Made by a program: the position numbers and the translations under genes
Assembly (NCBI RefSeq): GCF_000429525.1
Contig: NZ_AUCA01000002.1
Coordinates: 62,001 to 126,000 of the forward strand
Reading direction: 5' to 3'
DNA from: Alicyclobacillus contaminans DSM 17975
GTDB taxonomy: Bacteria; Bacillota; Bacilli; Alicyclobacillales; Alicyclobacillaceae
DNA: 64,000 bases
Shown here: one piece after another, positions 1-64,000 of the stretch
Layout: each line of letters opens with the position of its first letter
How positions within the stretch are numbered: position 1 is the first letter of the stretch
The notes under the pieces: generated by a model
Told to the model about the DNA's origin: nothing
Database searches by the model: none
Seen by the model: only the letters and a program-made list of their open reading frames with translations

Positions 1-920
1 AGATTCAGGATAAGCAATTCACGGTCGACGACAAGGCGGTGGAGGAAGAACTCGAATCCATCCGCAAGCAACACGCGCAGATCGACGTGGTGGAGGATGG
101 CGAAGTTCAAACCGGCGACATCGTGAGCATCGATTTTTCCGGCACAGTGAATGGCGAACCGTTTGAAGGCGGTGAAGCTGAGAACTACGAGCTGGAGATT
201 GGCTCCGGGATGTTCATCGCTGGCTTTGAAGAACAGCTGGTCGGCATGAAGCCTGGCGAAGAACGGGATATTGATGTCACGTTCCCGGAAGACTACCATG
301 TGAAGTCACTGGCTGGACAAGCGGCCAAGTTCCACGTAGTGTTGCATGATATTAAGCGCAAGAACCTGCGCGAACTGAACGACGAATTCGTTCAGGAGAT
401 CAGCGAGTTCCAGACAGTGGACGAATTCGTGGCGGACCTGAAGAAGCAGTTGGAGGCCCGCAAGGAGCAGGAACACCAGCGTTATCTGGAGGACGAGGCG
501 GTTCAGGCAGCCGTGGCGGGCGCGACGGTGGAGATTCCGAACGTGATGATTGAGCACGAGGCGGATCACATGGTCGAAAACTTTGCGCAGCAGCTGCAGA
601 TGCAGGGCATTCCGTTTGACGCCTACATCGAGTTCACCGGACAGACGCGGGAGGAACTGCGCGCTCAATTCTTGGAGTCCGCAGAGAAGAGCGTCCGGAC
701 ATCGCTCGTGCTGGACGCTATCGCGAAGGCTGAAAACCTGGAGCCGACCGAAGACGACGTTACGGCAGAATTGCAGAAGATTGCCGAGTCGTCCAAGTTG
801 GACGTGGCCCAGGTGCGCCAGTTCTTGAGCCTGCGCGATCCCGGTTTGATGTCTTTCCGCAGTGACCTGAAGCGTCAGAAGACGGTTGCTTTCCTGGTGG
901 AACATAGCAAAGTGGTTTGA
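1..920 (+). CDS. tig: Trigger factor, 3' part (5' end outside window)
   Basis: Ribosome-associated peptidyl-prolyl isomerase and chaperone for nascent chains. The reading frame is open from base 3 to the stop at 918-920, and the in-frame GTG at 39 is internal, so the gene begins upstream. The ribosome-binding N-terminal domain is missing from the window. What is seen is the FKBP-type PPIase domain (GDIVSIDFSGTVNGEPFEGG near the beginning) followed by the helical C-terminal chaperone domain with the typical NDEFVQEISEF segment. It is followed by a strong terminator and then clpP and clpX, the usual proteostasis neighbourhood. Confidence 0.95.
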   Translation, partial: IQDKQFTVDDKAVEEELESIRKQHAQIDVVEDGEVQTGDIVSIDFSGTVNGEPFEGGEAENYELEIGSGMFIAGFEEQLVGMKPGEERDIDVTFPEDYHVKSLAGQAAKFHVVLHDIKRKNLRELNDEFVQEISEFQTVDEFVADLKKQLEARKEQEHQRYLEDEAVQAAVAGATVEIPNVMIEHEADHMVENFAQQLQMQGIPFDAYIEFTGQTREELRAQFLESAEKSVRTSLVLDAIAKAENLEPTEDDVTAELQKIAESSKLDVAQVRQFLSLRDPGLMSFRSDLKRQKTVAFLVEHSKVV

Positions 921-957
921 ATTCGTGTACAATGATGTTATATCCTGCGTTTCACAG

Positions 958-987
958 ACAAGGCACGCGTACCCGTGCCTTGTTTTC
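958..987 (+). terminator. Rho-independent terminator after tig
   Basis: A perfect 10-bp stem (958-967 ACAAGGCACG pairing with 974-983) with a 6-nt loop runs into a short T-rich tail. It separates tig from clpP, so clpP presumably has its own promoter; I could not assign one convincingly. Confidence 0.85.
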
Positions 988-1037
988 TCAAACGAACAAT
1001 GCTCTGCGGCCGCAAGCCGCGAGAGGGAGGGAACGTC

Positions 1038-1625
1038 GTGAGCTTGACGCCAATCGTCATCGAACAAACCAGCCGTGGTGAGCGGTCATACGACATTTAC
1101 TCTCGTCTGCTCAAGGATCGCATTATCATCCTCGGCACCCCGATTGACGACTACGTGGCCAACTCGGTGGTGGCGCAGCTGCTGTTCTTGGCGGCGGATG
1201 ATCCGGAGCGGGACATTCAACTATACATCAACAGCCCAGGCGGTTCCGTGACCGCGGGATTGGCCATCTATGATACCATGCAACACATCAAGCCGGATGT
1301 GTCCACCATGTGCATCGGCATGGCGGCGAGCATGGGCGCTTTCCTGTTGGCAGCAGGCGCGAAAGGGAAACGCTACGCGCTGCCCAACAGCGAGATCATG
1401 ATTCACCAACCGCTGGGCGGCGTTCAGGGCCAGGCGTCCGACATCAAGATCCACGCCGACTGGATTTTGAAGACGAAGGACAAACTGAATCGAATCCTGG
1501 CGGAGCGGACCGGACAACCATTGGAAAAAATTGAACGGGATACGGACAGAGACAACTTCCTGTCTGCGGACGAAGCGAAAGCGTACGGTCTGATTGACGA
1601 TGTCATCGTCGGTACCGGTGCGTGA
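1038..1625 (+). CDS. clpP: ATP-dependent Clp protease proteolytic subunit
   Basis: Serine peptidase that forms the double-heptameric degradation chamber used with ClpX, ClpC or ClpE. The 195-aa length is typical. The catalytic triad can be read as Ser98 ([11 protein letters not shown]), His123 (MIHQPLGG) and Asp172 ([11 protein letters not shown]). I chose the GTG at 1038 because it follows GAGAGGGAGGG at a good distance and gives the normal ClpP N-terminus; the longer open frame upstream covers the tig terminator. clpX follows about 80 bp downstream. No CtsR-type operator was recognised upstream. Confidence 0.97.
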
Positions 1626-1706
1626 TGCCGTGTCCCAAGTGCTGTGGCGGCGTATGCCGGATAGCCTGTCTCTCCGGCGGCGCGTGTGATAGAGGGAGGG
1701 AACGCC

Positions 1707-2984
1707 ATGTTTAAGTTCAATGACGAGAAAGGTCAGTTGAAGTGTTCCTTCTGCGGGAAGACGCAGGAACAGGTGCGCAAATTGGTGGCCGGTCCAGGCG
1801 TATACATTTGTGACGAATGCATCGAGTTGTGCAATGAAATTGTGGAGGAACAACTCGGCGAAGAGGAGGAACTGGATCTCAAGGAGGTCCCGAAACCGAC
1901 CGAGATCAAGTCAATTCTCGACCAGTACGTCATTGGTCAGGATGCCGCGAAGAAGTCGTTGTCCGTGGCCGTGTACAACCACTACAAACGGATTAACTCG
2001 CGGGGCACCAAGAATGATGATGTCGAGTTGTCGAAGAGCAACATCCTGCTGATTGGCCCGACCGGCAGCGGGAAAACCTTGTTGGCGCAGACCCTGGCGC
2101 GCATTCTCAATGTGCCATTCGCGATTGCCGACGCCACGTCCCTGACCGAAGCGGGCTACGTGGGTGAGGATGTGGAAAATATCCTGCTGAAACTGATTCA
2201 AGCGGCCGACTATGACGTCGAAAAAGCGGAGCGCGGAATCATTTACATCGACGAGATTGACAAAATTGCTCGTAAGTCGGAGAACCCATCCATCACGCGC
2301 GATGTCTCCGGTGAAGGCGTGCAGCAGGCGTTGCTGAAGATTTTGGAAGGAACCGTCGCCAGCGTGCCTCCGCAGGGTGGACGGAAACATCCGCACCAGG
2401 AGTTCATTCAGATTGACACCACCAATATTCTGTTCATCTGCGGTGGCGCGTTTGACGGCATCGAACCGATTATCAAGCGGCGCCTCGGCCGCAAGGTGAT
2501 TGGGTTCGGTGCTACAAGCCAGAGTTCGACCGACACGGCTTCGTCCAACGTGTTGCAGCACGTTTTGCCGGAAGACCTCCTGAAGTTTGGGTTGATTCCG
2601 GAATTTATCGGTCGCCTGCCGGTGATCACCACGCTGGAAATGCTGGATGAAGCCGCGTTGAAGCGCATCTTGACCGAGCCGAAAAACGCATTGGTGAAGC
2701 AGTTCCAGAAGTTGTTGGAAATGGACGATGTGGCACTGGAATTCCACGATGATGCGTTAACGTACATCGCCAAGGAGGCGATCAAGCGTGGCACGGGCGC
2801 TCGTGGCTTGCGTGCCATCATCGAGGCCATCATGCTCGACGTGATGTACGAACTCCCGTCGCGCGACGATGTGCAGAAGTGCATTATTACGAAAGAATCG
2901 GCGGCGCGCGAACAGGGGCCGGTATTGGTCGGGAATGATGGAAAGATGACGCAAATTGTGATCAAATCCGAGGAGACGGCTTGA
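1707..2984 (+). CDS. clpX: ATP-dependent Clp protease ATP-binding subunit ClpX
   Basis: AAA+ unfoldase that recognises substrates and feeds them to ClpP. It has an N-terminal zinc-binding domain (Cys13, Cys16, Cys35, Cys38), Walker A GPTGSGKT at residues 117-124, Walker B with DEID near 182-185, and the IGF-type ClpP-docking loop (VIGFGA) in the middle of the protein. The 425-aa length matches the family. ATG 1707 follows GAGGGAGGG with good spacing. It lies in the tig-clpP-clpX-lonB series and ends before a strong terminator. Confidence 0.98.
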
Positions 2985-3041
2985 GCGCCGCGCTCATTTG
3001 ACGGATGATAACTCGTCATCCATCGGGGCGAGTGAAACAGG

Positions 3042-3077
3042 AACACCTGTCTGGAAACGTCCAGGCAGGTGTTTTTG
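3042..3077 (+). terminator. Rho-independent terminator after clpX
   Basis: A 14-bp stem with one G-T wobble (3042-3055 with 3060-3073), a 4-nt AACG loop and a T run. It separates clpX from lonB. Confidence 0.9.
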
Positions 3078-3193
3078 TGGTTTATGGACGTGTTGCCGCG
3101 GGCATACTGCGAAATGAAACCAACAGGAACGGTTGAGGCGAAAGGTTCGCTAGAACTGTACGCAGGCCGCAATTTCGCAGGGAGGGGTCCGCA

Positions 3194-4879
3194 GTGAGTG
3201 CCACCATTCTGGCTGTGATACAGGTGTTTTTTGCGATTGTGATTGGATTGTATTTCTGGAATCTGTTGAAGACCCAGAACACCAATCGTCACGCGATTGA
3301 GAGAGAGTCTCGGAAGGAACTGGAGAAATTGCGAAAAATGCGGGCGGTTTCCCTGAGTGAGCCGCTGTCGGAGCGGACACGGCCGGCGAGCATGGACGAC
3401 ATCGTCGGACAAAGGGATGGGCTGAAAGCGCTCCGCGCGGCCCTTTGCGGTCCCAATCCGCAGCACGTGATCATCTATGGACCGCCAGGGGTGGGCAAGA
3501 CCGCCGCCGCGCGCGTGGTGTTGGAGGAGGCAAAAAAATCGCCGGGTTCTCCGTTCGGCCCTGAGGCCAAATTCGTCGAACTCGATGCCACCACAGCCAG
3601 GTTCGACGAGCGGGGCATCGCGGATCCACTGATTGGCTCCGTTCACGACCCCATCTATCAAGGCGCCGGTGCCATGGGGATGGCGGGCATTCCGCAGCCC
3701 AAGGCCGGCGCGGTGACCAAGGCCCACGGCGGCATGCTGTTCATTGACGAGATTGGTGAGTTGCATCCAATACAAATGAACAAACTTCTGAAGGTGCTTG
3801 AGGACCGAAAGGTCTTTCTGGAAAGCGCGTACTACAGCAGTGAGGACAGTTCCATTCCGCCGCACATCCACGATATTTTCCAGAACGGGCTGCCCGCCGA
3901 CTTTCGGTTGGTCGGTGCAACCACCCGCTCTCCGGAGGACATTCCGCCAGCCATCCGCTCTCGTTGCTTGGAGGTGTTCTTCCGTCCGCTCGGTAAGGAC
4001 GAAATTGCTGAGGTGGTCCGGAAGGCGGCAAAAAAAGTCGGGATGAGCATCCCGGAAGCGGCCATTGCCGAGGTGGCGAGATATGCGACCAATGGCCGCG
4101 AGGCCGTGAACATTGTGCAGATTGCCGGGGGACTCGCGATGACCGAACAGCGCAACGAGATTCGGTTGGTGGACATCCAGTGGGTGATTCAGTTCAGTCA
4201 ATTGAACCCCCGACCGGATCGCAAAATTCACCCAACCCCTCAGATTGGCGTGGTGAACGGACTTGCCGTTTATGGGCCGAGCCTTGGGATGCTGTTGGAG
4301 ATTGAGGTCACCGCGACAGAGGTGCGCAAAGGGCGAGGCAGCGTCCGTATGAGTGGGCTTGTGGAGGAAGAAACCCTGAGTTCGGGGGCGCGCAGCATCC
4401 GCAGGCGGTCCATGGCCGCCAGCTCGTTGGACAACGTGTTGACGGCACTGCAGCGGTTCACCGGGATTGACGCGAAGAATTACGACTTGCACATCAATTT
4501 TCCGGGCGGCACGCCGGTGGACGGGCCGAGCGCGGGGATTGCGATGGCCGTCGCCGTGTATTCGGCGGTCACCGGACGGCCGGTGCTGAATACCGTGGCG
4601 ATGACCGGGGAGCTCTCCATCCACGGTCAGGTGCGGCCGGTCGGCGGGGTGGCGGCCAAGATTGATGCGGCGAGGTTGGCCGGCGCGACGGTCGTGATGA
4701 TTCCAAAGGAAAATTGGCAGGAGACGTTCCTGCAGTACGAGGGACTGAAAATCGTTCCCGTGGAGCGGATGGAGGACGTACTGAAAATGGCCATCGTGGG
4801 TGGTTTGGCGGAGGAACCGGGCTTTCATCCGACCCTTCCGCACGCCACGGGCAACTCCGCAATGCCTTCCGCCCAGTAG
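3194..4879 (+). CDS. lonB: ATP-dependent protease LonB
   Basis: Membrane-anchored Lon-family AAA+ serine protease of spore formers. One N-terminal transmembrane helix (about residues 5-24) replaces the LonA N-domain. Walker A GPPGVGKT is at 96-103, a DEIG-type Walker B is present, and the C-terminal protease domain has the catalytic Ser in VDGPSAGIAMAV and the Lys in GGVAAKIDAARLAGA. The 561-aa length is close to B. subtilis LonB. GTG 3194 follows GGGAGGGG. In B. subtilis lonB is forespore-expressed under sigma-F; I looked for a sigma-F/G-type promoter in 3080-3190 and did not find a convincing one. Confidence 0.95.
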   Translation: MSATILAVIQVFFAIVIGLYFWNLLKTQNTNRHAIERESRKELEKLRKMRAVSLSEPLSERTRPASMDDIVGQRDGLKALRAALCGPNPQHVIIYGPPGVGKTAAARVVLEEAKKSPGSPFGPEAKFVELDATTARFDERGIADPLIGSVHDPIYQGAGAMGMAGIPQPKAGAVTKAHGGMLFIDEIGELHPIQMNKLLKVLEDRKVFLESAYYSSEDSSIPPHIHDIFQNGLPADFRLVGATTRSPEDIPPAIRSRCLEVFFRPLGKDEIAEVVRKAAKKVGMSIPEAAIAEVARYATNGREAVNIVQIAGGLAMTEQRNEIRLVDIQWVIQFSQLNPRPDRKIHPTPQIGVVNGLAVYGPSLGMLLEIEVTATEVRKGRGSVRMSGLVEEETLSSGARSIRRRSMAASSLDNVLTALQRFTGIDAKNYDLHINFPGGTPVDGPSAGIAMAVAVYSAVTGRPVLNTVAMTGELSIHGQVRPVGGVAAKIDAARLAGATVVMIPKENWQETFLQYEGLKIVPVERMEDVLKMAIVGGLAEEPGFHPTLPHATGNSAMPSAQ

Positions 4880-4969
4880 AGCGGCACGGCCCATGGAATT
4901 AGACTTTGCCGCCGCAGTTTTGTACAATATAGGCCAATTCCGCCATGTTCGCGCTTGTCTGGGGGCGGC

Positions 4970-7444
4970 ATGGTCGACGGACGGGCGCTTGGCGTCAGTC
5001 CGCCAAGGGAAGACTCGGGGGTGGGAAACTTGGTTGCTGACACCGTGCGGGACGTGTTTCCGCTGTTGCCGCTTCGCGGATTGCTCGTGTATCCGGCGAT
5101 GGTGCTTCACTTTGACGTGGGGCGGGAGAAATCCATTAAGGCGCTGGAGAAGGCGATGGTGGGAGAACATCTGATTCTCTTGACATCGCAGGAGGACGGG
5201 CAGATAGATGATCCGGTGCCGGATGATCTGTACCGCGTCGGGACCATCGCACGAGTCAAGCAGATGATGAAATTGCCGAACGGGACCATTCGCGTGTTGG
5301 TCGAGGGCTTGGAACGTGCCCGGATTGAGGAGTACGTTCGCACCGACGAATGGTTCGAGGCGCGCGTCACGCGTTACCCCGACCAGGAAGTGAAGAAGAC
5401 GCCTGAACTGCAGGCGATGATGCGTTCGCTGTTGCAACAATTCGAACAGTACGTGAAACTGTCCAAAAAAGTGGATCAAGAGACGTATGCCGCTGTCATT
5501 GACATTGAACAGCCAGGTCGGCTGGCCGACGCCATTGCCGCGCATCTGCCGCTGAAGATTAAGGATAAGCAGGACATTCTCGAGGCGATGGACGTGGTTG
5601 CGCGCTTGGAAAAAGTGTTGCAGGTGCTGTCCGACGAACGAGAAGTACTGGAACTGGAGAAAAAGATACATCAACGGGTACGCAAGCAAATGGAGCGAAC
5701 CCAAAAGGAATACTATCTCCGGGAGCAGATGAAGGCCATTCAGAAGGAACTGGGTGAGCGCGAGGGACGCACCGGGGAAGTCGAGGAACTTCGGGCCACG
5801 ATGCGCAAAAAGGCGCTGCCGGAACCGGTGGTCGAGCGTCTGGAAAAAGAACTGGACCGGTTGGAGCGGATTCCGGCATCCTCTGCGGAAGGCACTGTCG
5901 CGCGAACGTATATCGACTGGTTGTTGGCACTGCCCTGGCTGGAATCTGCATCATCCAAGGTGGACCTCAAGAAGGCGGAGCGGATTCTTGAACGAGAACA
6001 CTATGGATTGACCAAGGTGAAGGAGCGCATTCTCGAGTTCTTGGCCGTTCAGAAGCTGGTGGAACGCCAAACGGGTCCCATCATCTGTCTCGCCGGCCCT
6101 CCGGGCGTTGGCAAGACGTCGTTGGCGCGCTCCATTGCCAGGTCTCTCAATCGGCCATTCGTTCGAGTGGCCTTAGGGGGGGTTCGCGATGAAGCGGAGA
6201 TTCGCGGCCACCGTCGTACATACATCGGTGCGCTGCCTGGGCGCATCATTCAGGGCATCAAGCAGGCGGGAAAGCGGAATCCCGTGTTTCTGCTGGATGA
6301 GATAGATAAGATGGCCAGTGATTTTCGCGGAGATCCGGCCTCGGCCATGTTGGAAGTATTGGATCCGGAGCAGAACCATGCGTTCTCGGATCACTATATC
6401 GAGATTCCGTTTGACCTGTCGGACGTTCTGTTCATCACGACGGCAAACAATCTTTATCAAATTCCGGGGCCGCTGCGCGATCGGATGGAAGTGATTGAAC
6501 TCTCCGGGTACACGGAACTCGAGAAATTGGAGATTGCCAGGCGTCATCTGCTGGCCAAGCAGAGAGAACGCCATGGATTAAGCGGGGATAAACTCCGCGT
6601 TGCCGATGATGTATTGTTGGAATTGATACGGGGGTACACCCGGGAAGCTGGCGTGCGGCAGCTGGATCGACTCATTGCAGCGGTGTGCAGAAAAGCGGCC
6701 CGGGTTGTCGCGGATGGAGACAAACGCCGAGTGACGGTGACCTCCGCGCTGTTGAGTGAATTTCTCGGCCCCGCACCGTATCGGCACGGAGAGATGGAGG
6801 AATCGGATCAGGTCGGAGTGGTGACCGGGCTCGCTTGGACGCCCGTGGGAGGCGATACGTTAACGATTGAAGTGTCCGTTGTCCCCGGTAAAGGGAAGGT
6901 GGTCATCACCGGCCAATTGGGCGATGTCATGCGGGAAAGCGCCCAAACTGCGCTGTCGTATGTCCGGTCTCGCGCGCAATCGCTGGGTATTCCGGTGGAT
7001 TTTGCGGAGAAGGTGGACATCCACGTTCACGTGCCGGAAGGGGCCATCCCAAAGGACGGTCCATCTGCGGGCATCACCATGGCGACGGCCATCGCTTCCG
7101 CGTTGAGTCGGCGTCCGGTCAATCGGCGTGTGGCCATGACCGGTGAGATCACGTTGCGCGGGCGTGTGCTTCCCATCGGTGGACTGAAGGAAAAATCGTT
7201 GGCGGCGCATCGAGCCGGGATACAGACCATCCTGTTTCCGGAGGGCAATCAGAAAGACCTGAGAGACATCCCGGAATCGGTGAAGTCCGCGGTCAAGTTC
7301 CAACCGGTGAAACATATGGATGAGGTGCTGTCCGTTGCGCTGTTGCCGAAATCCGACGATGCCGACGACACGTTTGGGGCGTTGTTCCACGGATTGGCTG
7401 ACGTATCGGACTCGACGTTTGGGGAAGAGGGGGCGCACCAGTGA
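4970..7444 (+). CDS. lon: ATP-dependent protease LonA
   Basis: Soluble Lon protease that degrades misfolded and regulatory proteins. Domains in order: LAN/PUA-like N-domain (starting [14 protein letters not shown]), coiled-coil helical region, AAA+ module with Walker [10 protein letters not shown] and Walker B FLLDEIDK, then the Ser-Lys protease domain with [10 protein letters not shown] and [14 protein letters not shown]. About 824 aa, as expected. Start choice is uncertain: ATG 4970 follows GGGGGCGG, but GTG 5020-region and TTG 4955 are also in frame or nearby, and the conserved domain begins some 35 residues in. A -10-like TACAAT at 4923-4928 lies just upstream. The 3' end overlaps ysxC by 4 bp, indicating translational coupling. 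Confidence 0.96.
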
Positions 7445-8115
7445 AGTTGCGCAGCGCCGTGTTTGAAATCAGCGCGGTGAAACCGGAGCAATGGCCGACA
7501 GGCGGTCTTCCCGAATTTGCATTTGTCGGACGCAGCAATGTGGGGAAATCGTCGCTGTTGAACCGCCTGCTCGGCCGAAAATCTCTGGCCCGCGTTTCTG
7601 CGAAACCCGGAAAGACGCAGCAGATTAACTTTTATCGCATCAACGACCTGTTTCGCTTCGTGGATCTGCCGGGGTATGGATACGCCCAGGTCAGCAAGCG
7701 GGAGCGCGCACTGTTCGTAAAGATGATGGAATCGTATCTGAGGAAGCGCGACTGTCTGGCCAGAATCATTCATCTCATCGATATCCGACACGAACCCACG
7801 CGCACGGACGTGGAGGCACACCGATGGTTTCTCGAGCTCGGTGTGCCGCTTTGCGTGGTCGCCACCAAACAGGACAAGGTTTCGAAGTCGGCCGCCATTC
7901 AGTCGGTGGCCCGAATTCGCAAGGGGCTGGACACTCCATATCCGGTCATCAGCGTTTCATCCGAGAAGAATGTCGGATTGGACAAGTTATGGGAGATACT
8001 CTCGGCTGACCTCGTCGCGGCCGGGGTGGAGACACAAGGGGAGGCGGACGTTCGGATCGGCAATCAGCATACTGCCGACGATGAACACAGCACCAACACA
8101 TTGAGGCAACGATAG
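7441..8115 (+). CDS. ysxC: Ribosome biogenesis GTPase YsxC/EngB
   Basis: Essential TrmE-Era-EngA-EngB-family GTPase needed for 50S assembly. G1 is GRSNVGKS at residues 30-37, G3 is DLPGYGYA, and G4 is TKQDK. The GTG start shares GTGA with the lon stop, so the two genes are coupled as in other Bacillales. At 224 aa it is about 25-30 residues longer than usual: the domain seems to end near [13 protein letters not shown] and is followed by a polar tail of low conservation-type composition. That tail is encoded in DNA that also carries the 3' end of the convergent EamA gene. Confidence 0.95.
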
Positions 8116-8931
8116 CCGTTCCTGGTTGACCAGCCAGGAGATGACGGCTGCGAACACAGGCTCCATGGTGAAGATGATGGCCACCTCACTGGCTGAGGTG
8201 TCCTGCTGAAATCGGTTCTGCGCCCAGTAAGCGATGGCGGTTCCCGGAATGGCGCAAATGAGCACGGCTTCCACGACGGCAGGATGCGCCCAAGCCTGCC
8301 AGTGCCAGGCGCCCGACGAATGCGTCCACGGCACGGTGACAGCGCACAGCAATGCCAGAACCAGGATTTCAACAGCCGCCAATACCAGCGCTTCTTCGCC
8401 AGCGCCGAACCCATCGGTGTAAAGGACCTGCAGCGCGACGAATACGGCGCAGCCGAGGACTTCCAGTTGCCCTGCCGTCAGTTGCTCCGGCCGAATGCCG
8501 CAGAGAAACGCCAAGCCAATGAGGGCCGCCAACGCTCCCACCCATGTGCGGACAGGTTGCTTTTGACGGAGCAAGGGTACCGACAACAGGGGGACCAAAA
8601 TGACGCTGAGCCCTGTCAAGAAGCCAGCCATCGAGGGGCTGGTTTGGTCTAAGCCGAGCGTCTGGAGCGCGTACGCTCCGTACAGGAGCAAGCCAAGGAC
8701 ACCGCCGTGCAGCCACGTCTTGGCGCGAATCTTCCGGCGGCGCTGTGGCGAAAGCAGCACACCGGCCGCCAGGACGAGGGCGGCGATGGCAAACCGCACC
8801 GCGAGGTATGGAAAGACAGGGATGTCTGCAATGGCATTTTTGGTCAATGTGAACGTGGCGCCCCATACGGCGGTGACGCCGAGCAGACTGCCGTTGGCCA
8901 GCAGGCGGCGACGGGATGGATGCGTATTCAT
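7987..8931 (-). CDS. EamA/DMT-superfamily transporter (10 TM)
   Basis: Drug/metabolite-transporter-type integral membrane protein with two EamA repeats. The first begins LGVTAVWGATFTLTKNA, and the second ends with the EPVFAAVISWLVNQE signature; substrate unknown, probably export of a small metabolite. 314 aa with about ten hydrophobic helices. ATG 8931 is preferred over the upstream in-frame TTG at 8967 because that TTG is the -35 box of a near-consensus promoter. There is no Shine-Dalgarno sequence before the ATG. The 3' end overlaps ysxC in antisense by 129 bp. It is the only minus-strand gene in the first 17 kb. Confidence 0.9.
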   Translation of the reverse strand: MNTHPSRRRLLANGSLLGVTAVWGATFTLTKNAIADIPVFPYLAVRFAIAALVLAAGVLLSPQRRRKIRAKTWLHGGVLGLLLYGAYALQTLGLDQTSPSMAGFLTGLSVILVPLLSVPLLRQKQPVRTWVGALAALIGLAFLCGIRPEQLTAGQLEVLGCAVFVALQVLYTDGFGAGEEALVLAAVEILVLALLCAVTVPWTHSSGAWHWQAWAHPAVVEAVLICAIPGTAIAYWAQNRFQQDTSASEVAIIFTMEPVFAAVISWLVNQERLSLPQCVGAVFIVGSMLIADPNVRLPLCLHPGRDEVSREYLP

Positions 8932-8938
8932 GCAACCC

Positions 8939-8967
8939 AGTGTACGCACTTTTCCAGTTGCCGTCAA
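8939..8967 (-). promoter_or_regulatory. Sigma-A promoter giving a leaderless EamA transcript
   Basis: On the minus strand TTGACG (8967-8962), a 17-bp spacer and TACACT (8944-8939) form a near-consensus vegetative promoter. Initiation 7-8 nt downstream would place the first base at or next to the A of ATG 8931. Confidence 0.75.
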
Positions 8968-9005
8968 CGCGAGAGGCTCCTTGCCAACAAGTCGTCAATT
9001 GTCAA

Positions 9006-9033
9006 TTCACTGTCACAACCGTGGTGCTATAAT
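9006..9033 (+). promoter_or_regulatory. Extended -10 promoter of the hem operon
   Basis: TGCTATAAT (9025-9033) is a perfect extended -10 element with a weak -35 (TTCACT, 9006-9011; 16-bp spacer). It lies about 48 bp before hemA. No heme- or Fur-type operator was recognised. Confidence 0.7.
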
Positions 9034-9080
9034 AAGATGAGGCATTCGGACGAATTGGGGTGCGGGAAGGAGGCAGACAC

Positions 9081-10502
9081 ATGCACATCATGGTGGTGGG
9101 GTTGAATCATACCACCGCACCGGTGGAGGTGCGCGAACGGGTTGCCATTTCCGACGTCGAGTTGGATGATGTTTTGGCCCAGTTTCGCCACACGCGCACG
9201 GTGCTGGAATGTGTCGTGCTGTCCACCTGTAATCGAACCGAACTGTATGCGGTTGTGAATTCCGAGCGTGCCGGAGAAGATTTTCTGGTGCGCTTTTTGG
9301 TCGATAGAGCAGGTTTGGACATGGATACGTTGAAGCGGCAGCTGTATGTGAAAACGGGCCAATCTGCCGTGACACACCTGATGCGGGTGGCATCTGGTTT
9401 GGATTCGATGGTGGTGGGTGAGACGCAAATTCTCGGGCAGGTTCGCAGTGCGTTTCTCGCGGCGGCGGATGCCGGAGCGACGGGCGCGTTGTTGAACCAA
9501 CTGTTTCGCCTGGCGGTGCACGTCGGGAAACGCGCGCAGTCGGAGACGTCCATTGGCCAACATCCAGTGTCTGTCAGTTACGCGGCCGTACAGTTGGCGA
9601 AGAAAGTGTTTGGTGAGCTTGGAGGCCGCACCGCGCTGCTGATTGGCGCTGGCAGCATCAGCCGGTTGACCGCGCAGCACCTGAAGGCGGCTGGCATTGA
9701 GCGGTTGCTGGTGGTGAATCGCACCTTTGAGCGCGCACAACAGTTGGCCGACGAATTTGGGGGAACCGCCGTCGAGTGGGACCGCATGGTGGACGTCCTG
9801 TCCGCTGCGGACATTGTGGTGTCCGCGACGCGGCATCCGGGATATGTGATCCCGTCGACCTTGGCGGAGCAAGCGATGTTGGCGCGAAATCACAGACCGA
9901 CCATGTATATCGATCTGGCCGTTCCGAGGGACATTCATCCCGACGCGGGCCATCTCCGCAATGCGTACGTGTATGACATTGATGATCTGGAAGGCGTTGT
10001 GGCCGCTAATCTGGCGGAGCGGGAGCGGCAAGCGGCGATTGTGGAGAAGCTGATTGCGGCGTCGCTGCGGGAATATTCCCAGTGGCTGTGCGAGCAGGAA
10101 GTGGTTCCGTTGATCAGTGCCGTTCGGGCGAAGGGCGAGGCGATTCAGACGTCCGTGATGGAGAGCCTGAAGCGCAAACTGCCGAATCTCTCGGAGCGGG
10201 AAGTGGAGTTGTTGCACAAGCACACCATGAGCATTGTGAACCAGTTGTTGAGAGATCCGGTGTTGGCCATGAAGGAATTGGCCACCGAGGCGGGCGGCGC
10301 CAAGTACGTCCCGTTGTTTGCCGAGCTGTTCGGCCTCACGCGTGAGGATCTGAAACGGTACAGCAAGGAGAGCTGGCAGACTGCGGGCGGACATGGCGAG
10401 GAGCATGTTTCCGGCGGTCTCGTCGAAATAGCGAAGTCGCTGGGCCTGTTGCCCCGCAGCGGAGACGTGGGCTCGGCGCCGCTGCATCCTGTGCTTCGTT
10501 AG
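9081..10502 (+). CDS. hemA: Glutamyl-tRNA reductase
   Basis: First committed enzyme of C5 tetrapyrrole synthesis: reduces glutamyl-tRNA(Glu) to glutamate-1-semialdehyde with NADPH. The catalytic Cys50 sits in STCNRTE; the NADPH-binding Rossmann motif is LLIGAGSISRLTAQHL; a helical dimerisation domain closes the protein. 473 aa. ATG 9081 has GGAAGGAGG about 8 nt upstream. It is the first gene of a six-gene hem operon with short intergenic gaps. In Bacillus HemA level is controlled by HemX, encoded next here. Confidence 0.97.
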   Translation: MHIMVVGLNHTTAPVEVRERVAISDVELDDVLAQFRHTRTVLECVVLSTCNRTELYAVVNSERAGEDFLVRFLVDRAGLDMDTLKRQLYVKTGQSAVTHLMRVASGLDSMVVGETQILGQVRSAFLAAADAGATGALLNQLFRLAVHVGKRAQSETSIGQHPVSVSYAAVQLAKKVFGELGGRTALLIGAGSISRLTAQHLKAAGIERLLVVNRTFERAQQLADEFGGTAVEWDRMVDVLSAADIVVSATRHPGYVIPSTLAEQAMLARNHRPTMYIDLAVPRDIHPDAGHLRNAYVYDIDDLEGVVAANLAERERQAAIVEKLIAASLREYSQWLCEQEVVPLISAVRAKGEAIQTSVMESLKRKLPNLSEREVELLHKHTMSIVNQLLRDPVLAMKELATEAGGAKYVPLFAELFGLTREDLKRYSKESWQTAGGHGEEHVSGGLVEIAKSLGLLPRSGDVGSAPLHPVLR

Positions 10503-10513
10503 GGGCGGGAGCC

Positions 10514-11329
10514 ATGTGGGTGAGCCGCGTCATTCTGGACGGATTGGTCGTTGTGTACGCGCTGAGCCTGGTGTTGTTGTTTATCGATGTGGTTCAACCG
10601 CGCCGTACGGTCAACCGGACGGCGCTCGTTTTGTTGTTCCTCGTGTTTGTGGCGGAAACGGCGGTGTTGTTGGTTCGCCTGCGCATTTCGGGATCGGTTC
10701 CGGTGTATACGCCGTTTGACGTCATGATGTTGGTGTCGTGGCTGATTCTCCTGGTTGCGCTGGTGGTCAACGCGTTCTTTCGAATCGATTTGGTGCTGTT
10801 TTTCGCCAACACGGTCGGATTTGCGATTGTCGTATTCGATGCGTTTGCGGCGCCCAACGCCTCGATGTATCAGGCGCGGGAAGGCGATATTCTGGCCATG
10901 CACATCGCCTCGGCCGTGATCAGTTACACCGCCTTCGCGTTTGCGTTTGTATTCGCGGTCATGTACCTTGTCCAGGAGAGATTTCTTCGCGAGAAACAAT
11001 GGAATCGCTGGTACATCCGACTGCCGTCGCTGGAACGGCTGGACACGTACGGATTTCGTTCCATTGTGGTTGGATTCCCTTCGCTCCTGATCTCCATCAT
11101 GCTCGGCGTGATCTGGGGTCAGTTGACGCTTCACCGTTTTTTGCTGTTCGATCCGAAGCCCATTGTCACCTGCGGACTGTGGGTGATGTATGGCATATAC
11201 CTGGTGCTTCGAATGCGGCACGGATTTGGAGCGCAGCGACTGATATGGTGGAACGTCGTCTGTTTCGCCCTGTTGGTCGTGAACTTTGTGGTGGTTGGCA
11301 ATTTCTCCGTGGTGCATCCCAAGTTTTGA
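10514..11329 (+). CDS. hemX: Membrane protein HemX / CcsA-type
   Basis: Polytopic cytochrome c assembly (CcsA/CcmF-type) family membrane protein; in B. subtilis HemX lowers the cellular amount of HemA. 271 aa with about eight hydrophobic helices starting directly at the N-terminus (VILDGLVVVYALSLVLLFID). The ATG is preceded by GGGGCGGGAG. Its place between hemA and hemC supports HemX rather than a dedicated cytochrome c maturation protein. No CcsB/ResB partner is in the window. Confidence 0.85.
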   Translation: MWVSRVILDGLVVVYALSLVLLFIDVVQPRRTVNRTALVLLFLVFVAETAVLLVRLRISGSVPVYTPFDVMMLVSWLILLVALVVNAFFRIDLVLFFANTVGFAIVVFDAFAAPNASMYQAREGDILAMHIASAVISYTAFAFAFVFAVMYLVQERFLREKQWNRWYIRLPSLERLDTYGFRSIVVGFPSLLISIMLGVIWGQLTLHRFLLFDPKPIVTCGLWVMYGIYLVLRMRHGFGAQRLIWWNVVCFALLVVNFVVVGNFSVVHPKF

Positions 11330-11360
11330 TGGCACCCCGGAAGCTGAAGGAGGAGTCGAT

Positions 11361-12293
11361 ATGCGCAAGCTGCGGGTTGCCTCGCGGCGCAGCGAGTTGG
11401 CGATGACGCAGACGCAGTGGGTGCTACGGACGCTGCAGGCCCGCCATCCCAATCTCGAGGTGGAGATTGTCCCGGTGGTGACGAAAGGCGACCGAATTCT
11501 CGACATCAGTTTGTCCAAAGTAGGTGGAAAAGGCCTGTTCGTCTCCGAGATTGAGGCGTGTCTGCTGTCCGGCGAAGCCGATTTCGCCGTGCACAGCCTC
11601 AAAGACGTACCCGCAACGCTCGCACCCGGACTCCAGTTGTCCGCCATACCAAAGCGAGAAGATCCACGAGATGCGCTGATTTGCCGCTCGGCGACCAGCC
11701 TTCGCGCGCTGCCGAAAGGCGCGGTGATTGGGACCTCGAGCTTGCGCCGCGTGGCTCAACTGGCCGCGCATCGTCCGGACCTGCGGTTTGTGCCCATTCG
11801 TGGAAACATCGACACACGCCTGGAGAAACTGCGTTCGGAAGGATTCGACGCCATCGTCCTGGCGGCGGCCGGTCTGCATCGACTGGGGTGGCAGGACGCC
11901 ATCACGGAGTATCTGTCCATGGACGTCTGTCTGCCGGCTGTGGGCCAGGGCATTCTCGGCATTGAGAGCAGGGCGGACGACGAACAACTCAATCGTTTGC
12001 TGAGGGACATTCACCATCCGCCCACAGCGGATCAGGCGATGGCGGAGCGGACGCTGCTCGCGAAACTGAACGGCGGATGCCAGGTGCCGATGGCCGGATA
12101 TGCGGAGCGGCATCCGGATGGGCGGATTTGGTTGCGAGGGATGGTGGCCAGCACCGACGGGAGAACGGTCCTGCGGGCAGAGTCGCGCCATCTGGATCCG
12201 CAGAGCGCCGGGGAACTGACGGCGGAAGCGCTGCTGTCACAAGGGGCCGGTGCGTTGCTGGAGAGTACGGCGGCGGACAAGCCGGCCAGATAG
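11361..12293 (+). CDS. hemC: Porphobilinogen deaminase (hydroxymethylbilane synthase)
   Basis: Polymerises four porphobilinogen units to hydroxymethylbilane. The N-terminus MRKLRVASRRSELAMTQT is the family signature, and KGLFVSEIE and AVHSLKDVP are the conserved substrate/cofactor-binding segments. The dipyrromethane-carrying Cys is in LNGGCQVPMAGYA near residue 240. 310 aa. ATG 11361 follows AAGGAGGAG. It lies between hemX and hemD. Confidence 0.97.
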   Translation: MRKLRVASRRSELAMTQTQWVLRTLQARHPNLEVEIVPVVTKGDRILDISLSKVGGKGLFVSEIEACLLSGEADFAVHSLKDVPATLAPGLQLSAIPKREDPRDALICRSATSLRALPKGAVIGTSSLRRVAQLAAHRPDLRFVPIRGNIDTRLEKLRSEGFDAIVLAAAGLHRLGWQDAITEYLSMDVCLPAVGQGILGIESRADDEQLNRLLRDIHHPPTADQAMAERTLLAKLNGGCQVPMAGYAERHPDGRIWLRGMVASTDGRTVLRAESRHLDPQSAGELTAEALLSQGAGALLESTAADKPAR

Positions 12294-12304
12294 GGGGCGA
12301 TGGG

Positions 12305-13108
12305 ATGACTTCGGGCGGCGAGCGTTCCCTCCATCTGCTGGTCACCCGACCGCGTGCGCCCTCTCGGCCCCTGCTGAGCGCGGCCGCCAATTTCGGGTTT
12401 ACTGTGGACTGGATGCCGCTGACGGAGATTCAAACCGTGGTTTTACCGGATGCGCACGCGCGATTGGCCAGCGTGGACCAGTACGATGCGGTGACTTTCA
12501 CATCGGCCAACGGGGTCCGCGGATTTGAACAGAACTGCCGGGCGGCGGGGCGGTCGGTGCCGACCTCCCTGAGGTGTTTTGCCGTGGGCCGCGCCACGGC
12601 GCGCGCCGCAGCAGAGATAGGCATGAACGCGGTGGAGGTGGCCCCCGACGCCTCGGCGGAAGCATTCGGGGCGTGGCTGGGAGACAAGTTGACGGTGCCC
12701 TCGCGTCTGCTGTGGCCGTGCGGACAGAGAGCCCGCTCCGAATTCGCGGAGGAACTGTCCGCACGGGGGCATTCGGTGCATCCGCTCGTCTGCTACAACA
12801 CGGTGGAGCGGGCGGTCGACCGAGCGGCGTGGAAGCGTTGGATGGAGGCGGTCGATCGGATTCATGTCCTGATGTTTTACAGTCCTTCCGCGGTGGCCAG
12901 TTGGCGGCGTCAGCCGATGGTGGAGGCGGTGAGCGCACAGGTCCGCCTGGCCGCAGTGGGCAAGACCACTGCGGCCGCTCTGGCGGCCGGCGGTCTGCCC
13001 GTCTGGTGTGTATCCACTCAACCGGATGACGAGGCGTTCGTCGAGACCATCGCAGATTGCTGGCAACGTTCATTCACGTGTAAGGAAACAGAGGGGGAGT
13101 CATCGTGA
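12305..13108 (+). CDS. hemD: Uroporphyrinogen-III synthase
   Basis: Cyclises hydroxymethylbilane with D-ring inversion. The sequence is divergent, as usual for this family, but the two-lobed alpha/beta pattern with VTRP near the N-terminus, VTFTSANGV in the middle and the C-terminal LAAVGKTTAAAL segment fits. 267 aa. ATG 12305 lies 12 nt after the hemC stop region, preceded by a G-rich stretch; a much longer upstream open frame is an artefact of the GC-rich hemC overlap. The stop overlaps the hemB GTG by 4 bp. Confidence 0.9.
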   Translation: MTSGGERSLHLLVTRPRAPSRPLLSAAANFGFTVDWMPLTEIQTVVLPDAHARLASVDQYDAVTFTSANGVRGFEQNCRAAGRSVPTSLRCFAVGRATARAAAEIGMNAVEVAPDASAEAFGAWLGDKLTVPSRLLWPCGQRARSEFAEELSARGHSVHPLVCYNTVERAVDRAAWKRWMEAVDRIHVLMFYSPSAVASWRRQPMVEAVSAQVRLAAVGKTTAAALAAGGLPVWCVSTQPDDEAFVETIADCWQRSFTCKETEGESS

Positions 13109-14082
13109 GTAACTTTGCAAGACACCGCAAGCTTCGTCAATCCAGCGGCATGCGCGCGCTCGTGCGCGAACACGCGTGGAGCATCGACGATTTGGTATTA
13201 CCCGTGTTCGTGCAGGAGGGACTGCAAGGAAAAGAGGAAATCTCGGCCATGCCGGGGGTTTTCCATTACGGGCTGGACGAGTTCCGCCGCGAGGTTGTGG
13301 AAATTTCGGAACTCGGCATTCCCGGCATCATCCTGTTCGGTTTGCCGGCGGAGAAGGATGAATTGAGCACCAGCGCGTACGCCGACGACGGGATTGTCCA
13401 ACAGGCGATTCGTGCCGCCAAGGCAGAGAATCCCGACTTGGTGGTGATGACAGACGTCTGCCTGTGCCAGTACAATCCGTACGGGCATTGCGGAGTTGTT
13501 CGTGACGGTCGGATTGTCAATGATGAAAGCCGCGCCCTGATTGCGAAGACAGCCTTGTCCCACGCACTGGCCGGCGCGGACGCGGTGGCTCCGTCCGACA
13601 TGATGGACGGCCGCATTCAGGCGATTCACGACGCGCTGGAAGAACATGGCTTGCATGATGTGGTCATTCTTTCCTATGCCGTGAAATACGCCTCAGCGTT
13701 CTACGGTCCGTTTCGAGAAGCCGCCCATTCGGCACCGGCGTTCGGTGACCGCAGGACGTATCAGATGGATCCGGCCAACGTGCGGGAAGCGGTGCGGGAA
13801 GCGGCTGCGGACATCGCGGAAGGCGCGGACATGCTGATGGTGAAGCCGGCGCTGTCGTACCTGGATGTGACCAAGACGCTGCGTTCGGCGTTCTCGCTGC
13901 CGGTGGTCACTTACAACGTCAGCGCGGAATACAGCATGGTCAAAGCCGCTGCCGCCAACGGCTGGATTGACGAGCGGGCGATTGTGACAGAGATGCTGAC
14001 TTCGTTCAAACGGGCCGGTGCGGATATCGTCATCACGTACCATGCCAAGGATGCGGCGCGCTGGTACGCGGAGCGCCATTGA
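13105..14082 (+). CDS. hemB: Delta-aminolevulinic acid dehydratase (porphobilinogen synthase)
   Basis: Condenses two 5-aminolevulinate molecules to porphobilinogen. The two Schiff-base lysines are Lys194 ([18 protein letters not shown]) and Lys247 ([12 protein letters not shown]). The zinc-type cysteine cluster [14 protein letters not shown] (Cys119, 121, 129) is intact, so this is a zinc-dependent form. 325 aa. It starts at GTG in a GTGA overlap with hemD, behind GAGGGGGAG. Confidence 0.98.
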
Positions 14083-14125
14083 ACGAGGAGCATACCCAGT
14101 GGACAAGCCACAGAGAGGTGATCTC

Positions 14126-15421
<1,296 letters not shown>

Positions 15422-15456
15422 GCGGAGCATTCAAATGGCGTTGGATGGAGAAAAGG

Positions 15457-15482
15457 GGTACCGCGCGAGCGGTGCCTTTTTT
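15457..15482 (+). terminator. Terminator of the hem operon
   Basis: GGTACCG (15457-15463) pairs with CGGTGCC (15470-15476) with one G-T wobble; 6-nt loop, six T residues follow. Confidence 0.85.
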
Positions 15483-15544
15483 CATGGATGGACGGTCCTC
15501 GTGACCTCGTCACGCGTCGTGCTTTTGCGCCGCCTGGCAGCCGG

Positions 15545-15573
15545 ACATATTGGAATTTGCCCGGGCATACAGT
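15545..15573 (+). promoter_or_regulatory. Sigma-E-like promoter of spoVID
   Basis: ACATATT (15545-15551), 14 bp, CATACAGT (15566-15573). This fits the mother-cell sigma-E pattern ATA-N16-CATANNNT exactly. CATACAGT is repeated directly at 15574-15581. spoVID is sigma-E-dependent in B. subtilis. Confidence 0.75.
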
Positions 15574-15659
15574 CATACAGTGAGACGTCGAGCAGAGTTG
15601 GCGGCGCTGGCGGCCTCATGTTCGCGCCAGCGCATCACGGCGTGAGGAGGAGGGAACGC

Positions 15660-17039
15660 ATGACCCAATCGGAGAAAGCTCCATTGATCCAGTTATCTGT
15701 GGATCAGGAGATTTTCATGGACACCGTATGGGAAGGAGACACCCTGGAAGACGCGACCGTCGCCACCGAGGTCACGTCATTCGACCGCGTCGGGGACGCC
15801 TATGTTCTCGAAGGCGCCATTGTCTTCGCAGGTTACCTGACGCGTCCCGCGAAAGGAGCATCCTCGCCCGGAGAGGATACGCTGTCGGTCAACGCGAGCG
15901 GAGACCAGTATGCGAAGCACATTCATCATCGAATGCCGTTCACGCTGCGCGTACCGGTGAAGGCGCAAGCGCGGGGAATTGTCAACGTCACCAGCCGGAT
16001 TGCGGAATGGCAGGTGGACGTGGTCGGCTCAGGCTGGATTCGACTGGCCGCGGAACTGACTGTGTCCGGGTTGAACGGCAGTCAGGGCTATCACTTCCAG
16101 TGCGGTGCGCAGGAAAACGGGAATCTTTTCTTCAGTCCAGACTGGAATCACTCCTACGACGCGGTGGACCGGGCACCGGATGAAGTGGTTACCGCAGCCG
16201 CGTCGGATGTGGAGCAAAGTACGTCCGATCCGCATCCGCATTCGGAAGCTGCCGAGTTCGCGTGGACGCGCGGTCCCACCGCGGACGAGAAGGCGGACGA
16301 CGAGGAAAGCCGTCCGCGGCAGGAACCGCTGGACGCCGAGGTCCGGGCCAAGGCGGACGAACTCAGCTTGGCGCGAGGGGGCCATGGTCTCCCGGAAGCG
16401 GATGCAGACCAACCGTCCGAGCCTCCGGCGCCGACCGGTGAGGAGGCGGCCGAGGTCGCTCGCGAGGAGCTGCGCGCGCTGGATCAAGCCATCGATGGTC
16501 CGGACGAGGGCGACGGCGAAACTCGAAAACCGTCATCGTCACCGGTTTCGCCCACGGTCGAGTACGAATTCGAACACCAGCTGAACGCGGAAGAACTGGC
16601 CGTCGAACCGAGTGCGCAACCGGTCCATCCATCGCCGTGGTCGGTCGCGGGACAGTTCCGGGCGGATGAAGCGGAGCTGTCGCTGGATGAGGCGCCGACG
16701 GTCCGGGTCGGCAGTGATCTGGGGCCCGCGACCGCGTGGGACGAGGAGACGTCGAGCGTCCGTTCCGAGCAGGCAAAAGCGCTTGAGGAGCACGTGACGG
16801 AGCAAGACGCGAGCACCGTGGACAAAGATCTCTGGTCGTTCGTAGACTTCAACGGCCCAGAGGCTTTCTACACACTGCGGTTCGCGATTGTTATGGAGGA
16901 AGAAACGCTGGAGTCGGTCGTCGAACGCCTGGGCTGCTCCAAATCCGACCTGCAGCGTGTGAATCGCCTCACGGATGATCGCGTCTATCCCGGCCAGCCG
17001 CTGCGTATTCCCAATACCACAGCGGTCTTCAACCGTTGA
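15660..17039 (+). CDS. spoVID: Stage VI sporulation protein D, spore coat morphogenesis
   Basis: Coat-encasement hub made in the mother cell; in B. subtilis it carries the SpoIVA/SafA-directed coat layers around the forespore. 459 aa: an N-terminal beta-rich module (residues 1-160, starting with a QLSVDQEIFMDTVWEGD-like segment), a long acidic low-complexity linker rich in Glu, Asp, Pro and Ala, then a C-terminal LysM-like domain (YTLRFAIVMEEETLESVVER ... YPGQPLRIP). ATG 15660 is behind GGAGGAGGGAACGC. It follows hemL as in Bacillus; the neighbour ysxE is absent here. Confidence 0.85.
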   Translation: MTQSEKAPLIQLSVDQEIFMDTVWEGDTLEDATVATEVTSFDRVGDAYVLEGAIVFAGYLTRPAKGASSPGEDTLSVNASGDQYAKHIHHRMPFTLRVPVKAQARGIVNVTSRIAEWQVDVVGSGWIRLAAELTVSGLNGSQGYHFQCGAQENGNLFFSPDWNHSYDAVDRAPDEVVTAAASDVEQSTSDPHPHSEAAEFAWTRGPTADEKADDEESRPRQEPLDAEVRAKADELSLARGGHGLPEADADQPSEPPAPTGEEAAEVAREELRALDQAIDGPDEGDGETRKPSSSPVSPTVEYEFEHQLNAEELAVEPSAQPVHPSPWSVAGQFRADEAELSLDEAPTVRVGSDLGPATAWDEETSSVRSEQAKALEEHVTEQDASTVDKDLWSFVDFNGPEAFYTLRFAIVMEEETLESVVERLGCSKSDLQRVNRLTDDRVYPGQPLRIPNTTAVFNR

Positions 17040-17054
17040 ACGGGCTAACCTCAA

Positions 17055-17090
17055 GAGGACACTGCGAAACGCAGTGTCCTTCGTCATTTT
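17055..17090 (+). terminator. Terminator after spoVID
   Basis: Perfect 11-bp stem AGGACACTGCG (17056-17066) with 17070-17080, AAA loop; a T-containing tail follows (TTCGTCATTTT). Confidence 0.8.
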
Positions 17091-17135
17091 GGCGTCGTTC
17101 ACCAGAGGACGGCGGTGTGAACGGCGGACCGCGTC

Positions 17136-17297
17136 TCATGGGGCGCCGAGGAACATGGCAACGAACACGATGAACAGCAGCAGCAACACGAACAAATCCA
17201 GTGCGCTCGGCCACAGAATCGCTCGGAGAAAAAGCAAAAAGATGGCCAAAGCGAGCATCACTTTGACGAATCGGGCGAGTGCGTAGAAGAATCCCAC
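17136..17297 (-). CDS. Small membrane protein, 53 aa, unknown function
   Basis: An unannotated-size gene on the minus strand. GTG 17297 is preceded by AAAGGAGG at good spacing and, further up, by a sigma-A promoter with TTGAAC-N17-TATACA. The product starts MGFFYALARFVKVMLALAIF and continues with a second hydrophobic stretch around LDLFVLLLLFIVFVAMFLGA, so two transmembrane helices with a short RAILWPSA turn. I do not recognise the family. It is divergent from the membrane-protein gene at 17456. Confidence 0.7.
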   Translation of the reverse strand: MGFFYALARFVKVMLALAIFLLFLRAILWPSALDLFVLLLLFIVFVAMFLGAP

Positions 17298-17333
17298 AGC
17301 TCTCTGCCTCCTTTGTGGAGCGCGGCTACGGTA

Positions 17334-17362
17334 TGTATATGCGCGAGCGCGGACTGGTTCAA
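17334..17362 (-). promoter_or_regulatory. Sigma-A promoter of the 53-aa membrane protein
   Basis: TTGAAC (17362-17357), 17-bp spacer, TATACA (17339-17334) on the minus strand, about 36 nt before the GTG start. Confidence 0.65.
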
Positions 17363-17393
17363 CTGCATTCGTCGGTCGAAGTGGGGACGGGCC

Positions 17394-17423
17394 ATGACAA
17401 ACCCGTGCGCGGTCTGTTAAGAT
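17394..17423 (+). promoter_or_regulatory. Candidate promoter of the 17456 gene
   Basis: ATGACA (17394-17399), 18 bp, TAAGAT (17418-17423) preceded by TGT as an extended -10. It lies about 30 bp before the ATG and diverges from the minus-strand promoter at 17334-17362. Confidence 0.5.
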
Positions 17424-17455
17424 GGAACGTGACGATTTGGAGCATGGAGGCTGTC

Positions 17456-17950
17456 ATGACCGAGTACACCACGAGCAAAGGCGTTTGGAATGGCTGGTAT
17501 TGGCGACTGATTGGCGGGGCCACCCTGGCCATCGCCGCTCTGCAGCTGCTGTTGAAGGGCATCATTCATTATCCTTTATTCAGCGGATTGCCGTTGGCTG
17601 TGATGATCATCGTGTACATCATCGTTCCCCGCGCCAAAGAGCGCACGTTGGCCAACGCCATTGTGGCGGTGGTCGTCATGTATGTGGTCAGCGCCGCACT
17701 GGCGTTCGGATTCGAATGGAACACGGTGGCCTTGTACGCTGCGCACCACTTGTTGCCGCTCTTTATTTTGCAGGAGCTTGTTATACCGCTGCTGTTGGGG
17801 GTTGTCCTCGCGTACGTGTATCTGCGCCTGTCGCGCTGGTCAGACCGTAAACGGGCGGAGATTGAAGCCAAGCGACGTCAGGAACAGGCGGCGGACGCGC
17901 CGCCGAGAAAGCGGGTGCACAGCAAGAAGCGGCGGAAGAAAAAACGGTGA
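17456..17950 (+). CDS. Conserved-looking membrane protein, unknown function
   Basis: 164-aa protein with about four transmembrane helices between residues 15 and 130 and a strongly basic C-terminal tail ending KKRRKKKR-like, presumably cytoplasmic. ATG 17456 has GGAGG 6-7 nt upstream; the longer frame beginning at 17279 would run through the divergent promoter region. Size and topology resemble YqhR-type proteins, but I cannot claim that from sequence alone. It sits where Bacillus has ysxE (spoVID-valS interval) but is not similar to that kinase-like protein. Confidence 0.75.
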   Translation: MTEYTTSKGVWNGWYWRLIGGATLAIAALQLLLKGIIHYPLFSGLPLAVMIIVYIIVPRAKERTLANAIVAVVVMYVVSAALAFGFEWNTVALYAAHHLLPLFILQELVIPLLLGVVLAYVYLRLSRWSDRKRAEIEAKRRQEQAADAPPRKRVHSKKRRKKKR

Positions 17951-17969
17951 CGGCGGGCGCCGGCCACAC

Positions 17970-17997
17970 TTGACAGCGTGAAATTCTTTTGTATCAT
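17970..17997 (+). promoter_or_regulatory. Sigma-A promoter of valS
   Basis: Consensus TTGACA (17970-17975), 16 bp, TATCAT (17992-17997). Transcription would start near 18004 and include the T-box leader. Confidence 0.8.
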
Positions 17998-18034
17998 GGT
18001 ACTACAGTTGATCCAGCATCGAAGAAACATCGGA

Positions 18035-18262
18035 TAGCGCGAGGAAAAGAAGGAGTAGGGCGAGGATTTTGCTGACCAGAGAGGATGGCCATCGGCTGGA
18101 AGCCGTCTCAGCGAATCGCCTGAACGTCGTCTTGGAGCTGTCGAAAGACCGGGTCATTCCGTTATCAATGGCGAGAGCGTTGCGTCGAACGATGTGCGGC
18201 GCAAAATTCAGGTGGTACCGCGGAAATGAGCCTTTCCGTCCTGAGGGACGGAGAGGCTTTTC
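18035..18262 (+). promoter_or_regulatory. T-box leader controlling valS
   Basis: tRNA-sensing attenuator. Seen: a stem-I-like region with the AGAGAGGATGG and GGCTGGAAGCC elements (18078-18104), the T-box core GGTGGTACCGCGG (18211-18223) and a terminator whose 13-bp stem is 18229-18241 with 18246-18258, followed by TTTT. A GTC valine codon at 18126-18128 (in TGAACGTCGTC) is the likely specifier; the neighbouring GTC at 18129-18131 is an alternative. Uncharged tRNA-Val would stabilise the antiterminator and allow valS transcription. Confidence 0.9.
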
Positions 18263-18298
18263 AATTTTCAGGCTGTGAACATTTGGGAGGTATGGATC

Positions 18299-20959
18299 AT
18301 GGCAATCACGGAGCCAAAGCATTTACCGACTGTGTACGATCCCGCGGCTGTGGAGCAGCGGATTTACGCGTTCTGGGAGCAGTCCGGATACTTCGAGGCG
18401 GGTCATCGGCCGGGCAAGCCGGCATTTTCGATTGTGATGCCGCCGCCGAATGTCACGGGCATGCTGCACCTGGGCCACGCCTGGGACAACACATTGCAGG
18501 ACGCCATCATTCGTTACAAGCGACTGTCGGGATATGACACGCTGTTTCTGCCGGGCACCGACCACGCAGGGATTGCGACACAGGCCCGCGTGGAGAAGCA
18601 CTTGCAGGAGGAGCAGGGGGTCACGCGCCACCAACTCGGCCGTGAACCGTTCCTGGAGAAAGTGTGGGAATGGAAGCAAAAGTACCAAAAGGAGATCACC
18701 AAGCAGATTCGCGCGCTCGGTTCCTCCTGCGATTGGTCGCGTGAACGGTTCACGCTGGACGAAGGGCTGTCGCGCGCCGTGCGCAAGGTGTTTGTGGACC
18801 TCTACAACAAAGGGCTGATTTACCGCGGCAACCGCATCATCAACTGGTGCCCTCGCTGCGCCACGGCGTTGTCCGATATCGAAGTGGAACACGTGGATGT
18901 GGAGGCTAAGCTGTACCATGTCCGATATCCGTTCGCCGACGGCAGCGGCGCCATCACGGTGGCGACCACGCGCCCGGAAACCATGTTCGCGGACGTGGCG
19001 GTCGCGGTCCATCCGGACGATGAACGGTATCGCGCCGCGGTTGGAAAGGCCTTGAAACTGCCTCTGACGGATAAAACCATTCCGGTGATTGCGGATACGT
19101 ATGTGGAACCGGAATTCGGAACCGGTTGTGTGAAAATCACTCCTGCGCACGATCCGAACGATTTCGAAGTGGGATTGCGCCACAATCTGCCGATGCCGCA
19201 GTGCATCAACGCCGATGGTCTGTTGAACGAACTGGCTGGGCGATTCCAGGGGATGACCCGGGAAGAGGCGCGGCGGGCGGTGGTCGACGCATTGGCGGCG
19301 GAGGGGGCGCTGGTCTCCGAAGAGACGTTGACGCACGCGGTGGGCCACTGCAGTCGTTGCGACACGGTGGTGGAACCGTATCTGTCCGACCAGTGGTTCG
19401 TGCGCATGGAACCGTTGGCGAAGCCGGCGCGAGAGGCCGTGCTGCGCAAGGAACTGCGTTTCGTGCCCGACCGCTTTGAGAAGGTGTTCCTGCACTGGCT
19501 GGAAAATGTCCGAGATTGGTGCATCTCCCGCCAGCTCTGGTGGGGACATCGCATCCCCGCGTGGTACTGTGCGGATTGCGGCGCCATCACGGTGGCTATG
19601 GATACGCCGGACGCCTGTTCGAAGTGCGGATCGACCACCCTCACCCAGGACGAAGATGTCCTGGACACCTGGTTTTCGTCCGGGTTGTGGCCGTTCTCCA
19701 CGATGGGCTGGCCGGAAGCGACGGAAGACATGGCCCGGTACTATCCCACAAACGCGCTCGTGACCGGTTACGACATCCTTTTCTTCTGGGTGGCGCGCAT
19801 GGTGTTCACGGGGCTCGAGTTCACCGGGCAGATGCCGTTCCGGGAAGTGGTGGTCCACGGCCTGATTCGCGCGTCGGACGGTCGCAAAATGTCCAAGAGC
19901 CTCGGCAACGGGGTGGATCCGCGCGAGGTGATTGAGAAGTATGGCGCGGACGCGCTGCGCTTCACCTTGGCCACGGGCACCTCGCCGGGTAATGATCAAC
20001 GGTTCTACTGGGAAAAGGTGGAGTCTTCGCGGAACTTCATCAACAAGGTGTGGAACGCAGCCCGGTTTGTGCTGATGAACCTGCCGGACGGCACGAAACT
20101 TCCGCCGCTTCAAATGGAAGCGATGGACATCGCGGACCTGTGGATTCTGCACCGGTTGAACGAGACCATCACCGCGGCCACCGAGCATCTGGAACGGTAT
20201 GACTTCGGCGAAGCGGGACGCGTCCTGTACGATTTCGCGTGGGATGACTTCTGCGATTGGTACATTGAGTTTTCGAAACTCAGTCTGTACGGCGAGGATG
20301 AATCCCGCAAAGCTCAGACGCGCGCGGTGTTGGTTCACGTGCTCGATGCACTGCTCCGCATGTTGCATCCGTTCATCCCGTTTGTCACGGAGGAAATTTG
20401 GCAGTCGCTGCCGGTTTCCGGCGACGCGCTCATTGTCGCGGAATGGCCGCAGGCGAATCCGGGATGGCACCGTCCGGAGGCGGTCCGGCAAATCGGGGTG
20501 GTGATGGAAAGCATTCGCGCCGTCCGCAATATTCGATCCGAACTGAATGTGGCGCCGAGCAAACCGATTGCGATGGTCGTGCGAGCTGCGGATGACGATA
20601 CCGTTCAATTGTTCGAGCAAACCCGACATTATCTGATGCGGTTCTGCCACTTGCAGTCGCTGGTCATTGGCCGAGAGACGATTGACGTTCCGGACCCGGC
20701 CATGTCTGCGGTGGTGAGCCAGGCGGAGTTGTTCTTGCCGTTGGCCGACCTGGTGGACCTTGCCGTGGAGCGTGAGCGGCTGCGCAAAGAGGTGGCACGC
20801 CTGCAGGCCGAAGTGGACAGAGTGGAGAAAAAATTGGGGAATGCTCAATTTGTAGCCAAGGCGCCGGCGGACGTGGTGGTCGCGGAACGCGAGAAAGCGG
20901 CCGATTATCGTTCGAAACTGGCAGCGGTGCAAGAACGACTGGCCTCGCTAGGGGAATGA
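18299..20959 (+). CDS. valS: Valyl-tRNA synthetase
   Basis: Charges tRNA-Val; class-I synthetase. The HIGH motif is HLGH in NVTGMLHLGHAW near the N-terminus. The CP1 editing domain contains TTRPETMFADVAVAVHP; KMSKS is in GRKMSKSLGNGVDP; the C-terminal coiled coil is LRKEVARLQAEVDRVEKKLG. 886 aa. ATG 18299 is 8 nt after GGGAGG; an upstream GTG at 18275 lies before the ribosome-binding site and is rejected. A T-box leader precedes it and folC follows. Confidence 0.98.
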   Translation: MAITEPKHLPTVYDPAAVEQRIYAFWEQSGYFEAGHRPGKPAFSIVMPPPNVTGMLHLGHAWDNTLQDAIIRYKRLSGYDTLFLPGTDHAGIATQARVEKHLQEEQGVTRHQLGREPFLEKVWEWKQKYQKEITKQIRALGSSCDWSRERFTLDEGLSRAVRKVFVDLYNKGLIYRGNRIINWCPRCATALSDIEVEHVDVEAKLYHVRYPFADGSGAITVATTRPETMFADVAVAVHPDDERYRAAVGKALKLPLTDKTIPVIADTYVEPEFGTGCVKITPAHDPNDFEVGLRHNLPMPQCINADGLLNELAGRFQGMTREEARRAVVDALAAEGALVSEETLTHAVGHCSRCDTVVEPYLSDQWFVRMEPLAKPAREAVLRKELRFVPDRFEKVFLHWLENVRDWCISRQLWWGHRIPAWYCADCGAITVAMDTPDACSKCGSTTLTQDEDVLDTWFSSGLWPFSTMGWPEATEDMARYYPTNALVTGYDILFFWVARMVFTGLEFTGQMPFREVVVHGLIRASDGRKMSKSLGNGVDPREVIEKYGADALRFTLATGTSPGNDQRFYWEKVESSRNFINKVWNAARFVLMNLPDGTKLPPLQMEAMDIADLWILHRLNETITAATEHLERYDFGEAGRVLYDFAWDDFCDWYIEFSKLSLYGEDESRKAQTRAVLVHVLDALLRMLHPFIPFVTEEIWQSLPVSGDALIVAEWPQANPGWHRPEAVRQIGVVMESIRAVRNIRSELNVAPSKPIAMVVRAADDDTVQLFEQTRHYLMRFCHLQSLVIGRETIDVPDPAMSAVVSQAELFLPLADLVDLAVERERLRKEVARLQAEVDRVEKKLGNAQFVAKAPADVVVAEREKAADYRSKLAAVQERLASLGE

Positions 20960-21064
20960 GCATCGTCGCGTAGCTATCGGGCCGGCTGGGCGCGCGCGTA
21001 CGTAGCGTCCGGCGGCCGGCGGTTTCGGCGGTGAGTGACCGCAGCACGGTGGGGAGAATACATT

Positions 21065-22387
21065 ATGACGGTAGAGACAGTGAACATATTGGAATGGCTT
21101 CAATCGCGGAAACGGTTCGGGATTCATCCGGGGTTGGAGCGCACCCGCGCGGTGCTGGGCGCGCTCGGATGCCCGGAACACAATCTGAGATTTGTGCACG
21201 TCGCCGGCACGAACGGCAAGGGGTCGGTCTGTGCGTTTCTCACGTCCTTATTCTCGATAGACCACAGCGTGGGCACATTCACCTCGCCCTCGTTCGATGG
21301 TTATCGCGGGCGCTTCGTGGTGAACGGGGAGGCGATGGACGACAGTACGTTTGCGGAGCTCGCCGCCCGCGTGAAGGCGGCGGACGAAGCGGTCAACGGT
21401 GCGGAACCGCTGACGGAATTCGAAGTCCTGACGGTCATGGCGATTCTGTATTTCTCGTTGCGCCAGGTGGATGTGGTTGTCTGGGAGACGGGCATGGGCG
21501 GTCGGTACGATTCCACCAACGTGGTGACGCCGGTGGTCACGGGGATTACGAACGTCAGCCTGGATCATATGGAAATTCTCGGCGACACGGTTCGCAAGAT
21601 TGCCTGGGAGAAAGCGGGCATCTGCAAGCCCGGAGTTCCGATGGTGACCGCGGCGTCAGGACAGGCGCTGGATGTCATCCAGCGTGTGGCCGCCGACACC
21701 GGTTCTCCCTTGTTCGTGCATGGCCAACAGTATGCGGGTATCTCCACTGGGCCTTCGGGCTGGCCGCCGAAACTGCATTATCGAGGTCTGATGCACGATT
21801 GGCACGAGATCTCCCTCGGGCTCCATGGCCTGCATCAGGTGGAGAACGCCGCCGTCGCGCTGGCGATGTATGAATTGGCCTGTGGCGAACTCGGTTGGAG
21901 GCCCGCGGCAATCTCTGAACTGCGGCGCGCCATGGCGCAAACACGCTGGCCCGGACGCTTGGAATGGTTCCGTGAAAATGGTGTGGACGTGATTTTGGAT
22001 GGCGCACACAATGCCGCAGGCGTTGTTCGCATGGTACAATCGTTGCAGCAGTTTTCGACAGTCCATGGCATTCCTCGCGATGCCTGGACCATGGTCATTG
22101 GGGTGCTGAACGACAAGGATGCGCGGTCCATGCTGCAGCAAGCGCTGCCGTTGGCCGCGCGGGTAATTGTCACGGCCCCCGCTTCGCCACGAGCTTCATC
22201 CCCTTGGCAGCTGGCCACTGCTGTCACGGAGGTGCGGAAGGACGTAGCGGTGCAGGTCATACCGACCGTCGCCGAGGCCATACAGGCGGCGGTGGCGGCG
22301 GGGGGCCCGGTGAGCTGTTTCGGATCGCTGTATACCGTGTACGAAGCGAGGAAGGCTATTCATCAATCGGAAGAATTTATGATGTGA
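21065..22387 (+). CDS. folC: Folylpolyglutamate synthase / dihydrofolate synthase
   Basis: Adds glutamate to (dihydro)folates; Mur-ligase-fold ATPase. The P-loop is VAGTNGKGSVCAFL near residue 45; the MGGRYDSTNV and NVSLDHMEILG segments are family signatures; ILDGAHNAAG marks the C-terminal domain. 440 aa. ATG 21065 follows GGTGGGGAG. It sits downstream of valS as in Bacillus and is followed within 14 bp by murC. Confidence 0.95.
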   Translation: MTVETVNILEWLQSRKRFGIHPGLERTRAVLGALGCPEHNLRFVHVAGTNGKGSVCAFLTSLFSIDHSVGTFTSPSFDGYRGRFVVNGEAMDDSTFAELAARVKAADEAVNGAEPLTEFEVLTVMAILYFSLRQVDVVVWETGMGGRYDSTNVVTPVVTGITNVSLDHMEILGDTVRKIAWEKAGICKPGVPMVTAASGQALDVIQRVAADTGSPLFVHGQQYAGISTGPSGWPPKLHYRGLMHDWHEISLGLHGLHQVENAAVALAMYELACGELGWRPAAISELRRAMAQTRWPGRLEWFRENGVDVILDGAHNAAGVVRMVQSLQQFSTVHGIPRDAWTMVIGVLNDKDARSMLQQALPLAARVIVTAPASPRASSPWQLATAVTEVRKDVAVQVIPTVAEAIQAAVAAGGPVSCFGSLYTVYEARKAIHQSEEFMM

Positions 22388-22401
22388 GGACGGTGAGGCG
22401 C

Positions 22402-23793
22402 GTGAATCGCTCCCAGCACGTGCATTTCGTGGGGATTGGTGGATACGGCATGAGTGCCATTGCCCGAGTGATGCTCGATATGGGCTATCAGGTTTCGGGC
22501 TCGGATGTCTCGTCTCAGGACTTGACTCAGCGTTTGACGGAACGCGGCGCGAAAGTCTATCACGGGCACGCTCCAGAACAGGTGGAGGGTGCGGACCTGG
22601 TGGTCTACAGCACGGCGCTCAGCTCTGATAACGTCGAACTGCAGGAGGCGAGGGCACGAAATATTCCCGTCATCCACCGTTCGGAGATGTTGGCACGGCT
22701 GATGGCTGAACGCGTCGGTGTGGCGGTGACGGGGGCGCACGGGAAAACCACCACAACCTCCATGATTGCCTACGCGATGGAGCGCTGCGGCCTCGACCCG
22801 ACGTTTGTCATCGGTGGCGTGGTCAGCAACATCGGGGACAACGCCAAAGCGGGCGGCGGGCGCTATGTGGTTGCGGAAGCAGATGAGAGTGACGGATCGT
22901 TTTTGCACTATCGACCGCAAATCGCGGTGATCACAAATATTGAAGCGGATCATTTGGAGCATTACGGCGGCGACTTCGAGAATCTGAAACGGGCGTACGC
23001 ACAGTTTATTGGACAGATTCCCGCGGATGGGCTGTGCGTGATCTGCGCGCACGATGAGCATTTGCGCGAGATTCGAAAGCATGCGGTATGCCGCATTGCA
23101 ACGTATGCGGTGGAGACGGACGCGGACTACGTGGCGAAAAATGTAACGTTGGTGGACCGCGGCAGCCGTGCCGAGGTCTACTACCGCGGCGAGCGTCTCG
23201 GTGAATTGCGGCTGTCTCTGCCGGGCGTGCACAACGTGTTGAACGCACTCGCCGCCATTGCGGTGCTGCGGGAAGCCGGGGCGACGTTCCCGCAGATTGC
23301 GCTGGCGCTTGCGGAGTTCCACGGTGCCAAACGGCGCTTTCAGGTGATTGCGGAGGCGAACGGTGTCCTGGTCATTGATGATTATGCGCATCATCCGACG
23401 GAGATCAGCGCGACGATTGAGGCGGCAAAGTCGACGGGACGGCGAATTCTGGCGGTGTTTCAACCACAGCGCTACACGCGCACATACTTTTTGTTCGACG
23501 CGTTTGCCCGAGCGTTTTCGGGAGCGGATGAGGTCATCATCGCGGACATCTATTCCCCGGCCGGAGAACAGCAAATTGAAGGGGTTTCGGCGGAGCGTCT
23601 GGTGGAGCAGATTCGGGTGCACAGCAACCCGCATGCCCGTTTCCTGCGCACCAAGGACGAGGTATTCGAGTATCTGTTGGACCACGTGCGCAGCGGTGAT
23701 TTGGTACTGACCATGGGGGCAGGAGATATCTGGCAAGTCGCGTATCGATTAGGGGACGCGCTGCAGGGGCGGACTGAGAAAGCGTACGTGTGA
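22402..23793 (+). CDS. murC: UDP-N-acetylmuramate--L-alanine ligase
   Basis: Adds the first amino acid of the peptidoglycan stem peptide. N-terminal UDP-binding loop HFVGIGGYGMSAIARVM; ATP loop VTGAHGKTTTTSMIAYAM; conserved EADESDGSFL and DDYAHHPTEISAT. 463 aa from GTG 22402. In-frame GTGs at 22384 and 22393 are alternative starts and would add 3-6 residues; 22384 would overlap the folC stop. Its position between folC and the prepilin peptidase differs from Bacillus. Confidence 0.95.
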   Translation: MNRSQHVHFVGIGGYGMSAIARVMLDMGYQVSGSDVSSQDLTQRLTERGAKVYHGHAPEQVEGADLVVYSTALSSDNVELQEARARNIPVIHRSEMLARLMAERVGVAVTGAHGKTTTTSMIAYAMERCGLDPTFVIGGVVSNIGDNAKAGGGRYVVAEADESDGSFLHYRPQIAVITNIEADHLEHYGGDFENLKRAYAQFIGQIPADGLCVICAHDEHLREIRKHAVCRIATYAVETDADYVAKNVTLVDRGSRAEVYYRGERLGELRLSLPGVHNVLNALAAIAVLREAGATFPQIALALAEFHGAKRRFQVIAEANGVLVIDDYAHHPTEISATIEAAKSTGRRILAVFQPQRYTRTYFLFDAFARAFSGADEVIIADIYSPAGEQQIEGVSAERLVEQIRVHSNPHARFLRTKDEVFEYLLDHVRSGDLVLTMGAGDIWQVAYRLGDALQGRTEKAYV

Positions 23794-23839
23794 GTCATTG
23801 CGAATATCGGCCCATGTCTGCGGTTCGCAGAATCCAAAA

Positions 23840-23885
23840 GGGCTGTCCCACTGTGGGTTCACAGAGGGACAGCCCGTTCATTTTG
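23840..23885 (+). terminator. Terminator after murC
   Basis: Perfect 10-bp stem GGGCTGTCCC (23840-23849) with 23866-23875; the loop contains a nested CTGTG/CACAG hairpin. TTCATTTT follows. Confidence 0.85.
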
Positions 23886-24005
23886 CACTCATCGGTGAAT
23901 CTTCGGTACTGGCGTGGACTTTCTACAGCGTTCTTCACACGGGGTGGAGACTCAATTCAACTCTGTGCAAAGGGGACGATTCTTGCTGGACATGCGAGAC
24001 GAAAG

Positions 24006-24045
24006 CAAAACAGGGGCCGCAATGGATTTATCTCCAGCGCCCCCG
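24006..24045 (-). terminator. Possible terminator of the minus-strand 59-aa gene
   Basis: On the minus strand a GGGGCGC...GCGGCCCC stem with an inner TGGA/TCCA step overlaps the stop codon and is followed by TGTTTTGCTTT. The stem has a bulge, so the call is tentative. Confidence 0.4.
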
Positions 24046-24207
24046 CGAGGACCGTTCCGAAATCGCTCGGTGAATCCAATAGTACGCAAACGCCAGCAGG
24101 GCGACGACGGCCGCCAGTTTCAAAAGAAACGTAAGGAACACCATTGCGACGATGAACAGGACAACGCACAGTCCCGCAATCACAACCGTGCGAAACAGAG
24201 ATTGCAT
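24028..24207 (-). CDS. Small membrane protein, 59 aa, unknown function
   Basis: Starts at ATG 24207 behind GGGAGGAAGC. It has two adjacent hydrophobic segments (VVIAGLCVVLFIVAMVFLTF and LLKLAAVVALLAFAYYW) and a short basic tail. A promoter TTGTGC-N18-TATGTT with an extended TGC lies about 50 nt upstream. The frame continues upstream to 24234, but only the ATG has a ribosome-binding site. I do not recognise the family. It is divergent from the prepilin peptidase gene and convergent with murC. Confidence 0.65.
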   Translation of the reverse strand: MQSLFRTVVIAGLCVVLFIVAMVFLTFLLKLAAVVALLAFAYYWIHRAISERSSRGRWR

Positions 24208-24257
24208 GGTGCTTCCTCCCTTGTCATCCGCCATTGCAGTGGGTCACCTGCATGTCC

Positions 24258-24287
24258 AACATAGCATAAATTCCTGCACAGGCACAA
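24258..24287 (-). promoter_or_regulatory. Candidate promoter of the 59-aa gene
   Basis: Minus strand: TTGTGC (24287-24282), 18 bp, TATGTT (24263-24258), with TG one base before the -10. Confidence 0.45.
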
Positions 24288-24379
24288 TGTATTTTGTCAA
24301 ATCCTGCATTGTTTTGTCGGAAGGCGAGAGGATCTGTCGCGCGTGCGCCGAATGAGCATGGAGTGACAGGGGGGAAGGT

Positions 24380-25174
24380 ATGCACACACAGCTTCCGTCG
24401 GTGGTGGATGGACTGGTGCTCTGCTTTGTGTTTGTGTATGGTTTGGTGTTCGGATCGTTCTTGAATGTGGTGGGTTATCGGCTGCCGCGCGGGGAGTCGC
24501 TCGTCCGGCCGGGATCGCATTGCCCGGTGTGCCAACGCCGGCTTCGGTGGTTTGAGTTGGTTCCGGTGTTTTCATGGTTGATGCTGCGGGGACGGTGCCG
24601 CACGTGCAGCGCACCGATCTCGCTGTGGTATCCCTTGATAGAACTGACCACGGGGTGTTTGTTTGCCGCCACGTATTTGCGACTGCCGCTCGGTGATTGG
24701 CCGCAGATGCTGGCTTGGGGGGCGTTTTGGTTACTGCTGATGGCATCGGTGGCGACCGATGCGTCGTCCATGCGCATTCCCGACGTGCTGACGCTCCCTG
24801 GCGCCGTTCTGATGCTGATTGCTTCAGGGGCACTGCGGATACAGGGCTGGTGGTGGGCGTTCGTCGGCGCGCTTGTCTGCGGCGGGGGCATGTTTTTGAT
24901 ACACCTATTTGCGCGAGGGCAAATGGGGCTTGGCGATGTCAAGTTGTTCCTGTCCATCGGCGCGATGCTCGGGGCGGTCGGCGGCCTTGAATCACTGGTA
25001 CTGGCTGCGCTGTACGGCACGTGCATCGGCGTATTTCTGAGAGTGCTTCGGCGTGTTTCCAAACGCGAACCGATTCCGTTCGGCCCGTTTATTGCGATGG
25101 GCGCCATCACGGTGGCCGTGTACGGCTCCGAGATCACGCGATGGTATGTGGGCCTCGTCACGCCCTTCGGGTGA
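24380..25174 (+). CDS. comC: Type IV prepilin leader peptidase / methyltransferase
   Basis: Membrane aspartic protease (A24) that removes prepilin leaders after Gly and methylates the new N-terminus. 264 aa, about eight helices. The N-terminal domain (YGLVFGSFLNVVGYRLPRG) has a complete four-cysteine zinc motif (CPVCQRR and CRTCSAP). The catalytic aspartates are in ATDASSMRIPD and GQMGLGDVKLF. ATG 24380 follows GGGGGGAAGG. It is the likely processing enzyme for the comG pseudopilins at 40724-42696; comC sits near spoIIB in Bacillus too. Confidence 0.95.
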   Translation: MHTQLPSVVDGLVLCFVFVYGLVFGSFLNVVGYRLPRGESLVRPGSHCPVCQRRLRWFELVPVFSWLMLRGRCRTCSAPISLWYPLIELTTGCLFAATYLRLPLGDWPQMLAWGAFWLLLMASVATDASSMRIPDVLTLPGAVLMLIASGALRIQGWWWAFVGALVCGGGMFLIHLFARGQMGLGDVKLFLSIGAMLGAVGGLESLVLAALYGTCIGVFLRVLRRVSKREPIPFGPFIAMGAITVAVYGSEITRWYVGLVTPFG

Positions 25175-25352
25175 GCCGAGCAACCCGTGTGCTTGTGCAG
25201 GCGAATCCTGCCGCGGCAGGTGGCGGGATGTTTCGGCATGTGATGAGGTGAGCCATCATATACTTTGGGTCAAAGACATCAACGGAGGGGCGCGCTGCAT
25301 CGAATCTTGAACACACACGACACACCCTGACAAACGTCGATGTCGTTCGCGA

Positions 25353-25381
25353 TTGCATCCCGCGTTACGAATCGATATACT
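25353..25381 (+). promoter_or_regulatory. Sigma-A promoter of the 3D-domain gene
   Basis: TTGCAT (25353-25358), 17 bp, TATACT (25376-25381). The remaining 25175-25352 interval holds a small CCTGCCGCGGCAGG palindrome near 25206 and no gene that I can see. Confidence 0.65.
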
Positions 25382-25446
25382 GTCCTTTGAACAACGACCC
25401 TTGAAACGCTCCTGTTTCTCTCCGATTTTTGAAGAGAGGTGATGGA

Positions 25447-26418
25447 GTGCGTATTCCTAAGTCGAAAGTACTGTACGTGTCAGCTGCAGCGGCGGCGGTG
25501 TTCGGAGGGACAGCCGCCACAGCGTCCACTGCATACAAGACCGTCACAGTACAAGACAATGGACAGCGCAAGGTGATTCGCGGGTTCACAACAGGGAACC
25601 TGGGTGCATTTTTGGCGGGACATCACATTACTGTAGCCACAGCAGACCGGGTGTCCCCAAGTTTGACGGTGCCGGTGAAAGACGGGATGACGGTTGTCAT
25701 CACGCATCCGGTTACCGTGACGCTGGTGGATGGTGAGCATTCAGCGCAAGTGGACACGTTTGCAAAAACGGTGGCGGATTTGCTGCGCGAACAGGGCGTC
25801 ACGGTTCGCGGCCAAGACCGGTTGAACGTGCCTGCAACTGCTGCACTGACCGACGGAATGACGGTTCGTGTGACCCGAACTGACAAACAGGTATCCGTCA
25901 AGACGCAAGACATACCGTTTCAGACCATACGCCAGCGTACTGATCAGTTGTATCAAGGTGAACAGCGCGTGCTGACGCATGGTGTGAAAGGGTCCATGCA
26001 GATTCAGACAACAAGCGTCTACGTCAATGGTCACAAAGTCAGCCAAGTTGTTCGCAAGTCCGTCGTGCGACCCGCTGTGAACGAGGTGGTCGAAGTTGGC
26101 ACACGGCCGCACCCATCGCGACTCTCGGCGCGCGGTGCGGAAGGCCTGATTTCGACGAGGGACATCACGGTGGTCGCCACAGCCTATGCCGCAGGAGGGC
26201 GTACGGCCAGCGGAGCTGCGGCACAGCCCGGAGTGGTTGCAGTAGATCCGCGCGTGATACCGCTCGGCACCCGGTTGTACATCCCCGGTATCGGGATGGT
26301 GCGGGCGGCCGACACTGGCTCTGCAATTGTCGGGAACCGTATCGATATCTGCGTGAGCAGCGAAGCGCAGGCATCCGCATGGGGTGTGCGGACCATTACT
26401 GTGTATGTAGTGCAGTGA
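25447..26418 (+). CDS. Secreted G5/3D-domain cell-wall protein (YabE-like)
   Basis: 323 aa. An N-terminal hydrophobic signal/anchor (residues 8-30) is followed by two DUF348-type ubiquitin-like repeats (TVTVQDNGQRKVIRGFTT..., and VTVTLVDGEHSAQVDTFA...), a G5-like domain (VKTQDIPFQTIRQRTDQLYQGEQ) and a C-terminal 3D domain with the three aspartates in VVAVDPRVIPLGT, VRAADTGSAIVG and RIDICV. The architecture matches YabE/Rpf-like muralytic proteins; the lytic-transglycosylase-type activity is inferred. GTG 25447 is chosen for its AGAGGTGATGGA ribosome-binding site; an upstream TTG at 25429 lies within it. Own promoter and terminator: a single-gene unit. Confidence 0.85.
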   Translation: MRIPKSKVLYVSAAAAAVFGGTAATASTAYKTVTVQDNGQRKVIRGFTTGNLGAFLAGHHITVATADRVSPSLTVPVKDGMTVVITHPVTVTLVDGEHSAQVDTFAKTVADLLREQGVTVRGQDRLNVPATAALTDGMTVRVTRTDKQVSVKTQDIPFQTIRQRTDQLYQGEQRVLTHGVKGSMQIQTTSVYVNGHKVSQVVRKSVVRPAVNEVVEVGTRPHPSRLSARGAEGLISTRDITVVATAYAAGGRTASGAAAQPGVVAVDPRVIPLGTRLYIPGIGMVRAADTGSAIVGNRIDICVSSEAQASAWGVRTITVYVVQ

Positions 26419-26479
26419 GAAAGTGACGGACGGTTCAAGGGTTGTCATTACCAAATGAAGTGACATGCCAGAAAGCGGG

Positions 26480-26515
26480 AAGGGCCGCACCGGTGAAGGT
26501 GCGGCCCTTCCCTTT
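26480..26515 (+). terminator. Terminator after the 3D-domain gene
   Basis: Perfect 12-bp stem AAGGGCCGCACC (26480-26491) with 26498-26509 and a 6-nt loop; CCCTTT follows. Confidence 0.8.
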
Positions 26516-26537
26516 GATGATCCCTCTCAGGCTCATC

Positions 26538-26564
26538 ATAGTTTTGGCCACAAACTCATAGATT
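26538..26564 (+). promoter_or_regulatory. Sigma-E-like promoter of the SpoIIB-like gene
   Basis: ATA (26538-26540), exactly 16 bp, CATAGATT (26557-26564). This is the ATA-N16-CATANNNT sigma-E pattern, 46 bp before the ATG. Confidence 0.6.
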
Positions 26565-26609
26565 GAAGGTACCAGGAGTGATGCACACCGTACGGAAGGA
26601 GACGGGTTG

Positions 26610-27695
26610 ATGAACCGACTGAACGCAGAAAATGCCGCACGTCAAGTCTCTGCGGAATCCCCCGTACTTACCGTACGGGTGGGGGACAAGCAATGGACTG
26701 TGGGCGATGCTTCCAAGGCCGTGACCAGCTCGGAGCGAACGGCGAACCCGCATTTGGAGAGGGAAGCCGATGCATCGTCCACCGCTGCAGAGCAACCTCA
26801 ACGAAACGATGTGTTGGAACGGTTGGGGGCAGCCATCACGCATTCCATAGAAGACTTGCTGGAGCCTGCGGGCAGAGCGGAAGCGAACCTTCGCGGTGTT
26901 CGGACGAACGGTCGACGCAAAACCCCTGTCAAGGGGTTTGTGGTCCGGCGCAAACGGCGATGGCGGGACACGTTTCAGTTCGGCTGTTTGGTTGGACTCT
27001 TTTTGGGATGTCTTTGCATGATCCTCTTCCACCAAATGGGTCCCGTTTCCAATGCTTCGACAACGCAGCCGTCGGGAACGGCGCAGCCAACCGTCATCGC
27101 GAGCTCAAACACTCCCTCGTTCGTGGTTCCGGCCGTCCGGGTGCAGTTGTTGCAATCCAATGCGTTCGCGTCTCAGGCGGAGGTGGAGAAAGCATCGGAG
27201 AGTTTGAAGCAGCATGGGGTGCCAGCTGTGGTGGCGCAAGTCCACGGACGCTACGTGCTATGGCTCGATGCTGCACTCAGGTCCGACCACATGGCGCGAA
27301 CGGCAGCGCAGGCAAAGTCGCTCGGGGTGTCGGCCAGCCCGGTGGCGATGAACCTCGCCGTGAGGGACCGGCCCGCGCTGGCAGGAGCTCACGTTGGCTC
27401 CTTGAATCAGATCTCACACTGGCTTTCCGCGGAAGTCAGTGCGCTGACCGCACTGACCGCAGTCGCGGCGGACGGGGGTGCGAGTCAGGACGCCATGGCG
27501 GCCTACCACGCCGCAGAGGCGCTTCGGCCCAGTCCGGATGTACTTGAGGTCACAGGGAATGGTGCCCAATTGACCAGCTTGGCCAACCACGTGAGTCAGG
27601 CTGTGACCGCGTACCAAAAGCACGATAGTGCGTCGTTGGAGCAACACTTGTTGATGGCTTACGAACAGTTGGCCTCCCTGCACGGAACGGCGTAA
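26610..27695 (+). CDS. SpoIIB-like sporulation membrane protein (SPOR-type C-terminus)
   Basis: 361-aa bitopic protein. A polar N-terminal region (residues 1-110, ending in a basic stretch VVRRKRRWRD) is cytoplasmic; one transmembrane helix (FGCLVGLFLGCLCMILF) follows; then a linker and a compact alpha/beta region (VRVQLLQSNAFASQAEVEKA...) laid out like a SPOR peptidoglycan-binding repeat. The C-terminal helices are unlike SPOR. Position just upstream of radC/mreB matches spoIIB of B. subtilis, whose product helps septal wall thinning and engulfment. ATG 26610 is preferred over TTG 26607. Homology to SpoIIB rests on synteny and topology, not on strong motifs. Confidence 0.6.
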   Translation: MNRLNAENAARQVSAESPVLTVRVGDKQWTVGDASKAVTSSERTANPHLEREADASSTAAEQPQRNDVLERLGAAITHSIEDLLEPAGRAEANLRGVRTNGRRKTPVKGFVVRRKRRWRDTFQFGCLVGLFLGCLCMILFHQMGPVSNASTTQPSGTAQPTVIASSNTPSFVVPAVRVQLLQSNAFASQAEVEKASESLKQHGVPAVVAQVHGRYVLWLDAALRSDHMARTAAQAKSLGVSASPVAMNLAVRDRPALAGAHVGSLNQISHWLSAEVSALTALTAVAADGGASQDAMAAYHAAEALRPSPDVLEVTGNGAQLTSLANHVSQAVTAYQKHDSASLEQHLLMAYEQLASLHGTA

Positions 27696-27853
27696 ATCAC
27701 GGTTGCCAACCTTCACATATTGTGGCAGTCGACTTGGGTAAGCTAGATATGATTCCAGTTTGTTCACCGTTTGTCGACAACTTGCGGCAGGACTGGACCG
27801 AGATGTGTCGAATGCCTCAGAGATACTTGTATTCTTGAAAAGGAGTATCCTGA

Positions 27854-28093
27854 ATGCGCGGTAGGGTATGGCGCACCATCGGGTTTCTGTTCGTGGGTGC
27901 CGTCATCGGTACATTGGCTGGACAGTTGTTGGCGCACCAGTTTCCCGTCTTCGGGCGGGAGACATCGGTTCGGTGGAATCCCAGCGCGGACCTCGGTGTG
28001 GTGAAGTTCTCCCTCGACCTGTTCCTTCGCGTCAACTGGTTGACACTGGCCGGGGCTGTTGCGGGATATTTTGTGCAACGCAAATGGAAGTAA
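27854..28093 (+). CDS. DUF4321 small membrane protein
   Basis: 79 aa with two hydrophobic helices (TIGFLFVGAVIGTLAGQLLA and WLTLAGAVAGYFV) around a short loop containing SADLGVVKFSLDL, the layout of the DUF4321 family found near maf/radC/mreB in spore formers. ATG 27854 follows AAAAGGAG. In Bacillus this interval carries maf, which is not present here. The 158 bp upstream hold no other gene; a weak TTGTGG-N18-TAGATA promoter may lie there. Confidence 0.75.
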   Translation: MRGRVWRTIGFLFVGAVIGTLAGQLLAHQFPVFGRETSVRWNPSADLGVVKFSLDLFLRVNWLTLAGAVAGYFVQRKWK

Positions 28094-28133
28094 CCGGTTG
28101 GGGGCGGGTCCGGGGCCGGGGTGCGGATGCGAA

Positions 28134-28180
28134 GGGTTTTGCGTTCGATGGGTTTTGTGTGCGATGCGTTTTATGTCCAT
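28134..28180 (+). repeat. Degenerate 16-bp tandem repeat before radC
   Basis: Three head-to-tail copies: GGGTTTTGCGTTCGAT (28134-28149), GGGTTTTGTGTGCGAT (28150-28165) and a weaker GCGTTTTATGTCCAT (28166-28180). It follows a GGGG-rich stretch at 28099-28130. Confidence 0.6.
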
Positions 28181-28265
28181 GGAAGTTGTCGCGGATTCGG
28201 TTCCCATCTACCTTGTAAGAAGACACCGGTTCATGGCCGGGGTCACACGTGAGGAGGGGACCCCT

Positions 28266-28949
28266 ATGCATCCACGGACGTCCGCGCTGATTAAGGCGCA
28301 GCAGGCGCCTCGGGAAAGATTGCTGGCCCATGGGCCTGGCGCTCTCCGCGACGATGAATTGCTGGCTGTCATCCTGCAGGCCGGTACCCGGCACACGTCG
28401 GTATTGGAACTGGCGGGCAGGGTGTTGACCCGAACCAATGGATTGATTGGCCTGATGGATACGACCATCGAAGAGTTGGTGGACATTCCTGGAATTGGTT
28501 TGGCGAAGGCGTTGCAAATTGCAGCCGCCATCGAAATGGGTCGGCGGATTGTTCGCAGACCCGCAGGCAAGCGGACGCAGATCCGCTGCGCGGATGACGC
28601 GGCGGACTGGGTGATGGATCGATTGAGGTATTTGAAAAAGGAACATTTTGTTATTCTCCATTTGGACACCAAGCATTGTATACTCGGTGAGGAAACTGTA
28701 TCGATTGGGAGCCTCGACGCTTCCATCGTCCATCCCCGAGAAATCTTCAAGTCAGCCATCAAGAAGAGTGCGTCCGCCATTCTTTGTGTGCACAACCATC
28801 CGAGTGGGGATCCCACGCCGAGTTCGGAGGATATAGCAGTGACGCGAAGGCTTTCAGAAGCCGGAAAGCTGCTTGGAATTGATGTGCTCGACCATATTGT
28901 GGTCGGCGATGGACAATACGTGAGCCTCAAGGCACGGGGGCTCTGTTAA
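28266..28949 (+). CDS. radC: RadC-family JAMM protein
   Basis: RadC/YsxA family. Helix-hairpin-helix region (VDIPGIGLAKALQIAAAIE) followed by the JAMM/MPN metal-binding motif HNHPSGDPTPSSED. Despite the name, a direct DNA-repair role is not established. 227 aa. ATG 28266 is right after GAGGAGGGGA; the open frame reaches back to 28059 over the repeat region, which is not coding in my view. Next to mreB as in most Firmicutes. Confidence 0.92.
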   Translation: MHPRTSALIKAQQAPRERLLAHGPGALRDDELLAVILQAGTRHTSVLELAGRVLTRTNGLIGLMDTTIEELVDIPGIGLAKALQIAAAIEMGRRIVRRPAGKRTQIRCADDAADWVMDRLRYLKKEHFVILHLDTKHCILGEETVSIGSLDASIVHPREIFKSAIKKSASAILCVHNHPSGDPTPSSEDIAVTRRLSEAGKLLGIDVLDHIVVGDGQYVSLKARGLC

Positions 28950-28952
28950 TGT

Positions 28953-28982
28953 TTGCGGGGGGCAGTTCCGCTGGACTAGAAT
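28953..28982 (+). promoter_or_regulatory. Candidate promoter of the mre operon
   Basis: TTGCGG (28953-28958), 18 bp, TAGAAT (28977-28982), directly upstream of mreB. Modest match. Confidence 0.4.
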
Positions 28983-29000
28983 CAGAGAGGAGAAGGCAAT

Positions 29001-30035
29001 ATGTTTTCGGCGAGAGACATGGGTGTTGATCTGGGGACCGCGAATACCTTGGTTTACGTGAAAGGCAAGGGCATTGTGGTGCGTGAACCTTCGGTGGTCG
29101 CGATCCGTACCGATACGGGGGCCATTGAAGCCGTCGGAGAACAGGCCAAACAGATGATTGGCCGTACGCCGGGCAACATTGTTGCGGTTCGGCCGATGAA
29201 GGATGGCGTGATTGCGGATTTTCAAACCACGGCCACCATGCTTCGGTACTTTATCCGCCAAGCGATGAAGACCAAGTCGGCGTGGTCCGGCAAACCGCGC
29301 GTGATGATCAGCGTGCCCTCCGGCATCACGGCCGTGGAGAAGCGGGCTGTCGAGGATGCGGCGGTCGAGGCGGGCGCGAAGCACGCTCAGACCATTGAGG
29401 AACCCATGGCGGCTGCGATTGGCGCCGGCCTGCCCGTGGGAGAACCCACTGGCAGCATGGTGGTGGACATCGGCGGCGGGACGACGGAAGTGGCTATCAT
29501 TTCCCTCGGCGGCATTGTGACCAGCCGGTCGATTCGCGTCGCGGGCGACGAGATTGACGAGGCCATCATTCAGTACATAAAGAAGCAGTACAACCTGATG
29601 ATTGGGGAACGCACAGCCGAGGAAATCAAGACGACCATTGGCAGCGCCATGAAGTCTGCGGAGAACGAAACGATGGACATTCGCGGACGGGACCTCGTCA
29701 CGGGCCTGCCCAAGACGTTTTCCATCAGTTCGGGAGAAATCAGCGAAGCGCTCACGGACACGGTTGGTGCCATCGTCGATGCCGTCAAGGTAACGTTGGA
29801 GAAGTCTCCGCCGGAATTGGCGGCGGACATTATGGACCGCGGGATTGTGCTCACCGGCGGCGGCGCGCTGCTGCGAAATCTGGATCAACTGCTGAGCAAC
29901 GAGACGGGCATGCCGGTGATTGTGGCGGAGAACCCGCTGGATTGCGTGGCGATTGGCACCGGCAAAGCGCTCGACAATTACGACGTCTACCGTCGGCGGC
30001 ACGCCGCGGCGCGCAAAACGCAGAGTCGGGCGTGA
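29001..30035 (+). CDS. mreB: Rod-shape actin-like protein MreB
   Basis: Actin-fold ATPase forming membrane-bound filaments that guide sidewall peptidoglycan synthesis. Phosphate-1 motif [14 protein letters not shown], phosphate-2 [12 protein letters not shown], adenosine motif [15 protein letters not shown]. 344 aa. ATG 29001 follows AGAGAGGAGAAGG. First gene of mreB-mreC-mreD. Confidence 0.98.
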
Positions 30036-30046
30036 AACAGCGGTGG

Positions 30047-30068
30047 TCGAGCGGGGCGTCCCGCTCGA
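30047..30068 (+). other. Hairpin between mreB and mreC
   Basis: Perfect 9-bp inverted repeat TCGAGCGGG (30047-30055) with 30060-30068, GCGT loop, no T run. It may stabilise the mreB 3' end or attenuate mreCD rather than terminate. Confidence 0.6.
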
Positions 30069-30129
30069 GTTGTGAAGCGGATTGGTGATGCTTGGCTGAT
30101 TTGGCAATGTAGCCGGAAAGGGAAGTGGG

Positions 30130-30993
30130 ATGCGGGTGTCCCGACTGATCACGAATCGACGCTTGTTCATAGTGCTGGCGAGTTTTATCTTGCTGATTGT
30201 CATTGCTGGGCTGACCATTCGAGGGCGGGATCAGCATGTCAGCTGGCCGGAAAAAGTGGTAATGGACGTGGAGAACACGGTTGGCAGTTGGATTTACCGG
30301 CCGGTCAGTCAGCTCACTGCGTTCATCGGGGGCATTCACAGTTTGCACGAAATGTATGTTGAGAATGCTCAACTGAAGGCGGAAATGAAAGATTACAGCG
30401 CCCTGAACGCGAAGCTCCAGGAGGTGGAACAACAGAATCAGCGGTACAGCCAGATGCTCGGATTCAAACAGCAGCACGTCAGCATGAATCTCGTACCGGC
30501 CCATGTGATTGCCCGCAATCCTTCCACCTGGAGCAACGAACTGGTGATTGATGCGGGAACGCGCGATGGGGTGAAAGAGGACATGGCTGTCATTGCTGCG
30601 GACGGCAGCTTGGTCGGGCGGGTGACTGCCGCCGCGACCTTGAGCTCGAAGGTGATGTTGGTGACCGACACCCGCGCCGGGGATGGCGTATCGGCCAAGG
30701 TGCTGAACGGATCGAGTACACCGCCGTTCGGCATGATCACGGGATCGAGCACGGTCAGCGGAAAATTGGAGCTGTCCTTCCTGTCTCCCGTGGAACAGGT
30801 GAAGCCGGGGCAAACCGTGGTGACATCCGGGCTGAGCACCATTTTTCCGCCTGACCTGGTGGTGGGGACGGTCACGAAGGTCATCCCGGGTTTGCAGGGG
30901 CTGACGCAATCGGCCATCGTGACGCCGGCAGCCGACCTGGATTATCTGCAGGAGGTCTTCGTGATACGGCAGCAGTCGGGATCCACGCCATGA
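30130..30993 (+). CDS. mreC: Rod-shape-determining protein MreC
   Basis: Bitopic elongasome protein. N-terminal transmembrane helix (FIVLASFILLIVIAGL), coiled coil (NAQLKAEMKDYSALNAKLQE) and the periplasm-side double beta-barrel domain (VIARNPSTWSNELVIDAGTRDG onward). 287 aa. ATG 30130 follows GGAAAGGGAAG. Its stop overlaps the mreD ATG by 4 bp. Confidence 0.96.
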   Translation: MRVSRLITNRRLFIVLASFILLIVIAGLTIRGRDQHVSWPEKVVMDVENTVGSWIYRPVSQLTAFIGGIHSLHEMYVENAQLKAEMKDYSALNAKLQEVEQQNQRYSQMLGFKQQHVSMNLVPAHVIARNPSTWSNELVIDAGTRDGVKEDMAVIAADGSLVGRVTAAATLSSKVMLVTDTRAGDGVSAKVLNGSSTPPFGMITGSSTVSGKLELSFLSPVEQVKPGQTVVTSGLSTIFPPDLVVGTVTKVIPGLQGLTQSAIVTPAADLDYLQEVFVIRQQSGSTP

Positions 30994-31508
30994 AGAATGT
31001 GATCGCGTTTCTGTTCCTGTGGCTGGGTTTAATTATTCAGTCCACGTTGTTTCAGGTACCGCCGATTCGCCTGATCCAACCGAATTTTGTACTGGTCCTG
31101 CTCGTCCTGACAGCGGTCACTCGCGGAGCGCGGGTCGCCCTGGTGCTCGGTGTCGTTGTTGGGTTTATTCAAGACGTGGATTACGGGTCCTTTCTTGGAT
31201 TGAACGCGTTTGTCTACGGCTTGATTGGCTATTTCGCAGCCGCTGTGGTCGCCCAGTTCATGCAGAGAAATGTGCCTCTGACGATGTTGGTGACGGTGGT
31301 CTGCACCTTCGTGCAGAACTGGCTGTCCTACGGACTGACCCGATTGTTTGATATCACAGCGTATTCGGCGCATGCGGTCCTCTCCTTCGCCCTGGAACAG
31401 ATGGTAATAAACGGCGTGCTGCTGCTGTTTCTCTATCCGCTGGCGATGCGGACGCTCGTGGACAGAGGTCAGAAACGGTATCGAGAGTCGGACTCGGACA
31501 TGATCTGA
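30990..31508 (+). CDS. mreD: Rod-shape-determining protein MreD
   Basis: Multi-helix membrane partner of MreC; 172 aa with five to six hydrophobic segments, beginning NVIAFLFLWLGLIIQSTLF, and the family-like GFIQDVDYGSFLGLNAFVYG region. Translationally coupled to mreC through ATGA. Confidence 0.93.
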   Translation: MKNVIAFLFLWLGLIIQSTLFQVPPIRLIQPNFVLVLLVLTAVTRGARVALVLGVVVGFIQDVDYGSFLGLNAFVYGLIGYFAAAVVAQFMQRNVPLTMLVTVVCTFVQNWLSYGLTRLFDITAYSAHAVLSFALEQMVINGVLLLFLYPLAMRTLVDRGQKRYRESDSDMI

Positions 31509-31512
31509 GACA

Positions 31513-31534
31513 TCCCCCAGACTGGGGAATTTTT
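31513..31534 (+). terminator. Possible terminator after mreD
   Basis: TCCCCCA (31513-31519) can pair with TGGGGA (31523-31528) with one bulge; ATTTTT follows. The stem is short. Confidence 0.5.
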
Positions 31535-31640
31535 CATCATTGGTGCAGGAAATGGGCGCCGATGCAGCGAATATTGTTTGCCGGGCGTTGATTTGACGCG
31601 AACTGAGACACGGACGTACGTGTTGCTGGAGGGAGCCGGA

Positions 31641-32342
31641 TTGGCCGTCTTAGACAATGCAACTCAGAGACCGGAAGTCAGGCCACCGGTGTCGGTGAAA
31701 GGCGTCAATGACGGGCTGCTGTTTCTTCTCGACGAACAGTGCGCACATGAAGTGCTGCGGGCATTTCTGCAGGAATTGTTGTTTGACAACCCGTCACCGT
31801 TATTGTCCGGGCCACAGATCAACGTGTCCGTGGACTACGGCCAGCGAGAAATGACACCGGAGCAAAACATTGAACTCATGCGGTTATTCTTACAGAAGGA
31901 AAATTTCACAATAAGAGAATGGAGTTCTCGTACCATGGCGAGGCAGGCGTTGTTTGCCAAGCCGCAGCGGAACGCGCGGCCGCAGTACATCCATCGCGGT
32001 ACGGTGCGAGCGGGCCAACAGGTGTATTACGATGGAGACGTGGTGGTGGTCGGTGACGTGAATCCTGGCGGCGAAATTGCCGCGACAGGGGATATTTTTG
32101 TGTTCGGACGACTGCGGGGGATTGCGCACGCCGGGGTTCGCGGCAACACCCAATCCATCATCGCGGCGGCGGAGTTTTCGCCGATGCAATTGCGGATTGC
32201 CGGAACGCTGACGCGCGTTCCGGAGGCCAGGGGTCAAGCGCAGAGCGCGTTTATGGAGTTCGCCTACCTGTGCGAAGAGGGCATGGCCGTGGACAAGTTG
32301 CAGTACCTGTTTGCCATCCGGCCGAAGAAGGTCGGTCATTGA
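31641..32342 (+). CDS. minC: Septum-site-determining protein MinC
   Basis: FtsZ polymerisation inhibitor, positioned by MinD. The N-terminal MinC_N-like region (PPVSVKGVNDGLLFLLDE) and the C-terminal beta-helix (IHRGTVRAGQQVYYDGDVVVVGDVNPGGEI) are clear. I start it at TTG 31641 because GGAGGGAG lies 5 nt upstream and translation there gives a normal length of 233 aa; the in-frame start at 31578 has no ribosome-binding site. Confidence 0.93.
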   Translation: MAVLDNATQRPEVRPPVSVKGVNDGLLFLLDEQCAHEVLRAFLQELLFDNPSPLLSGPQINVSVDYGQREMTPEQNIELMRLFLQKENFTIREWSSRTMARQALFAKPQRNARPQYIHRGTVRAGQQVYYDGDVVVVGDVNPGGEIAATGDIFVFGRLRGIAHAGVRGNTQSIIAAAEFSPMQLRIAGTLTRVPEARGQAQSAFMEFAYLCEEGMAVDKLQYLFAIRPKKVGH

Positions 32343-32372
32343 CAGCTGAGCAAGGCATTTGGGGGGAGCGCC

Positions 32373-33170
32373 ATGGGGACCGCCATCGTGGTTACATCGG
32401 GTAAAGGCGGTGTAGGAAAGACCACGTCGACCGCGAATATCGGTACGGCGTTGGCGTTGTTGGGGAAAAGCGTATGTCTTATTGACGCGGACATCGGGTT
32501 GAGAAACCTCGATGTGGTCATGGGTCTTGAGAACCGAATCATCTACGATATTGTGGATGTCGCGAACGGCGAGTGCCGACTGGAGCAAGCGCTCATCAAA
32601 GACAAACGATTCGAACGGCTCATGGTGTTGCCGGCATCTCAGACGAAAGATAAAACCGCGTTGCAGCCAGGCGCTGTGCGGAAGATTGTACAGAATTTGA
32701 AAGCGCAGTTCGACTTCGTATTCATCGACTGTCCGGCGGGCATTGAGCACGGGTTTCGGGTGGCCGTGGCGGGGGCGGATCAGGCGATTGTGGTGACCAC
32801 GCCGGAAACGGCCTCCGTGCGCGATGCGGATCGCGTCATTGGTTTGCTGGAACAGGAAGATCTGCAGTCCCCCAAGTTGGTCATCAACCGGATTCGGCCC
32901 CGAATGGTCAAAGAAGGAGACATGTTGGACGTCGACGAAATCGTGCAGGTTCTGGCGATTGATCTCCTCGGCGTGGTACCGGACGACGAAGTGGTGATCA
33001 AGAACAATATCAAAGGCGAGCCCACCGTGATGCGGCCGGACACCAAGGCGGCGATGGCGTATCGAAACATCGCCCGGAGAATCCTGGGTGACTCGGTTCC
33101 GCTGATGCCATTGGATGACCAGCCCGGGTTTTGGTCCCGGGTGAGGCGGTTGATGGGCGGCAAGCGATAA
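32373..33170 (+). CDS. minD: Septum-site-determining ATPase MinD
   Basis: Membrane-cycling deviant-Walker ATPase that recruits MinC. Deviant Walker A SGKGGVGKTTSTANIG near residue 9; switch DCPAGIEHGF; a C-terminal membrane-targeting amphipathic helix (GFWSRVRRLMGGKR). 265 aa. ATG 32373 follows GGGGGGAG. Next to minC as usual; the topological partner (DivIVA/MinJ or MinE) is not in the window. Confidence 0.97.
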   Translation: MGTAIVVTSGKGGVGKTTSTANIGTALALLGKSVCLIDADIGLRNLDVVMGLENRIIYDIVDVANGECRLEQALIKDKRFERLMVLPASQTKDKTALQPGAVRKIVQNLKAQFDFVFIDCPAGIEHGFRVAVAGADQAIVVTTPETASVRDADRVIGLLEQEDLQSPKLVINRIRPRMVKEGDMLDVDEIVQVLAIDLLGVVPDDEVVIKNNIKGEPTVMRPDTKAAMAYRNIARRILGDSVPLMPLDDQPGFWSRVRRLMGGKR

Positions 33171-33181
33171 GTCTCCGTAGG

Positions 33182-33217
33182 CGCCGGGCAATCTGACGAG
33201 GTTCAGTTTGTCCGGCG
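33182..33217 (+). other. Long hairpin after minD
   Basis: CGCCGGGCAA (33182-33191) pairs with TTGTCCGGCG (33208-33217) with one wobble; an inner CTGA/TCAG step extends it. There is no real T run, so it may be a weak terminator or processing site. Confidence 0.5.
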
Positions 33218-33221
33218 TTCG

Positions 33222-33249
33222 TCATACTTGTCCCCACCGCGCATACCTT
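33222..33249 (+). promoter_or_regulatory. Sigma-E-like promoter of spoIVFA-spoIVFB
   Basis: TCATACT (33222-33228), 13 bp, CATACCTT (33242-33249); ATA-to-CATA distance 15 bp, one shorter than the two best sites in this window. spoIVF is a sigma-E operon in B. subtilis. Confidence 0.6.
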
Positions 33250-33282
33250 GTAGTGACATGGTCACTGCAAAGGGGGATGGAG

Positions 33283-34266
33283 ATGGCTCGGTTTGGACGC
33301 AGCAAGCGAGTTTTCAAGGCGATGCAGGGGAGCCTGCGGAGGACGCCTCCGTCGAACTATGAATGGGACGATGCGCCGAAGGAGGACAATGCGTCCGGTG
33401 CCAATCCGGGACTTTTGCACCTTTCAGAAGGCGTTCAGGCCGCGAGCGCTGAGGCGTCCGCACAGGCCATCTCGAAGTCGCCGGACAGAAATACCTCATC
33501 GGCGCGGTGGTTGAGCGAGTCCGTTTCTCCCTATGGATTTTCCGACGATGATGGAACCCTGAAACAGATAGATCGGCACGCATGGCAGCGGGCATTTGGC
33601 GGAGGCCAACGGAAGCGGTTCGTGGCTCAGCAGAACGGACGTTGGCAGTCTGGCTCCGGCGGAAGTTCGAGCGGAACATCGTCCGTTGGCGGCGGCACCT
33701 GGCTGCTGCAGGCGGTGGCGGCCGCCGTGTTGGTGGCGGCGGGCGTCTATGCGAATCGGGTTCCGGATACACCGCTGTCGCAGACGTTGCAGAGCGCGTA
33801 TCGATTCGCCTTCGCCACGGACTACTCTGGACGGGCGCTTCCACTGTTGGAGTCCGTCCTAGCACGCGTGCATGTGTCCGTGCCCATCCTGAGTCGCGCG
33901 GGCGCCATTCAACTGCATGTGCCGTTGGTCGGGCAAATTGCCACGGACTACAGCGCTTCGCATCCAGAGATGATCATCACAGGAACGGCCAATGAACCGG
34001 TGCTCGCCGCCGGGGCAGGCACGGTCACGTCGGTGTCCGGGGGCAAAGGAAACTATACGGTGGTCATTGATCATGGTGGCATTGGGATCACCACATACGG
34101 CGGTCTGGGAACGGTGTCCGTCAGTTCGGGCCAGGCGGTGAGTGTGGGTGAGGCCATCGGGCGTTTGTCCAATACCGCGCATCCGCAGCTGCGCTTCGCC
34201 CTGCAGCGCGACGGTCACTACGAAAATCCACACGACGTCATTGTGTTCTCCGGCGAGAACGCATGA
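33283..34266 (+). CDS. spoIVFA: Stage IV sporulation protein FA (LytM/M23-like)
   Basis: Forespore-outer-membrane protein that holds and inhibits the SpoIVFB protease until the SpoIVB signal arrives. 327 aa: a long polar N-terminal cytoplasmic part, one transmembrane helix (LLQAVAAAVLVAAGVYA) and an extracytoplasmic LytM-like domain (ITGTANEPVLAAGAGTVTSV ... VVIDHGGIGITTYGGLG ... HPQLRFALQ). The M23 metal ligands are largely missing (GGLG for GHLS, HPQLRF for HLHFE), so it is probably not a peptidase. ATG 33283 fits the AGGGGG site better than ATG 33277. Overlaps spoIVFB by 4 bp. Confidence 0.85.
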   Translation: MARFGRSKRVFKAMQGSLRRTPPSNYEWDDAPKEDNASGANPGLLHLSEGVQAASAEASAQAISKSPDRNTSSARWLSESVSPYGFSDDDGTLKQIDRHAWQRAFGGGQRKRFVAQQNGRWQSGSGGSSSGTSSVGGGTWLLQAVAAAVLVAAGVYANRVPDTPLSQTLQSAYRFAFATDYSGRALPLLESVLARVHVSVPILSRAGAIQLHVPLVGQIATDYSASHPEMIITGTANEPVLAAGAGTVTSVSGGKGNYTVVIDHGGIGITTYGGLGTVSVSSGQAVSVGEAIGRLSNTAHPQLRFALQRDGHYENPHDVIVFSGENA

Positions 34267-35171
34267 GACAACGGCTGCACTGGCTCGCCCTGGGCCGTGC
34301 GCGCGGGCTGGCAACGGGGCGGATTCGGATCCACCCGTTTTTTTTGCTGCTGTTCGCAGCGGCGGCCGCATTCGGAATGTGGCGGGAAGTTATGTTGCTG
34401 TTTTTGTTGGTGATGCTGCATGAACTCGGGCACGCGGCGATGGCGGATCACCTGGGATATGTGGTGGAGGAAGTGTCGTTGCTGCCCTTCGGCGGCGTGG
34501 CCAAGCTGGGGTACGGTTCGCTGGGCTTTCGACCGCGGCACGAGGCGCTGATTGCCGTGGCCGGCCCGTTGGTCAATGTGGCGCTCAGTGCGCTGGCGTT
34601 TGGAATGCACGCATTGGGATGGTGGACGCACGCGTTCTACATTCAGGTGGTGGAATTGAATCTGTGGATTGTCGTTTTCAACCTGTTGCCTGGCTTGCCC
34701 CTGGACGGCGGACGCGTGCTGCGGGCTGCCAGAAGTCGGACGATTGGCTACGAGCAGGCGACGCGGGAGGCGTACCAAGTGGCCATCTGGATTGCGGTGG
34801 TATTGCTGTGTGCGGGTGCACTGTCCTTGTGGGTGGGCTATCCTCACCTCGGCATGGTGATTCTGGGCTTGTTTCTGTTGACGTCCGCCTTCGTCGGACG
34901 GAGAGATACCGGTATGGACACCATTCGCTTTTTGGACGCGAAGCGGAAAGCGGGACCGAGCCCAGAGCCGGTGCGCGCGTTGGCCGTTCCGGCGACCGCG
35001 ACCGTCCGTGACGTGGTTCGGCAGTTTGCGCCGGATCGCTACCATATGGTGTACATCCGCGACGAAGAGGGCGTCGTCCGGGCGGTGGTGGAAGAAGACG
35101 AACTGATTGACGCGGTGTTTGCAGGCGAATACCTGGTCAAAATGGAGGCGTGGCTGCACCGCGAGCGTTGA
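34263..35171 (+). CDS. spoIVFB: Stage IV sporulation protein FB, intramembrane pro-sigma-K protease
   Basis: Site-2-protease family (M50B) enzyme that cleaves pro-sigma-K in the mother-cell membrane around the forespore. The zinc motif is HELGH at residues 53-57; the third ligand Asp lies in LLPGLPLDGGRVLRA. About six transmembrane helices, then a C-terminal CBS-like domain (TVRDVVRQFAPDRYHMVYIRDEEG), as in the Bacillus enzyme. 302 aa. Coupled to spoIVFA by ATGA overlap. Confidence 0.94.
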   Translation: MRQRLHWLALGRARGLATGRIRIHPFFLLLFAAAAAFGMWREVMLLFLLVMLHELGHAAMADHLGYVVEEVSLLPFGGVAKLGYGSLGFRPRHEALIAVAGPLVNVALSALAFGMHALGWWTHAFYIQVVELNLWIVVFNLLPGLPLDGGRVLRAARSRTIGYEQATREAYQVAIWIAVVLLCAGALSLWVGYPHLGMVILGLFLLTSAFVGRRDTGMDTIRFLDAKRKAGPSPEPVRALAVPATATVRDVVRQFAPDRYHMVYIRDEEGVVRAVVEEDELIDAVFAGEYLVKMEAWLHRER

Positions 35172-35177
35172 CCGGTA

Positions 35178-35206
35178 TTGAGTTTTTTCCGCCATCGTGG
35201 TAGCAT
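35178..35206 (+). promoter_or_regulatory. Sigma-A promoter of rplU-prp-rpmA
   Basis: TTGAGT (35178-35183), 17 bp, TAGCAT (35201-35206). The transcript would begin near 35213. Confidence 0.6.
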
Positions 35207-35212
35207 ACAGGT

Positions 35213-35333
35213 TGTATGTCTCAAGGATGGGCAACTGTCTTTGTGATGCACTTCAACCGCTTGGTTTGAGGCTCGAAATCTCGGAAATTCGAGTGCCTTG
35301 AACAGCGAGTCTAGGTCAGGGAGCGAGACGAAC
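35213..35333 (+). promoter_or_regulatory. Structured leader of the L21-L27 operon
   Basis: A 120-nt untranslated leader with nested pairings: TCAAGG (35221-35226) with CCTTGA (35296-35301) and an inner hairpin CTCGAA (35272-35277) with TTCGAG (35288-35293). Firmicute rplU genes carry an L21 leader thought to mediate autoregulation; I see a structured leader in that place but cannot score the consensus. Confidence 0.6.
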
Positions 35334-35645
35334 ATGTACGCAATTGTTGAAACGGGCGGCAAGCAGTACAAAGTTGCCCAGGGCGACGTCATTACCGTGG
35401 AGAAGTTGAACGCAGAAGTCGGTGCGGCGGTCACTCTGGACAAGGTGTTCTTGGTCAGTGGGGACAATGGCGTGAACGTGGGAACGCCGACGATTGCCGG
35501 CGCCAAGGTCACCGCGACCGTCGTGGAACACGGCAAAGCTAAAAAGATTGTTGTGTTCAAGTACAAGGCGAAGAAGAATTATCACAAAAAGCAGGGTCAC
35601 CGTCAACCGTACACCAAGCTGAAGATTGAATCCATCGAAGCGTAA
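35334..35645 (+). CDS. rplU: 50S ribosomal protein L21
   Basis: 103 aa, full family length; starts [18 protein letters not shown] and ends in the basic [19 protein letters not shown] signature. Binds 23S rRNA near the L20 site. ATG 35334 follows GGGAGCGAG at an acceptable distance. Confidence 0.98.
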
Positions 35646-35656
35646 GGGTTGCCGCG

Positions 35657-35992
35657 GTGATTTTGGTTGAAGTATTCGTGGACGGCGATGTCATTCGCCG
35701 AGTGCATGCGACCGGCCACGCGGAGTACGCGGAGCCGGGGGCAGATATTGTGTGTTCGGCGGTGAGCATCCTGCTCTACAATGCGGTGAACAGCTGCGAA
35801 GCGCTGTTGGGCGTGGCGTTGGAAGCATCCGACGCGGATGATCCGTTTGTCATCGAGGTGCCCCAGCCACAATTGGCGAACGACGGCGTCCAGTTGCTGC
35901 TGCGCAGCATGGAATTTGGACTCCGGCAAGTTGCGGAGCAATACCCGGAGTACGTGGTTGTGAAGACGCAGTCCTACAGATTGAAGGAGTGA
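35657..35992 (+). CDS. prp: Ribosomal-processing cysteine protease Prp
   Basis: Cleaves the N-terminal extension of ribosomal protein L27. 111 aa; catalytic His21 in HATGHAEYAEPG and Cys33 in GADIVCSAVSILL match the Prp motif. GTG 35657. It lies between rplU and rpmA, and L27 encoded next has the substrate sequence, so enzyme and substrate are adjacent. The older name is ysxB. Confidence 0.95.
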   Translation: MILVEVFVDGDVIRRVHATGHAEYAEPGADIVCSAVSILLYNAVNSCEALLGVALEASDADDPFVIEVPQPQLANDGVQLLLRSMEFGLRQVAEQYPEYVVVKTQSYRLKE

Positions 35993-35998
35993 ACGAAC

Positions 35999-36301
35999 AT
36001 GTTGAAGCTGAACCTGCAACGGTTTGCGCATAAGAAGGGTGTGTCCAGCACCCGGAACGGCCGCGACAGTGAGTCGAAGCGCCTTGGTGTGAAGCGTTCC
36101 GACGGACAGCACGTCAACTGCGGGTCCATCATTGTGCGCCAACGCGGCACGAAAATCCACCCGGGTAACAACGTCGGGATTGGCAAGGATGACACTCTGT
36201 ACGCGTTGATTGACGGCCGGGTGAAGTTTGAAAGGTACGGTCGGAATCGCAAACGCGTGAGCGTGTACGCGGTGGAAACGGCGGCGCCCGTCGAAGCGTG
36301 A
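35999..36301 (+). CDS. rpmA: 50S ribosomal protein L27, with cleavable N-terminal extension
   Basis: 100 aa. It begins [14 protein letters not shown], where mature L27 should start at Ala10 after Prp cleavage behind Phe9. The rest is a normal L27 ([21 protein letters not shown]). ATG 35999 follows TGAAGGAG, which overlaps the prp stop region. Confidence 0.98.
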
Positions 36302-36349
36302 GCAGCGATGCGCGGGTGGCGAGATGCCGTCCGCAGTGACAAGCATGAG

Positions 36350-36377
36350 GCCTGGCGGTGACGCCGGGCTTTTTCTT
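36350..36377 (+). terminator. Terminator after rpmA
   Basis: GCCTGGCG (36350-36357) pairs with CGCCGGGC (36362-36369) with one wobble, GTGA loop, TTTTTCTTT tail. It overlaps the upstream side of the spo0B ribosome-binding region. Confidence 0.8.
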
Positions 36378-36390
36378 TAGGAGGGCGAAC

Positions 36391-36882
36391 ATGGACCCGG
36401 TTTCCGTGCGGCCGGAGGATGCGCTGCGTCGGCATCGACACGATATTCTGAACGACCTGCAGCTGGTGAAGGCCTACATACAATTGGGAAAACCAGATCG
36501 GGCGCTCGGGGCGGTGGACAAACTGGTGAACTGGCTGCAGAGCCTGTCCAGCATCCACGCAATTACTCCGTCGCCGCTGTTGTGGACATTGGTGCAATGT
36601 CCCGCGGTGCGATGGCGGTTCGATACACCGATATCCGACTGGTCCACCGAGGAAGTGGGCGAATTGTGCGATCTCGCACGTACAGTGAACGAAGCGGCGC
36701 AAGATGCGGGACTCGGTGTCATCCGCGTGGTTTGTACGGGCCGTCAGGACGACCGGAAGCTGCAGATTGAGCTGCATATGGGAGAAGAATTGCGGAATCT
36801 GTGGGACAATGTAAGTACGGTGCAGAGAACGTCAATCCAATTGTCCGCCGTGTGGCTGAAGGACGCGGCGAGGGAATTCTGA
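36391..36882 (+). CDS. spo0B: Sporulation initiation phosphotransferase Spo0B
   Basis: Phosphorelay protein that moves phosphate from Spo0F to Spo0A. 163 aa. The helical-hairpin dimerisation segment contains the phospho-accepting His17 in [20 protein letters not shown], equivalent to the RHDWMNKLQ-type motif of the family. The rest is divergent, as expected. ATG 36391 follows AGGAGGGCG. Place between rpmA and obg is the classical one. Confidence 0.88.
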
Positions 36883-36896
36883 AGGAGTCGAACGGC

Positions 36897-38189
36897 GTGT
36901 TTGTCGATCAGGCGAAGATTTACGTGAAAGGCGGCGACGGGGGCAACGGGATTGTCTCCTATCGTCGGGAAAAATTCGTACCCCTGGGCGGTCCCGCAGG
37001 CGGTGACGGCGGCCGCGGTGGCGATGTCGTGTTCGTGGTGGATGGTGGACTGCGAACGCTGATTGACTTTCGCTATCAACGTCACTTCAAGGCCGAGCGG
37101 GGTGAGCATGGCAAGACCAAAAATCAACACGGAAAAAGCGCACCGGATCTGGTGGTGAAGGTTCCTCCTGGAACGGTCGTTCGCGACGCGGATACAGGCG
37201 AGTTTCTCGGAGACTTGACCCGGGAAGGACAGCGCTTGATTGTGGCACATGGCGGGCGCGGCGGGCGCGGCAACACACGTTTCGCGACCGAGGCCAACAA
37301 GGCTCCGGATATGGCGGAGAAAGGGGAGCCGGGCGAAGAGCGAAATCTGTTGCTCGAACTGAAGGTGCTGGCCGACGTCGGACTCGTGGGGTTCCCGAGT
37401 GTCGGCAAGTCGACGCTGCTCTCCGCGGTGTCTGCCGCGCGGCCCAAGGTGGGTGCGTACCATTTCACCACATTGACGCCGGAACTGGGCGTTGTTCGCG
37501 TGGACGAGGAGCGAAGCTTTGTCCTCGCCGACCTGCCTGGATTGATTGAAGGCGCGCACGCGGGCCACGGACTGGGGCATGAATTTTTACGCCATGTGGA
37601 ACGCACACGGGTGATTGTGCACGTGCTGGATATCGCCGCGACGGAGGGACGCAATCCGGTGGAGGACTATCGGGTGATCCGGGCCGAATTGGAAGCATAC
37701 GATCCGCGGCTGTCCGCACGTCCCGAACTGATTGCGGCAAACAAGATGGACGTGCCTGGCGCGGAAGAGCACCTGGCCGCGTTTCGGGCGGCGTATCCCG
37801 ATTTGCCGGTGTATCCCATTTCCGGAGTGACAGGCGAAGGAGTACAGGCGCTTCTGTACGCGATTGCAGAGACCCTGGACCAAGTGGCGGATGTCCATTC
37901 AGTCGAACACGAGTTGTCCAGCCAAACCGAAGCGGCCCCTGAGAAGAAAGTGTACCGATTTGAACGGGAAGAGCCATTTCGAATTCTGCGCGAAGGCAAC
38001 CGGTTTGTTGTGGCCAGCGCGGAACTGGAGAAGCTGGTGGCGATGACGAATTTCGCTCAGTACGACGCGGTGGTGAGGTTCCAGCGCATCCTGAAGCACA
38101 AAGGCGTCGACGACGCGCTGCGTCAGCGCGGCGCGAAAGAGGGGGACACCATACGCATTGGCGATATGGAGTTTGATTTTGTCGAGTGA
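36897..38189 (+). CDS. obgE: GTPase Obg/CgtA
   Basis: Essential ribosome-associated GTPase, in B. subtilis also needed for sporulation and general stress activation. Glycine-rich Obg domain ([21 protein letters not shown] cut short here), G domain with GFPSVGKST and [12 protein letters not shown], and a C-terminal OCT domain ([21 protein letters not shown]). 430 aa. GTG 36897 follows GAAGGAG; there is no ATG in frame near the conserved N-terminus. Confidence 0.97.
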
Positions 38190-38568
38190 GGCTCCACCGT
38201 GGTGGACGGCGTCGTTGGCAGAGGCCTGCCGCGACGTCGCGCAGCGATCCCTGCCCAACGAGGCATGTGGACTCTTGGTTCGCGAGAAGCAGGATGTCCA
38301 GTTGTGGCCCTTGTCCGCCACGGCGACGGCCACACGCGTGGAAGCCCTTCCAGAAGCTCTGGTACGGGCGTCCTACGAACTGGTGGATGCCGGGGGGAGA
38401 TCGCTGGGGACATTTCACAGCCATCCGGATGGAAGCGCCCGCTTTTCCAAGCGCGATGAAGGCCTGCTCGCTTGGGGAGAATGGCACGTGGTCGCATATC
38501 GCATCGGATCGTCGTGGTCCTTCACGTTCGGCCGGCGGAGTGGTGCGACCCCAGAGAAAACTTCATGA
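38179..38568 (+). CDS. Prokaryotic JAB/JAMM metalloprotease-like protein
   Basis: 129-aa single-domain protein with a complete JAMM site: Glu28 (NEACGLL), then HxHx7Sx2D as His80, His82, Ser90 and Asp93 ([14 protein letters not shown]). Such proteins often remove C-terminal peptides from ubiquitin-like or sulfur-carrier proteins, but no ThiS/MoaD-like or E1-like gene is nearby, so the substrate is unknown. Start choice: TTG 38179, 7 nt after GGAG and overlapping obgE by 11 bp; TTG 38158 and 38173 are alternatives. It lies directly before the comG operon. Confidence 0.8.
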
Positions 38569-38590
38569 AATTTTGCAAAACCCATACAAA
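38562..38590 (+). promoter_or_regulatory. Candidate promoter region of the comG operon
   Basis: An AT-rich island between the JAMM gene and comGA contains TTCATG (38562-38567), 17 bp, TACAAA (38585-38590). I checked for paired AAAA-N5-TTTT ComK boxes and found only imperfect A-tract/T-tract spacing. Confidence 0.35.
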
Positions 38591-38668
38591 ATGATGGCAA
38601 ATTGGTGGTTCAGCAAACAGGCCGCCGAACGTTTCTCACGAATTTCCCTTCCCATGGAGGGATGGCCA

Positions 38669-39745
38669 GTGGAGGAACTTTCGGTGGTCCTTTTTTTGCA
38701 GAAGATGCTGGATGACGCGTTGATCCGGGATTGTTCCGACATCCACCTGTACACAGCGGGAACTCAGCTCGTTGTCAAGTTTCGGAGACAGGGCGAATTG
38801 ACAACGTATACGCGCACGGAACAATTTGGGGCGGACGTGGTTCGTCGAATCAAGGCGCTGGCACGGATGGACATTGCGGACTCGCGCGTTCCTCAGGATG
38901 GGGCGTTTCATTGGGAGTCGGATACGGCCGAGTGCGACGTGCGCGTGTCCACGCTGCCCACCATTCACGGGGAAGCTGCGGTGATGCGGCTGTTCACCCA
39001 GTACAAGGCACCGCTCGATTTTTCGGCGCTCGGGATGACCGCTCCACAGGCGCGCATGGTGCGGCAGATGCTGACGCAGCCATCCGGCCTCATTTTGGTC
39101 GTGGGACCGACCAACTCCGGCAAGACCACCACACTGTACGCGATGGTCACCGATATCGCTCGCTGTGGCCGGAAGGTCGTGTGCATTGAGGATCCGGTCG
39201 AGCGTTCGCTGGAGGACTGCCAGCAGGTGCAGGTGCGAGAAAGCGTGGGCATTACTTTTGACGTGGGTGTCCGCGCGGTTCTCCGGCACGATCCGGACGT
39301 GCTCATGATTGGCGAGATTCGCGACGGAGCCACCGCGTCGGCCGCTGTCCGTGCCGCGCTCACCGGACACCTGGTGCTGTCCACCACGCATGCGAAAGAT
39401 CCTGTGGGGGCCTTCGCCCGGTTGGCGGATCTCGGAGTGTCGCGAAGTGCGTTGGCGGAGGTGACCGTGGGTGTGGTTCACCAGGCGTTCCCCCATTCTT
39501 CCGGTGAACGCCAAACCCAGAGACGGAGTCCAGTCTTCCACACATTACGCATAGAGGGACAGATCGCGAAATGGCTCGGATCGGAGGCGTCGTGGTGGGA
39601 GGTGCGAGAGCACTTGGAAAACGTTACAGCCGGAGAGGGGGCGGATGCAGGTGCTGACAAGGAGGATTGGGGCCACGGGGACGCATCGCCTTCGACGATG
39701 GATTGGCCAGGCGCGTATGGAGGCTGTGCTGTCCAACGTGTGTGA
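38669..39745 (+). CDS. comGA: Competence/type II secretion traffic ATPase ComGA
   Basis: Hexameric GspE/PilB-type ATPase that powers pseudopilus assembly for DNA uptake. N-terminal segment LIRDCSDIHLY; Walker A GPTNSGKTTTLYAM; Asp box CIEDPVE; Walker B LMIGEIRDGATA; His box TTHAKD. 358 aa from GTG 38669, which has GGAGGG 7 nt upstream; the frame stays open much further upstream only because of high GC. No CXXC zinc module, as in ComGA. The stop lies 101 bp inside comGB. Confidence 0.92.
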   Translation: MEELSVVLFLQKMLDDALIRDCSDIHLYTAGTQLVVKFRRQGELTTYTRTEQFGADVVRRIKALARMDIADSRVPQDGAFHWESDTAECDVRVSTLPTIHGEAAVMRLFTQYKAPLDFSALGMTAPQARMVRQMLTQPSGLILVVGPTNSGKTTTLYAMVTDIARCGRKVVCIEDPVERSLEDCQQVQVRESVGITFDVGVRAVLRHDPDVLMIGEIRDGATASAAVRAALTGHLVLSTTHAKDPVGAFARLADLGVSRSALAEVTVGVVHQAFPHSSGERQTQRRSPVFHTLRIEGQIAKWLGSEASWWEVREHLENVTAGEGADAGADKEDWGHGDASPSTMDWPGAYGGCAVQRV

Positions 39746-40721
39746 CGTGCTGATTCCGCTGCTGGACGCTGGCCTGCCCCTTGGCGACGCACTGCTGTAT
39801 GCCTCGGACATGCCGCTGTCCAAGGAATGCAAACGGTACCTCCGGGATGCCCGAACCGCTTTGGAACAAGGGAGATGGATGTCGGAAGTCTGGCCGCACC
39901 GATTGCCGACGCTGTACCGGGTATTCCTCACGCAGGGGCGGTTCACCGGTTCCGTCACCGACGCCCTCCGCACATGGCAGCGGCTGCGGCAACAACGGCA
40001 ATCCTGGCTGCGGGCGACCGTGAAGGTCTGCGCGTATCCGACGCTGTTGGTGCTGGTTGCGGCGGGACTGCTCACGTTTCTCGTTGGAACGGTGATGCCA
40101 ACGTTCCGCCAACTCTATACCCAACTCGGCATTCGGCCCGGATTGTCCGGCGAATGGTGGTTCACGGCGGGACATTGCTTGGTGATTGGCGTGTGGGCAT
40201 TGATTTTTGGCGGCGGCGTAGTGGGTTGCACAGCGGGGCTCCTGACCCGCTGCAGTGCGCGCGTGGAGCATTGGCTGTCACATCTGCACTCGGTTCGCAT
40301 GTACCGACTGGGTTTGGTCAGTGTTTGGCTCGGCAGTCTGACGGCAGGAGGCATTCCAATTGTGGATGCACTGGCGGTGCTGGGACAGCCTCCGTTTCCT
40401 CGTTGGGCGCAGCGCATGTGCCGGGATGGACACGACGCCATTTTGGAAGGGCGGCGCTTGAGCGAGGCGATTCCCAGTCTGTCCGATGGCCTGTTCACCA
40501 CGGTGCTGGCAACCGCCGAACAAACCGGAGAATTGGCGGATGGATTGCTGCGGGCGAGCCGTGTGTACGAGACGCACTGGCTGCAGCGCGTACAACGGAT
40601 GGTCCGGGTTGCGGAGCCCGTATTGCTGCTGTTGGTCGGAGGATTGGTGGCGGGGGCCATGGCGATGTTGTTTCTCCCGATGTACGATGCGCTAACAACT
40701 CTATCCAAAGGGAGTGTGTAG
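39645..40721 (+). CDS. comGB: Pseudopilus platform protein ComGB (GspF family)
   Basis: Polytopic inner-membrane platform of the competence pseudopilus. Two GspF repeats with hydrophobic segments around residues 130-150, 175-200 and 335-355; the second repeat carries TVLATAEQTGELADGLLRAS. 358 aa. ATG 39645 follows GGAGAGGGGGCGG and gives an N-terminus that aligns in character with ComGB; ATG 39717 would remove the first 24 residues but has a weaker site. It overlaps comGA by 101 bp. Confidence 0.9.
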   Translation: MQVLTRRIGATGTHRLRRWIGQARMEAVLSNVCDVLIPLLDAGLPLGDALLYASDMPLSKECKRYLRDARTALEQGRWMSEVWPHRLPTLYRVFLTQGRFTGSVTDALRTWQRLRQQRQSWLRATVKVCAYPTLLVLVAAGLLTFLVGTVMPTFRQLYTQLGIRPGLSGEWWFTAGHCLVIGVWALIFGGGVVGCTAGLLTRCSARVEHWLSHLHSVRMYRLGLVSVWLGSLTAGGIPIVDALAVLGQPPFPRWAQRMCRDGHDAILEGRRLSEAIPSLSDGLFTTVLATAEQTGELADGLLRASRVYETHWLQRVQRMVRVAEPVLLLLVGGLVAGAMAMLFLPMYDALTTLSKGSV

Positions 40722-40723
40722 TC

Positions 40724-41092
40724 ATGCGGAAGACGCGTCGATGGTTGGGCAAAGATGGTGGGTTTACGTTGGTGGAACTGGTGGTGGCGGTGTTCATCGT
40801 GGCGGTGATGGCGGCCATTGTCACTCCGCACCTCCTTGGCATCGGCCAGCAGGCGGAGAGCAAAGCGTGCGAACAGAACCAACGGATGATTCGCGCCGCG
40901 CTTTCTGAATATTACCTGCTCCATCACGCGTATCCGTCCGGTACGGCGGAGGAGCAGTTGTCCGAGCTCGTGCAGGACAAGCTTTTGCAATCCGTACCGC
41001 AAGAACCGTCAGGCGGCCATTACGTCATTACTGAAAATGGGGATGATGTGGAGGTCAGCTGTGATGTGCACGGCGAGCTGGGGGCCCAGTGA
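40724..41092 (+). CDS. comGC: Major pseudopilin ComGC
   Basis: 122-aa class-III-signal prepilin: a short basic leader MRKTRRWLGKDGG ends at Gly before FTLVELVVAVFIVAVMAAIV, with Glu at position +5. Expected to be processed by the prepilin peptidase at 24380. The globular part starts EQNQRMIRAALSEYYLLHH. Two cysteines (in SKACEQN and EVSCDVH) could form a disulfide. ATG 40724 follows AAAGGGAG. Confidence 0.93.
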   Translation: MRKTRRWLGKDGGFTLVELVVAVFIVAVMAAIVTPHLLGIGQQAESKACEQNQRMIRAALSEYYLLHHAYPSGTAEEQLSELVQDKLLQSVPQEPSGGHYVITENGDDVEVSCDVHGELGAQ

Positions 41093-41537
41093 AGCGCGGA
41101 GCGGGACAGATTGTGGGTTCACACTCCTCGAGGTGTGTATAAACGTCGCCCTCGCCGGGTTGCTGTTGGTGGGGACCATTGGGCTGAGTGAACGGGCGTT
41201 CGGCGCGGCGGCACTGCAGTACACGCGGGACAACGTGGTCTGGGGGATGCGCTGGTGCCAACAGTTGGCCGTCACGAAGGCCAAGGACGCCAATTTTCGC
41301 TTTTCTGTATACACGCCCATGGCTTCGATGTACCTGGGTCCCACGCTGATGCAAAGATTCCAATTTCCTGAAGGCATCCAGTATCATGACGGGTATTTGC
41401 AGTTGAATACAGGCAATGTGCGATATGCACCGGATGGCTCCTGTGAGGTCGGAGGCGTGGTGCAACTGGAGTCCGCGTGGGACCAGGCGGTCATTCACTT
41501 GTATCAGGGCTCCGGCCTGCAGGAAGGGGCGGAGTGA
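41064..41537 (+). CDS. comGD: Minor pseudopilin, ComGD-like
   Basis: 157 aa. The leader (MCTASWGPSEARSGTDCG) precedes FTLLEVCINVALAGLLLVGT, a normal type IV pilin hydrophobic helix with Glu at +5. ATG 41064 lies 9 nt after GGAGG and overlaps comGC by 29 bp. The body has a GspH-like beta-rich character. Assignment to ComGD is by position. Confidence 0.8.
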   Translation: MCTASWGPSEARSGTDCGFTLLEVCINVALAGLLLVGTIGLSERAFGAAALQYTRDNVVWGMRWCQQLAVTKAKDANFRFSVYTPMASMYLGPTLMQRFQFPEGIQYHDGYLQLNTGNVRYAPDGSCEVGGVVQLESAWDQAVIHLYQGSGLQEGAE

Positions 41538-41839
41538 CCGTGAATCTCCTGGAAGTGGTCGCGGCCCTGTGGATCCTCGCTATCGGTTGCGGGACCGAAG
41601 CGGAGCTCATCTGTATGATGGCGAAGGCGATAACGGTCGTCCAAGCCGTCGAGCGTGCATCGGTGGTTGCGGAGAACACTGCGGAACGGGTGGTGGCGGG
41701 CGAAGATGGGCAGCCCGTCCGTTGTCCAGATGCAACGGCTTGCCAAGTGGAGGTGTCGCAAAGTCCCGATGGAACCTGGATTCTGGTGGCGGTGGACGAC
41801 ACGGAGCAGACGCTCTTCATTCCTGGGGTATCTCCGTGA
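41534..41839 (+). CDS. Minor pseudopilin, ComGE-like, atypical cleavage region
   Basis: 101 aa from GTG 41534, which shares GTGA with the preceding stop. The N-terminus is VTVNLLEVVAALWILAIGC: the LLEVVAALWIL helix looks like a pilin core with Glu at about +5, but the Gly-Phe cleavage site and a basic leader are missing. Two cysteines occur later (VRCPDATACQ). By order this is the ComGE position; it might be a pseudopilin inserted without processing. Confidence 0.65.
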   Translation: MTVNLLEVVAALWILAIGCGTEAELICMMAKAITVVQAVERASVVAENTAERVVAGEDGQPVRCPDATACQVEVSQSPDGTWILVAVDDTEQTLFIPGVSP

Positions 41840-42290
41840 TGGGAAGGGAGATCCGGGATTTACGCTGCTGGAGACCATCGTCAGTCTGTGCGCTTGCGGT
41901 GTGCTCGTTGCCGTGGTGATGCCGTGGCTGCTGTCGGTTTGGATGGGGCTCGCGTCCGCCCGTACGGAGGGTGAGGTGTACGCCATGCACCGCAGCATGG
42001 AACGCATGCTGGTGACTGACGGTCACGCTGCGATGGCGGTGACTGTCGCGGGGACCACGTTGACTATCGTGCGGGCGGACGGGGCGTCCTACCGATACGC
42101 CGTGAATGCGCTGCACGAACTGGTGCGGACCGGGGTGAATGGGGCTGGCACGTGGGTCGTGGCGACCAATGTGGCCCGCTGGAACCTGGACCGTCAGCCA
42201 AGGCTGCTCATAGCCACGGTGGAGTTCACAGACGGGTCGACGACGGAGGTCGACATGTCTCTGGGTGAGGGGGGCAATGATGAGAACTGA
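41769..42290 (+). CDS. Minor pseudopilin, ComGF-like, start uncertain
   Basis: Contains a clear prepilin signature (GDPG before FTLLETIVSLCACGVLVAVV) and a 130-aa extracellular part. The start is not obvious: the nearest standard in-frame start is ATG 41769, giving a long 28-residue leader inside the preceding gene; a CTG at 41806-41808 would give an ideal 12-13 residue basic leader but is non-standard. The last bases overlap the next gene. Order suggests ComGF. Confidence 0.7.
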   Translation: MEPGFWWRWTTRSRRSSFLGYLRDGKGDPGFTLLETIVSLCACGVLVAVVMPWLLSVWMGLASARTEGEVYAMHRSMERMLVTDGHAAMAVTVAGTTLTIVRADGASYRYAVNALHELVRTGVNGAGTWVVATNVARWNLDRQPRLLIATVEFTDGSTTEVDMSLGEGGNDEN

Positions 42291-42696
42291 CGACAGAGCG
42301 CGGGACGCGGGACAAGCGCTCTTGGTGACACTGTCCGCGCTGCTGTTGGTCGCCCTGTTCACAGCCGGATGGTTTACCGTCGTCTCCTATCGCGAACGGA
42401 TCGCTCAAATGGCGCAGGCTCATCAAACGGTCTATTGGTTGGCGTTCGGACACGCCCGGGCGGTATTGGCACAGTTGGAAGCGGGTCAGAACAGCGTGGG
42501 GCCCGCCACGTTGTCTTTCTACCAGGGCGTGGTGACGACGAGCGCTGTGAAAACGGGATCGGTGTGGACAGTGACAGTGCAGGCGCGCTCGTCGGATGCC
42601 ACCGAGGTCGTAACGTTTCGATTCGACAGCCAGCAGAAACGCGTTACCCAGTGGCAGGAGAACCTGCCGACGCCTGTCGACAACGACGCCGGATAA
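42280..42696 (+). CDS. Minor pseudopilus protein, ComGG-like
   Basis: 138 aa. After a polar start (MRTDDRARDAGQ) comes a hydrophobic helix ALLVTLSALLLVALFTAGWF and a soluble domain. There is no FTLxE motif but DAGQALLVT is compatible with a degenerate prepilin start, as in ComGG/GspK-like proteins. ATG 42280 fits the GGGGGG site; ATG 42277 and GTG 42265 are alternatives. Last gene of the comG series. Confidence 0.7.
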   Translation: MRTDDRARDAGQALLVTLSALLLVALFTAGWFTVVSYRERIAQMAQAHQTVYWLAFGHARAVLAQLEAGQNSVGPATLSFYQGVVTTSAVKTGSVWTVTVQARSSDATEVVTFRFDSQQKRVTQWQENLPTPVDNDAG

Positions 42697-42721
42697 TGTG
42701 GTAGGATGAAGGAACGGGAGT

Positions 42722-43264
42722 GTGACCGAAGTGCGGCAAAGCATTGCCCTGGTGGGCATGATGGGTGTTGGCAAAAGTACGGTCGGCCGCGCTGTGGCTG
42801 TCGCCATGCAGGCGCAGTATGTCGACCTGGACGAATGGGTCGAAGCCCATTCGGGGAAGCCGATTTGGAAGTTATTTAAAGATGACGGGGAAGCCGCGTT
42901 TCGACAGTGGGAAGCGAAGGGGCTTCGGCAGTTGACCGAGGAAGCCAGCGACCAGAGATATGTTCTCTCGACCGGTGGGGGGGTCGTTGGAAATCCCGGC
43001 AACCGGGCTTTGCTTCAATCGAGGTGGTTGACCGTATGGCTGGATGCCAGCCCCGCGACGTTGCTCCGTCGTGTGCAGCGAGACGGCCCGCGTCGACCCT
43101 TGCTGGAGAATGCTGATCCACTGGGGACGTTAACCAAGTTGGGTGATGTGCGCCGACCCTGGTATGAGGCGTGTAGTCGACTGCGCATCGTGGTGGATGA
43201 TCAGTCCATTGATGAAACGGCGGCTGCTGTGGTTGAATGGGTTACACGTTTGCAAAACGCGTGA
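42722..43264 (+). CDS. aroK: Shikimate kinase
   Basis: Phosphorylates shikimate at O3 in aromatic amino-acid synthesis. Walker A GMMGVGKSTVGRAV near residue 12; shikimate-binding Asp in DLDEW; STGGGVVGNPGN loop; lid-like DGPRRPLLE. 180 aa. GTG 42722 follows GGAACGGGAG. Also near comG in Bacillus. Confidence 0.95.
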   Translation: MTEVRQSIALVGMMGVGKSTVGRAVAVAMQAQYVDLDEWVEAHSGKPIWKLFKDDGEAAFRQWEAKGLRQLTEEASDQRYVLSTGGGVVGNPGNRALLQSRWLTVWLDASPATLLRRVQRDGPRRPLLENADPLGTLTKLGDVRRPWYEACSRLRIVVDDQSIDETAAAVVEWVTRLQNA

Positions 43265-43300
43265 CCAGAACCGGTCAAACAGGCGCTCAGGGGGGATATT

Positions 43301-44233
43301 GTGCAACACATCAAGAATTTGCTGCAGGGCGGGCTGGCTCGTCGCCTGCCTGAACAGACTCCTGTGCCTGACGCTGCGTATTTCCGCGAGCGGATTCCCG
43401 AATTGGACGAATGGCAAATTCGCGATGAGGTGATTGAACAAAATCGCCTCATGCTGATGGAATATTTGCGCCAAGCGCGCATCTGCGCCCGCTGCACCGG
43501 TTTCGCAACGTGCGGCAAAGAGGGCGACATGCAGGGATTCGAACAGGCGCTCGAGTCCTACGGCGGACGTCTGAGTGTGGGAGTCCGCCGCTGTCAGCCG
43601 TATCTCAACGATTTATCGCGCCGCCGCCTCGAGCGGTGGTTAAAGATATCGGGCGCGCTGCCGCACGATAAGGCGTTTCGATTCTCCAACTTTCCCGTGG
43701 AACAGCGGAGAAAGTACCCCGCGTTGATGAAGTATGCGGAGGACTTCGCCAATCGGTTTGAAGTTGGACAAGCGGTCAAAGGCGTGTACCTGTTTGGCCC
43801 GCCGGGTGTGGGCAAGACGCACCTTATGCTGGCGGTTGTCAATCGATTGCATGAACGCGGCATCCCGTGTCTGTTTGTTCGCTCTGACTCCATCTTCGAC
43901 AAGATGCGCAGCATTATTGCCGACAGTGGAGATCTCGATCCGCTGCTCGAAGCGTACGCCACGGCCCCCGTGCTTGCCATCGATGAATTCGCACAGGAGC
44001 GCGCGAATGAGTTCACGTTGGAGAAGCTGTTTCGAATCATCAATCACCGGTTCCACAGCAAGCTTCCCACGTGGTTCACGAGCAACTACGCGGTGCCGGA
44101 AATCTATCGTCGCAACGGCGCCGATTTGTTGGATTCCGTTGGGCCGCTGCGGAGCCGAATCATGGAAATGGCAAAGCACGTGAAAATGGACGGAGAGGAT
44201 TACCGGTTGCGGAATCTGGAATCCCTGTCGTGA
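43301..44233 (+). CDS. DnaI/DnaC-like helicase-loader ATPase
   Basis: 310 aa. The C-terminal AAA+ domain has Walker [15 protein letters not shown], Walker B LAIDEFAQER and a sensor-like FTSNYAVPEI. The N-terminal half carries cysteines in ICARCTGFATCGKEGD and GVRRCQPY, like the zinc domain of DnaI. GTG 43301 after GGGGGGATATT. Either this organism keeps its primosomal loader here, away from dnaB, or this is a paralogue; DnaB/DnaD genes are not in the window. The end overlaps yqhG by 34 bp on the other strand. Confidence 0.85.
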   Translation: MQHIKNLLQGGLARRLPEQTPVPDAAYFRERIPELDEWQIRDEVIEQNRLMLMEYLRQARICARCTGFATCGKEGDMQGFEQALESYGGRLSVGVRRCQPYLNDLSRRRLERWLKISGALPHDKAFRFSNFPVEQRRKYPALMKYAEDFANRFEVGQAVKGVYLFGPPGVGKTHLMLAVVNRLHERGIPCLFVRSDSIFDKMRSIIADSGDLDPLLEAYATAPVLAIDEFAQERANEFTLEKLFRIINHRFHSKLPTWFTSNYAVPEIYRRNGADLLDSVGPLRSRIMEMAKHVKMDGEDYRLRNLESLS

Positions 44234-45165
44234 CCTTCGGATGGAGGAGAAGATCGACGCTCTGTGAGGCCGACAAGGGCCATTTGTCGGATGTCGATTT
44301 CTATGCGCGGACCAATCTGCTCGGTGCGTTCGCGAATTTTTCGGTGTCGCTCTGCTTCTATCACCGGTTTTTCGTCGTCCGGAGCGTCCGGTAAGATACT
44401 TCGGTAGTACAGTTCAATTTGGGAAATCTCTTCGTCGAGTCGTCGGCGCGCGGTGTCGGCCCATTCGTGCGATTGACGCTCCAGTGCGGTAAGGATGGCG
44501 GAGCACGCCGTCGCACACGCCTGTTCGATTCCCAGTGCGGCGCTCGAATGGGACAGCAGGGCCGACGGAGCCACTGGCTGCATCCGGATGTTTTGTATCA
44601 TGTCGTAAAATCCGAACACCACCTGTCCGTTGTGAAGACAGACAGCGATGGACCAAAAGCGCTGTTCCACCCGGTCGCAACGAAATGAGACGATCGCATT
44701 CATCAGAAACCACGGGATCAGCGGCTGCGCTCCGTTCCAACTCTCCGGCGCAACACACGCAAAGCGTCCACGCTTCTCCAGAGAGGTGTAGATTTTGTCG
44801 AGTCGGAAGCAGCCGAATGTGATCAGTTCCGCCGTAGGTGGGCGAAAGAATCTGCGTTCGAGCTCCGTCATGCCGCGCTGCTCGGCTTCGTCCAGAGCGG
44901 CCTCCCGCAGCCGGCGATTCGCTTGCTCGAGCGCTTCGTCGCTGAACGCACAGCGCAGAACGGTCAGCGGGACATCCTGGTTGGTTTTTTCGACCCACAT
45001 CCAGTAGTACGGTCTATCCGTCAGTTCTTTGTCCACCTCCCGCGGCAGCTGATACTCGCGATAATCATTGCCCAGCGCTCGGACCACCGGCGCACCGACA
45101 GCCTTGAAATAGGCGTCGCAAAACCTGAGGCGTTCGTCCTTGGTTCGAAGGGGCACAGGGTTCAT
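44200..45165 (-). CDS. yqhG: YqhG-family protein, unknown function
   Basis: 321-aa soluble protein starting MNPVPLRTKDERLRFCDAYF. The layout (DRPYYWMWVEKTN, TFGCFRLDKIY) and its place behind the SNF2 helicase match B. subtilis YqhG. Function unknown. ATG 45165 overlaps the yqhH stop in ATGA. It is longer than the Bacillus protein as I remember it; the charged C-terminal 45 residues are extra. Confidence 0.75.
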   Translation of the reverse strand: MNPVPLRTKDERLRFCDAYFKAVGAPVVRALGNDYREYQLPREVDKELTDRPYYWMWVEKTNQDVPLTVLRCAFSDEALEQANRRLREAALDEAEQRGMTELERRFFRPPTAELITFGCFRLDKIYTSLEKRGRFACVAPESWNGAQPLIPWFLMNAIVSFRCDRVEQRFWSIAVCLHNGQVVFGFYDMIQNIRMQPVAPSALLSHSSAALGIEQACATACSAILTALERQSHEWADTARRRLDEEISQIELYYRSILPDAPDDEKPVIEAERHRKIRERTEQIGPRIEIDIRQMALVGLTERRSSPPSEGHDRDSRFRNR

Positions 45166-46880
45166 CGTGTCGTCGACTCCTTCACTTGCTGCAGCCATTC
45201 ATCACCGTACTGTTCCAATTTTGCAACCAATTCTCCATTGGATTCACTCGTCATCGACCATTCGAGAATTTTTTCCTCCAATTTGCTGGATAGCTTGGGA
45301 TCGTCAACAATGTAATCCAGTTCGCCAATCACCATTTCAAACATGCGAATCTTTTCCTGAAGCAGATGTACAATGTGAGCTTCAATGGTATCTCTGGTGG
45401 CTAGGTTGTAAATGTGGACCTCCCGCTCCTGCCCCAATCGGTGGATTCGTCCAATTCTCTGTTCAAGGCGCATGGGATTCCAGGGGAGATCAAAGTTAAT
45501 CATGTGGTGACAAAACTGCAAATTAATACCTTCTCCGCCGGATTCGGTGGCGACGAGAACCTTCATTTTGGACGCGAACAGGTCCTTCATCCAGTCTTTC
45601 TTCCCGCGTTTGAATCCACCGCGAAACGGCACAGCGGACACGCCGCGTTTGCGGAGCATGTAGAGCAGGAGCTCCTGCGTCGCGCGATACTCTGTGAACA
45701 CAATACACTTGTCGTCCAGCGACGCAATCATCTCGAGGACTTTGTCCACCTTCGTATACGTTGTGACCTGCTGGGCCAAGGTCATGAGTTCTGCGATGCG
45801 TTGACGCAGCGACTCGGAGGTCGCGCGCTTTCCCATTCTCTCCAACGTGTGCATCGCCGCATACGGGGAGGAACAAATCTCCCGTTGAAGCGTGATGAGC
45901 GGCAGGACCGACCGCCGCAGAGCGGTGCGTTCGTCGTATTCCTGTTTCAAAAACTGCTGAACCGCGTCGTACAGTTTGCGCTCCGCGGGACTGAGTTCGA
46001 GGGGAACGGCTGTCACGTGCCGCTTCGGTAAATTGGTTGCCCCGTCCCTCCGCCGATTGCGTATCATCACGTGGCCGAGCTGCGATTTCAGTTCCTTTGC
46101 ATCACGTGGCTGGCGGGCGTTGGCCATGTGCTGCGATGCAAACTCCTGGCGGCTGCCGAGGTGTCCGGGTCTGAGCAGAGTGATGAGAGTGTGCAGTTCC
46201 TTCAGGTCATTCTGCATCGGAGTGGCTGTCAACAGAAGCATGTACTTGTTCGGGATTTGGTTCACCATCTGCCAGTTCTTTGTGCGGTTGTTTTTCAACT
46301 TGTGGGCTTCGTCAACCACCACGAGATCCCACTCCACCTCAAGGACGGCGGATCGATGCGGCTCACGCTTGGCGGTGTCCAGCGAGCCCACCACGACATC
46401 CGCCTGTGTCCAGTTCCATTCATTGCGCTGGGCATACGCGGGAATCCGGAACTTGTCATTCAGCTCACGCGTCCATTGAAGAACCAAAGACGCAGGGACG
46501 AGGACGAGAATTTTTCTCGCGAGTCCACGGAGCAAATATTCCTTCATGATGAGGCCGGCTTCAATGGTTTTGCCGAGACCCACCTCGTCCGCCAGGATGG
46601 CGCGTCCGTGGAGTTCCTGCATCACCCGGCGAGCGGTTTCCACCTGGTGAGGCAGTGGCGTGAACCCGCGAATATGCTCCAGCACCAGCAGTTCGTCAAA
46701 GTCGCGCGCCAGTCGCGCCTTTGTGGCCGTGACGTTTAAGCCGAACAGCGTCCATGCCGCCTGGTTGCCAACGTCCGCTTTTTCTAGGTATGCTGTAAAC
46801 GCAGCTTGCACCTCTTGGCCGTGCCACACCACGGGCGGCATGGCAGCGGGGGCTGTGGATTTGGAGAGGGACAGATTCAC
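45162..46880 (-). CDS. yqhH: SNF2-family DEAD-like helicase/translocase YqhH
   Basis: 572-aa superfamily 2 ATPase. Motif I DEVGLGKTIEAGLI, motif II DEAHKLKN, motif III LLTATPMQN, motif V GGEGINLQFCHHMINFD and motif VI QRIGRIHRLGQ are all present. It lacks any obvious extra nuclease or DNA-binding module. GTG 46880 lies 8 nt after GGAGG; TTG 46895 is inside that site. Head of a two-gene unit with yqhG, divergent from gcvT, exactly as in Bacillus. Role unproven. Confidence 0.92.
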   Translation of the reverse strand: MNLSLSKSTAPAAMPPVVWHGQEVQAAFTAYLEKADVGNQAAWTLFGLNVTATKARLARDFDELLVLEHIRGFTPLPHQVETARRVMQELHGRAILADEVGLGKTIEAGLIMKEYLLRGLARKILVLVPASLVLQWTRELNDKFRIPAYAQRNEWNWTQADVVVGSLDTAKREPHRSAVLEVEWDLVVVDEAHKLKNNRTKNWQMVNQIPNKYMLLLTATPMQNDLKELHTLITLLRPGHLGSRQEFASQHMANARQPRDAKELKSQLGHVMIRNRRRDGATNLPKRHVTAVPLELSPAERKLYDAVQQFLKQEYDERTALRRSVLPLITLQREICSSPYAAMHTLERMGKRATSESLRQRIAELMTLAQQVTTYTKVDKVLEMIASLDDKCIVFTEYRATQELLLYMLRKRGVSAVPFRGGFKRGKKDWMKDLFASKMKVLVATESGGEGINLQFCHHMINFDLPWNPMRLEQRIGRIHRLGQEREVHIYNLATRDTIEAHIVHLLQEKIRMFEMVIGELDYIVDDPKLSSKLEEKILEWSMTSESNGELVAKLEQYGDEWLQQVKESTTR

Positions 46881-46993
46881 TGCGCATACCTCCAACGAGT
46901 TCTCGGATTTTCGCGATGCGTCCGTAGTATGGACAAAATCCGATAAATCTTACATGGGAATGAGTTGGCGCAGGCGGGAAGGGGACTGTGCGG

Positions 46994-48118
46994 ATGGCCG
47001 AACTGAGAAAGACACCACTGTATCCGCTGTACAAGCAGTATGGGGCCAAAACGGTGGAATTCGGGGGCTGGGACATGCCTGTCCAGTTCTCGAGTATTTT
47101 ATTTGAGCACGACAGCGTGCGGCAGAGGGCCGGACTGTTCGATGTGTCGCACATGGGAGAATTTTTGGTGACGGGCCGGGATGCCCGTGCGTTCCTGCAG
47201 TACATGCTGACCAATGATCTGTCTCGTCTCGAGTCCGGGATGGCGATGTATTCGCCGCTGGCCAATGAGAGGGGCGGCTGCGTCGACGACGTTCTGGTGT
47301 ACTGCCTGACGTCGGATTCGTACATGGTGGTCGTCAACGCCGGAAACATCGAAAAAGACTGGACGTGGCTGCAGCACCACGCGGACGGATTCTCCGTGTC
47401 CCTGGACAATCGCTCGGATGCCACAGCGCTGCTGGCGCTGCAGGGTCCCCTGTCGGAACGAATTTTGCAAAAAGTAACACCTGCAGATCTGTCCGCATTG
47501 AAGTACTATCGTTTTGTGCAGAGCCGCGTGTGCAATGCATCAGCGCTGGTCTCTCGCACGGGTTACACGGGGGAGGATGGATTCGAACTGTACCTGCGTC
47601 CAGAGGACGCCGCGGACGTGTGGGCGGAACTGTTGTCGCTGGGCGAGCCGGATGGTCTGGTTCCGTGCGGTCTCGGGGCGCGTGATACGCTTCGCTTGGA
47701 GGCGCGTCTGCCGCTGTACGGGCACGAGTTGACGGAGGACATTTCTCCGCTGGAAGCGGGACTCGGTGCATTCGTGAAATTGGACAAGGGGGATTTCGTC
47801 GGCAAGTCGGCCCTGCAATCACAGAAGTTGCACGGGCTTCGTCGCAGGGTCGCGGGCATTGTGCTCGACGGGCGGGGAATTCCGCGCCAAGGGTATTCGG
47901 TGCTGCACCAGGGCCGCACCGTCGGACAGGTCACCTCGGGTACGATGTCACCCACGCTGAAGATGCCCATCGGCCTGGTTCTGGTGGAGGCTGATCTTGG
48001 TTCCGTGGGCACGGAGCTGGCGGTCGACATTCGCGGGAAACAAGTGGCTGCGAAGGTCGTCAAAACGCCGTTCTACAAACGATCCGCCGGGGAAAACCCC
48101 GCATCACCGCAATCATAA
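46994..48118 (+). CDS. gcvT: Glycine cleavage system T protein (aminomethyltransferase)
   Basis: Transfers the methylene group from lipoyl-H protein to tetrahydrofolate and releases ammonia. N-terminal KTPLYPLYKQYGAKTVEFGGWDMPVQF signature (cut); DVSHMGEF; catalytic-region Asp in LTNDLSR; RTGYTGEDGFELY. 374 aa. ATG 46994 is chosen over GTG 46988 on spacing to AAGGGG. The 110-bp gap to yqhH is too short for a tandem glycine riboswitch and I see none. Confidence 0.96.
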   Translation: MAELRKTPLYPLYKQYGAKTVEFGGWDMPVQFSSILFEHDSVRQRAGLFDVSHMGEFLVTGRDARAFLQYMLTNDLSRLESGMAMYSPLANERGGCVDDVLVYCLTSDSYMVVVNAGNIEKDWTWLQHHADGFSVSLDNRSDATALLALQGPLSERILQKVTPADLSALKYYRFVQSRVCNASALVSRTGYTGEDGFELYLRPEDAADVWAELLSLGEPDGLVPCGLGARDTLRLEARLPLYGHELTEDISPLEAGLGAFVKLDKGDFVGKSALQSQKLHGLRRRVAGIVLDGRGIPRQGYSVLHQGRTVGQVTSGTMSPTLKMPIGLVLVEADLGSVGTELAVDIRGKQVAAKVVKTPFYKRSAGENPASPQS

Positions 48119-48145
48119 AGAACTGAGACGAGGGGGCAGCACGCG

Positions 48146-49492
48146 GTGAGTACATTCAGCTACATTCCACACACGTCGGAAGACCGGCGCAAGATGTTGG
48201 AGTTTCTGCACATCTCGGATACAGACGAATTGTTTTCCGACATTCCGGATGCCGTTCGGATGAATCGGCCATTGCAGCTTCCGCCTGCGATGGCAGAGCT
48301 GACTCTGGAGCGGCACATGCTTCGCCTGGCCGGGCGCAACATGCACGCCGGGCAGGTGGTCAATTTTCTAGGCGCCGGCAGCTATCAGCATTATCGTCCG
48401 AGTGTGATTGACGCCATCGTCGGACGATCCGAATTCTACACGTCTTACACGCCCTATCAACCCGAGATCAGCCAGGGTATGCTGCAAGCCATCTTCGAAT
48501 ACCAGACCATGGTGTCGGAACTGACGGGTATGGATTTGGCCAACGCATCCATGTACGATGGGCCCACGGCGCTTGCCGAAGCCGGATTGGTGTGCTGTGC
48601 GCACACGCGCCGCAACAAATTGGTCGTGCTGTCCACCGTTCACCCCGAGTATCGGGCGGTGATTGAGACGTACGCCAAAGGTCAGTCGCTGGAGGTGGTC
48701 GAGGTTCCGTTTGACCGCGGTGTGGTGACGGTGGACGGTTTGGCGCAGATTTTGGATTCGACCACTGCGGGCGTACTGGTTCAATATCCAAACTTCTTTG
48801 GCAACATGGAGGATTTGCGTAGCATGGCGGACCTGGCCCACGCTGCGGGCGCTCTGTTTGTGGTCAGTGCATATCCGATTGCCCTCGGATTGCTGGAGTC
48901 TCCCGGGGTGCTCGGTGCTGACATCGTGGTGGCGGAAGGTCAGTCCCTCGGCAACAGCCTGTCGTATGGCGGACCGTATCTGGGCATGATGGCAGCGCGT
49001 CAAGATTTGATGCGTAAGCTGCCGGGACGGATTGTCGGTCAGACCACTGACGCGAAGGGACGCCGTGGGTTTGTTCTGACGCTGCAGGCCCGAGAACAGC
49101 ATATTCGGCGTGAGAAGGCCTCGTCCAACATCTGCAGCAATCAGGCATTGAATGCCCTGGCGGCCACCGTGTTCCTGTCCTATCTCGGACCGAAGGGAAT
49201 GCGGGAACTGGCTTTGCAAAATTATCACAAAGCACATTATTTCCAATCGAAACTGACCGCCCTGCCAGGGGTGGAGGCGCCGTTTGCGCAGCCGTTCTTC
49301 AATGAGTTCGTCGTCCGGGTCCCCCACCTCGAACGGATTCAAGAGGAGATGCTGAACCGCGGCTATTTCTTTGGTCTGAATCTGGAGACCTACTATCCGG
49401 AGTTGAAGGACTGCGTTCTGTTGACGGTCACGGAAGTGCGGACCAAAGAAGAGTTGGATGAAGCCGCAGCGGAATTGGAGGGACTGCTATGA
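48146..49492 (+). CDS. gcvPA: Glycine dehydrogenase (decarboxylating) subunit 1
   Basis: N-terminal half of the split P protein, which decarboxylates glycine and passes aminomethyl to the H protein. 448 aa beginning [37 protein letters not shown] and [14 protein letters not shown] are signatures. It lacks the PLP lysine, which is in subunit 2. GTG 48146 after GAGGGGG. Overlaps gcvPB by 4 bp. Confidence 0.97.
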
Positions 49493-50970
49493 GCCTGCAA
49501 CGAGAAGGAGATCAACCGCTGATTTTTGAATTGGGTGCGCCCGGCCGCCGTGCCTACACGCTGCCGGACTTGGATGTCCCGGAAACGTCCCTCGACGAGG
49601 TGGCTGAATGGGTCAGAACCCAAGATCCCCTGCTTCCAGAGTTGAGCGAAGTCGACGTGGTGCGTCATTTCACCGCCTTGTCCACGCGTAATCACGGCGT
49701 GGATTCCGGCTTCTATCCGCTGGGTTCCTGTACGATGAAGTACAATCCGAAACGGAACGAACGGGCGGCATCTTTGGAAGGATTTTCGCAACTGCACCCC
49801 CTTCAACCTTCGTCGACCACGCAGGGCGCGCTCGAGTTGATGTATCAACTGCAGCAGGATCTCGCGGAGATCACCGGCATGGACGCGGTCAGTTTGCAGC
49901 CTGCCGCCGGGGCGCAGGGGGAATGGACTGGATTGATGATGATTTCTGCGTATCATCGGCAGAGAGGCGAGCACCGGGATAAGGTGATTGTTCCCGACAG
50001 TGCGCACGGAACCAATCCTGCATCGGTGACGATGGCCGGTCTGAAGGCGGTCACCATCCCGTCCAACGAAGATGGCAGTGTCGACCTAGAGGCCCTGCGA
50101 AGCGTGGTGGGGCCCGATACCGCGGCGCTGATGCTGACCAACCCGAGCACGCTCGGGCTGTTCGAGACCCAGATTGTCGAGATTGCCGACATTGTGCACC
50201 AGGCGGGGGGACTTCTGTATTACGACGGCGCCAATATGAATGCGATTCTCGGCTATGCTCGACCGGGAGACATGGGCTTTGACGTGGTACACCTCAATCT
50301 GCACAAAACATTCTCCACTCCGCATGGCGGCGGTGGGCCAGGTGCAGGCCCGGTGGGGGTCAAGCAATTCCTCGAGCCGTTCCTGCCGAAGCCCGTCTTG
50401 GTGCGGGGAGAGGACGGGGTGCTGGACTGGAACTGGGATCGTCCGTTGTCCATCGGGAAAGTGAAGGGGTTCTACGGGAATTTCGGCATTTTGGTCCGCG
50501 CATACGCCTACATCCGCACGATGGGACCCGATGGCTTGAAACGCGTGTCGGAGCACGCCGTCTTATCCGCCAACTATCTCATGCGGCGTTTGCAGGAAGC
50601 GTTCGATCTCCCGTTCGACCGGATTTGCAAGCACGAGTTCGTACTGTCGGGCAGGAGGCAGAAAAAGCTCGGCGTCAAGACACTCGACATCGCGAAGCGC
50701 TTGTTGGACTTCGGTGTTCATCCTCCGACCATTTACTTTCCGTTGATTGTGGAGGAATGTCTGATGATTGAACCCACGGAGTGCGAGAGTCTGGAGACGT
50801 TGGACGAGTTTGCGGACATCCTGCTGCAGATTGCCCGCGAGGCCGAGTCCACGCCGGAGTATGTCCAGACTGCGCCACATCGGACCGTGGTCGGTCGATT
50901 GGATGAGACCAAAGCCGCTCGGTCGCCGATTCTCCGGTATCGGCCGGCGGACACCAACCAGGTGGGATAA
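49489..50970 (+). CDS. gcvPB: Glycine dehydrogenase (decarboxylating) subunit 2
   Basis: PLP-bearing half of the P protein. The Schiff-base lysine is in [30 protein letters not shown] and [10 protein letters not shown] are conserved. 493 aa. Its stop is only 7 bp from the convergent phosphatase stop. The H protein and lipoylation genes are not in this window. Confidence 0.98.
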
Positions 50971-50977
50971 GGCTTTG

Positions 50978-51598
50978 TCACGTGGGCGGATCGCTCTCCA
51001 GGGCTTCCGTCCGCGTTTCTCCGGCCCAAAATTCGTCCATCTCGAGCAGGATCCAGGCGTTGGCGTGCCAGCGAAGTTTGGTCGTACCCAGATTGTGGAT
51101 CGCTGCGGAGGTCGGAAGACCGGTGACTGAGATGGCCGCGCGAATGAAGCCTCCGTGCGTGACGGCAAGTATCCGTCCGGTCTGGTGCAACTGTGTCATC
51201 TTGGTGAGAAACCGCTGTACGCGGGCGGCGAAAACGTCAGGCTCCTCTTCATCCATCTGTGTGGTGTCGATGGGGGGATAATCGTGAGCGGGTCGGTGCG
51301 GCGTGCAGGCGTCGGCGTCCGCTCGCAGTGTGGTTTCTCGTGGACCGAATCGACGTTCCCTCAACAGCGGTTCAATGTGAAGCGGGCAGTCCATCACGGT
51401 GTGCAGAATCTCAGCGGTTTGCCTCGCGCGGTCCAGATCACTGCTGTACAGCCCGTCGAAATGAGTGTCCACCAAGCGCTCTGCAAGGGCCCTTGCCTGT
51501 TCAGCACCGGCCTCGTTCAGTGGCACGTTGCGCCAGCCCTGAATCCGGCGCTCCAGGTTCCAATCGGTCTGGCCGTGCCGAACCAACCACAGTTCCAA
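50978..51598 (-). CDS. Histidine phosphatase family protein
   Basis: 206-aa phosphoglycerate-mutase-fold enzyme. Catalytic RHG motif at LVRHGQTDWN, SDLDRARQTAEIL, the acid LRERRFG and the second histidine THGGFI are all present, so it should be active; substrate (alpha-ribazole-phosphate, PGM or another phosphomonoester) cannot be told. It starts at TTG 51598 behind GAGGAGGG. Convergent with gcvPB and divergent from aroQ. Confidence 0.9.
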   Translation of the reverse strand: MELWLVRHGQTDWNLERRIQGWRNVPLNEAGAEQARALAERLVDTHFDGLYSSDLDRARQTAEILHTVMDCPLHIEPLLRERRFGPRETTLRADADACTPHRPAHDYPPIDTTQMDEEEPDVFAARVQRFLTKMTQLHQTGRILAVTHGGFIRAAISVTGLPTSAAIHNLGTTKLRWHANAWILLEMDEFWAGETRTEALESDPPT

Positions 51599-51657
51599 GG
51601 GCGAATCCCTCCTCGTGCCCAGATGGCAAGTGCTTTGGCAGCCAGGGCTGTGGGTGG

Positions 51658-51686
51658 TTTCAGTATATCAGTGTCTGTGTTACAAT
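51658..51686 (+). promoter_or_regulatory. Extended -10 promoter of aroQ
   Basis: TGTTACAAT (51678-51686) with a weak TTTCAG (51658-51663) 17 bp upstream of the -10. Confidence 0.55.
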
Positions 51687-51729
51687 GTCACCGATTTTAC
51701 CCAGACGCAAGGGGACGGGGGGGCTCGAC

Positions 51730-52176
51730 GTGACCTTTTCGCAATACCTGCTGTTGTTGAATGGACCGAACCTGAACCGATTGGGATTGCGCGAACCCGA
51801 GATTTACGGGACGGAAACGCTCGATGATGTGGTCCGCCGGGTGGAAGCGGTCGCGACCAGACATGGTGTCGGTGTGCGCGCGTTTCAGTCGAATTCGGAA
51901 GGCGCGTTGATTGATCGGCTGCAGGCGGACGGCCCCGGCGCGCTTGGCATCATCATCAATCCAGGGGCGTTGGCGCACTACGGTTACAGCCTGCGGGATT
52001 GCCTCGCAGACGTGAATCGTCCGACCATCGAAGTACATATCTCCAATGTTCATCGGCGGGAAGCATTTCGGCACCAATTGGTACTGGCGCCTGTGGTGAC
52101 CGGTCAAATTGTGGGCCTGGGTACACTCGGTTATGCATTGGCCGCCGAGGCGTTGCTTCGCAAGCCGGGTGAATGA
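51730..52176 (+). CDS. aroQ: 3-dehydroquinate dehydratase, type II
   Basis: Trans-dehydrates 3-dehydroquinate in the shikimate pathway. LLLNGPNLNRLGLREPEIYG with the active-site Tyr, FQSNSEGALIDRL, NPGALAHYGYSLRD and EVHISNVHRREAFR with the catalytic His. 148 aa. GTG 51730 after a G-rich site (GGGGGGG); the open frame extends far upstream only by chance. In Bacillus papA separates it from efp; here efp is next. Confidence 0.97.
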   Translation: MTFSQYLLLLNGPNLNRLGLREPEIYGTETLDDVVRRVEAVATRHGVGVRAFQSNSEGALIDRLQADGPGALGIIINPGALAHYGYSLRDCLADVNRPTIEVHISNVHRREAFRHQLVLAPVVTGQIVGLGTLGYALAAEALLRKPGE

Positions 52177-52337
52177 CTGTGCGTTTCCGCGCGGAGCCTG
52201 GAAGCAACCCTTGCGTTTCCCAGTTGGGCATGCTTTTATTATGATGGGCACTTGGAATAAGTGACGGATGCTTTTGTCTCTGCGTCGATGTTGGCGGTGG
52301 GACAGGAAGTGGTACGAATGATACAGGAGGGTATGTC

Positions 52338-52895
52338 GTGATCTCAAGCAACGATTTCCGCACTGGTACTACCATTGAAGTCGATGGCGGCATTTACCGC
52401 GTCATCGAATTTATGCATGTGAAACCTGGTAAAGGCGCTGCCTTTGTTCGCACAAAGTTGAAAAATGTCAAGACCGGTGCCGTGAAAGAACAGACGTTCC
52501 GCGCTGGTGAAAAGGTTCCCCGCGCACGCATCGAGACGCGCGAAATGCAGTACCTGTACAACGACGGGGAAAACTATACATTTATGGACACGGAGACGTA
52601 CGAACAAATCAGCATTAACAAGTCGCAGTTGGAGTACGAATTGAATTTCCTGAAAGAAAACATGAACTGCTATATTGTCATGCACGAGGGGCAGTCCATC
52701 GGCATTGACCTGCCGAACACCGTTGAACTGAAGGTCATTCAGACGGAGCCCGGCATCCGGGGCGATACCGCGACGGGCGGAAGCAAGCCGGCCACCGTGG
52801 AAACGGGGTACACCTTGCAGGTCCCCTTCTTTGTGAATGAAGGCGACGTGCTGGTGATTGACACCCGCACCGGAAACTACGTCTCCCGGGCTTGA
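52338..52895 (+). CDS. efp: Elongation factor P
   Basis: Relieves ribosome stalling at polyproline. Three OB/KOW-like domains; the tip loop is [10 protein letters not shown] with modifiable Lys32. 185 aa. GTG 52338 follows AGGAGGGTATG. Bacilli of this type modify Lys32 by a route other than EpmAB; no modification gene is seen here. A strong terminator follows. Confidence 0.98.
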
Positions 52896-52934
52896 TCCGG
52901 CCCTGCCATCGGCGCGGCTGTGGGCGCCTCAGTG

Positions 52935-52965
52935 AAGACCCTTGGCAATTTGCCAAGGGTCTTTT
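52935..52965 (+). terminator. Terminator after efp
   Basis: Perfect 12-bp stem AGACCCTTGGCA (52936-52947) with 52951-52962, 3-nt loop, then TTTT. Confidence 0.92.
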
Positions 52966-53056
52966 TGCATGTAACGGCGATCTGCTCGCCGGATGTGTCG
53001 ATGGGTCTGCTTTTGTCCATACGCGCATATAGGACAAGCGAGGGGAGAGGATGCCC

Positions 53057-53329
53057 ATGCTGCATGGCGTGGAAAGAGTGGTGTACGGGATGGCCGGACT
53101 GCGCATGGTGTCCAGCCTCCTGGAGATGTCGGGAGCACTGATGATGCTGTATTTCGGAACCGCCGCCCGCGCGTTGCAGGTGAATGCGGCGCTGGCGATG
53201 GTGGGACCATTGGTGCTTGTCACCGTGACGATGCTCGGTGTGCTTGGCATGGCGGATCAAATCAGTTGGGGGCGCATTGTGTGGATTGTTATTGGCGTCG
53301 GCTGCATCCTATTCGGTGCAAAGGGATGA
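53057..53329 (+). CDS. yqhV: YqhV-family (DUF2619) membrane protein
   Basis: 90 aa, three hydrophobic helices. The MAGLRMVSSLLEMSGALMML and LAMVGPLVLVTVTM segments match the YqhV pattern, and the gene lies just before spoIIIAA as in B. subtilis. ATG 53057 is 6 nt after GGGGAGAGG; ATG 53051 is too close to it. Function unknown; spore-former-restricted in my knowledge. Confidence 0.85.
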   Translation: MLHGVERVVYGMAGLRMVSSLLEMSGALMMLYFGTAARALQVNAALAMVGPLVLVTVTMLGVLGMADQISWGRIVWIVIGVGCILFGAKG

Positions 53330-53360
53330 TAGGCAGCGGCGCCATCAGCGGAACCAATGG

Positions 53361-53380
53361 AGACGGCCGGGCGGCCGTCT
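53361..53380 (+). other. Bidirectional hairpin between yqhV and the 35-aa gene
   Basis: AGACGGCCG (53361-53369) and CGGCCGTCT (53372-53380) form a near-perfect palindrome. It lies between two convergent genes and has no T run, so termination is possible but unproven. Confidence 0.5.
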
Positions 53381-53406
53381 GCCCCATCCTCGTTGTCGGC
53401 GCATCG

Positions 53407-53514
53407 TCAGGATGTTCTGGACTGCTTCTTGAAGAAGCTGAAGACGAAGAACATGAGCAGAATGAAAATCACCAGGAATACCACAATCCATCGAATCATC
53501 AACGAAAGGTCCAC
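53407..53514 (-). CDS. Small membrane protein, 35 aa, unknown function
   Basis: GTG 53514 follows GAGGAGGGAAGG by about 10 nt; the next in-frame ATG (53499) is also possible. The product has one strong helix (MIRWIVVFLVIFILLMFFVF) and a basic tail FFKKQSRTS, so it is a single-pass protein with a cytoplasmic C-terminus or the reverse. It is encoded opposite the spoIIIA leader, divergent from spoIIIAA. I do not recognise it; coding status rests on the ribosome-binding site and composition. Confidence 0.5.
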   Translation of the reverse strand: MDLSLMIRWIVVFLVIFILLMFFVFSFFKKQSRTS

Positions 53515-53583
53515 GCTGTCCTTCCCTCCTCGCTTGCCACTCCTATATTCAATGCATGGTTCCTCGCGTTTGTTCCGGCCCCA

Positions 53584-53614
53584 GTCATACCATCCATCAC
53601 TTGTCCATATACAT
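53584..53614 (+). promoter_or_regulatory. Sigma-E-like promoter of the spoIIIA operon
   Basis: TCATACC (53585-53591), 14 bp, CATATACAT (53606-53614); the ATA-N16-CATA spacing is exact, but the last T of CATANNNT is shifted by one. spoIIIA is sigma-E-dependent in B. subtilis. The rest of 53330-53641 holds the 35-aa gene and no other feature. Confidence 0.6.
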
Positions 53615-53641
53615 GGAATAACCAGGAGGTGGACAAAACCC

Positions 53642-54658
53642 TTGGCACAGAATGACCTTTTCACCCCGGCGGATGCGGGGTGGCTGCAGGTTTCGTCCGT
53701 CTTGCCGCGGGACCTGCTCGAAAACCTTCGCAGTTGGCCCGTGGATGTCACGCGACGGGTGGAAGAGATCCGCCTGCGCATTGGACAGCCCATACAAATT
53801 TGCGGGATGGACTTGAACGGCTTTTTGCACCGAGACTCGGGGCTCACCGAACTACCGTCCGATGCACTGGTGGCCACGGAAGAGCACGTGCAACGCGTTC
53901 TCCAGGCGGTCACCCAGGCTTCCCTGTACGCGGTGGAGGAGGAACTGCGCCGAGGCTTCGTCACCATGCCGGGTGGACACCGCATCGGTGTCGCGGGGCG
54001 AGTGGTGTTGACCGAGCAGGGACACGTACGCACCATTCGCGACGTCCATGCGCTGAACATTCGCGTGGCACGGGAGCGCGTCGGCGCCTCCCGGAAATTG
54101 CACGCATATGTGTTGAATCCGAGCACGCAACGGCCGCACAACGTTCTATTGATCTCTCCTCCTCAGTGTGGAAAAACCACCCTGCTGCGCGATTTGGTTC
54201 GCGCCTACAGTGAAGCGGAAGTGGCGGGGCGGCGACGCGGTTTCAAAGTGGCCGTGATTGACGAACGATCCGAGATTTCCGGCACCTGGTCTGGCGTGCC
54301 TCAATTTCGGCTCGGCCCTCGCACGGACGTCCTCGACGGTTGCCCGAAAGCGGAGGGCATGCTGATGGCGATTCGGAGCTTGTCGCCGGATGTGGTGGCA
54401 ACCGACGAGATTGGACGATCCGAGGATTGCGACGTCGTGCTGGAGGCCACGCACGCGGGGGTTGCCGTGGCAGCGACCGCCCACGCCGACTCGCTGGAGG
54501 AGTGGCGCCGCCGACCGGAAATGCGTCGGTTGTTCGACGCGGGGGCGTTTACCAGGTACGTGGTGCTCAGCCGCAGGCGGGGGCCGGGGACGGTGGAGTC
54601 TGTCCATGACGAACTCGGTCGCCAGTTGCACCGCTCGTCCACGAATGGGAGGGGGTAA
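53642..54658 (+). CDS. spoIIIAA: Stage III sporulation protein AA (secretion-type ATPase)
   Basis: ATPase of the SpoIIIA-SpoIIQ channel complex between mother cell and forespore. Walker A PPQCGKTTLLRDLVR and Walker B-like DVVATDEIGRSEDCDV. 338 aa. I start it at TTG 53642: AGGAGGTGG lies 10-12 nt upstream and there is no ATG or GTG near the family N-terminus. First gene of the complete spoIIIAA-AH operon. Confidence 0.93.
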   Translation: MAQNDLFTPADAGWLQVSSVLPRDLLENLRSWPVDVTRRVEEIRLRIGQPIQICGMDLNGFLHRDSGLTELPSDALVATEEHVQRVLQAVTQASLYAVEEELRRGFVTMPGGHRIGVAGRVVLTEQGHVRTIRDVHALNIRVARERVGASRKLHAYVLNPSTQRPHNVLLISPPQCGKTTLLRDLVRAYSEAEVAGRRRGFKVAVIDERSEISGTWSGVPQFRLGPRTDVLDGCPKAEGMLMAIRSLSPDVVATDEIGRSEDCDVVLEATHAGVAVAATAHADSLEEWRRRPEMRRLFDAGAFTRYVVLSRRRGPGTVESVHDELGRQLHRSSTNGRG

Positions 54659-54659
54659 C

Positions 54660-55175
54660 ATGCTCCGGGCGGTTGGAGCAGGGTTGCTTCTCATGTCCTG
54701 CACTGCGGTCGGCTTTCGCGTGGCTCGGGAGTTTCGGCAGCGCCCGCGGCATCTGCGCGCCTTGATTCACGCGCTGCGCGTGCTGGAAGCGGAGGTGGAC
54801 TTCAATGCCGCTCCACTGCCGCAGGCGCTGCGGCGGGTGGTGGCCAGATCCCAGCCGCCTGCCGACACGCTGTTCGGCGACATGCTGCACCACCTCGATG
54901 ATCCGGCGTGTTCTCCAGCGGACGCGCTGGCGCAGGCCGTAGCCACGTGTCAGCCAAAGACCGCGTTGCGGGCGACCGACGTGGAGGTGCTGCGCGAATT
55001 GGGATTGACCCTTGGATTGTCAGACAGGCAGCACCAAACACGGCAGATTCAAGCGTGCATCCTCCATCTCACGCAGCTCGAGCGCGAGGCTGCCCAGGCC
55101 CAACGCCACCAAGAACGCCTCTGGCAGTATGTGGGCGTGTTGACCGGTCTCTTGTTGGTGGTCTTGCTTTATTAA
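54660..55175 (+). CDS. spoIIIAB: Stage III sporulation protein AB
   Basis: 171-aa membrane protein with hydrophobic helices at both ends (LRAVGAGLLLMSCTAVGF and YVGVLTGLLLVVLLY) and a helical cytoplasmic middle, GspF-like according to the family literature. HALRVLEAEVDFNAAPLPQAL is the conserved block. ATG 54660 directly after the spoIIIAA stop, behind GGGAGGGGG. Confidence 0.93.
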   Translation: MLRAVGAGLLLMSCTAVGFRVAREFRQRPRHLRALIHALRVLEAEVDFNAAPLPQALRRVVARSQPPADTLFGDMLHHLDDPACSPADALAQAVATCQPKTALRATDVEVLRELGLTLGLSDRQHQTRQIQACILHLTQLEREAAQAQRHQERLWQYVGVLTGLLLVVLLY

Positions 55176-55215
55176 TCCGCCGCCCGGCCCCGGACGGGCA
55201 ACAGGAGGAGTGGCC

Positions 55216-55422
55216 ATGTCTCCAGAGATTCGGGCCGTTTTTCAGATTGCGGGAATTGGCTTTTTGGTCGCTATTCTCCACACCATTTTGAAGCAGAGCG
55301 GGAAAGAAGAGTTTGCGCACTGGACCACGTTTGTGGGATTCGTGGCCGTCTTTATGATTGTCATCGGTTACGTGGATCAGCTCTACCGCGAAATTCAACA
55401 GGTGTTCTTTCTCAGTCAGTAG
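55216..55422 (+). CDS. spoIIIAC: Stage III sporulation protein AC
   Basis: 68 aa, the exact usual size; two helices (QIAGIGFLVAILHTILKQSG and FVGFVAVFMIVIGYVD). ATG 55216 is 7 nt after GGAGG; GTG 55210 is rejected for spacing. Confidence 0.94.
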   Translation: MSPEIRAVFQIAGIGFLVAILHTILKQSGKEEFAHWTTFVGFVAVFMIVIGYVDQLYREIQQVFFLSQ

Positions 55423-55432
55423 GTGATGCGCC

Positions 55433-55819
55433 TTGCACATACTCCAATTGGTCGGAGTCGGTTTGACCGCGACGGTACTCGTGGCCGTATTGCGACCGCG
55501 CGCGCCGCAGTTCGCGATGATGGTGGGCATGCTCGCGGGCATCGTGCTGTTGCTCAGCGTGGTGGACAGCATGCGGTCGGTCATACAATCGCTGAGCGAT
55601 CTGGCCACTGCGGCCAAGGTCGACCACAGTTTTCTCTCCACCGTCCTCAAGATCATCGGCATCGCGTACATTGTCGAGTTTGCAGCGCAGGTTGCGCGCG
55701 ATGCGCAGGAAGGTGCGCTGGCCGGAAAAATTGAGCTCGCGGGAAAAGTTGGCATCGTCATTCTGGCCCTGCCCATCATCACGGGCGTGATTGAGTCGCT
55801 GGTTCACCTGCTGCCGTAG
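55433..55819 (+). CDS. spoIIIAD: Stage III sporulation protein AD
   Basis: 128-aa membrane protein, AC-like first half plus two more helices; LLSVVDSMRSVIQSL and FLSTVLKIIGIAYIVEFAAQ are family blocks. Starts at TTG 55433 after TAGGTGAT; no better start exists upstream within the short gap. Confidence 0.92.
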   Translation: MHILQLVGVGLTATVLVAVLRPRAPQFAMMVGMLAGIVLLLSVVDSMRSVIQSLSDLATAAKVDHSFLSTVLKIIGIAYIVEFAAQVARDAQEGALAGKIELAGKVGIVILALPIITGVIESLVHLLP

Positions 55820-55830
55820 GAGGGAACACC

Positions 55831-57057
55831 GTGTTATGGAAACCGTTCGTCTTGACCCTGGCCGCGGTCCTGTCCATGCTTTTCATGACCCACGGGGCGG
55901 CGTTGGCGGATGCGAACGCGCCGCCCGTCGCGGCAGATGCCGGGACCACAGCGAACTCGGCCACCGATGTGCAGAAAACGGCGGAAGACCAGTTGGAGTC
56001 GCTGCCCACCCAATTTCTGCAGCAGTATTGGCAAAGCCTACAGACTCAGTACGGGGGGTATTTGCCGGACGTCTCCGGACAGGATCTGGTGCACGCCGTA
56101 CTGCACAGCGGGGGCATCAACCCGTCCGGTTTGGCCAACGGCCTGCTTCGGTATTTTTTCTCTGAAGTGTTTGACAATGCGCAGTTGCTCGGCGGCATTC
56201 TAGTCCTGTCCGTACTCGCCGCCATGCTTGAGTCGCTGCAATCCGCCTTTGAACAACAGGCGGTCAGTCAGGTCGCCTACGCGATGATTTTTTTGGTCCT
56301 GATGGCGTTGGCCATCGGATCGTTCACGGAGGCCATCGGGTATGCCCGCCACGCCATTCAGTCGATGAACGACTTCATGCTATCCACCGTTCCGCTGGTC
56401 GTGACGCTGCTGGCGGCGTCAGGGGCCTTGGCGTCGGCAGCGTTCTTTCAACCCATGCTGGTGTTCTCCGTTCACCTCATCAGCAACGTCGTGTTTCTGG
56501 TGGTATTTCCGTTGGTGTTTTTCGCGGCCGTGTTGGACATCGTCAGCGCCCTCTCGCCTCGTTATCAATTGACGCGGCTTGCCGGTTTGATCCGTACGGG
56601 CAGCGTGGTGGTGCTGGGGTTGTCGCTGAGCGCATTCATCGGGGTTACGTCAGTGCAGGGACTCGGGAAAGGCATAGCGGACGGCGTGGCTTTACGGGTC
56701 GCGAAATTCTCCGCAAAGACACTGGTGCCCGTCATTGGCGGGGCGTTGTCGGACGCGGCGGAAACGGTGGTCAGCGCCTCCCTACTGGTAAAAAACGCGG
56801 TCGGCATCGCGGGATTGATTGTGATTGCCTGCCTCGCGCTGTTTCCTGCGTTGAAGATCCTGGCGCTGGCGTTCATCTATAACGGAAGTGCGGCGCTCAT
56901 GCAGCCGCTTGGAGAAACACCGATGGTTCGCTGTCTTGGGGCGTTGAGCAAAAGTTTGATCCTGGTGTTCGCGAGTGTGGCCGCCGTCGCATTGATGTTC
57001 TTCCTCGCCATCTGCATCCTGTTGGCCTCTGCAAATCTGGCGGTGGTGATGGCATGA
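55831..57057 (+). CDS. spoIIIAE: Stage III sporulation protein AE
   Basis: 408-aa multi-pass channel component with an N-terminal signal (FVLTLAAVLSMLFMTHGAALA) and seven or so further helices. Ring-forming homologue candidates of export-apparatus proteins are described for this family. GTG 55831 after GTAGGAGGG. Overlaps spoIIIAF by 4 bp. Confidence 0.94.
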   Translation: MLWKPFVLTLAAVLSMLFMTHGAALADANAPPVAADAGTTANSATDVQKTAEDQLESLPTQFLQQYWQSLQTQYGGYLPDVSGQDLVHAVLHSGGINPSGLANGLLRYFFSEVFDNAQLLGGILVLSVLAAMLESLQSAFEQQAVSQVAYAMIFLVLMALAIGSFTEAIGYARHAIQSMNDFMLSTVPLVVTLLAASGALASAAFFQPMLVFSVHLISNVVFLVVFPLVFFAAVLDIVSALSPRYQLTRLAGLIRTGSVVVLGLSLSAFIGVTSVQGLGKGIADGVALRVAKFSAKTLVPVIGGALSDAAETVVSASLLVKNAVGIAGLIVIACLALFPALKILALAFIYNGSAALMQPLGETPMVRCLGALSKSLILVFASVAAVALMFFLAICILLASANLAVVMA

Positions 57058-57584
57058 CTGCACTCGGGGAATGGCTGAAGCAACTGATTTTAGTGGTTCT
57101 GCTTGCGGTTTTCGCGGATCTGCTGCTGCCCTCCAAGTCGATGCAGAAATACGTGAAGACGGTGATGGGATTGGCCATCATCGCTGTGATGCTGCAGCCC
57201 ATCGCTCCATTATTTCAGCAGAACTGGGCGGACAAGGTGGCGCAGTACATGACCAATCAGGTGTTCTCGGACAGCAGCAGCGGGGTTGCCGCTGCTTCCG
57301 CAAGCGAGGCGGCATTGCGCGACCGCATTCAATCGGAACAGCACACAGAAGCCATCGGGATGCTTCAGTCAGATCTGCAGGCTCAGCTGCGAACGCGATT
57401 TTCCTGCAATCCGGAGACCCGGGTTGTGGTCACCGACCTCACCGACGACGGAGACGCGACCGTGCAGGTGGAACTGGCTGCTGCGGACACCGCAAAGGGC
57501 TCCGCCATCCGCGACTGGATTTCGTCCGAGCTCGAGATTCCGAGCGACCATGTCCAGGTGTCCGTGAGACAGGGAGGGGAGTAG
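57054..57584 (+). CDS. spoIIIAF: Stage III sporulation protein AF
   Basis: 176 aa. Two N-terminal helices (LILVVLLAVFADLLLP and VMGLAIIAVMLQPIAPLF) and a soluble ring-building-motif domain. ATG 57054 in ATGA overlap. Confidence 0.92.
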   Translation: MTALGEWLKQLILVVLLAVFADLLLPSKSMQKYVKTVMGLAIIAVMLQPIAPLFQQNWADKVAQYMTNQVFSDSSSGVAAASASEAALRDRIQSEQHTEAIGMLQSDLQAQLRTRFSCNPETRVVVTDLTDDGDATVQVELAAADTAKGSAIRDWISSELEIPSDHVQVSVRQGGE

Positions 57585-57585
57585 G

Positions 57586-58158
57586 ATGGACTGGAGGATT
57601 TTGCTCAAAAACAAATGGCTGTTGGTGCTGGCTGTGCTCGGCGTTGTCTGTCTGCTGTTGGGATCGTTCTGGAAACCACGTGCTACCACGCCCACTGTCG
57701 CTGCGCAGAACGCTGGCGGCAACACGCCGAGCGAGCAGGCGTCCGACACGGCGTCCGGATCGCAGAGTGTTGCGTCATATGAGGCCATGTACGACAAGCG
57801 GCTCGAGGAGATGCTCGGTCAGATTGCCGGGATTCATCAGGTGGACGTGATGGTCACGCTGGATACCACCAACAGCGTGAAGGTGGCGACCAACACGCAG
57901 GAGACCAAACAGTCTGGTGCAAACGGGGCGACCTCGTCAACGACGGTCAATCAGGAGATTTTCACGCAGACCAATCCCGATGGCAGTCGCACGCCGTACG
58001 TGGAAGAGACCCTGATGCCGCAGGTGCGCGGCGTGTTGGTGGTGGTCAATGCGGACGACTTTTTCGTGGCAAAATCGGAAATCGTCAACGCCGTGAGTAA
58101 TGTGTTGGACGTGCCCGCATATAAAATTAGCGTAGAGCCGAAACAGAGCAATTCGTAA
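57586..58158 (+). CDS. spoIIIAG: Stage III sporulation protein AG
   Basis: 190-aa single-pass protein (WLLVLAVLGVVCLLLGSF) with an extracytoplasmic YscJ/FliF-like ring-building domain: LEEMLGQIAGIHQVDVMVTL and VRGVLVVVNADDFF. It forms the mother-cell ring of the channel. ATG 57586 follows GGGAGGGG. Confidence 0.94.
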   Translation: MDWRILLKNKWLLVLAVLGVVCLLLGSFWKPRATTPTVAAQNAGGNTPSEQASDTASGSQSVASYEAMYDKRLEEMLGQIAGIHQVDVMVTLDTTNSVKVATNTQETKQSGANGATSSTTVNQEIFTQTNPDGSRTPYVEETLMPQVRGVLVVVNADDFFVAKSEIVNAVSNVLDVPAYKISVEPKQSNS

Positions 58159-58179
58159 AAGATTGGGAGGCGTGTACAA

Positions 58180-58782
58180 GTGGTAAAACGGCAAACGGTC
58201 TGGCTATCAACCATGATGGTGCTCTCCTTGATGTTGATTGGTTACTACACCATGAACAACGAACCGGGAACGGGAACAGACAGCACCAAGTCCACGAGCG
58301 TGAGCGTGCCGGTGGAGCCCGCCACGGCGGGCAACGATAACACCACTTCGTCCTCGTCGTCCGAATCCACGGGAACTTCGGCCTCCAAGCCGAGCAGCGG
58401 GACGGACACGACGACATCGGAGAATTCCACGGACTGGTACGTGAGTACGCAAACGCAACTGCAGCAGCAGATTGAACAGAAGATGGATGCGCTCAACAAG
58501 GTGATCACGAACAACAACTCGACGCCTCAGCAGTTGAGTGATGCACAGAAGCAATTGACGCAGTTGACCAATTTGGACGGCGGCCTCGATAATGCGCACG
58601 ACATGATTGTGGGCAAGGGATACAAGGATTGCGTCATTGTGCCGAACAGCAACTACACCAAGTTCACCGTGTACGTGAAGACCGACAAGCTGACGGCAGA
58701 CCAGGCGGTGGATCTCATTCAAGTGGTGAGCCAGCAATTGAACGTCCCGGCCATCAATGTGAGCATCACGCCGAAGGCGTGA
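58180..58782 (+). CDS. spoIIIAH: Stage III sporulation protein AH
   Basis: 200 aa. N-terminal helix (TVWLSTMMVLSLMLIGYY), Ser/Thr-rich linker, then the YscJ-like domain that docks forespore SpoIIQ (YVKTDKLTADQAVDLIQVVS). GTG 58180 is 9 nt after GGGAGG. Last spoIIIA gene. Confidence 0.94.
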   Translation: MVKRQTVWLSTMMVLSLMLIGYYTMNNEPGTGTDSTKSTSVSVPVEPATAGNDNTTSSSSSESTGTSASKPSSGTDTTTSENSTDWYVSTQTQLQQQIEQKMDALNKVITNNNSTPQQLSDAQKQLTQLTNLDGGLDNAHDMIVGKGYKDCVIVPNSNYTKFTVYVKTDKLTADQAVDLIQVVSQQLNVPAINVSITPKA

Positions 58783-58801
58783 GCCCCGGGACCTCCAATC
58801 T

Positions 58802-58832
58802 GCGCCCCGGTCGGTGCATTCCGGCGGGGCGC
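58802..58832 (+). other. GC-rich hairpin after spoIIIAH
   Basis: GCGCCCCG (58802-58809) pairs perfectly with CGGGGCGC (58825-58832); no T run. Possible end of the spoIIIA transcript. Confidence 0.5.
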
Positions 58833-58892
58833 TCGCCGATGGTGTGGGTGATGGGGACAAAGAGGGCATCATGGCGGTGGCAAAATTCGATG

Positions 58893-58901
58893 TGATATAC
58901 T
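58893..58901 (+). promoter_or_regulatory. Extended -10 promoter of accBC
   Basis: TGATATACT is an extended -10 box with no good -35. It lies 44 bp before the accB GTG. Confidence 0.5.
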
Positions 58902-58944
58902 AGGACAAGTGAATTCGACTCTCCCTGAGGAGTGAGCTTGTCTG

Positions 58945-59457
58945 GTGTTGAAAATCGGTGAAATTCGTGAACTCATTCGGCTATTGGATGAAACCTCTTT
59001 GTCTGAAATCACTTTGGAATTGGATGATATGAAGCTGTATTTGAAGAAACCGGGGGTGGACGCGCCCGCGGTTGTGACGTCTGCGCCTGTCCTGCCCGCG
59101 GCGCAACCGGCTCCAGTGGCAGTGGCACCTGCGGCGGTGCCGGCTCCTGCGGTCTCCGCTACCGCAGCCTCCGTGGCACCGGCTGCCAATCCGGCTGAAT
59201 CAGCGGTTGACGAGAATGTACATATCGTCACCGCGCCGATGGTCGGGACGTTTTATCGCGCTCCCGCTCCTGATGCGGCACCGTTTGTGGAACGCGGTAC
59301 AAAAGTCAATCCGAAAACCGTCGTATGCATCGTCGAGGCCATGAAATTGATGAATGAAATCGAAGCTGAGGTCACCGGGGAAGTGGTGGACATTCTCGTC
59401 GAGAACGGGCAGCTCGTCGAATACGGCCAGCCGCTGTTTAAAATCAAACTGGCATGA
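58945..59457 (+). CDS. accB: Biotin carboxyl carrier protein of acetyl-CoA carboxylase
   Basis: Carries biotin in malonyl-CoA synthesis. N-terminal helical part, a Pro/Ala-rich flexible linker (residues 45-90) and the biotinyl domain with the modified Lys in [13 protein letters not shown]. 170 aa. GTG 58945; the GAGGAG site is 13 nt off, so the adjacent TTG 58948 is an alternative. Overlap or near-overlap with accC. Confidence 0.96.
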
Positions 59458-59474
59458 GGAGACCGAGACGGAAC

Positions 59475-60818
59475 ATGTTTCAGCGTGTACTGATTGCGAA
59501 CCGCGGCGAAATAGCGGTGCGGGTCATTCGCGCCTGCCGGGAACTCGGCATCGAGACGGTGGCGGTGTATTCGGAGGCGGACAAACATGCCCTGCACGTG
59601 CAGTTGGCCGACGAAGCGTACTGCATTGGCCCCGCGCCAAGCAAACAGAGTTATCTGCATATCCCAAGCATCATGACGGTGGCCACGCTGGCCGGTGTGG
59701 ACGCCATTCATCCCGGTTATGGTTTTCTGGCGGAGAACAGTGACTTTGCAGAAGTCTGCGAAGCCTGTGGCATCACGTTCATTGGCCCGAGTCCTGAAGC
59801 GATTGTGACCATGGGAGACAAGGCGGTCGCGAAGGAGACCATGAAGAAGGCGGGCGTCCCCACGGTTCCAGGCAGCGACGGCTTGATCGGTGACGTGGAG
59901 GAAGCGGTCGCGGTCGCGGAGCGCATTGGGTACCCGGTCATTATCAAGGCAACCGCCGGAGGTGGCGGAAAGGGTATTCGCGTCGTTCACGATCCGGAGT
60001 CGCTCCGACAAGCTGTGACCACCGCGCAGCGGGAGGCGGAAACCGCCTTTGGCAACGCGGGCGTTTACCTAGAAAAGTATATTGAGCGCATGCGCCATGT
60101 GGAAATCCAGGTGTTGGCGGATCGGCACGGCAACGTCATCCACTTGGGAGAACGCGATTGTTCCGTTCAGCGCCGGTTGCAGAAGCTGGTGGAGGAAGCG
60201 CCGTGTCCGGTGCTTCCGGAGGAAACGAGGCGGGCGATGGGCGAAGCCGCGGTGGCTGCTGCGCGAGCTGTCAATTACGTCGGCGCGGGCACCATCGAGT
60301 TCATTTATGCGCCCGATGGACAGTTCTACTTTATGGAGATGAATACGCGCATCCAGGTTGAACACCCTGTCACCGAATGGGTGACCAGCGTAGATCTGGT
60401 GCGCGAACAGATTCTGGCAGCTGCCGGCGAGCCCTTGTCCGTGAAACAGGAGGACGTGGAACTGCGTGGACACGCGATTGAGTGCCGTATCAACGCCGAG
60501 GATCCGGAGCGCAACTTCATGCCGTCGCCGGGCACCATTACCGAGTATCTGCCACCGGGTGGCATCGGCGTGCGTGTGGACAGCGCCGCGTATCCCGGCT
60601 ACAGGGTGCCGCCGACCTACGATTCCATGATTGCGAAATTGATTGTATGGGCACCCACGCGTCAGCAGGCGATTGACCGGATGCTGAGGGCCTTGTCCGA
60701 ATTCCGGATTGAAGGCGTGAAGACGACCATTCCCTTCCACATCAATCTCTTGCGCCATGAGCAGTTCCGGGCAGGTGACGTCAGTACCAGGTTCTTGGAA
60801 GAACATAAAATTATGTAG
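59475..60818 (+). CDS. accC: Acetyl-CoA carboxylase biotin carboxylase subunit
   Basis: ATP-grasp enzyme carboxylating BCCP biotin. [20 protein letters not shown] start (cut), [10 protein letters not shown], glycine-rich ATP loop [26 protein letters not shown]. 447 aa. ATG 59475 gives the standard N-terminus; ATG 59454, overlapping the accB stop, would add seven basic residues and may be the coupled start. Confidence 0.97.
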
Positions 60819-60854
60819 CGTGCGTGCGGAACCCCGCGAAACGGAGGGCTTTTC

Positions 60855-61262
60855 ATGCAGGACATGGAGTTTCAGTCCAATGATTTAGGCAAGATTCAAA
60901 TTGCGGATGAGGTGATACAGGTCATCGCCGGAATTGCGGCGAGCGATGTGGACGGCGTCGTGGAATTGAGCAGCGGCGGGTTCACGGAGAACCTGTTGGG
61001 CCGCAAACACCCGTCGCGCGGTGTGAAGGTGACCTTCGCGGACGAGGACAAGAGCTGTACCATCGACCTCTCCGTCGTGCTTGGTTTCGGAGTCAACATC
61101 CCGGACGTATCACTGCGCATTCAGGAGAGTGTGAAACAAGCGGTGGAAGGTATGACGGGACTCGACGTCATGCAGGTCAACGTCCACGTGTCTGCGATTG
61201 CATTCCAGACCGATAAGCAAAAAGACCCCGTAGAAGCAGTCGTGGACAAGCGCACACGGTAA
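60855..61262 (+). CDS. yqhY: Asp23/Gls24 family envelope-stress protein
   Basis: 135 aa Asp23 protein. LGKIQIADEVIQVIAGIAASDV and VTFADEDKSCTIDLSVVLGFGVNIPDV fit the family. In staphylococci Asp23 is held at the membrane by AmaP, encoded next here. In Bacillus yqhY lies behind accBC and affects acetyl-CoA carboxylase activity. ATG 60855 after CGGAGGG. Confidence 0.94.
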   Translation: MQDMEFQSNDLGKIQIADEVIQVIAGIAASDVDGVVELSSGGFTENLLGRKHPSRGVKVTFADEDKSCTIDLSVVLGFGVNIPDVSLRIQESVKQAVEGMTGLDVMQVNVHVSAIAFQTDKQKDPVEAVVDKRTR

Positions 61263-61267
61263 AAATC

Positions 61268-61307
61268 GGGTGGCGCAGGCGACCAGTGATGGCTTGGCGC
61301 GCCACCC
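61268..61307 (+). other. Hairpin between yqhY and amaP
   Basis: GGGTGGCGC (61268-61276) and GCGCCACCC (61299-61307) are perfect complements with a 22-nt loop. It might attenuate or protect the transcript. Confidence 0.4.
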
Positions 61308-61330
61308 TGTTGTACATAGGAGGGGGTCTC

Positions 61331-61876
61331 GTGAGTCTTCTAGATCGGATACTGCTGTTCATCCTTGCCATCGGTGGTCTGGCCGCGGCGGTGGTGACCG
61401 TGCTGCTGGGCGTGGGTGTCGTGAACGTCGACGCCGATTGGCTCACCAATCTCACCACTACGCCCGGCAATGTTTACACCGTGGTGGTGGCGGTGATTGT
61501 TGGGCTGGTCGCGCTGCGCTTCGTCTTCTACCGGTGGGCAAGTCCCGAGCCGGATTACGTGTCCATTCCCGGAGAGCACGGGCAGATTCGCATCTCTTTC
61601 GAAACCATTCGGCAACTGGCCAACCGGACGGGGCGAATGGTCCGAGGGGTGCAGGAATTGGAAACCCGCGTCCGCGCCGGGCAAAACGGGATACTCTTGG
61701 CCATCCGCGTGAAGGCGTTGCCGGACCTCGAGTTGGACAAGGTCAGTGGAGAACTACAGTCGGAAATCAAGGCGTATGTGGAACGAACCACCGGTTTAAA
61801 CGTGGAGCGCGTGGTGGTCAACGTGGCCGAAGTGACGGGGAGTCCTGCCAAGAACACCAAGGCATGGGTGGAATAA
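61331..61876 (+). CDS. amaP: Alkaline shock response membrane anchor AmaP
   Basis: 181 aa. Two N-terminal helices (RILLFILAIGGLAAAVVTVLLG and VVVAVIVGLVALRFVFY) precede an Asp23-like soluble domain with GQIRISFETIRQLANRTGR. Anchors Asp23 to the membrane. GTG 61331 after AGGAGGGGG; the longer frame from 61286 crosses the hairpin. Confidence 0.92.
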   Translation: MSLLDRILLFILAIGGLAAAVVTVLLGVGVVNVDADWLTNLTTTPGNVYTVVVAVIVGLVALRFVFYRWASPEPDYVSIPGEHGQIRISFETIRQLANRTGRMVRGVQELETRVRAGQNGILLAIRVKALPDLELDKVSGELQSEIKAYVERTTGLNVERVVVNVAEVTGSPAKNTKAWVE

Positions 61877-61879
61877 ACC

Positions 61880-62113
61880 ATGGCAAAGCTGCGACAGTGG
61901 GCGCTGATGTTGCTGGGACTGAGACGGCGTTGGCTGGGATGCATCGCGGGATGCATCCTGTGGGTATTTTGGATGGTGTTCGGACTGTGGTCCACGCTCG
62001 CGCTGTTGGTGTTGGCCACGGCCGGCTTTGCGGTCGGCCGAATTCTTGAGGAACATCAATCGTGGAAAGACGTGGTGGACAAACTACTGGCGGATCGCTT
62101 TAACGATTCGTGA
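61880..62113 (+). CDS. DUF2273 small membrane protein
   Basis: 77 aa with two helices (WLGCIAGCILWVFWMVFGLW and ALLVLATAGFAVGRILEE) and a short charged tail; the typical third gene of Asp23-AmaP operons. ATG 61880 follows amaP by 3 bp and has only a poor ribosome-binding site, suggesting coupling. Confidence 0.88.
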   Translation: MAKLRQWALMLLGLRRRWLGCIAGCILWVFWMVFGLWSTLALLVLATAGFAVGRILEEHQSWKDVVDKLLADRFNDS

Positions 62114-62143
62114 GAGACGGGATGTAGAGAACGGAGGAAGCGC

Positions 62144-62581
62144 ATGCGACGGGGAGAGTTACGACAAAAAGCGCTCCAAGCGCTGTATCAGATGGACGTG
62201 GGTAAAGCAGAGGCAGATGCAGCCGTGCACCACGTGATGTCCGAAGTCGAGGGCGTGTTGGATGGCGACCTTCGGTACGTACAGCAACTGGTGTCCGGAA
62301 CCAGCGGGCACCTCGAGGAATTGGACGAGCTGTTGCAGAGCGCCGTGGAAGGTTGGCAGCTGCAGCGCATCGCCGCTGTGGAGCGCAACGTGTTGCGGCT
62401 CGCCACGTACGAATTGCTGTACGAATTGGATGTTGATGTGGCCGTCATCCTGGACCAAGCGATTGAGTTGGCGAAATCGTTTGGTTCGGAGGAATCGGGG
62501 CGGTTTGTCAACGGGGTGTTGGCGAAACTGCTGCCCGTGGCGCAAGAACGGCGGCAGGGTCAGTCAAAGGTGGAACCCTGA
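62144..62581 (+). CDS. nusB: Transcription antitermination protein NusB
   Basis: All-helical RNA-binding protein of the rRNA antitermination complex. MRRGELRQKALQALYQMDVG start, ERNVLRLATYELLYE and VILDQAIELAKSFGSEESGRFVNGVL (cut) signatures. 145 aa. ATG 62144 after CGGAGGAAG. In Bacillus folD-xseAB-ispA-dxs follow; here they do not. Confidence 0.96.
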   Translation: MRRGELRQKALQALYQMDVGKAEADAAVHHVMSEVEGVLDGDLRYVQQLVSGTSGHLEELDELLQSAVEGWQLQRIAAVERNVLRLATYELLYELDVDVAVILDQAIELAKSFGSEESGRFVNGVLAKLLPVAQERRQGQSKVEP

Positions 62582-62608
62582 GCGCGTGTACGGTAAAGGA
62601 GAATGGAC

Positions 62609-63592
62609 ATGCGACGGTGCATTCTCGGCATCGATACGAGCAATTACACGACTTCCGTGTGTGCGGTGGATGCGGATACGGGACAATGGGTGTCGGAAGC
62701 TCGACGCGTGCTGCCGGTGAAACACGGTGAAAGAGGGCTTCGTCAGTCGGACGCGCTCTTTTTTCATGTTCAGCAGTTGCCGCAGATGGTCCGGGCTTTG
62801 ATGGGGGGCTTTTCGGAAGCGGCTCGAGTCACGTGGTGCGGCATCGGAGTGTCTGTCCAGCCGCGACCGCAGGCTGCGTCGTACATGCCGGTGTTCCGGG
62901 CTGGGGAAAGTGTGGCCGAAACCGTGGGGGCGCTGCTGGGCGCGCCGGTGGTTCGCACCTCCCATCAGGAGGGCCACATTGCGGCGGCCACGTATTTTCT
63001 GCCAGATATGACGGGAGACAGGCCGTTTTTGGCGGTGCATCTATCGGGTGGGACATCAGACGTGGTATTGGCAGAGGGGACGCGGTTTGGTTATCGTGTG
63101 ACGCCCGTGGCGGAAGGGGCCGATCTTCACGCGGGACAGTTTGTCGACCGTGTGGGCGTGGCGATGGGTCTTCCGTTCCCGGCGGGCCCCCACCTGGAAC
63201 AGTTGGCGCGCCGGGTGTCGTCTTCCACGTTGCGCCTCGGGGGACGCTTGGTGAACGGGCGCCTCAGCTTTTCCGGCCCGTGCTCGGCGGCATTGCGCGC
63301 CATCGAGGCGGGCGTGGATCACGCCGAGGTCGCCTACGCAGTTCAGCAGTGCATCGCCAATGCATTGGTGAAAGCCGTGGATGAGGCATTGCGCCGGGTG
63401 GACGTGAACGTGTCCGATTGCGTCATCGCCGGCGGCGTGGCTGCCAATGAAGCGATTCGCGACAGAGTCTGCCGCCGTCTCGGCATCCTGCGGCCAGACC
63501 TGCGCGTTCGGTTTGCCCCCGCGCGCTATTCCTCCGACAATGCCCTCGGCGTGGCACGCATTGCTTGGAAATTTCTGTTCCGGGGGCGGTAG
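62609..63592 (+). CDS. TsaD/Kae1-like ASKHA ATPase paralogue
   Basis: 327 aa, annotated in relatives as M22 peptidase or sialoglycoprotease. ASKHA fold: LGIDTSNYTTSVCAVD, HLSGGTSDVVL, GPHLEQLA, CVIAGGVAANEAI. The TsaD metal site seems complete: His119 and His123 (SHQEGHIAA) and Asp310 (YSSDNALGVA). True TsaD has ETSCDETA at the start, where this has DTSNYTT, so it is likely a paralogue rather than the t6A enzyme. No TsaB, TsaC or TsaE here. ATG 62609 is spaced better than 62603 from AAAGGAG. Confidence 0.8.
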   Translation: MRRCILGIDTSNYTTSVCAVDADTGQWVSEARRVLPVKHGERGLRQSDALFFHVQQLPQMVRALMGGFSEAARVTWCGIGVSVQPRPQAASYMPVFRAGESVAETVGALLGAPVVRTSHQEGHIAAATYFLPDMTGDRPFLAVHLSGGTSDVVLAEGTRFGYRVTPVAEGADLHAGQFVDRVGVAMGLPFPAGPHLEQLARRVSSSTLRLGGRLVNGRLSFSGPCSAALRAIEAGVDHAEVAYAVQQCIANALVKAVDEALRRVDVNVSDCVIAGGVAANEAIRDRVCRRLGILRPDLRVRFAPARYSSDNALGVARIAWKFLFRGR

Positions 63593-63668
63593 GCGGCGAA
63601 GGCCGATGTGGTGGAGTCATTTCGCGCGGAGGCAGCGTCTGCGGGGTCTACGGTTCCTTCGATACATA

Positions 63669-63697
63669 TTGGTTGACCGTCCATGTTACGGTATAAT
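63669..63697 (+). promoter_or_regulatory. Sigma-A promoter of the ferredoxin-NADP reductase gene
   Basis: TTGGTT (63669-63674), 17 bp, consensus TATAAT (63692-63697). Confidence 0.65.
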
Positions 63698-63707
63698 GGG
63701 CGGGTGA

Positions 63708-64000
<293 letters not shown>

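Follow-up and report, generated by a model that had tools for sequence, protein, structure and literature searches.

A TsaD/Kae1-type paralog encoded next to nusB in Alicyclobacillus contaminans and other Bacillota

The X locus and its conserved neighborhood

The window that we analyzed is a stretch of 64,000 nucleotides from Alicyclobacillus contaminans DSM 17975, and all of the features located below lie on its plus strand. Near the end of the window, positions 62609..63592 encode a protein of 327 amino acids, hereafter called X, which the reading of the ORF, profile searches, alignments, and a predicted structure identify as a paralog of the TsaD/Kae1 type. Its start codon, ATG 62609, is preceded at a distance of ~7 nt by a Shine-Dalgarno-like AAAGGAG (62595..62601) read directly from the DNA; a second ATG at 62603 is unfit as the start of X because it lies too near this motif. 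As stated in a preliminary description of this DNA, X comes after nusB (62144..62581; 129.6 bits against TIGR01951, cut-off of 88), which is its immediate upstream neighbor. Before nusB lie an ORF of 77 amino acids (61880..62113; offset -2 from X), an AmaP-like, Asp23-related protein (61286..61876) that scores below the PF03780 cut-off and whose AmaP name is inferred, an Asp23-family protein (60855..61262; 113 bits against PF03780), and an accC-type biotin carboxylase (59454..60818) whose identity was read from its sequence. The last three belong to a conserved neighborhood, and the 77-amino-acid ORF is conserved in 78 of 95 X loci. On the other side of X, the window holds the start of a pyridine-nucleotide-disulfide oxidoreductase gene (63738..64000), which runs past the window end.

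By ORF calls, nusB is the immediate upstream gene of X on the same strand in 91 of the 95 loci. The four others comprise three ORF-calling artifacts, with nusB in place, and one contig end, so nusB adjoins X in 94 of the 94 testable loci. The gap between the two genes has a median of ~11 nt, the start codons being approximate. The upstream part of the locus consists of accB-accC, asp23, and the AmaP-like gene (some of these names were given from sequence and position), and the oxidoreductase gene is followed by folD, xseA, ispA, and dxs. Across the 95 loci, xseA was found downstream of X in 80, ispA in 74, and folD in 64. The conserved nusB-xseA-ispA-dxs synteny points to no named pathway for X. 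The oxidoreductase that follows X is thioredoxin-reductase-like and scores 165 bits, under the TrxB equivalog cut-off of 343; it is inserted between X and folD in the A. contaminans lineage and is present in 28 of the 95 loci.

Profile membership and phylogeny

X belongs to the broad TsaD/Kae1 superfamily, both by its score against Pfam PF00814 (88.2 bits, gathering score of 24.8, E = 9.6e-25), which is far beyond chance, and by its predicted TsaD/Kae1 fold. Against the narrower profiles, it scored 111.2 bits with TIGR03723 (bacterial TsaD; equivalog cut-off of 296.1) and 96 bits with TIGR03722 (Kae1; cut-off of 375), thus failing both. In a tree built from 38 X, 21 TsaD, and 2 Kae1 sequences, each of the three groups was split off by its own branch, with SH-aLRT supports of 100, 97, and 99, respectively. 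When a HypF outgroup was added, the X sequences still grouped together (bootstrap of 87) beside TsaD plus Kae1, with lower supports. Topology tests did not reject X as sister to Kae1 (p-AU of 0.295) and did not firmly reject X together with TsaD (p-AU of 0.082). X is thus a third clade, separate from TsaD and Kae1, whose depth is uncertain.

Canonical TsaD, TsaB, and Sua5 in the same genome

The preliminary description had proposed searching the genome for canonical tsaBDE genes and placing X in a phylogeny. The A. contaminans genome (99.99% complete) contains three PF00814 places, namely, X, one TsaB, and one canonical TsaD. The canonical TsaD carries ETSCDETA, reaches 432.7 bits against TIGR03723, and is encoded in a tsaE-tsaB-rimI-tsaD operon (rimI was named from its sequence). 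The earlier remark that X has no Tsa partners therefore holds for its surroundings, where none lies beside X, but not for the genome, where tsaE, tsaB, and canonical tsaD sit in one operon elsewhere. Since this operon and one Sua5 occur in the same genome, X is a true paralog. The presence of canonical tsaBDE and the clade of its own that X occupies outside TsaD and Kae1 give good support to the suggestion that X, as a second enzyme, does a different job; the outcome named there as refuting it, a genome with no further tsaD and a place for X inside true TsaD, was not what we obtained.

The sole YrdC-type protein (PF01300) found in the A. contaminans genome is Sua5, with YrdC and SUA5 domains, and a PF01300 domain search of this genome revealed no second, dedicated YrdC partner for X. 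Exactly one YrdC-type domain was likewise present in 42 of 83 X-bearing genomes, showing that X does not need a dedicated adenylate-forming enzyme. In these genomes and in A. contaminans, a YrdC-made donor must consequently be the housekeeping threonylcarbamoyl-AMP (TC-AMP). E. coli TsaC is also able to make hydroxynorvaline and serine adenylates (PMC11648230).

Active site and predicted structure

We aligned 95 X relatives with 21 TsaDs and recorded residue changes in E. coli numbering. The metal ligands H111, H115, and D300, the S136-G137-G138 motif, D167, and G267-G268-V269 are kept in 95/95 X and 21/21 TsaD sequences. They correspond in X to H119, H123, and D310, to S146-G147-G148 (within SGGT 146-149), to D180, and to G275-G276-V277. 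The preliminary description had thus correctly recognized both metal histidines, the aspartate of the SDNA motif (D310, within a fuller SSDNA), and the nucleotide motifs, which are SGG and GGV, all of them present in the 95 relatives. It was also right that DTSNYTT (residues 9 to 15, within DTSNYTTS 9-16) stands in place of the ETSCDE of TsaD. X and bacterial TsaD (YgjD/Gcp) accordingly share a two-lobed ASKHA fold, the H-H-D triad, SGG, the ribose Asp, and GGV.

Other residues of the TsaD site have been replaced. In all 95 X sequences, E7 is changed to D, D11 to Y, H139 to T, E164 to Q, and L134 to H. C10 is replaced by N, C, or A, and E12 is never Glu in the 95 sequences, being T, R, M, or V. 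K215, a lysine in 21/21 TsaDs, becomes E in 58 X sequences, L in 20, C in 9, and other residues in the remainder. D11 and E12 of TsaD bind Mg2+, and an E12A substitution abolishes t6A synthesis in E. coli TsaD (PMC4330362). C10 lies ~5 Å from the threonyl group, and about 60% of the activity is lost in C10A (PMC11648230). In T. maritima TsaD, a published contact with TsaE is made by K213, which we matched to E. coli K215 by sequence alignment. X also has an insertion with a SYMPVF loop that TsaD does not have, and it is without the C-terminal tail of TsaD.

The structural model of X has a pLDDT of 95.6 and a pTM of 0.92. A Foldseek search against the PDB returned Kae1/TsaD structures as the best matches (TM of about 0.8; 3eno, 2ivn, and 5jmv, all Kae1), with HypF at 0.60. 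As judged from this prediction and from homology, the fold and site of X are of the TsaD/Kae1 type. The model shows a coil at residues 35-45, where TsaD has helix alpha-1, which is needed for t6A catalysis (PMC11648230). Helices 46-66 and 95-110 would match alpha-2 and alpha-3 of TsaD, the bundle for pairing with TsaB or with itself.

Among the known systems, archaeal/eukaryotic Kae1 shares with X the metal triad and the want of a full DE pair; Kae1 itself has E at the D11 position and K at the E12 position. In Methanocaldococcus jannaschii Kae1, Glu occupies the D11 position and Asn follows SGG, whereas X has Tyr and Thr, respectively. TsaB (TIGR03725) is a TsaD paralog with the same N-lobe, but it has a reduced C-lobe and neither a nucleotide nor a metal site, both of which are present in X. 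The Kae1-like domains of HypF, TobZ, and GdmN have a distantly similar fold with two metal His and one Asp, and X weakly matches HypF_C_2. However, those proteins carry a second metal Asp (D156 in GdmN, LDG in HypF), where X has S146 in 95/95 sequences. The GdmN carbamoyltransferase class needs D156 as fourth metal ligand (PMC9633730), and the Ser at this position makes X TsaD/Kae1-like rather than HypF/TobZ-like. HypF, TobZ, and GdmN also contain a YrdC-like domain in the same protein, whereas X has none adjoining it and the only YrdC domain of the genome is in Sua5. We therefore rejected X as a carbamoyltransferase of the HypF/TobZ/GdmN type.

Distribution and selection

With presence defined as an E value below about 1e-60, judged by eye, X occurs at near-full score in 201 of 398 Bacillota genomes. 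Almost every genome of the family and order of A. contaminans contained a relative, as did at least 572 stretches of the genome collection; among the matches listed, all 80 X loci could be assigned to Bacillota from their titles or lineages. In nine families, some genomes have X and others lack it, so repeated loss of the gene is probable, and X is probably conditionally useful rather than essential. Its position in a spo operon context raised the possibility of a sporulation gene, which we rejected: the association with spoIVA is weak, X being present in 182 of 341 spoIVA-bearing genomes and kept in 19 of 57 that lack spoIVA (statistics that ignore kinship).

X shares 69% identity with its same-genus relative, compared with 82% for TsaD between the same two genomes, and the changes in X by codon position number 89/61/196. 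Together with the 38 columns that are invariant over 63 sequences, these comparisons show that X evolves somewhat faster than TsaD yet is under clear purifying selection. An apparent X pseudogene in one genome (G049:C9:160000-163500) was discarded; nusB is frameshifted there as well as X, so a sequencing error is likely. A third match in two genomes lay inside a ketoacyl-synthase-like ORF and was attributed to chance.

Possible functions of X

TsaD/Kae1 is, to our knowledge, among the few universal proteins, and t6A is its only settled role. In half of a major phylum, a sister family, represented by X, has been vertically kept with an active site that is intact but re-tooled, which suggests that the same chemistry supports a second reaction. 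Our leading reading, possible rather than probable, is that X may act as a metal-dependent transferase that takes a group from a donor activated with AMP (probably the TC-AMP made by Sua5) to an acceptor other than A37 of tRNA. Here the donor and acceptor are what we infer, and the fold and site come from prediction and homology. Sequence and prediction show that, relative to TsaD, the pocket around the donor acyl group has been rebuilt, with Y13, N/C12, T/R14, T149, Q177, H144, and the SYMPVF loop. Going by what is known of the family, a mixed anhydride of AMP would bind between the two lobes of X, the metal would polarize or activate the donor carbonyl, and a nucleophile would take the group. 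The donor would most likely be TC-AMP from the single housekeeping Sua5, and the (threonyl)carbamoyl group could pass to another RNA position or to an amine or hydroxyl of a small molecule or protein. TsaE would not take part: X might pair with itself by way of helices 46-66 and 95-110, in the manner of the yeast Qri7 homodimer, or else borrow TsaB. The carbamoyl transfer suggested in the preliminary description is plausible in view of the intact metal/adenylate site. It is conceivable but doubtful that X specifically uses the TC-AMP pool of about half of the Bacillota for a second, novel (threonyl)carbamoyl modification, carried by an RNA position, a metabolite, or a protein; if so, Sua5 would be the shared donor source for two pathways.

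Kinases and ATPases too have ASKHA folds, and Asp, which X has at position 9 (Glu in TsaD), is the usual residue there. It is thus conceivable, if rather unlikely, that X is an ATP-dependent ASKHA enzyme (a kinase, ATPase, or nucleotide-gated regulator) whose triad would hold metal-ATP, with no carbamoyl chemistry. Position 9 is Asp in 95/95 relatives, as in typical ASKHA phosphate-1 motifs, the profiles of CoA-dehydratase activases, AnmK, and BadF match X weakly, and TsaD itself binds ATP/ADP in the same site (PMC11648230). However, an H-H-D triad is what acyl-adenylate transferases typically have, unlike sugar kinases or Hsp70, and TsaD/Kae1 proteins account for all of the closest matches to X in fold and sequence.

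It is quite unlikely that X makes t6A without partners, as an alternative synthase like Qri7, or serves as a t6A enzyme for some tRNAs or conditions. Such a role would fit the fold and the metal and adenylate motifs shared with TsaD, the presence in the model of both helices of the TsaD-TsaB/Qri7 bundle, and the TC-AMP-making Sua5 in the same genome. Yet the replacement of the Mg2+ ligands D11 and E12 by Y and T/R argues against ordinary t6A work, as E12 is indispensable to E. coli TsaD; the model is without the required alpha-1; and X falls outside both t6A clades and is absent from about half of the sampled genomes, whereas TsaD-type proteins are near-universal. The pocket changes alone do not prove that the acceptor of X is different, since Kae1, without the full DE pair, still makes t6A. 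The least probable reading is that X serves the t6A pathway in damage control or regulation, for example by hydrolyzing or sequestering stray TC-AMP or by modulating TsaB/TsaD through binding. This would suit a protein whose adenylate site is intact while its acceptor side has changed, as well as the co-occurrence of canonical tsaD and X in the genomes of A. contaminans and its relatives. However, X has no genetic link to tsaBDE loci, its neighbor always being nusB, it is repeatedly absent from genomes with TsaD, and the invariance of its catalytic residues suggests that it does more than bind.

Whichever its reaction, X is a real, widespread, and apparently undescribed subfamily of the known TsaD/Kae1 kind. 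Open-licence papers yielded nothing on point about a TsaD paralog beside nusB, and a description elsewhere is possible. Its recognition would correct automatic "TsaD / O-sialoglycoprotein endopeptidase" labels.

Records filed as phage or plasmid

Mobile copies of X were not found in a phage collection, in a scan of viral contigs, which returned no relative, or in the plasmid copy that we examined. The best four phage-collection matches are members of the X family, and the annotated weaker matches shown are TsaD/gcp genes. We rejected a phage-borne X in a telling context, as the two of these best four that were checked have nusB-X-xseA, the chromosomal order. Records MT837784.1 and MT835679.1, filed as "Bacteriophage sp." from human feces, carry nusB-X-xseA and are pieces of bacterial chromosome, not phage; one of the two also contains asp23, ispA, dxs, and tlyA. 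One "plasmid" copy of X is annotated "hypothetical protein" and lies within a nusB-xseA-spo0A operon. Most of the Sedimentibacter "plasmid" NZ_CP142397.1 (13.6 kb) is taken up by the core nusB-xseA-tlyA-recN-spoIVB-spo0A operon, and the record is probably a mis-assembled or excised piece of chromosome.
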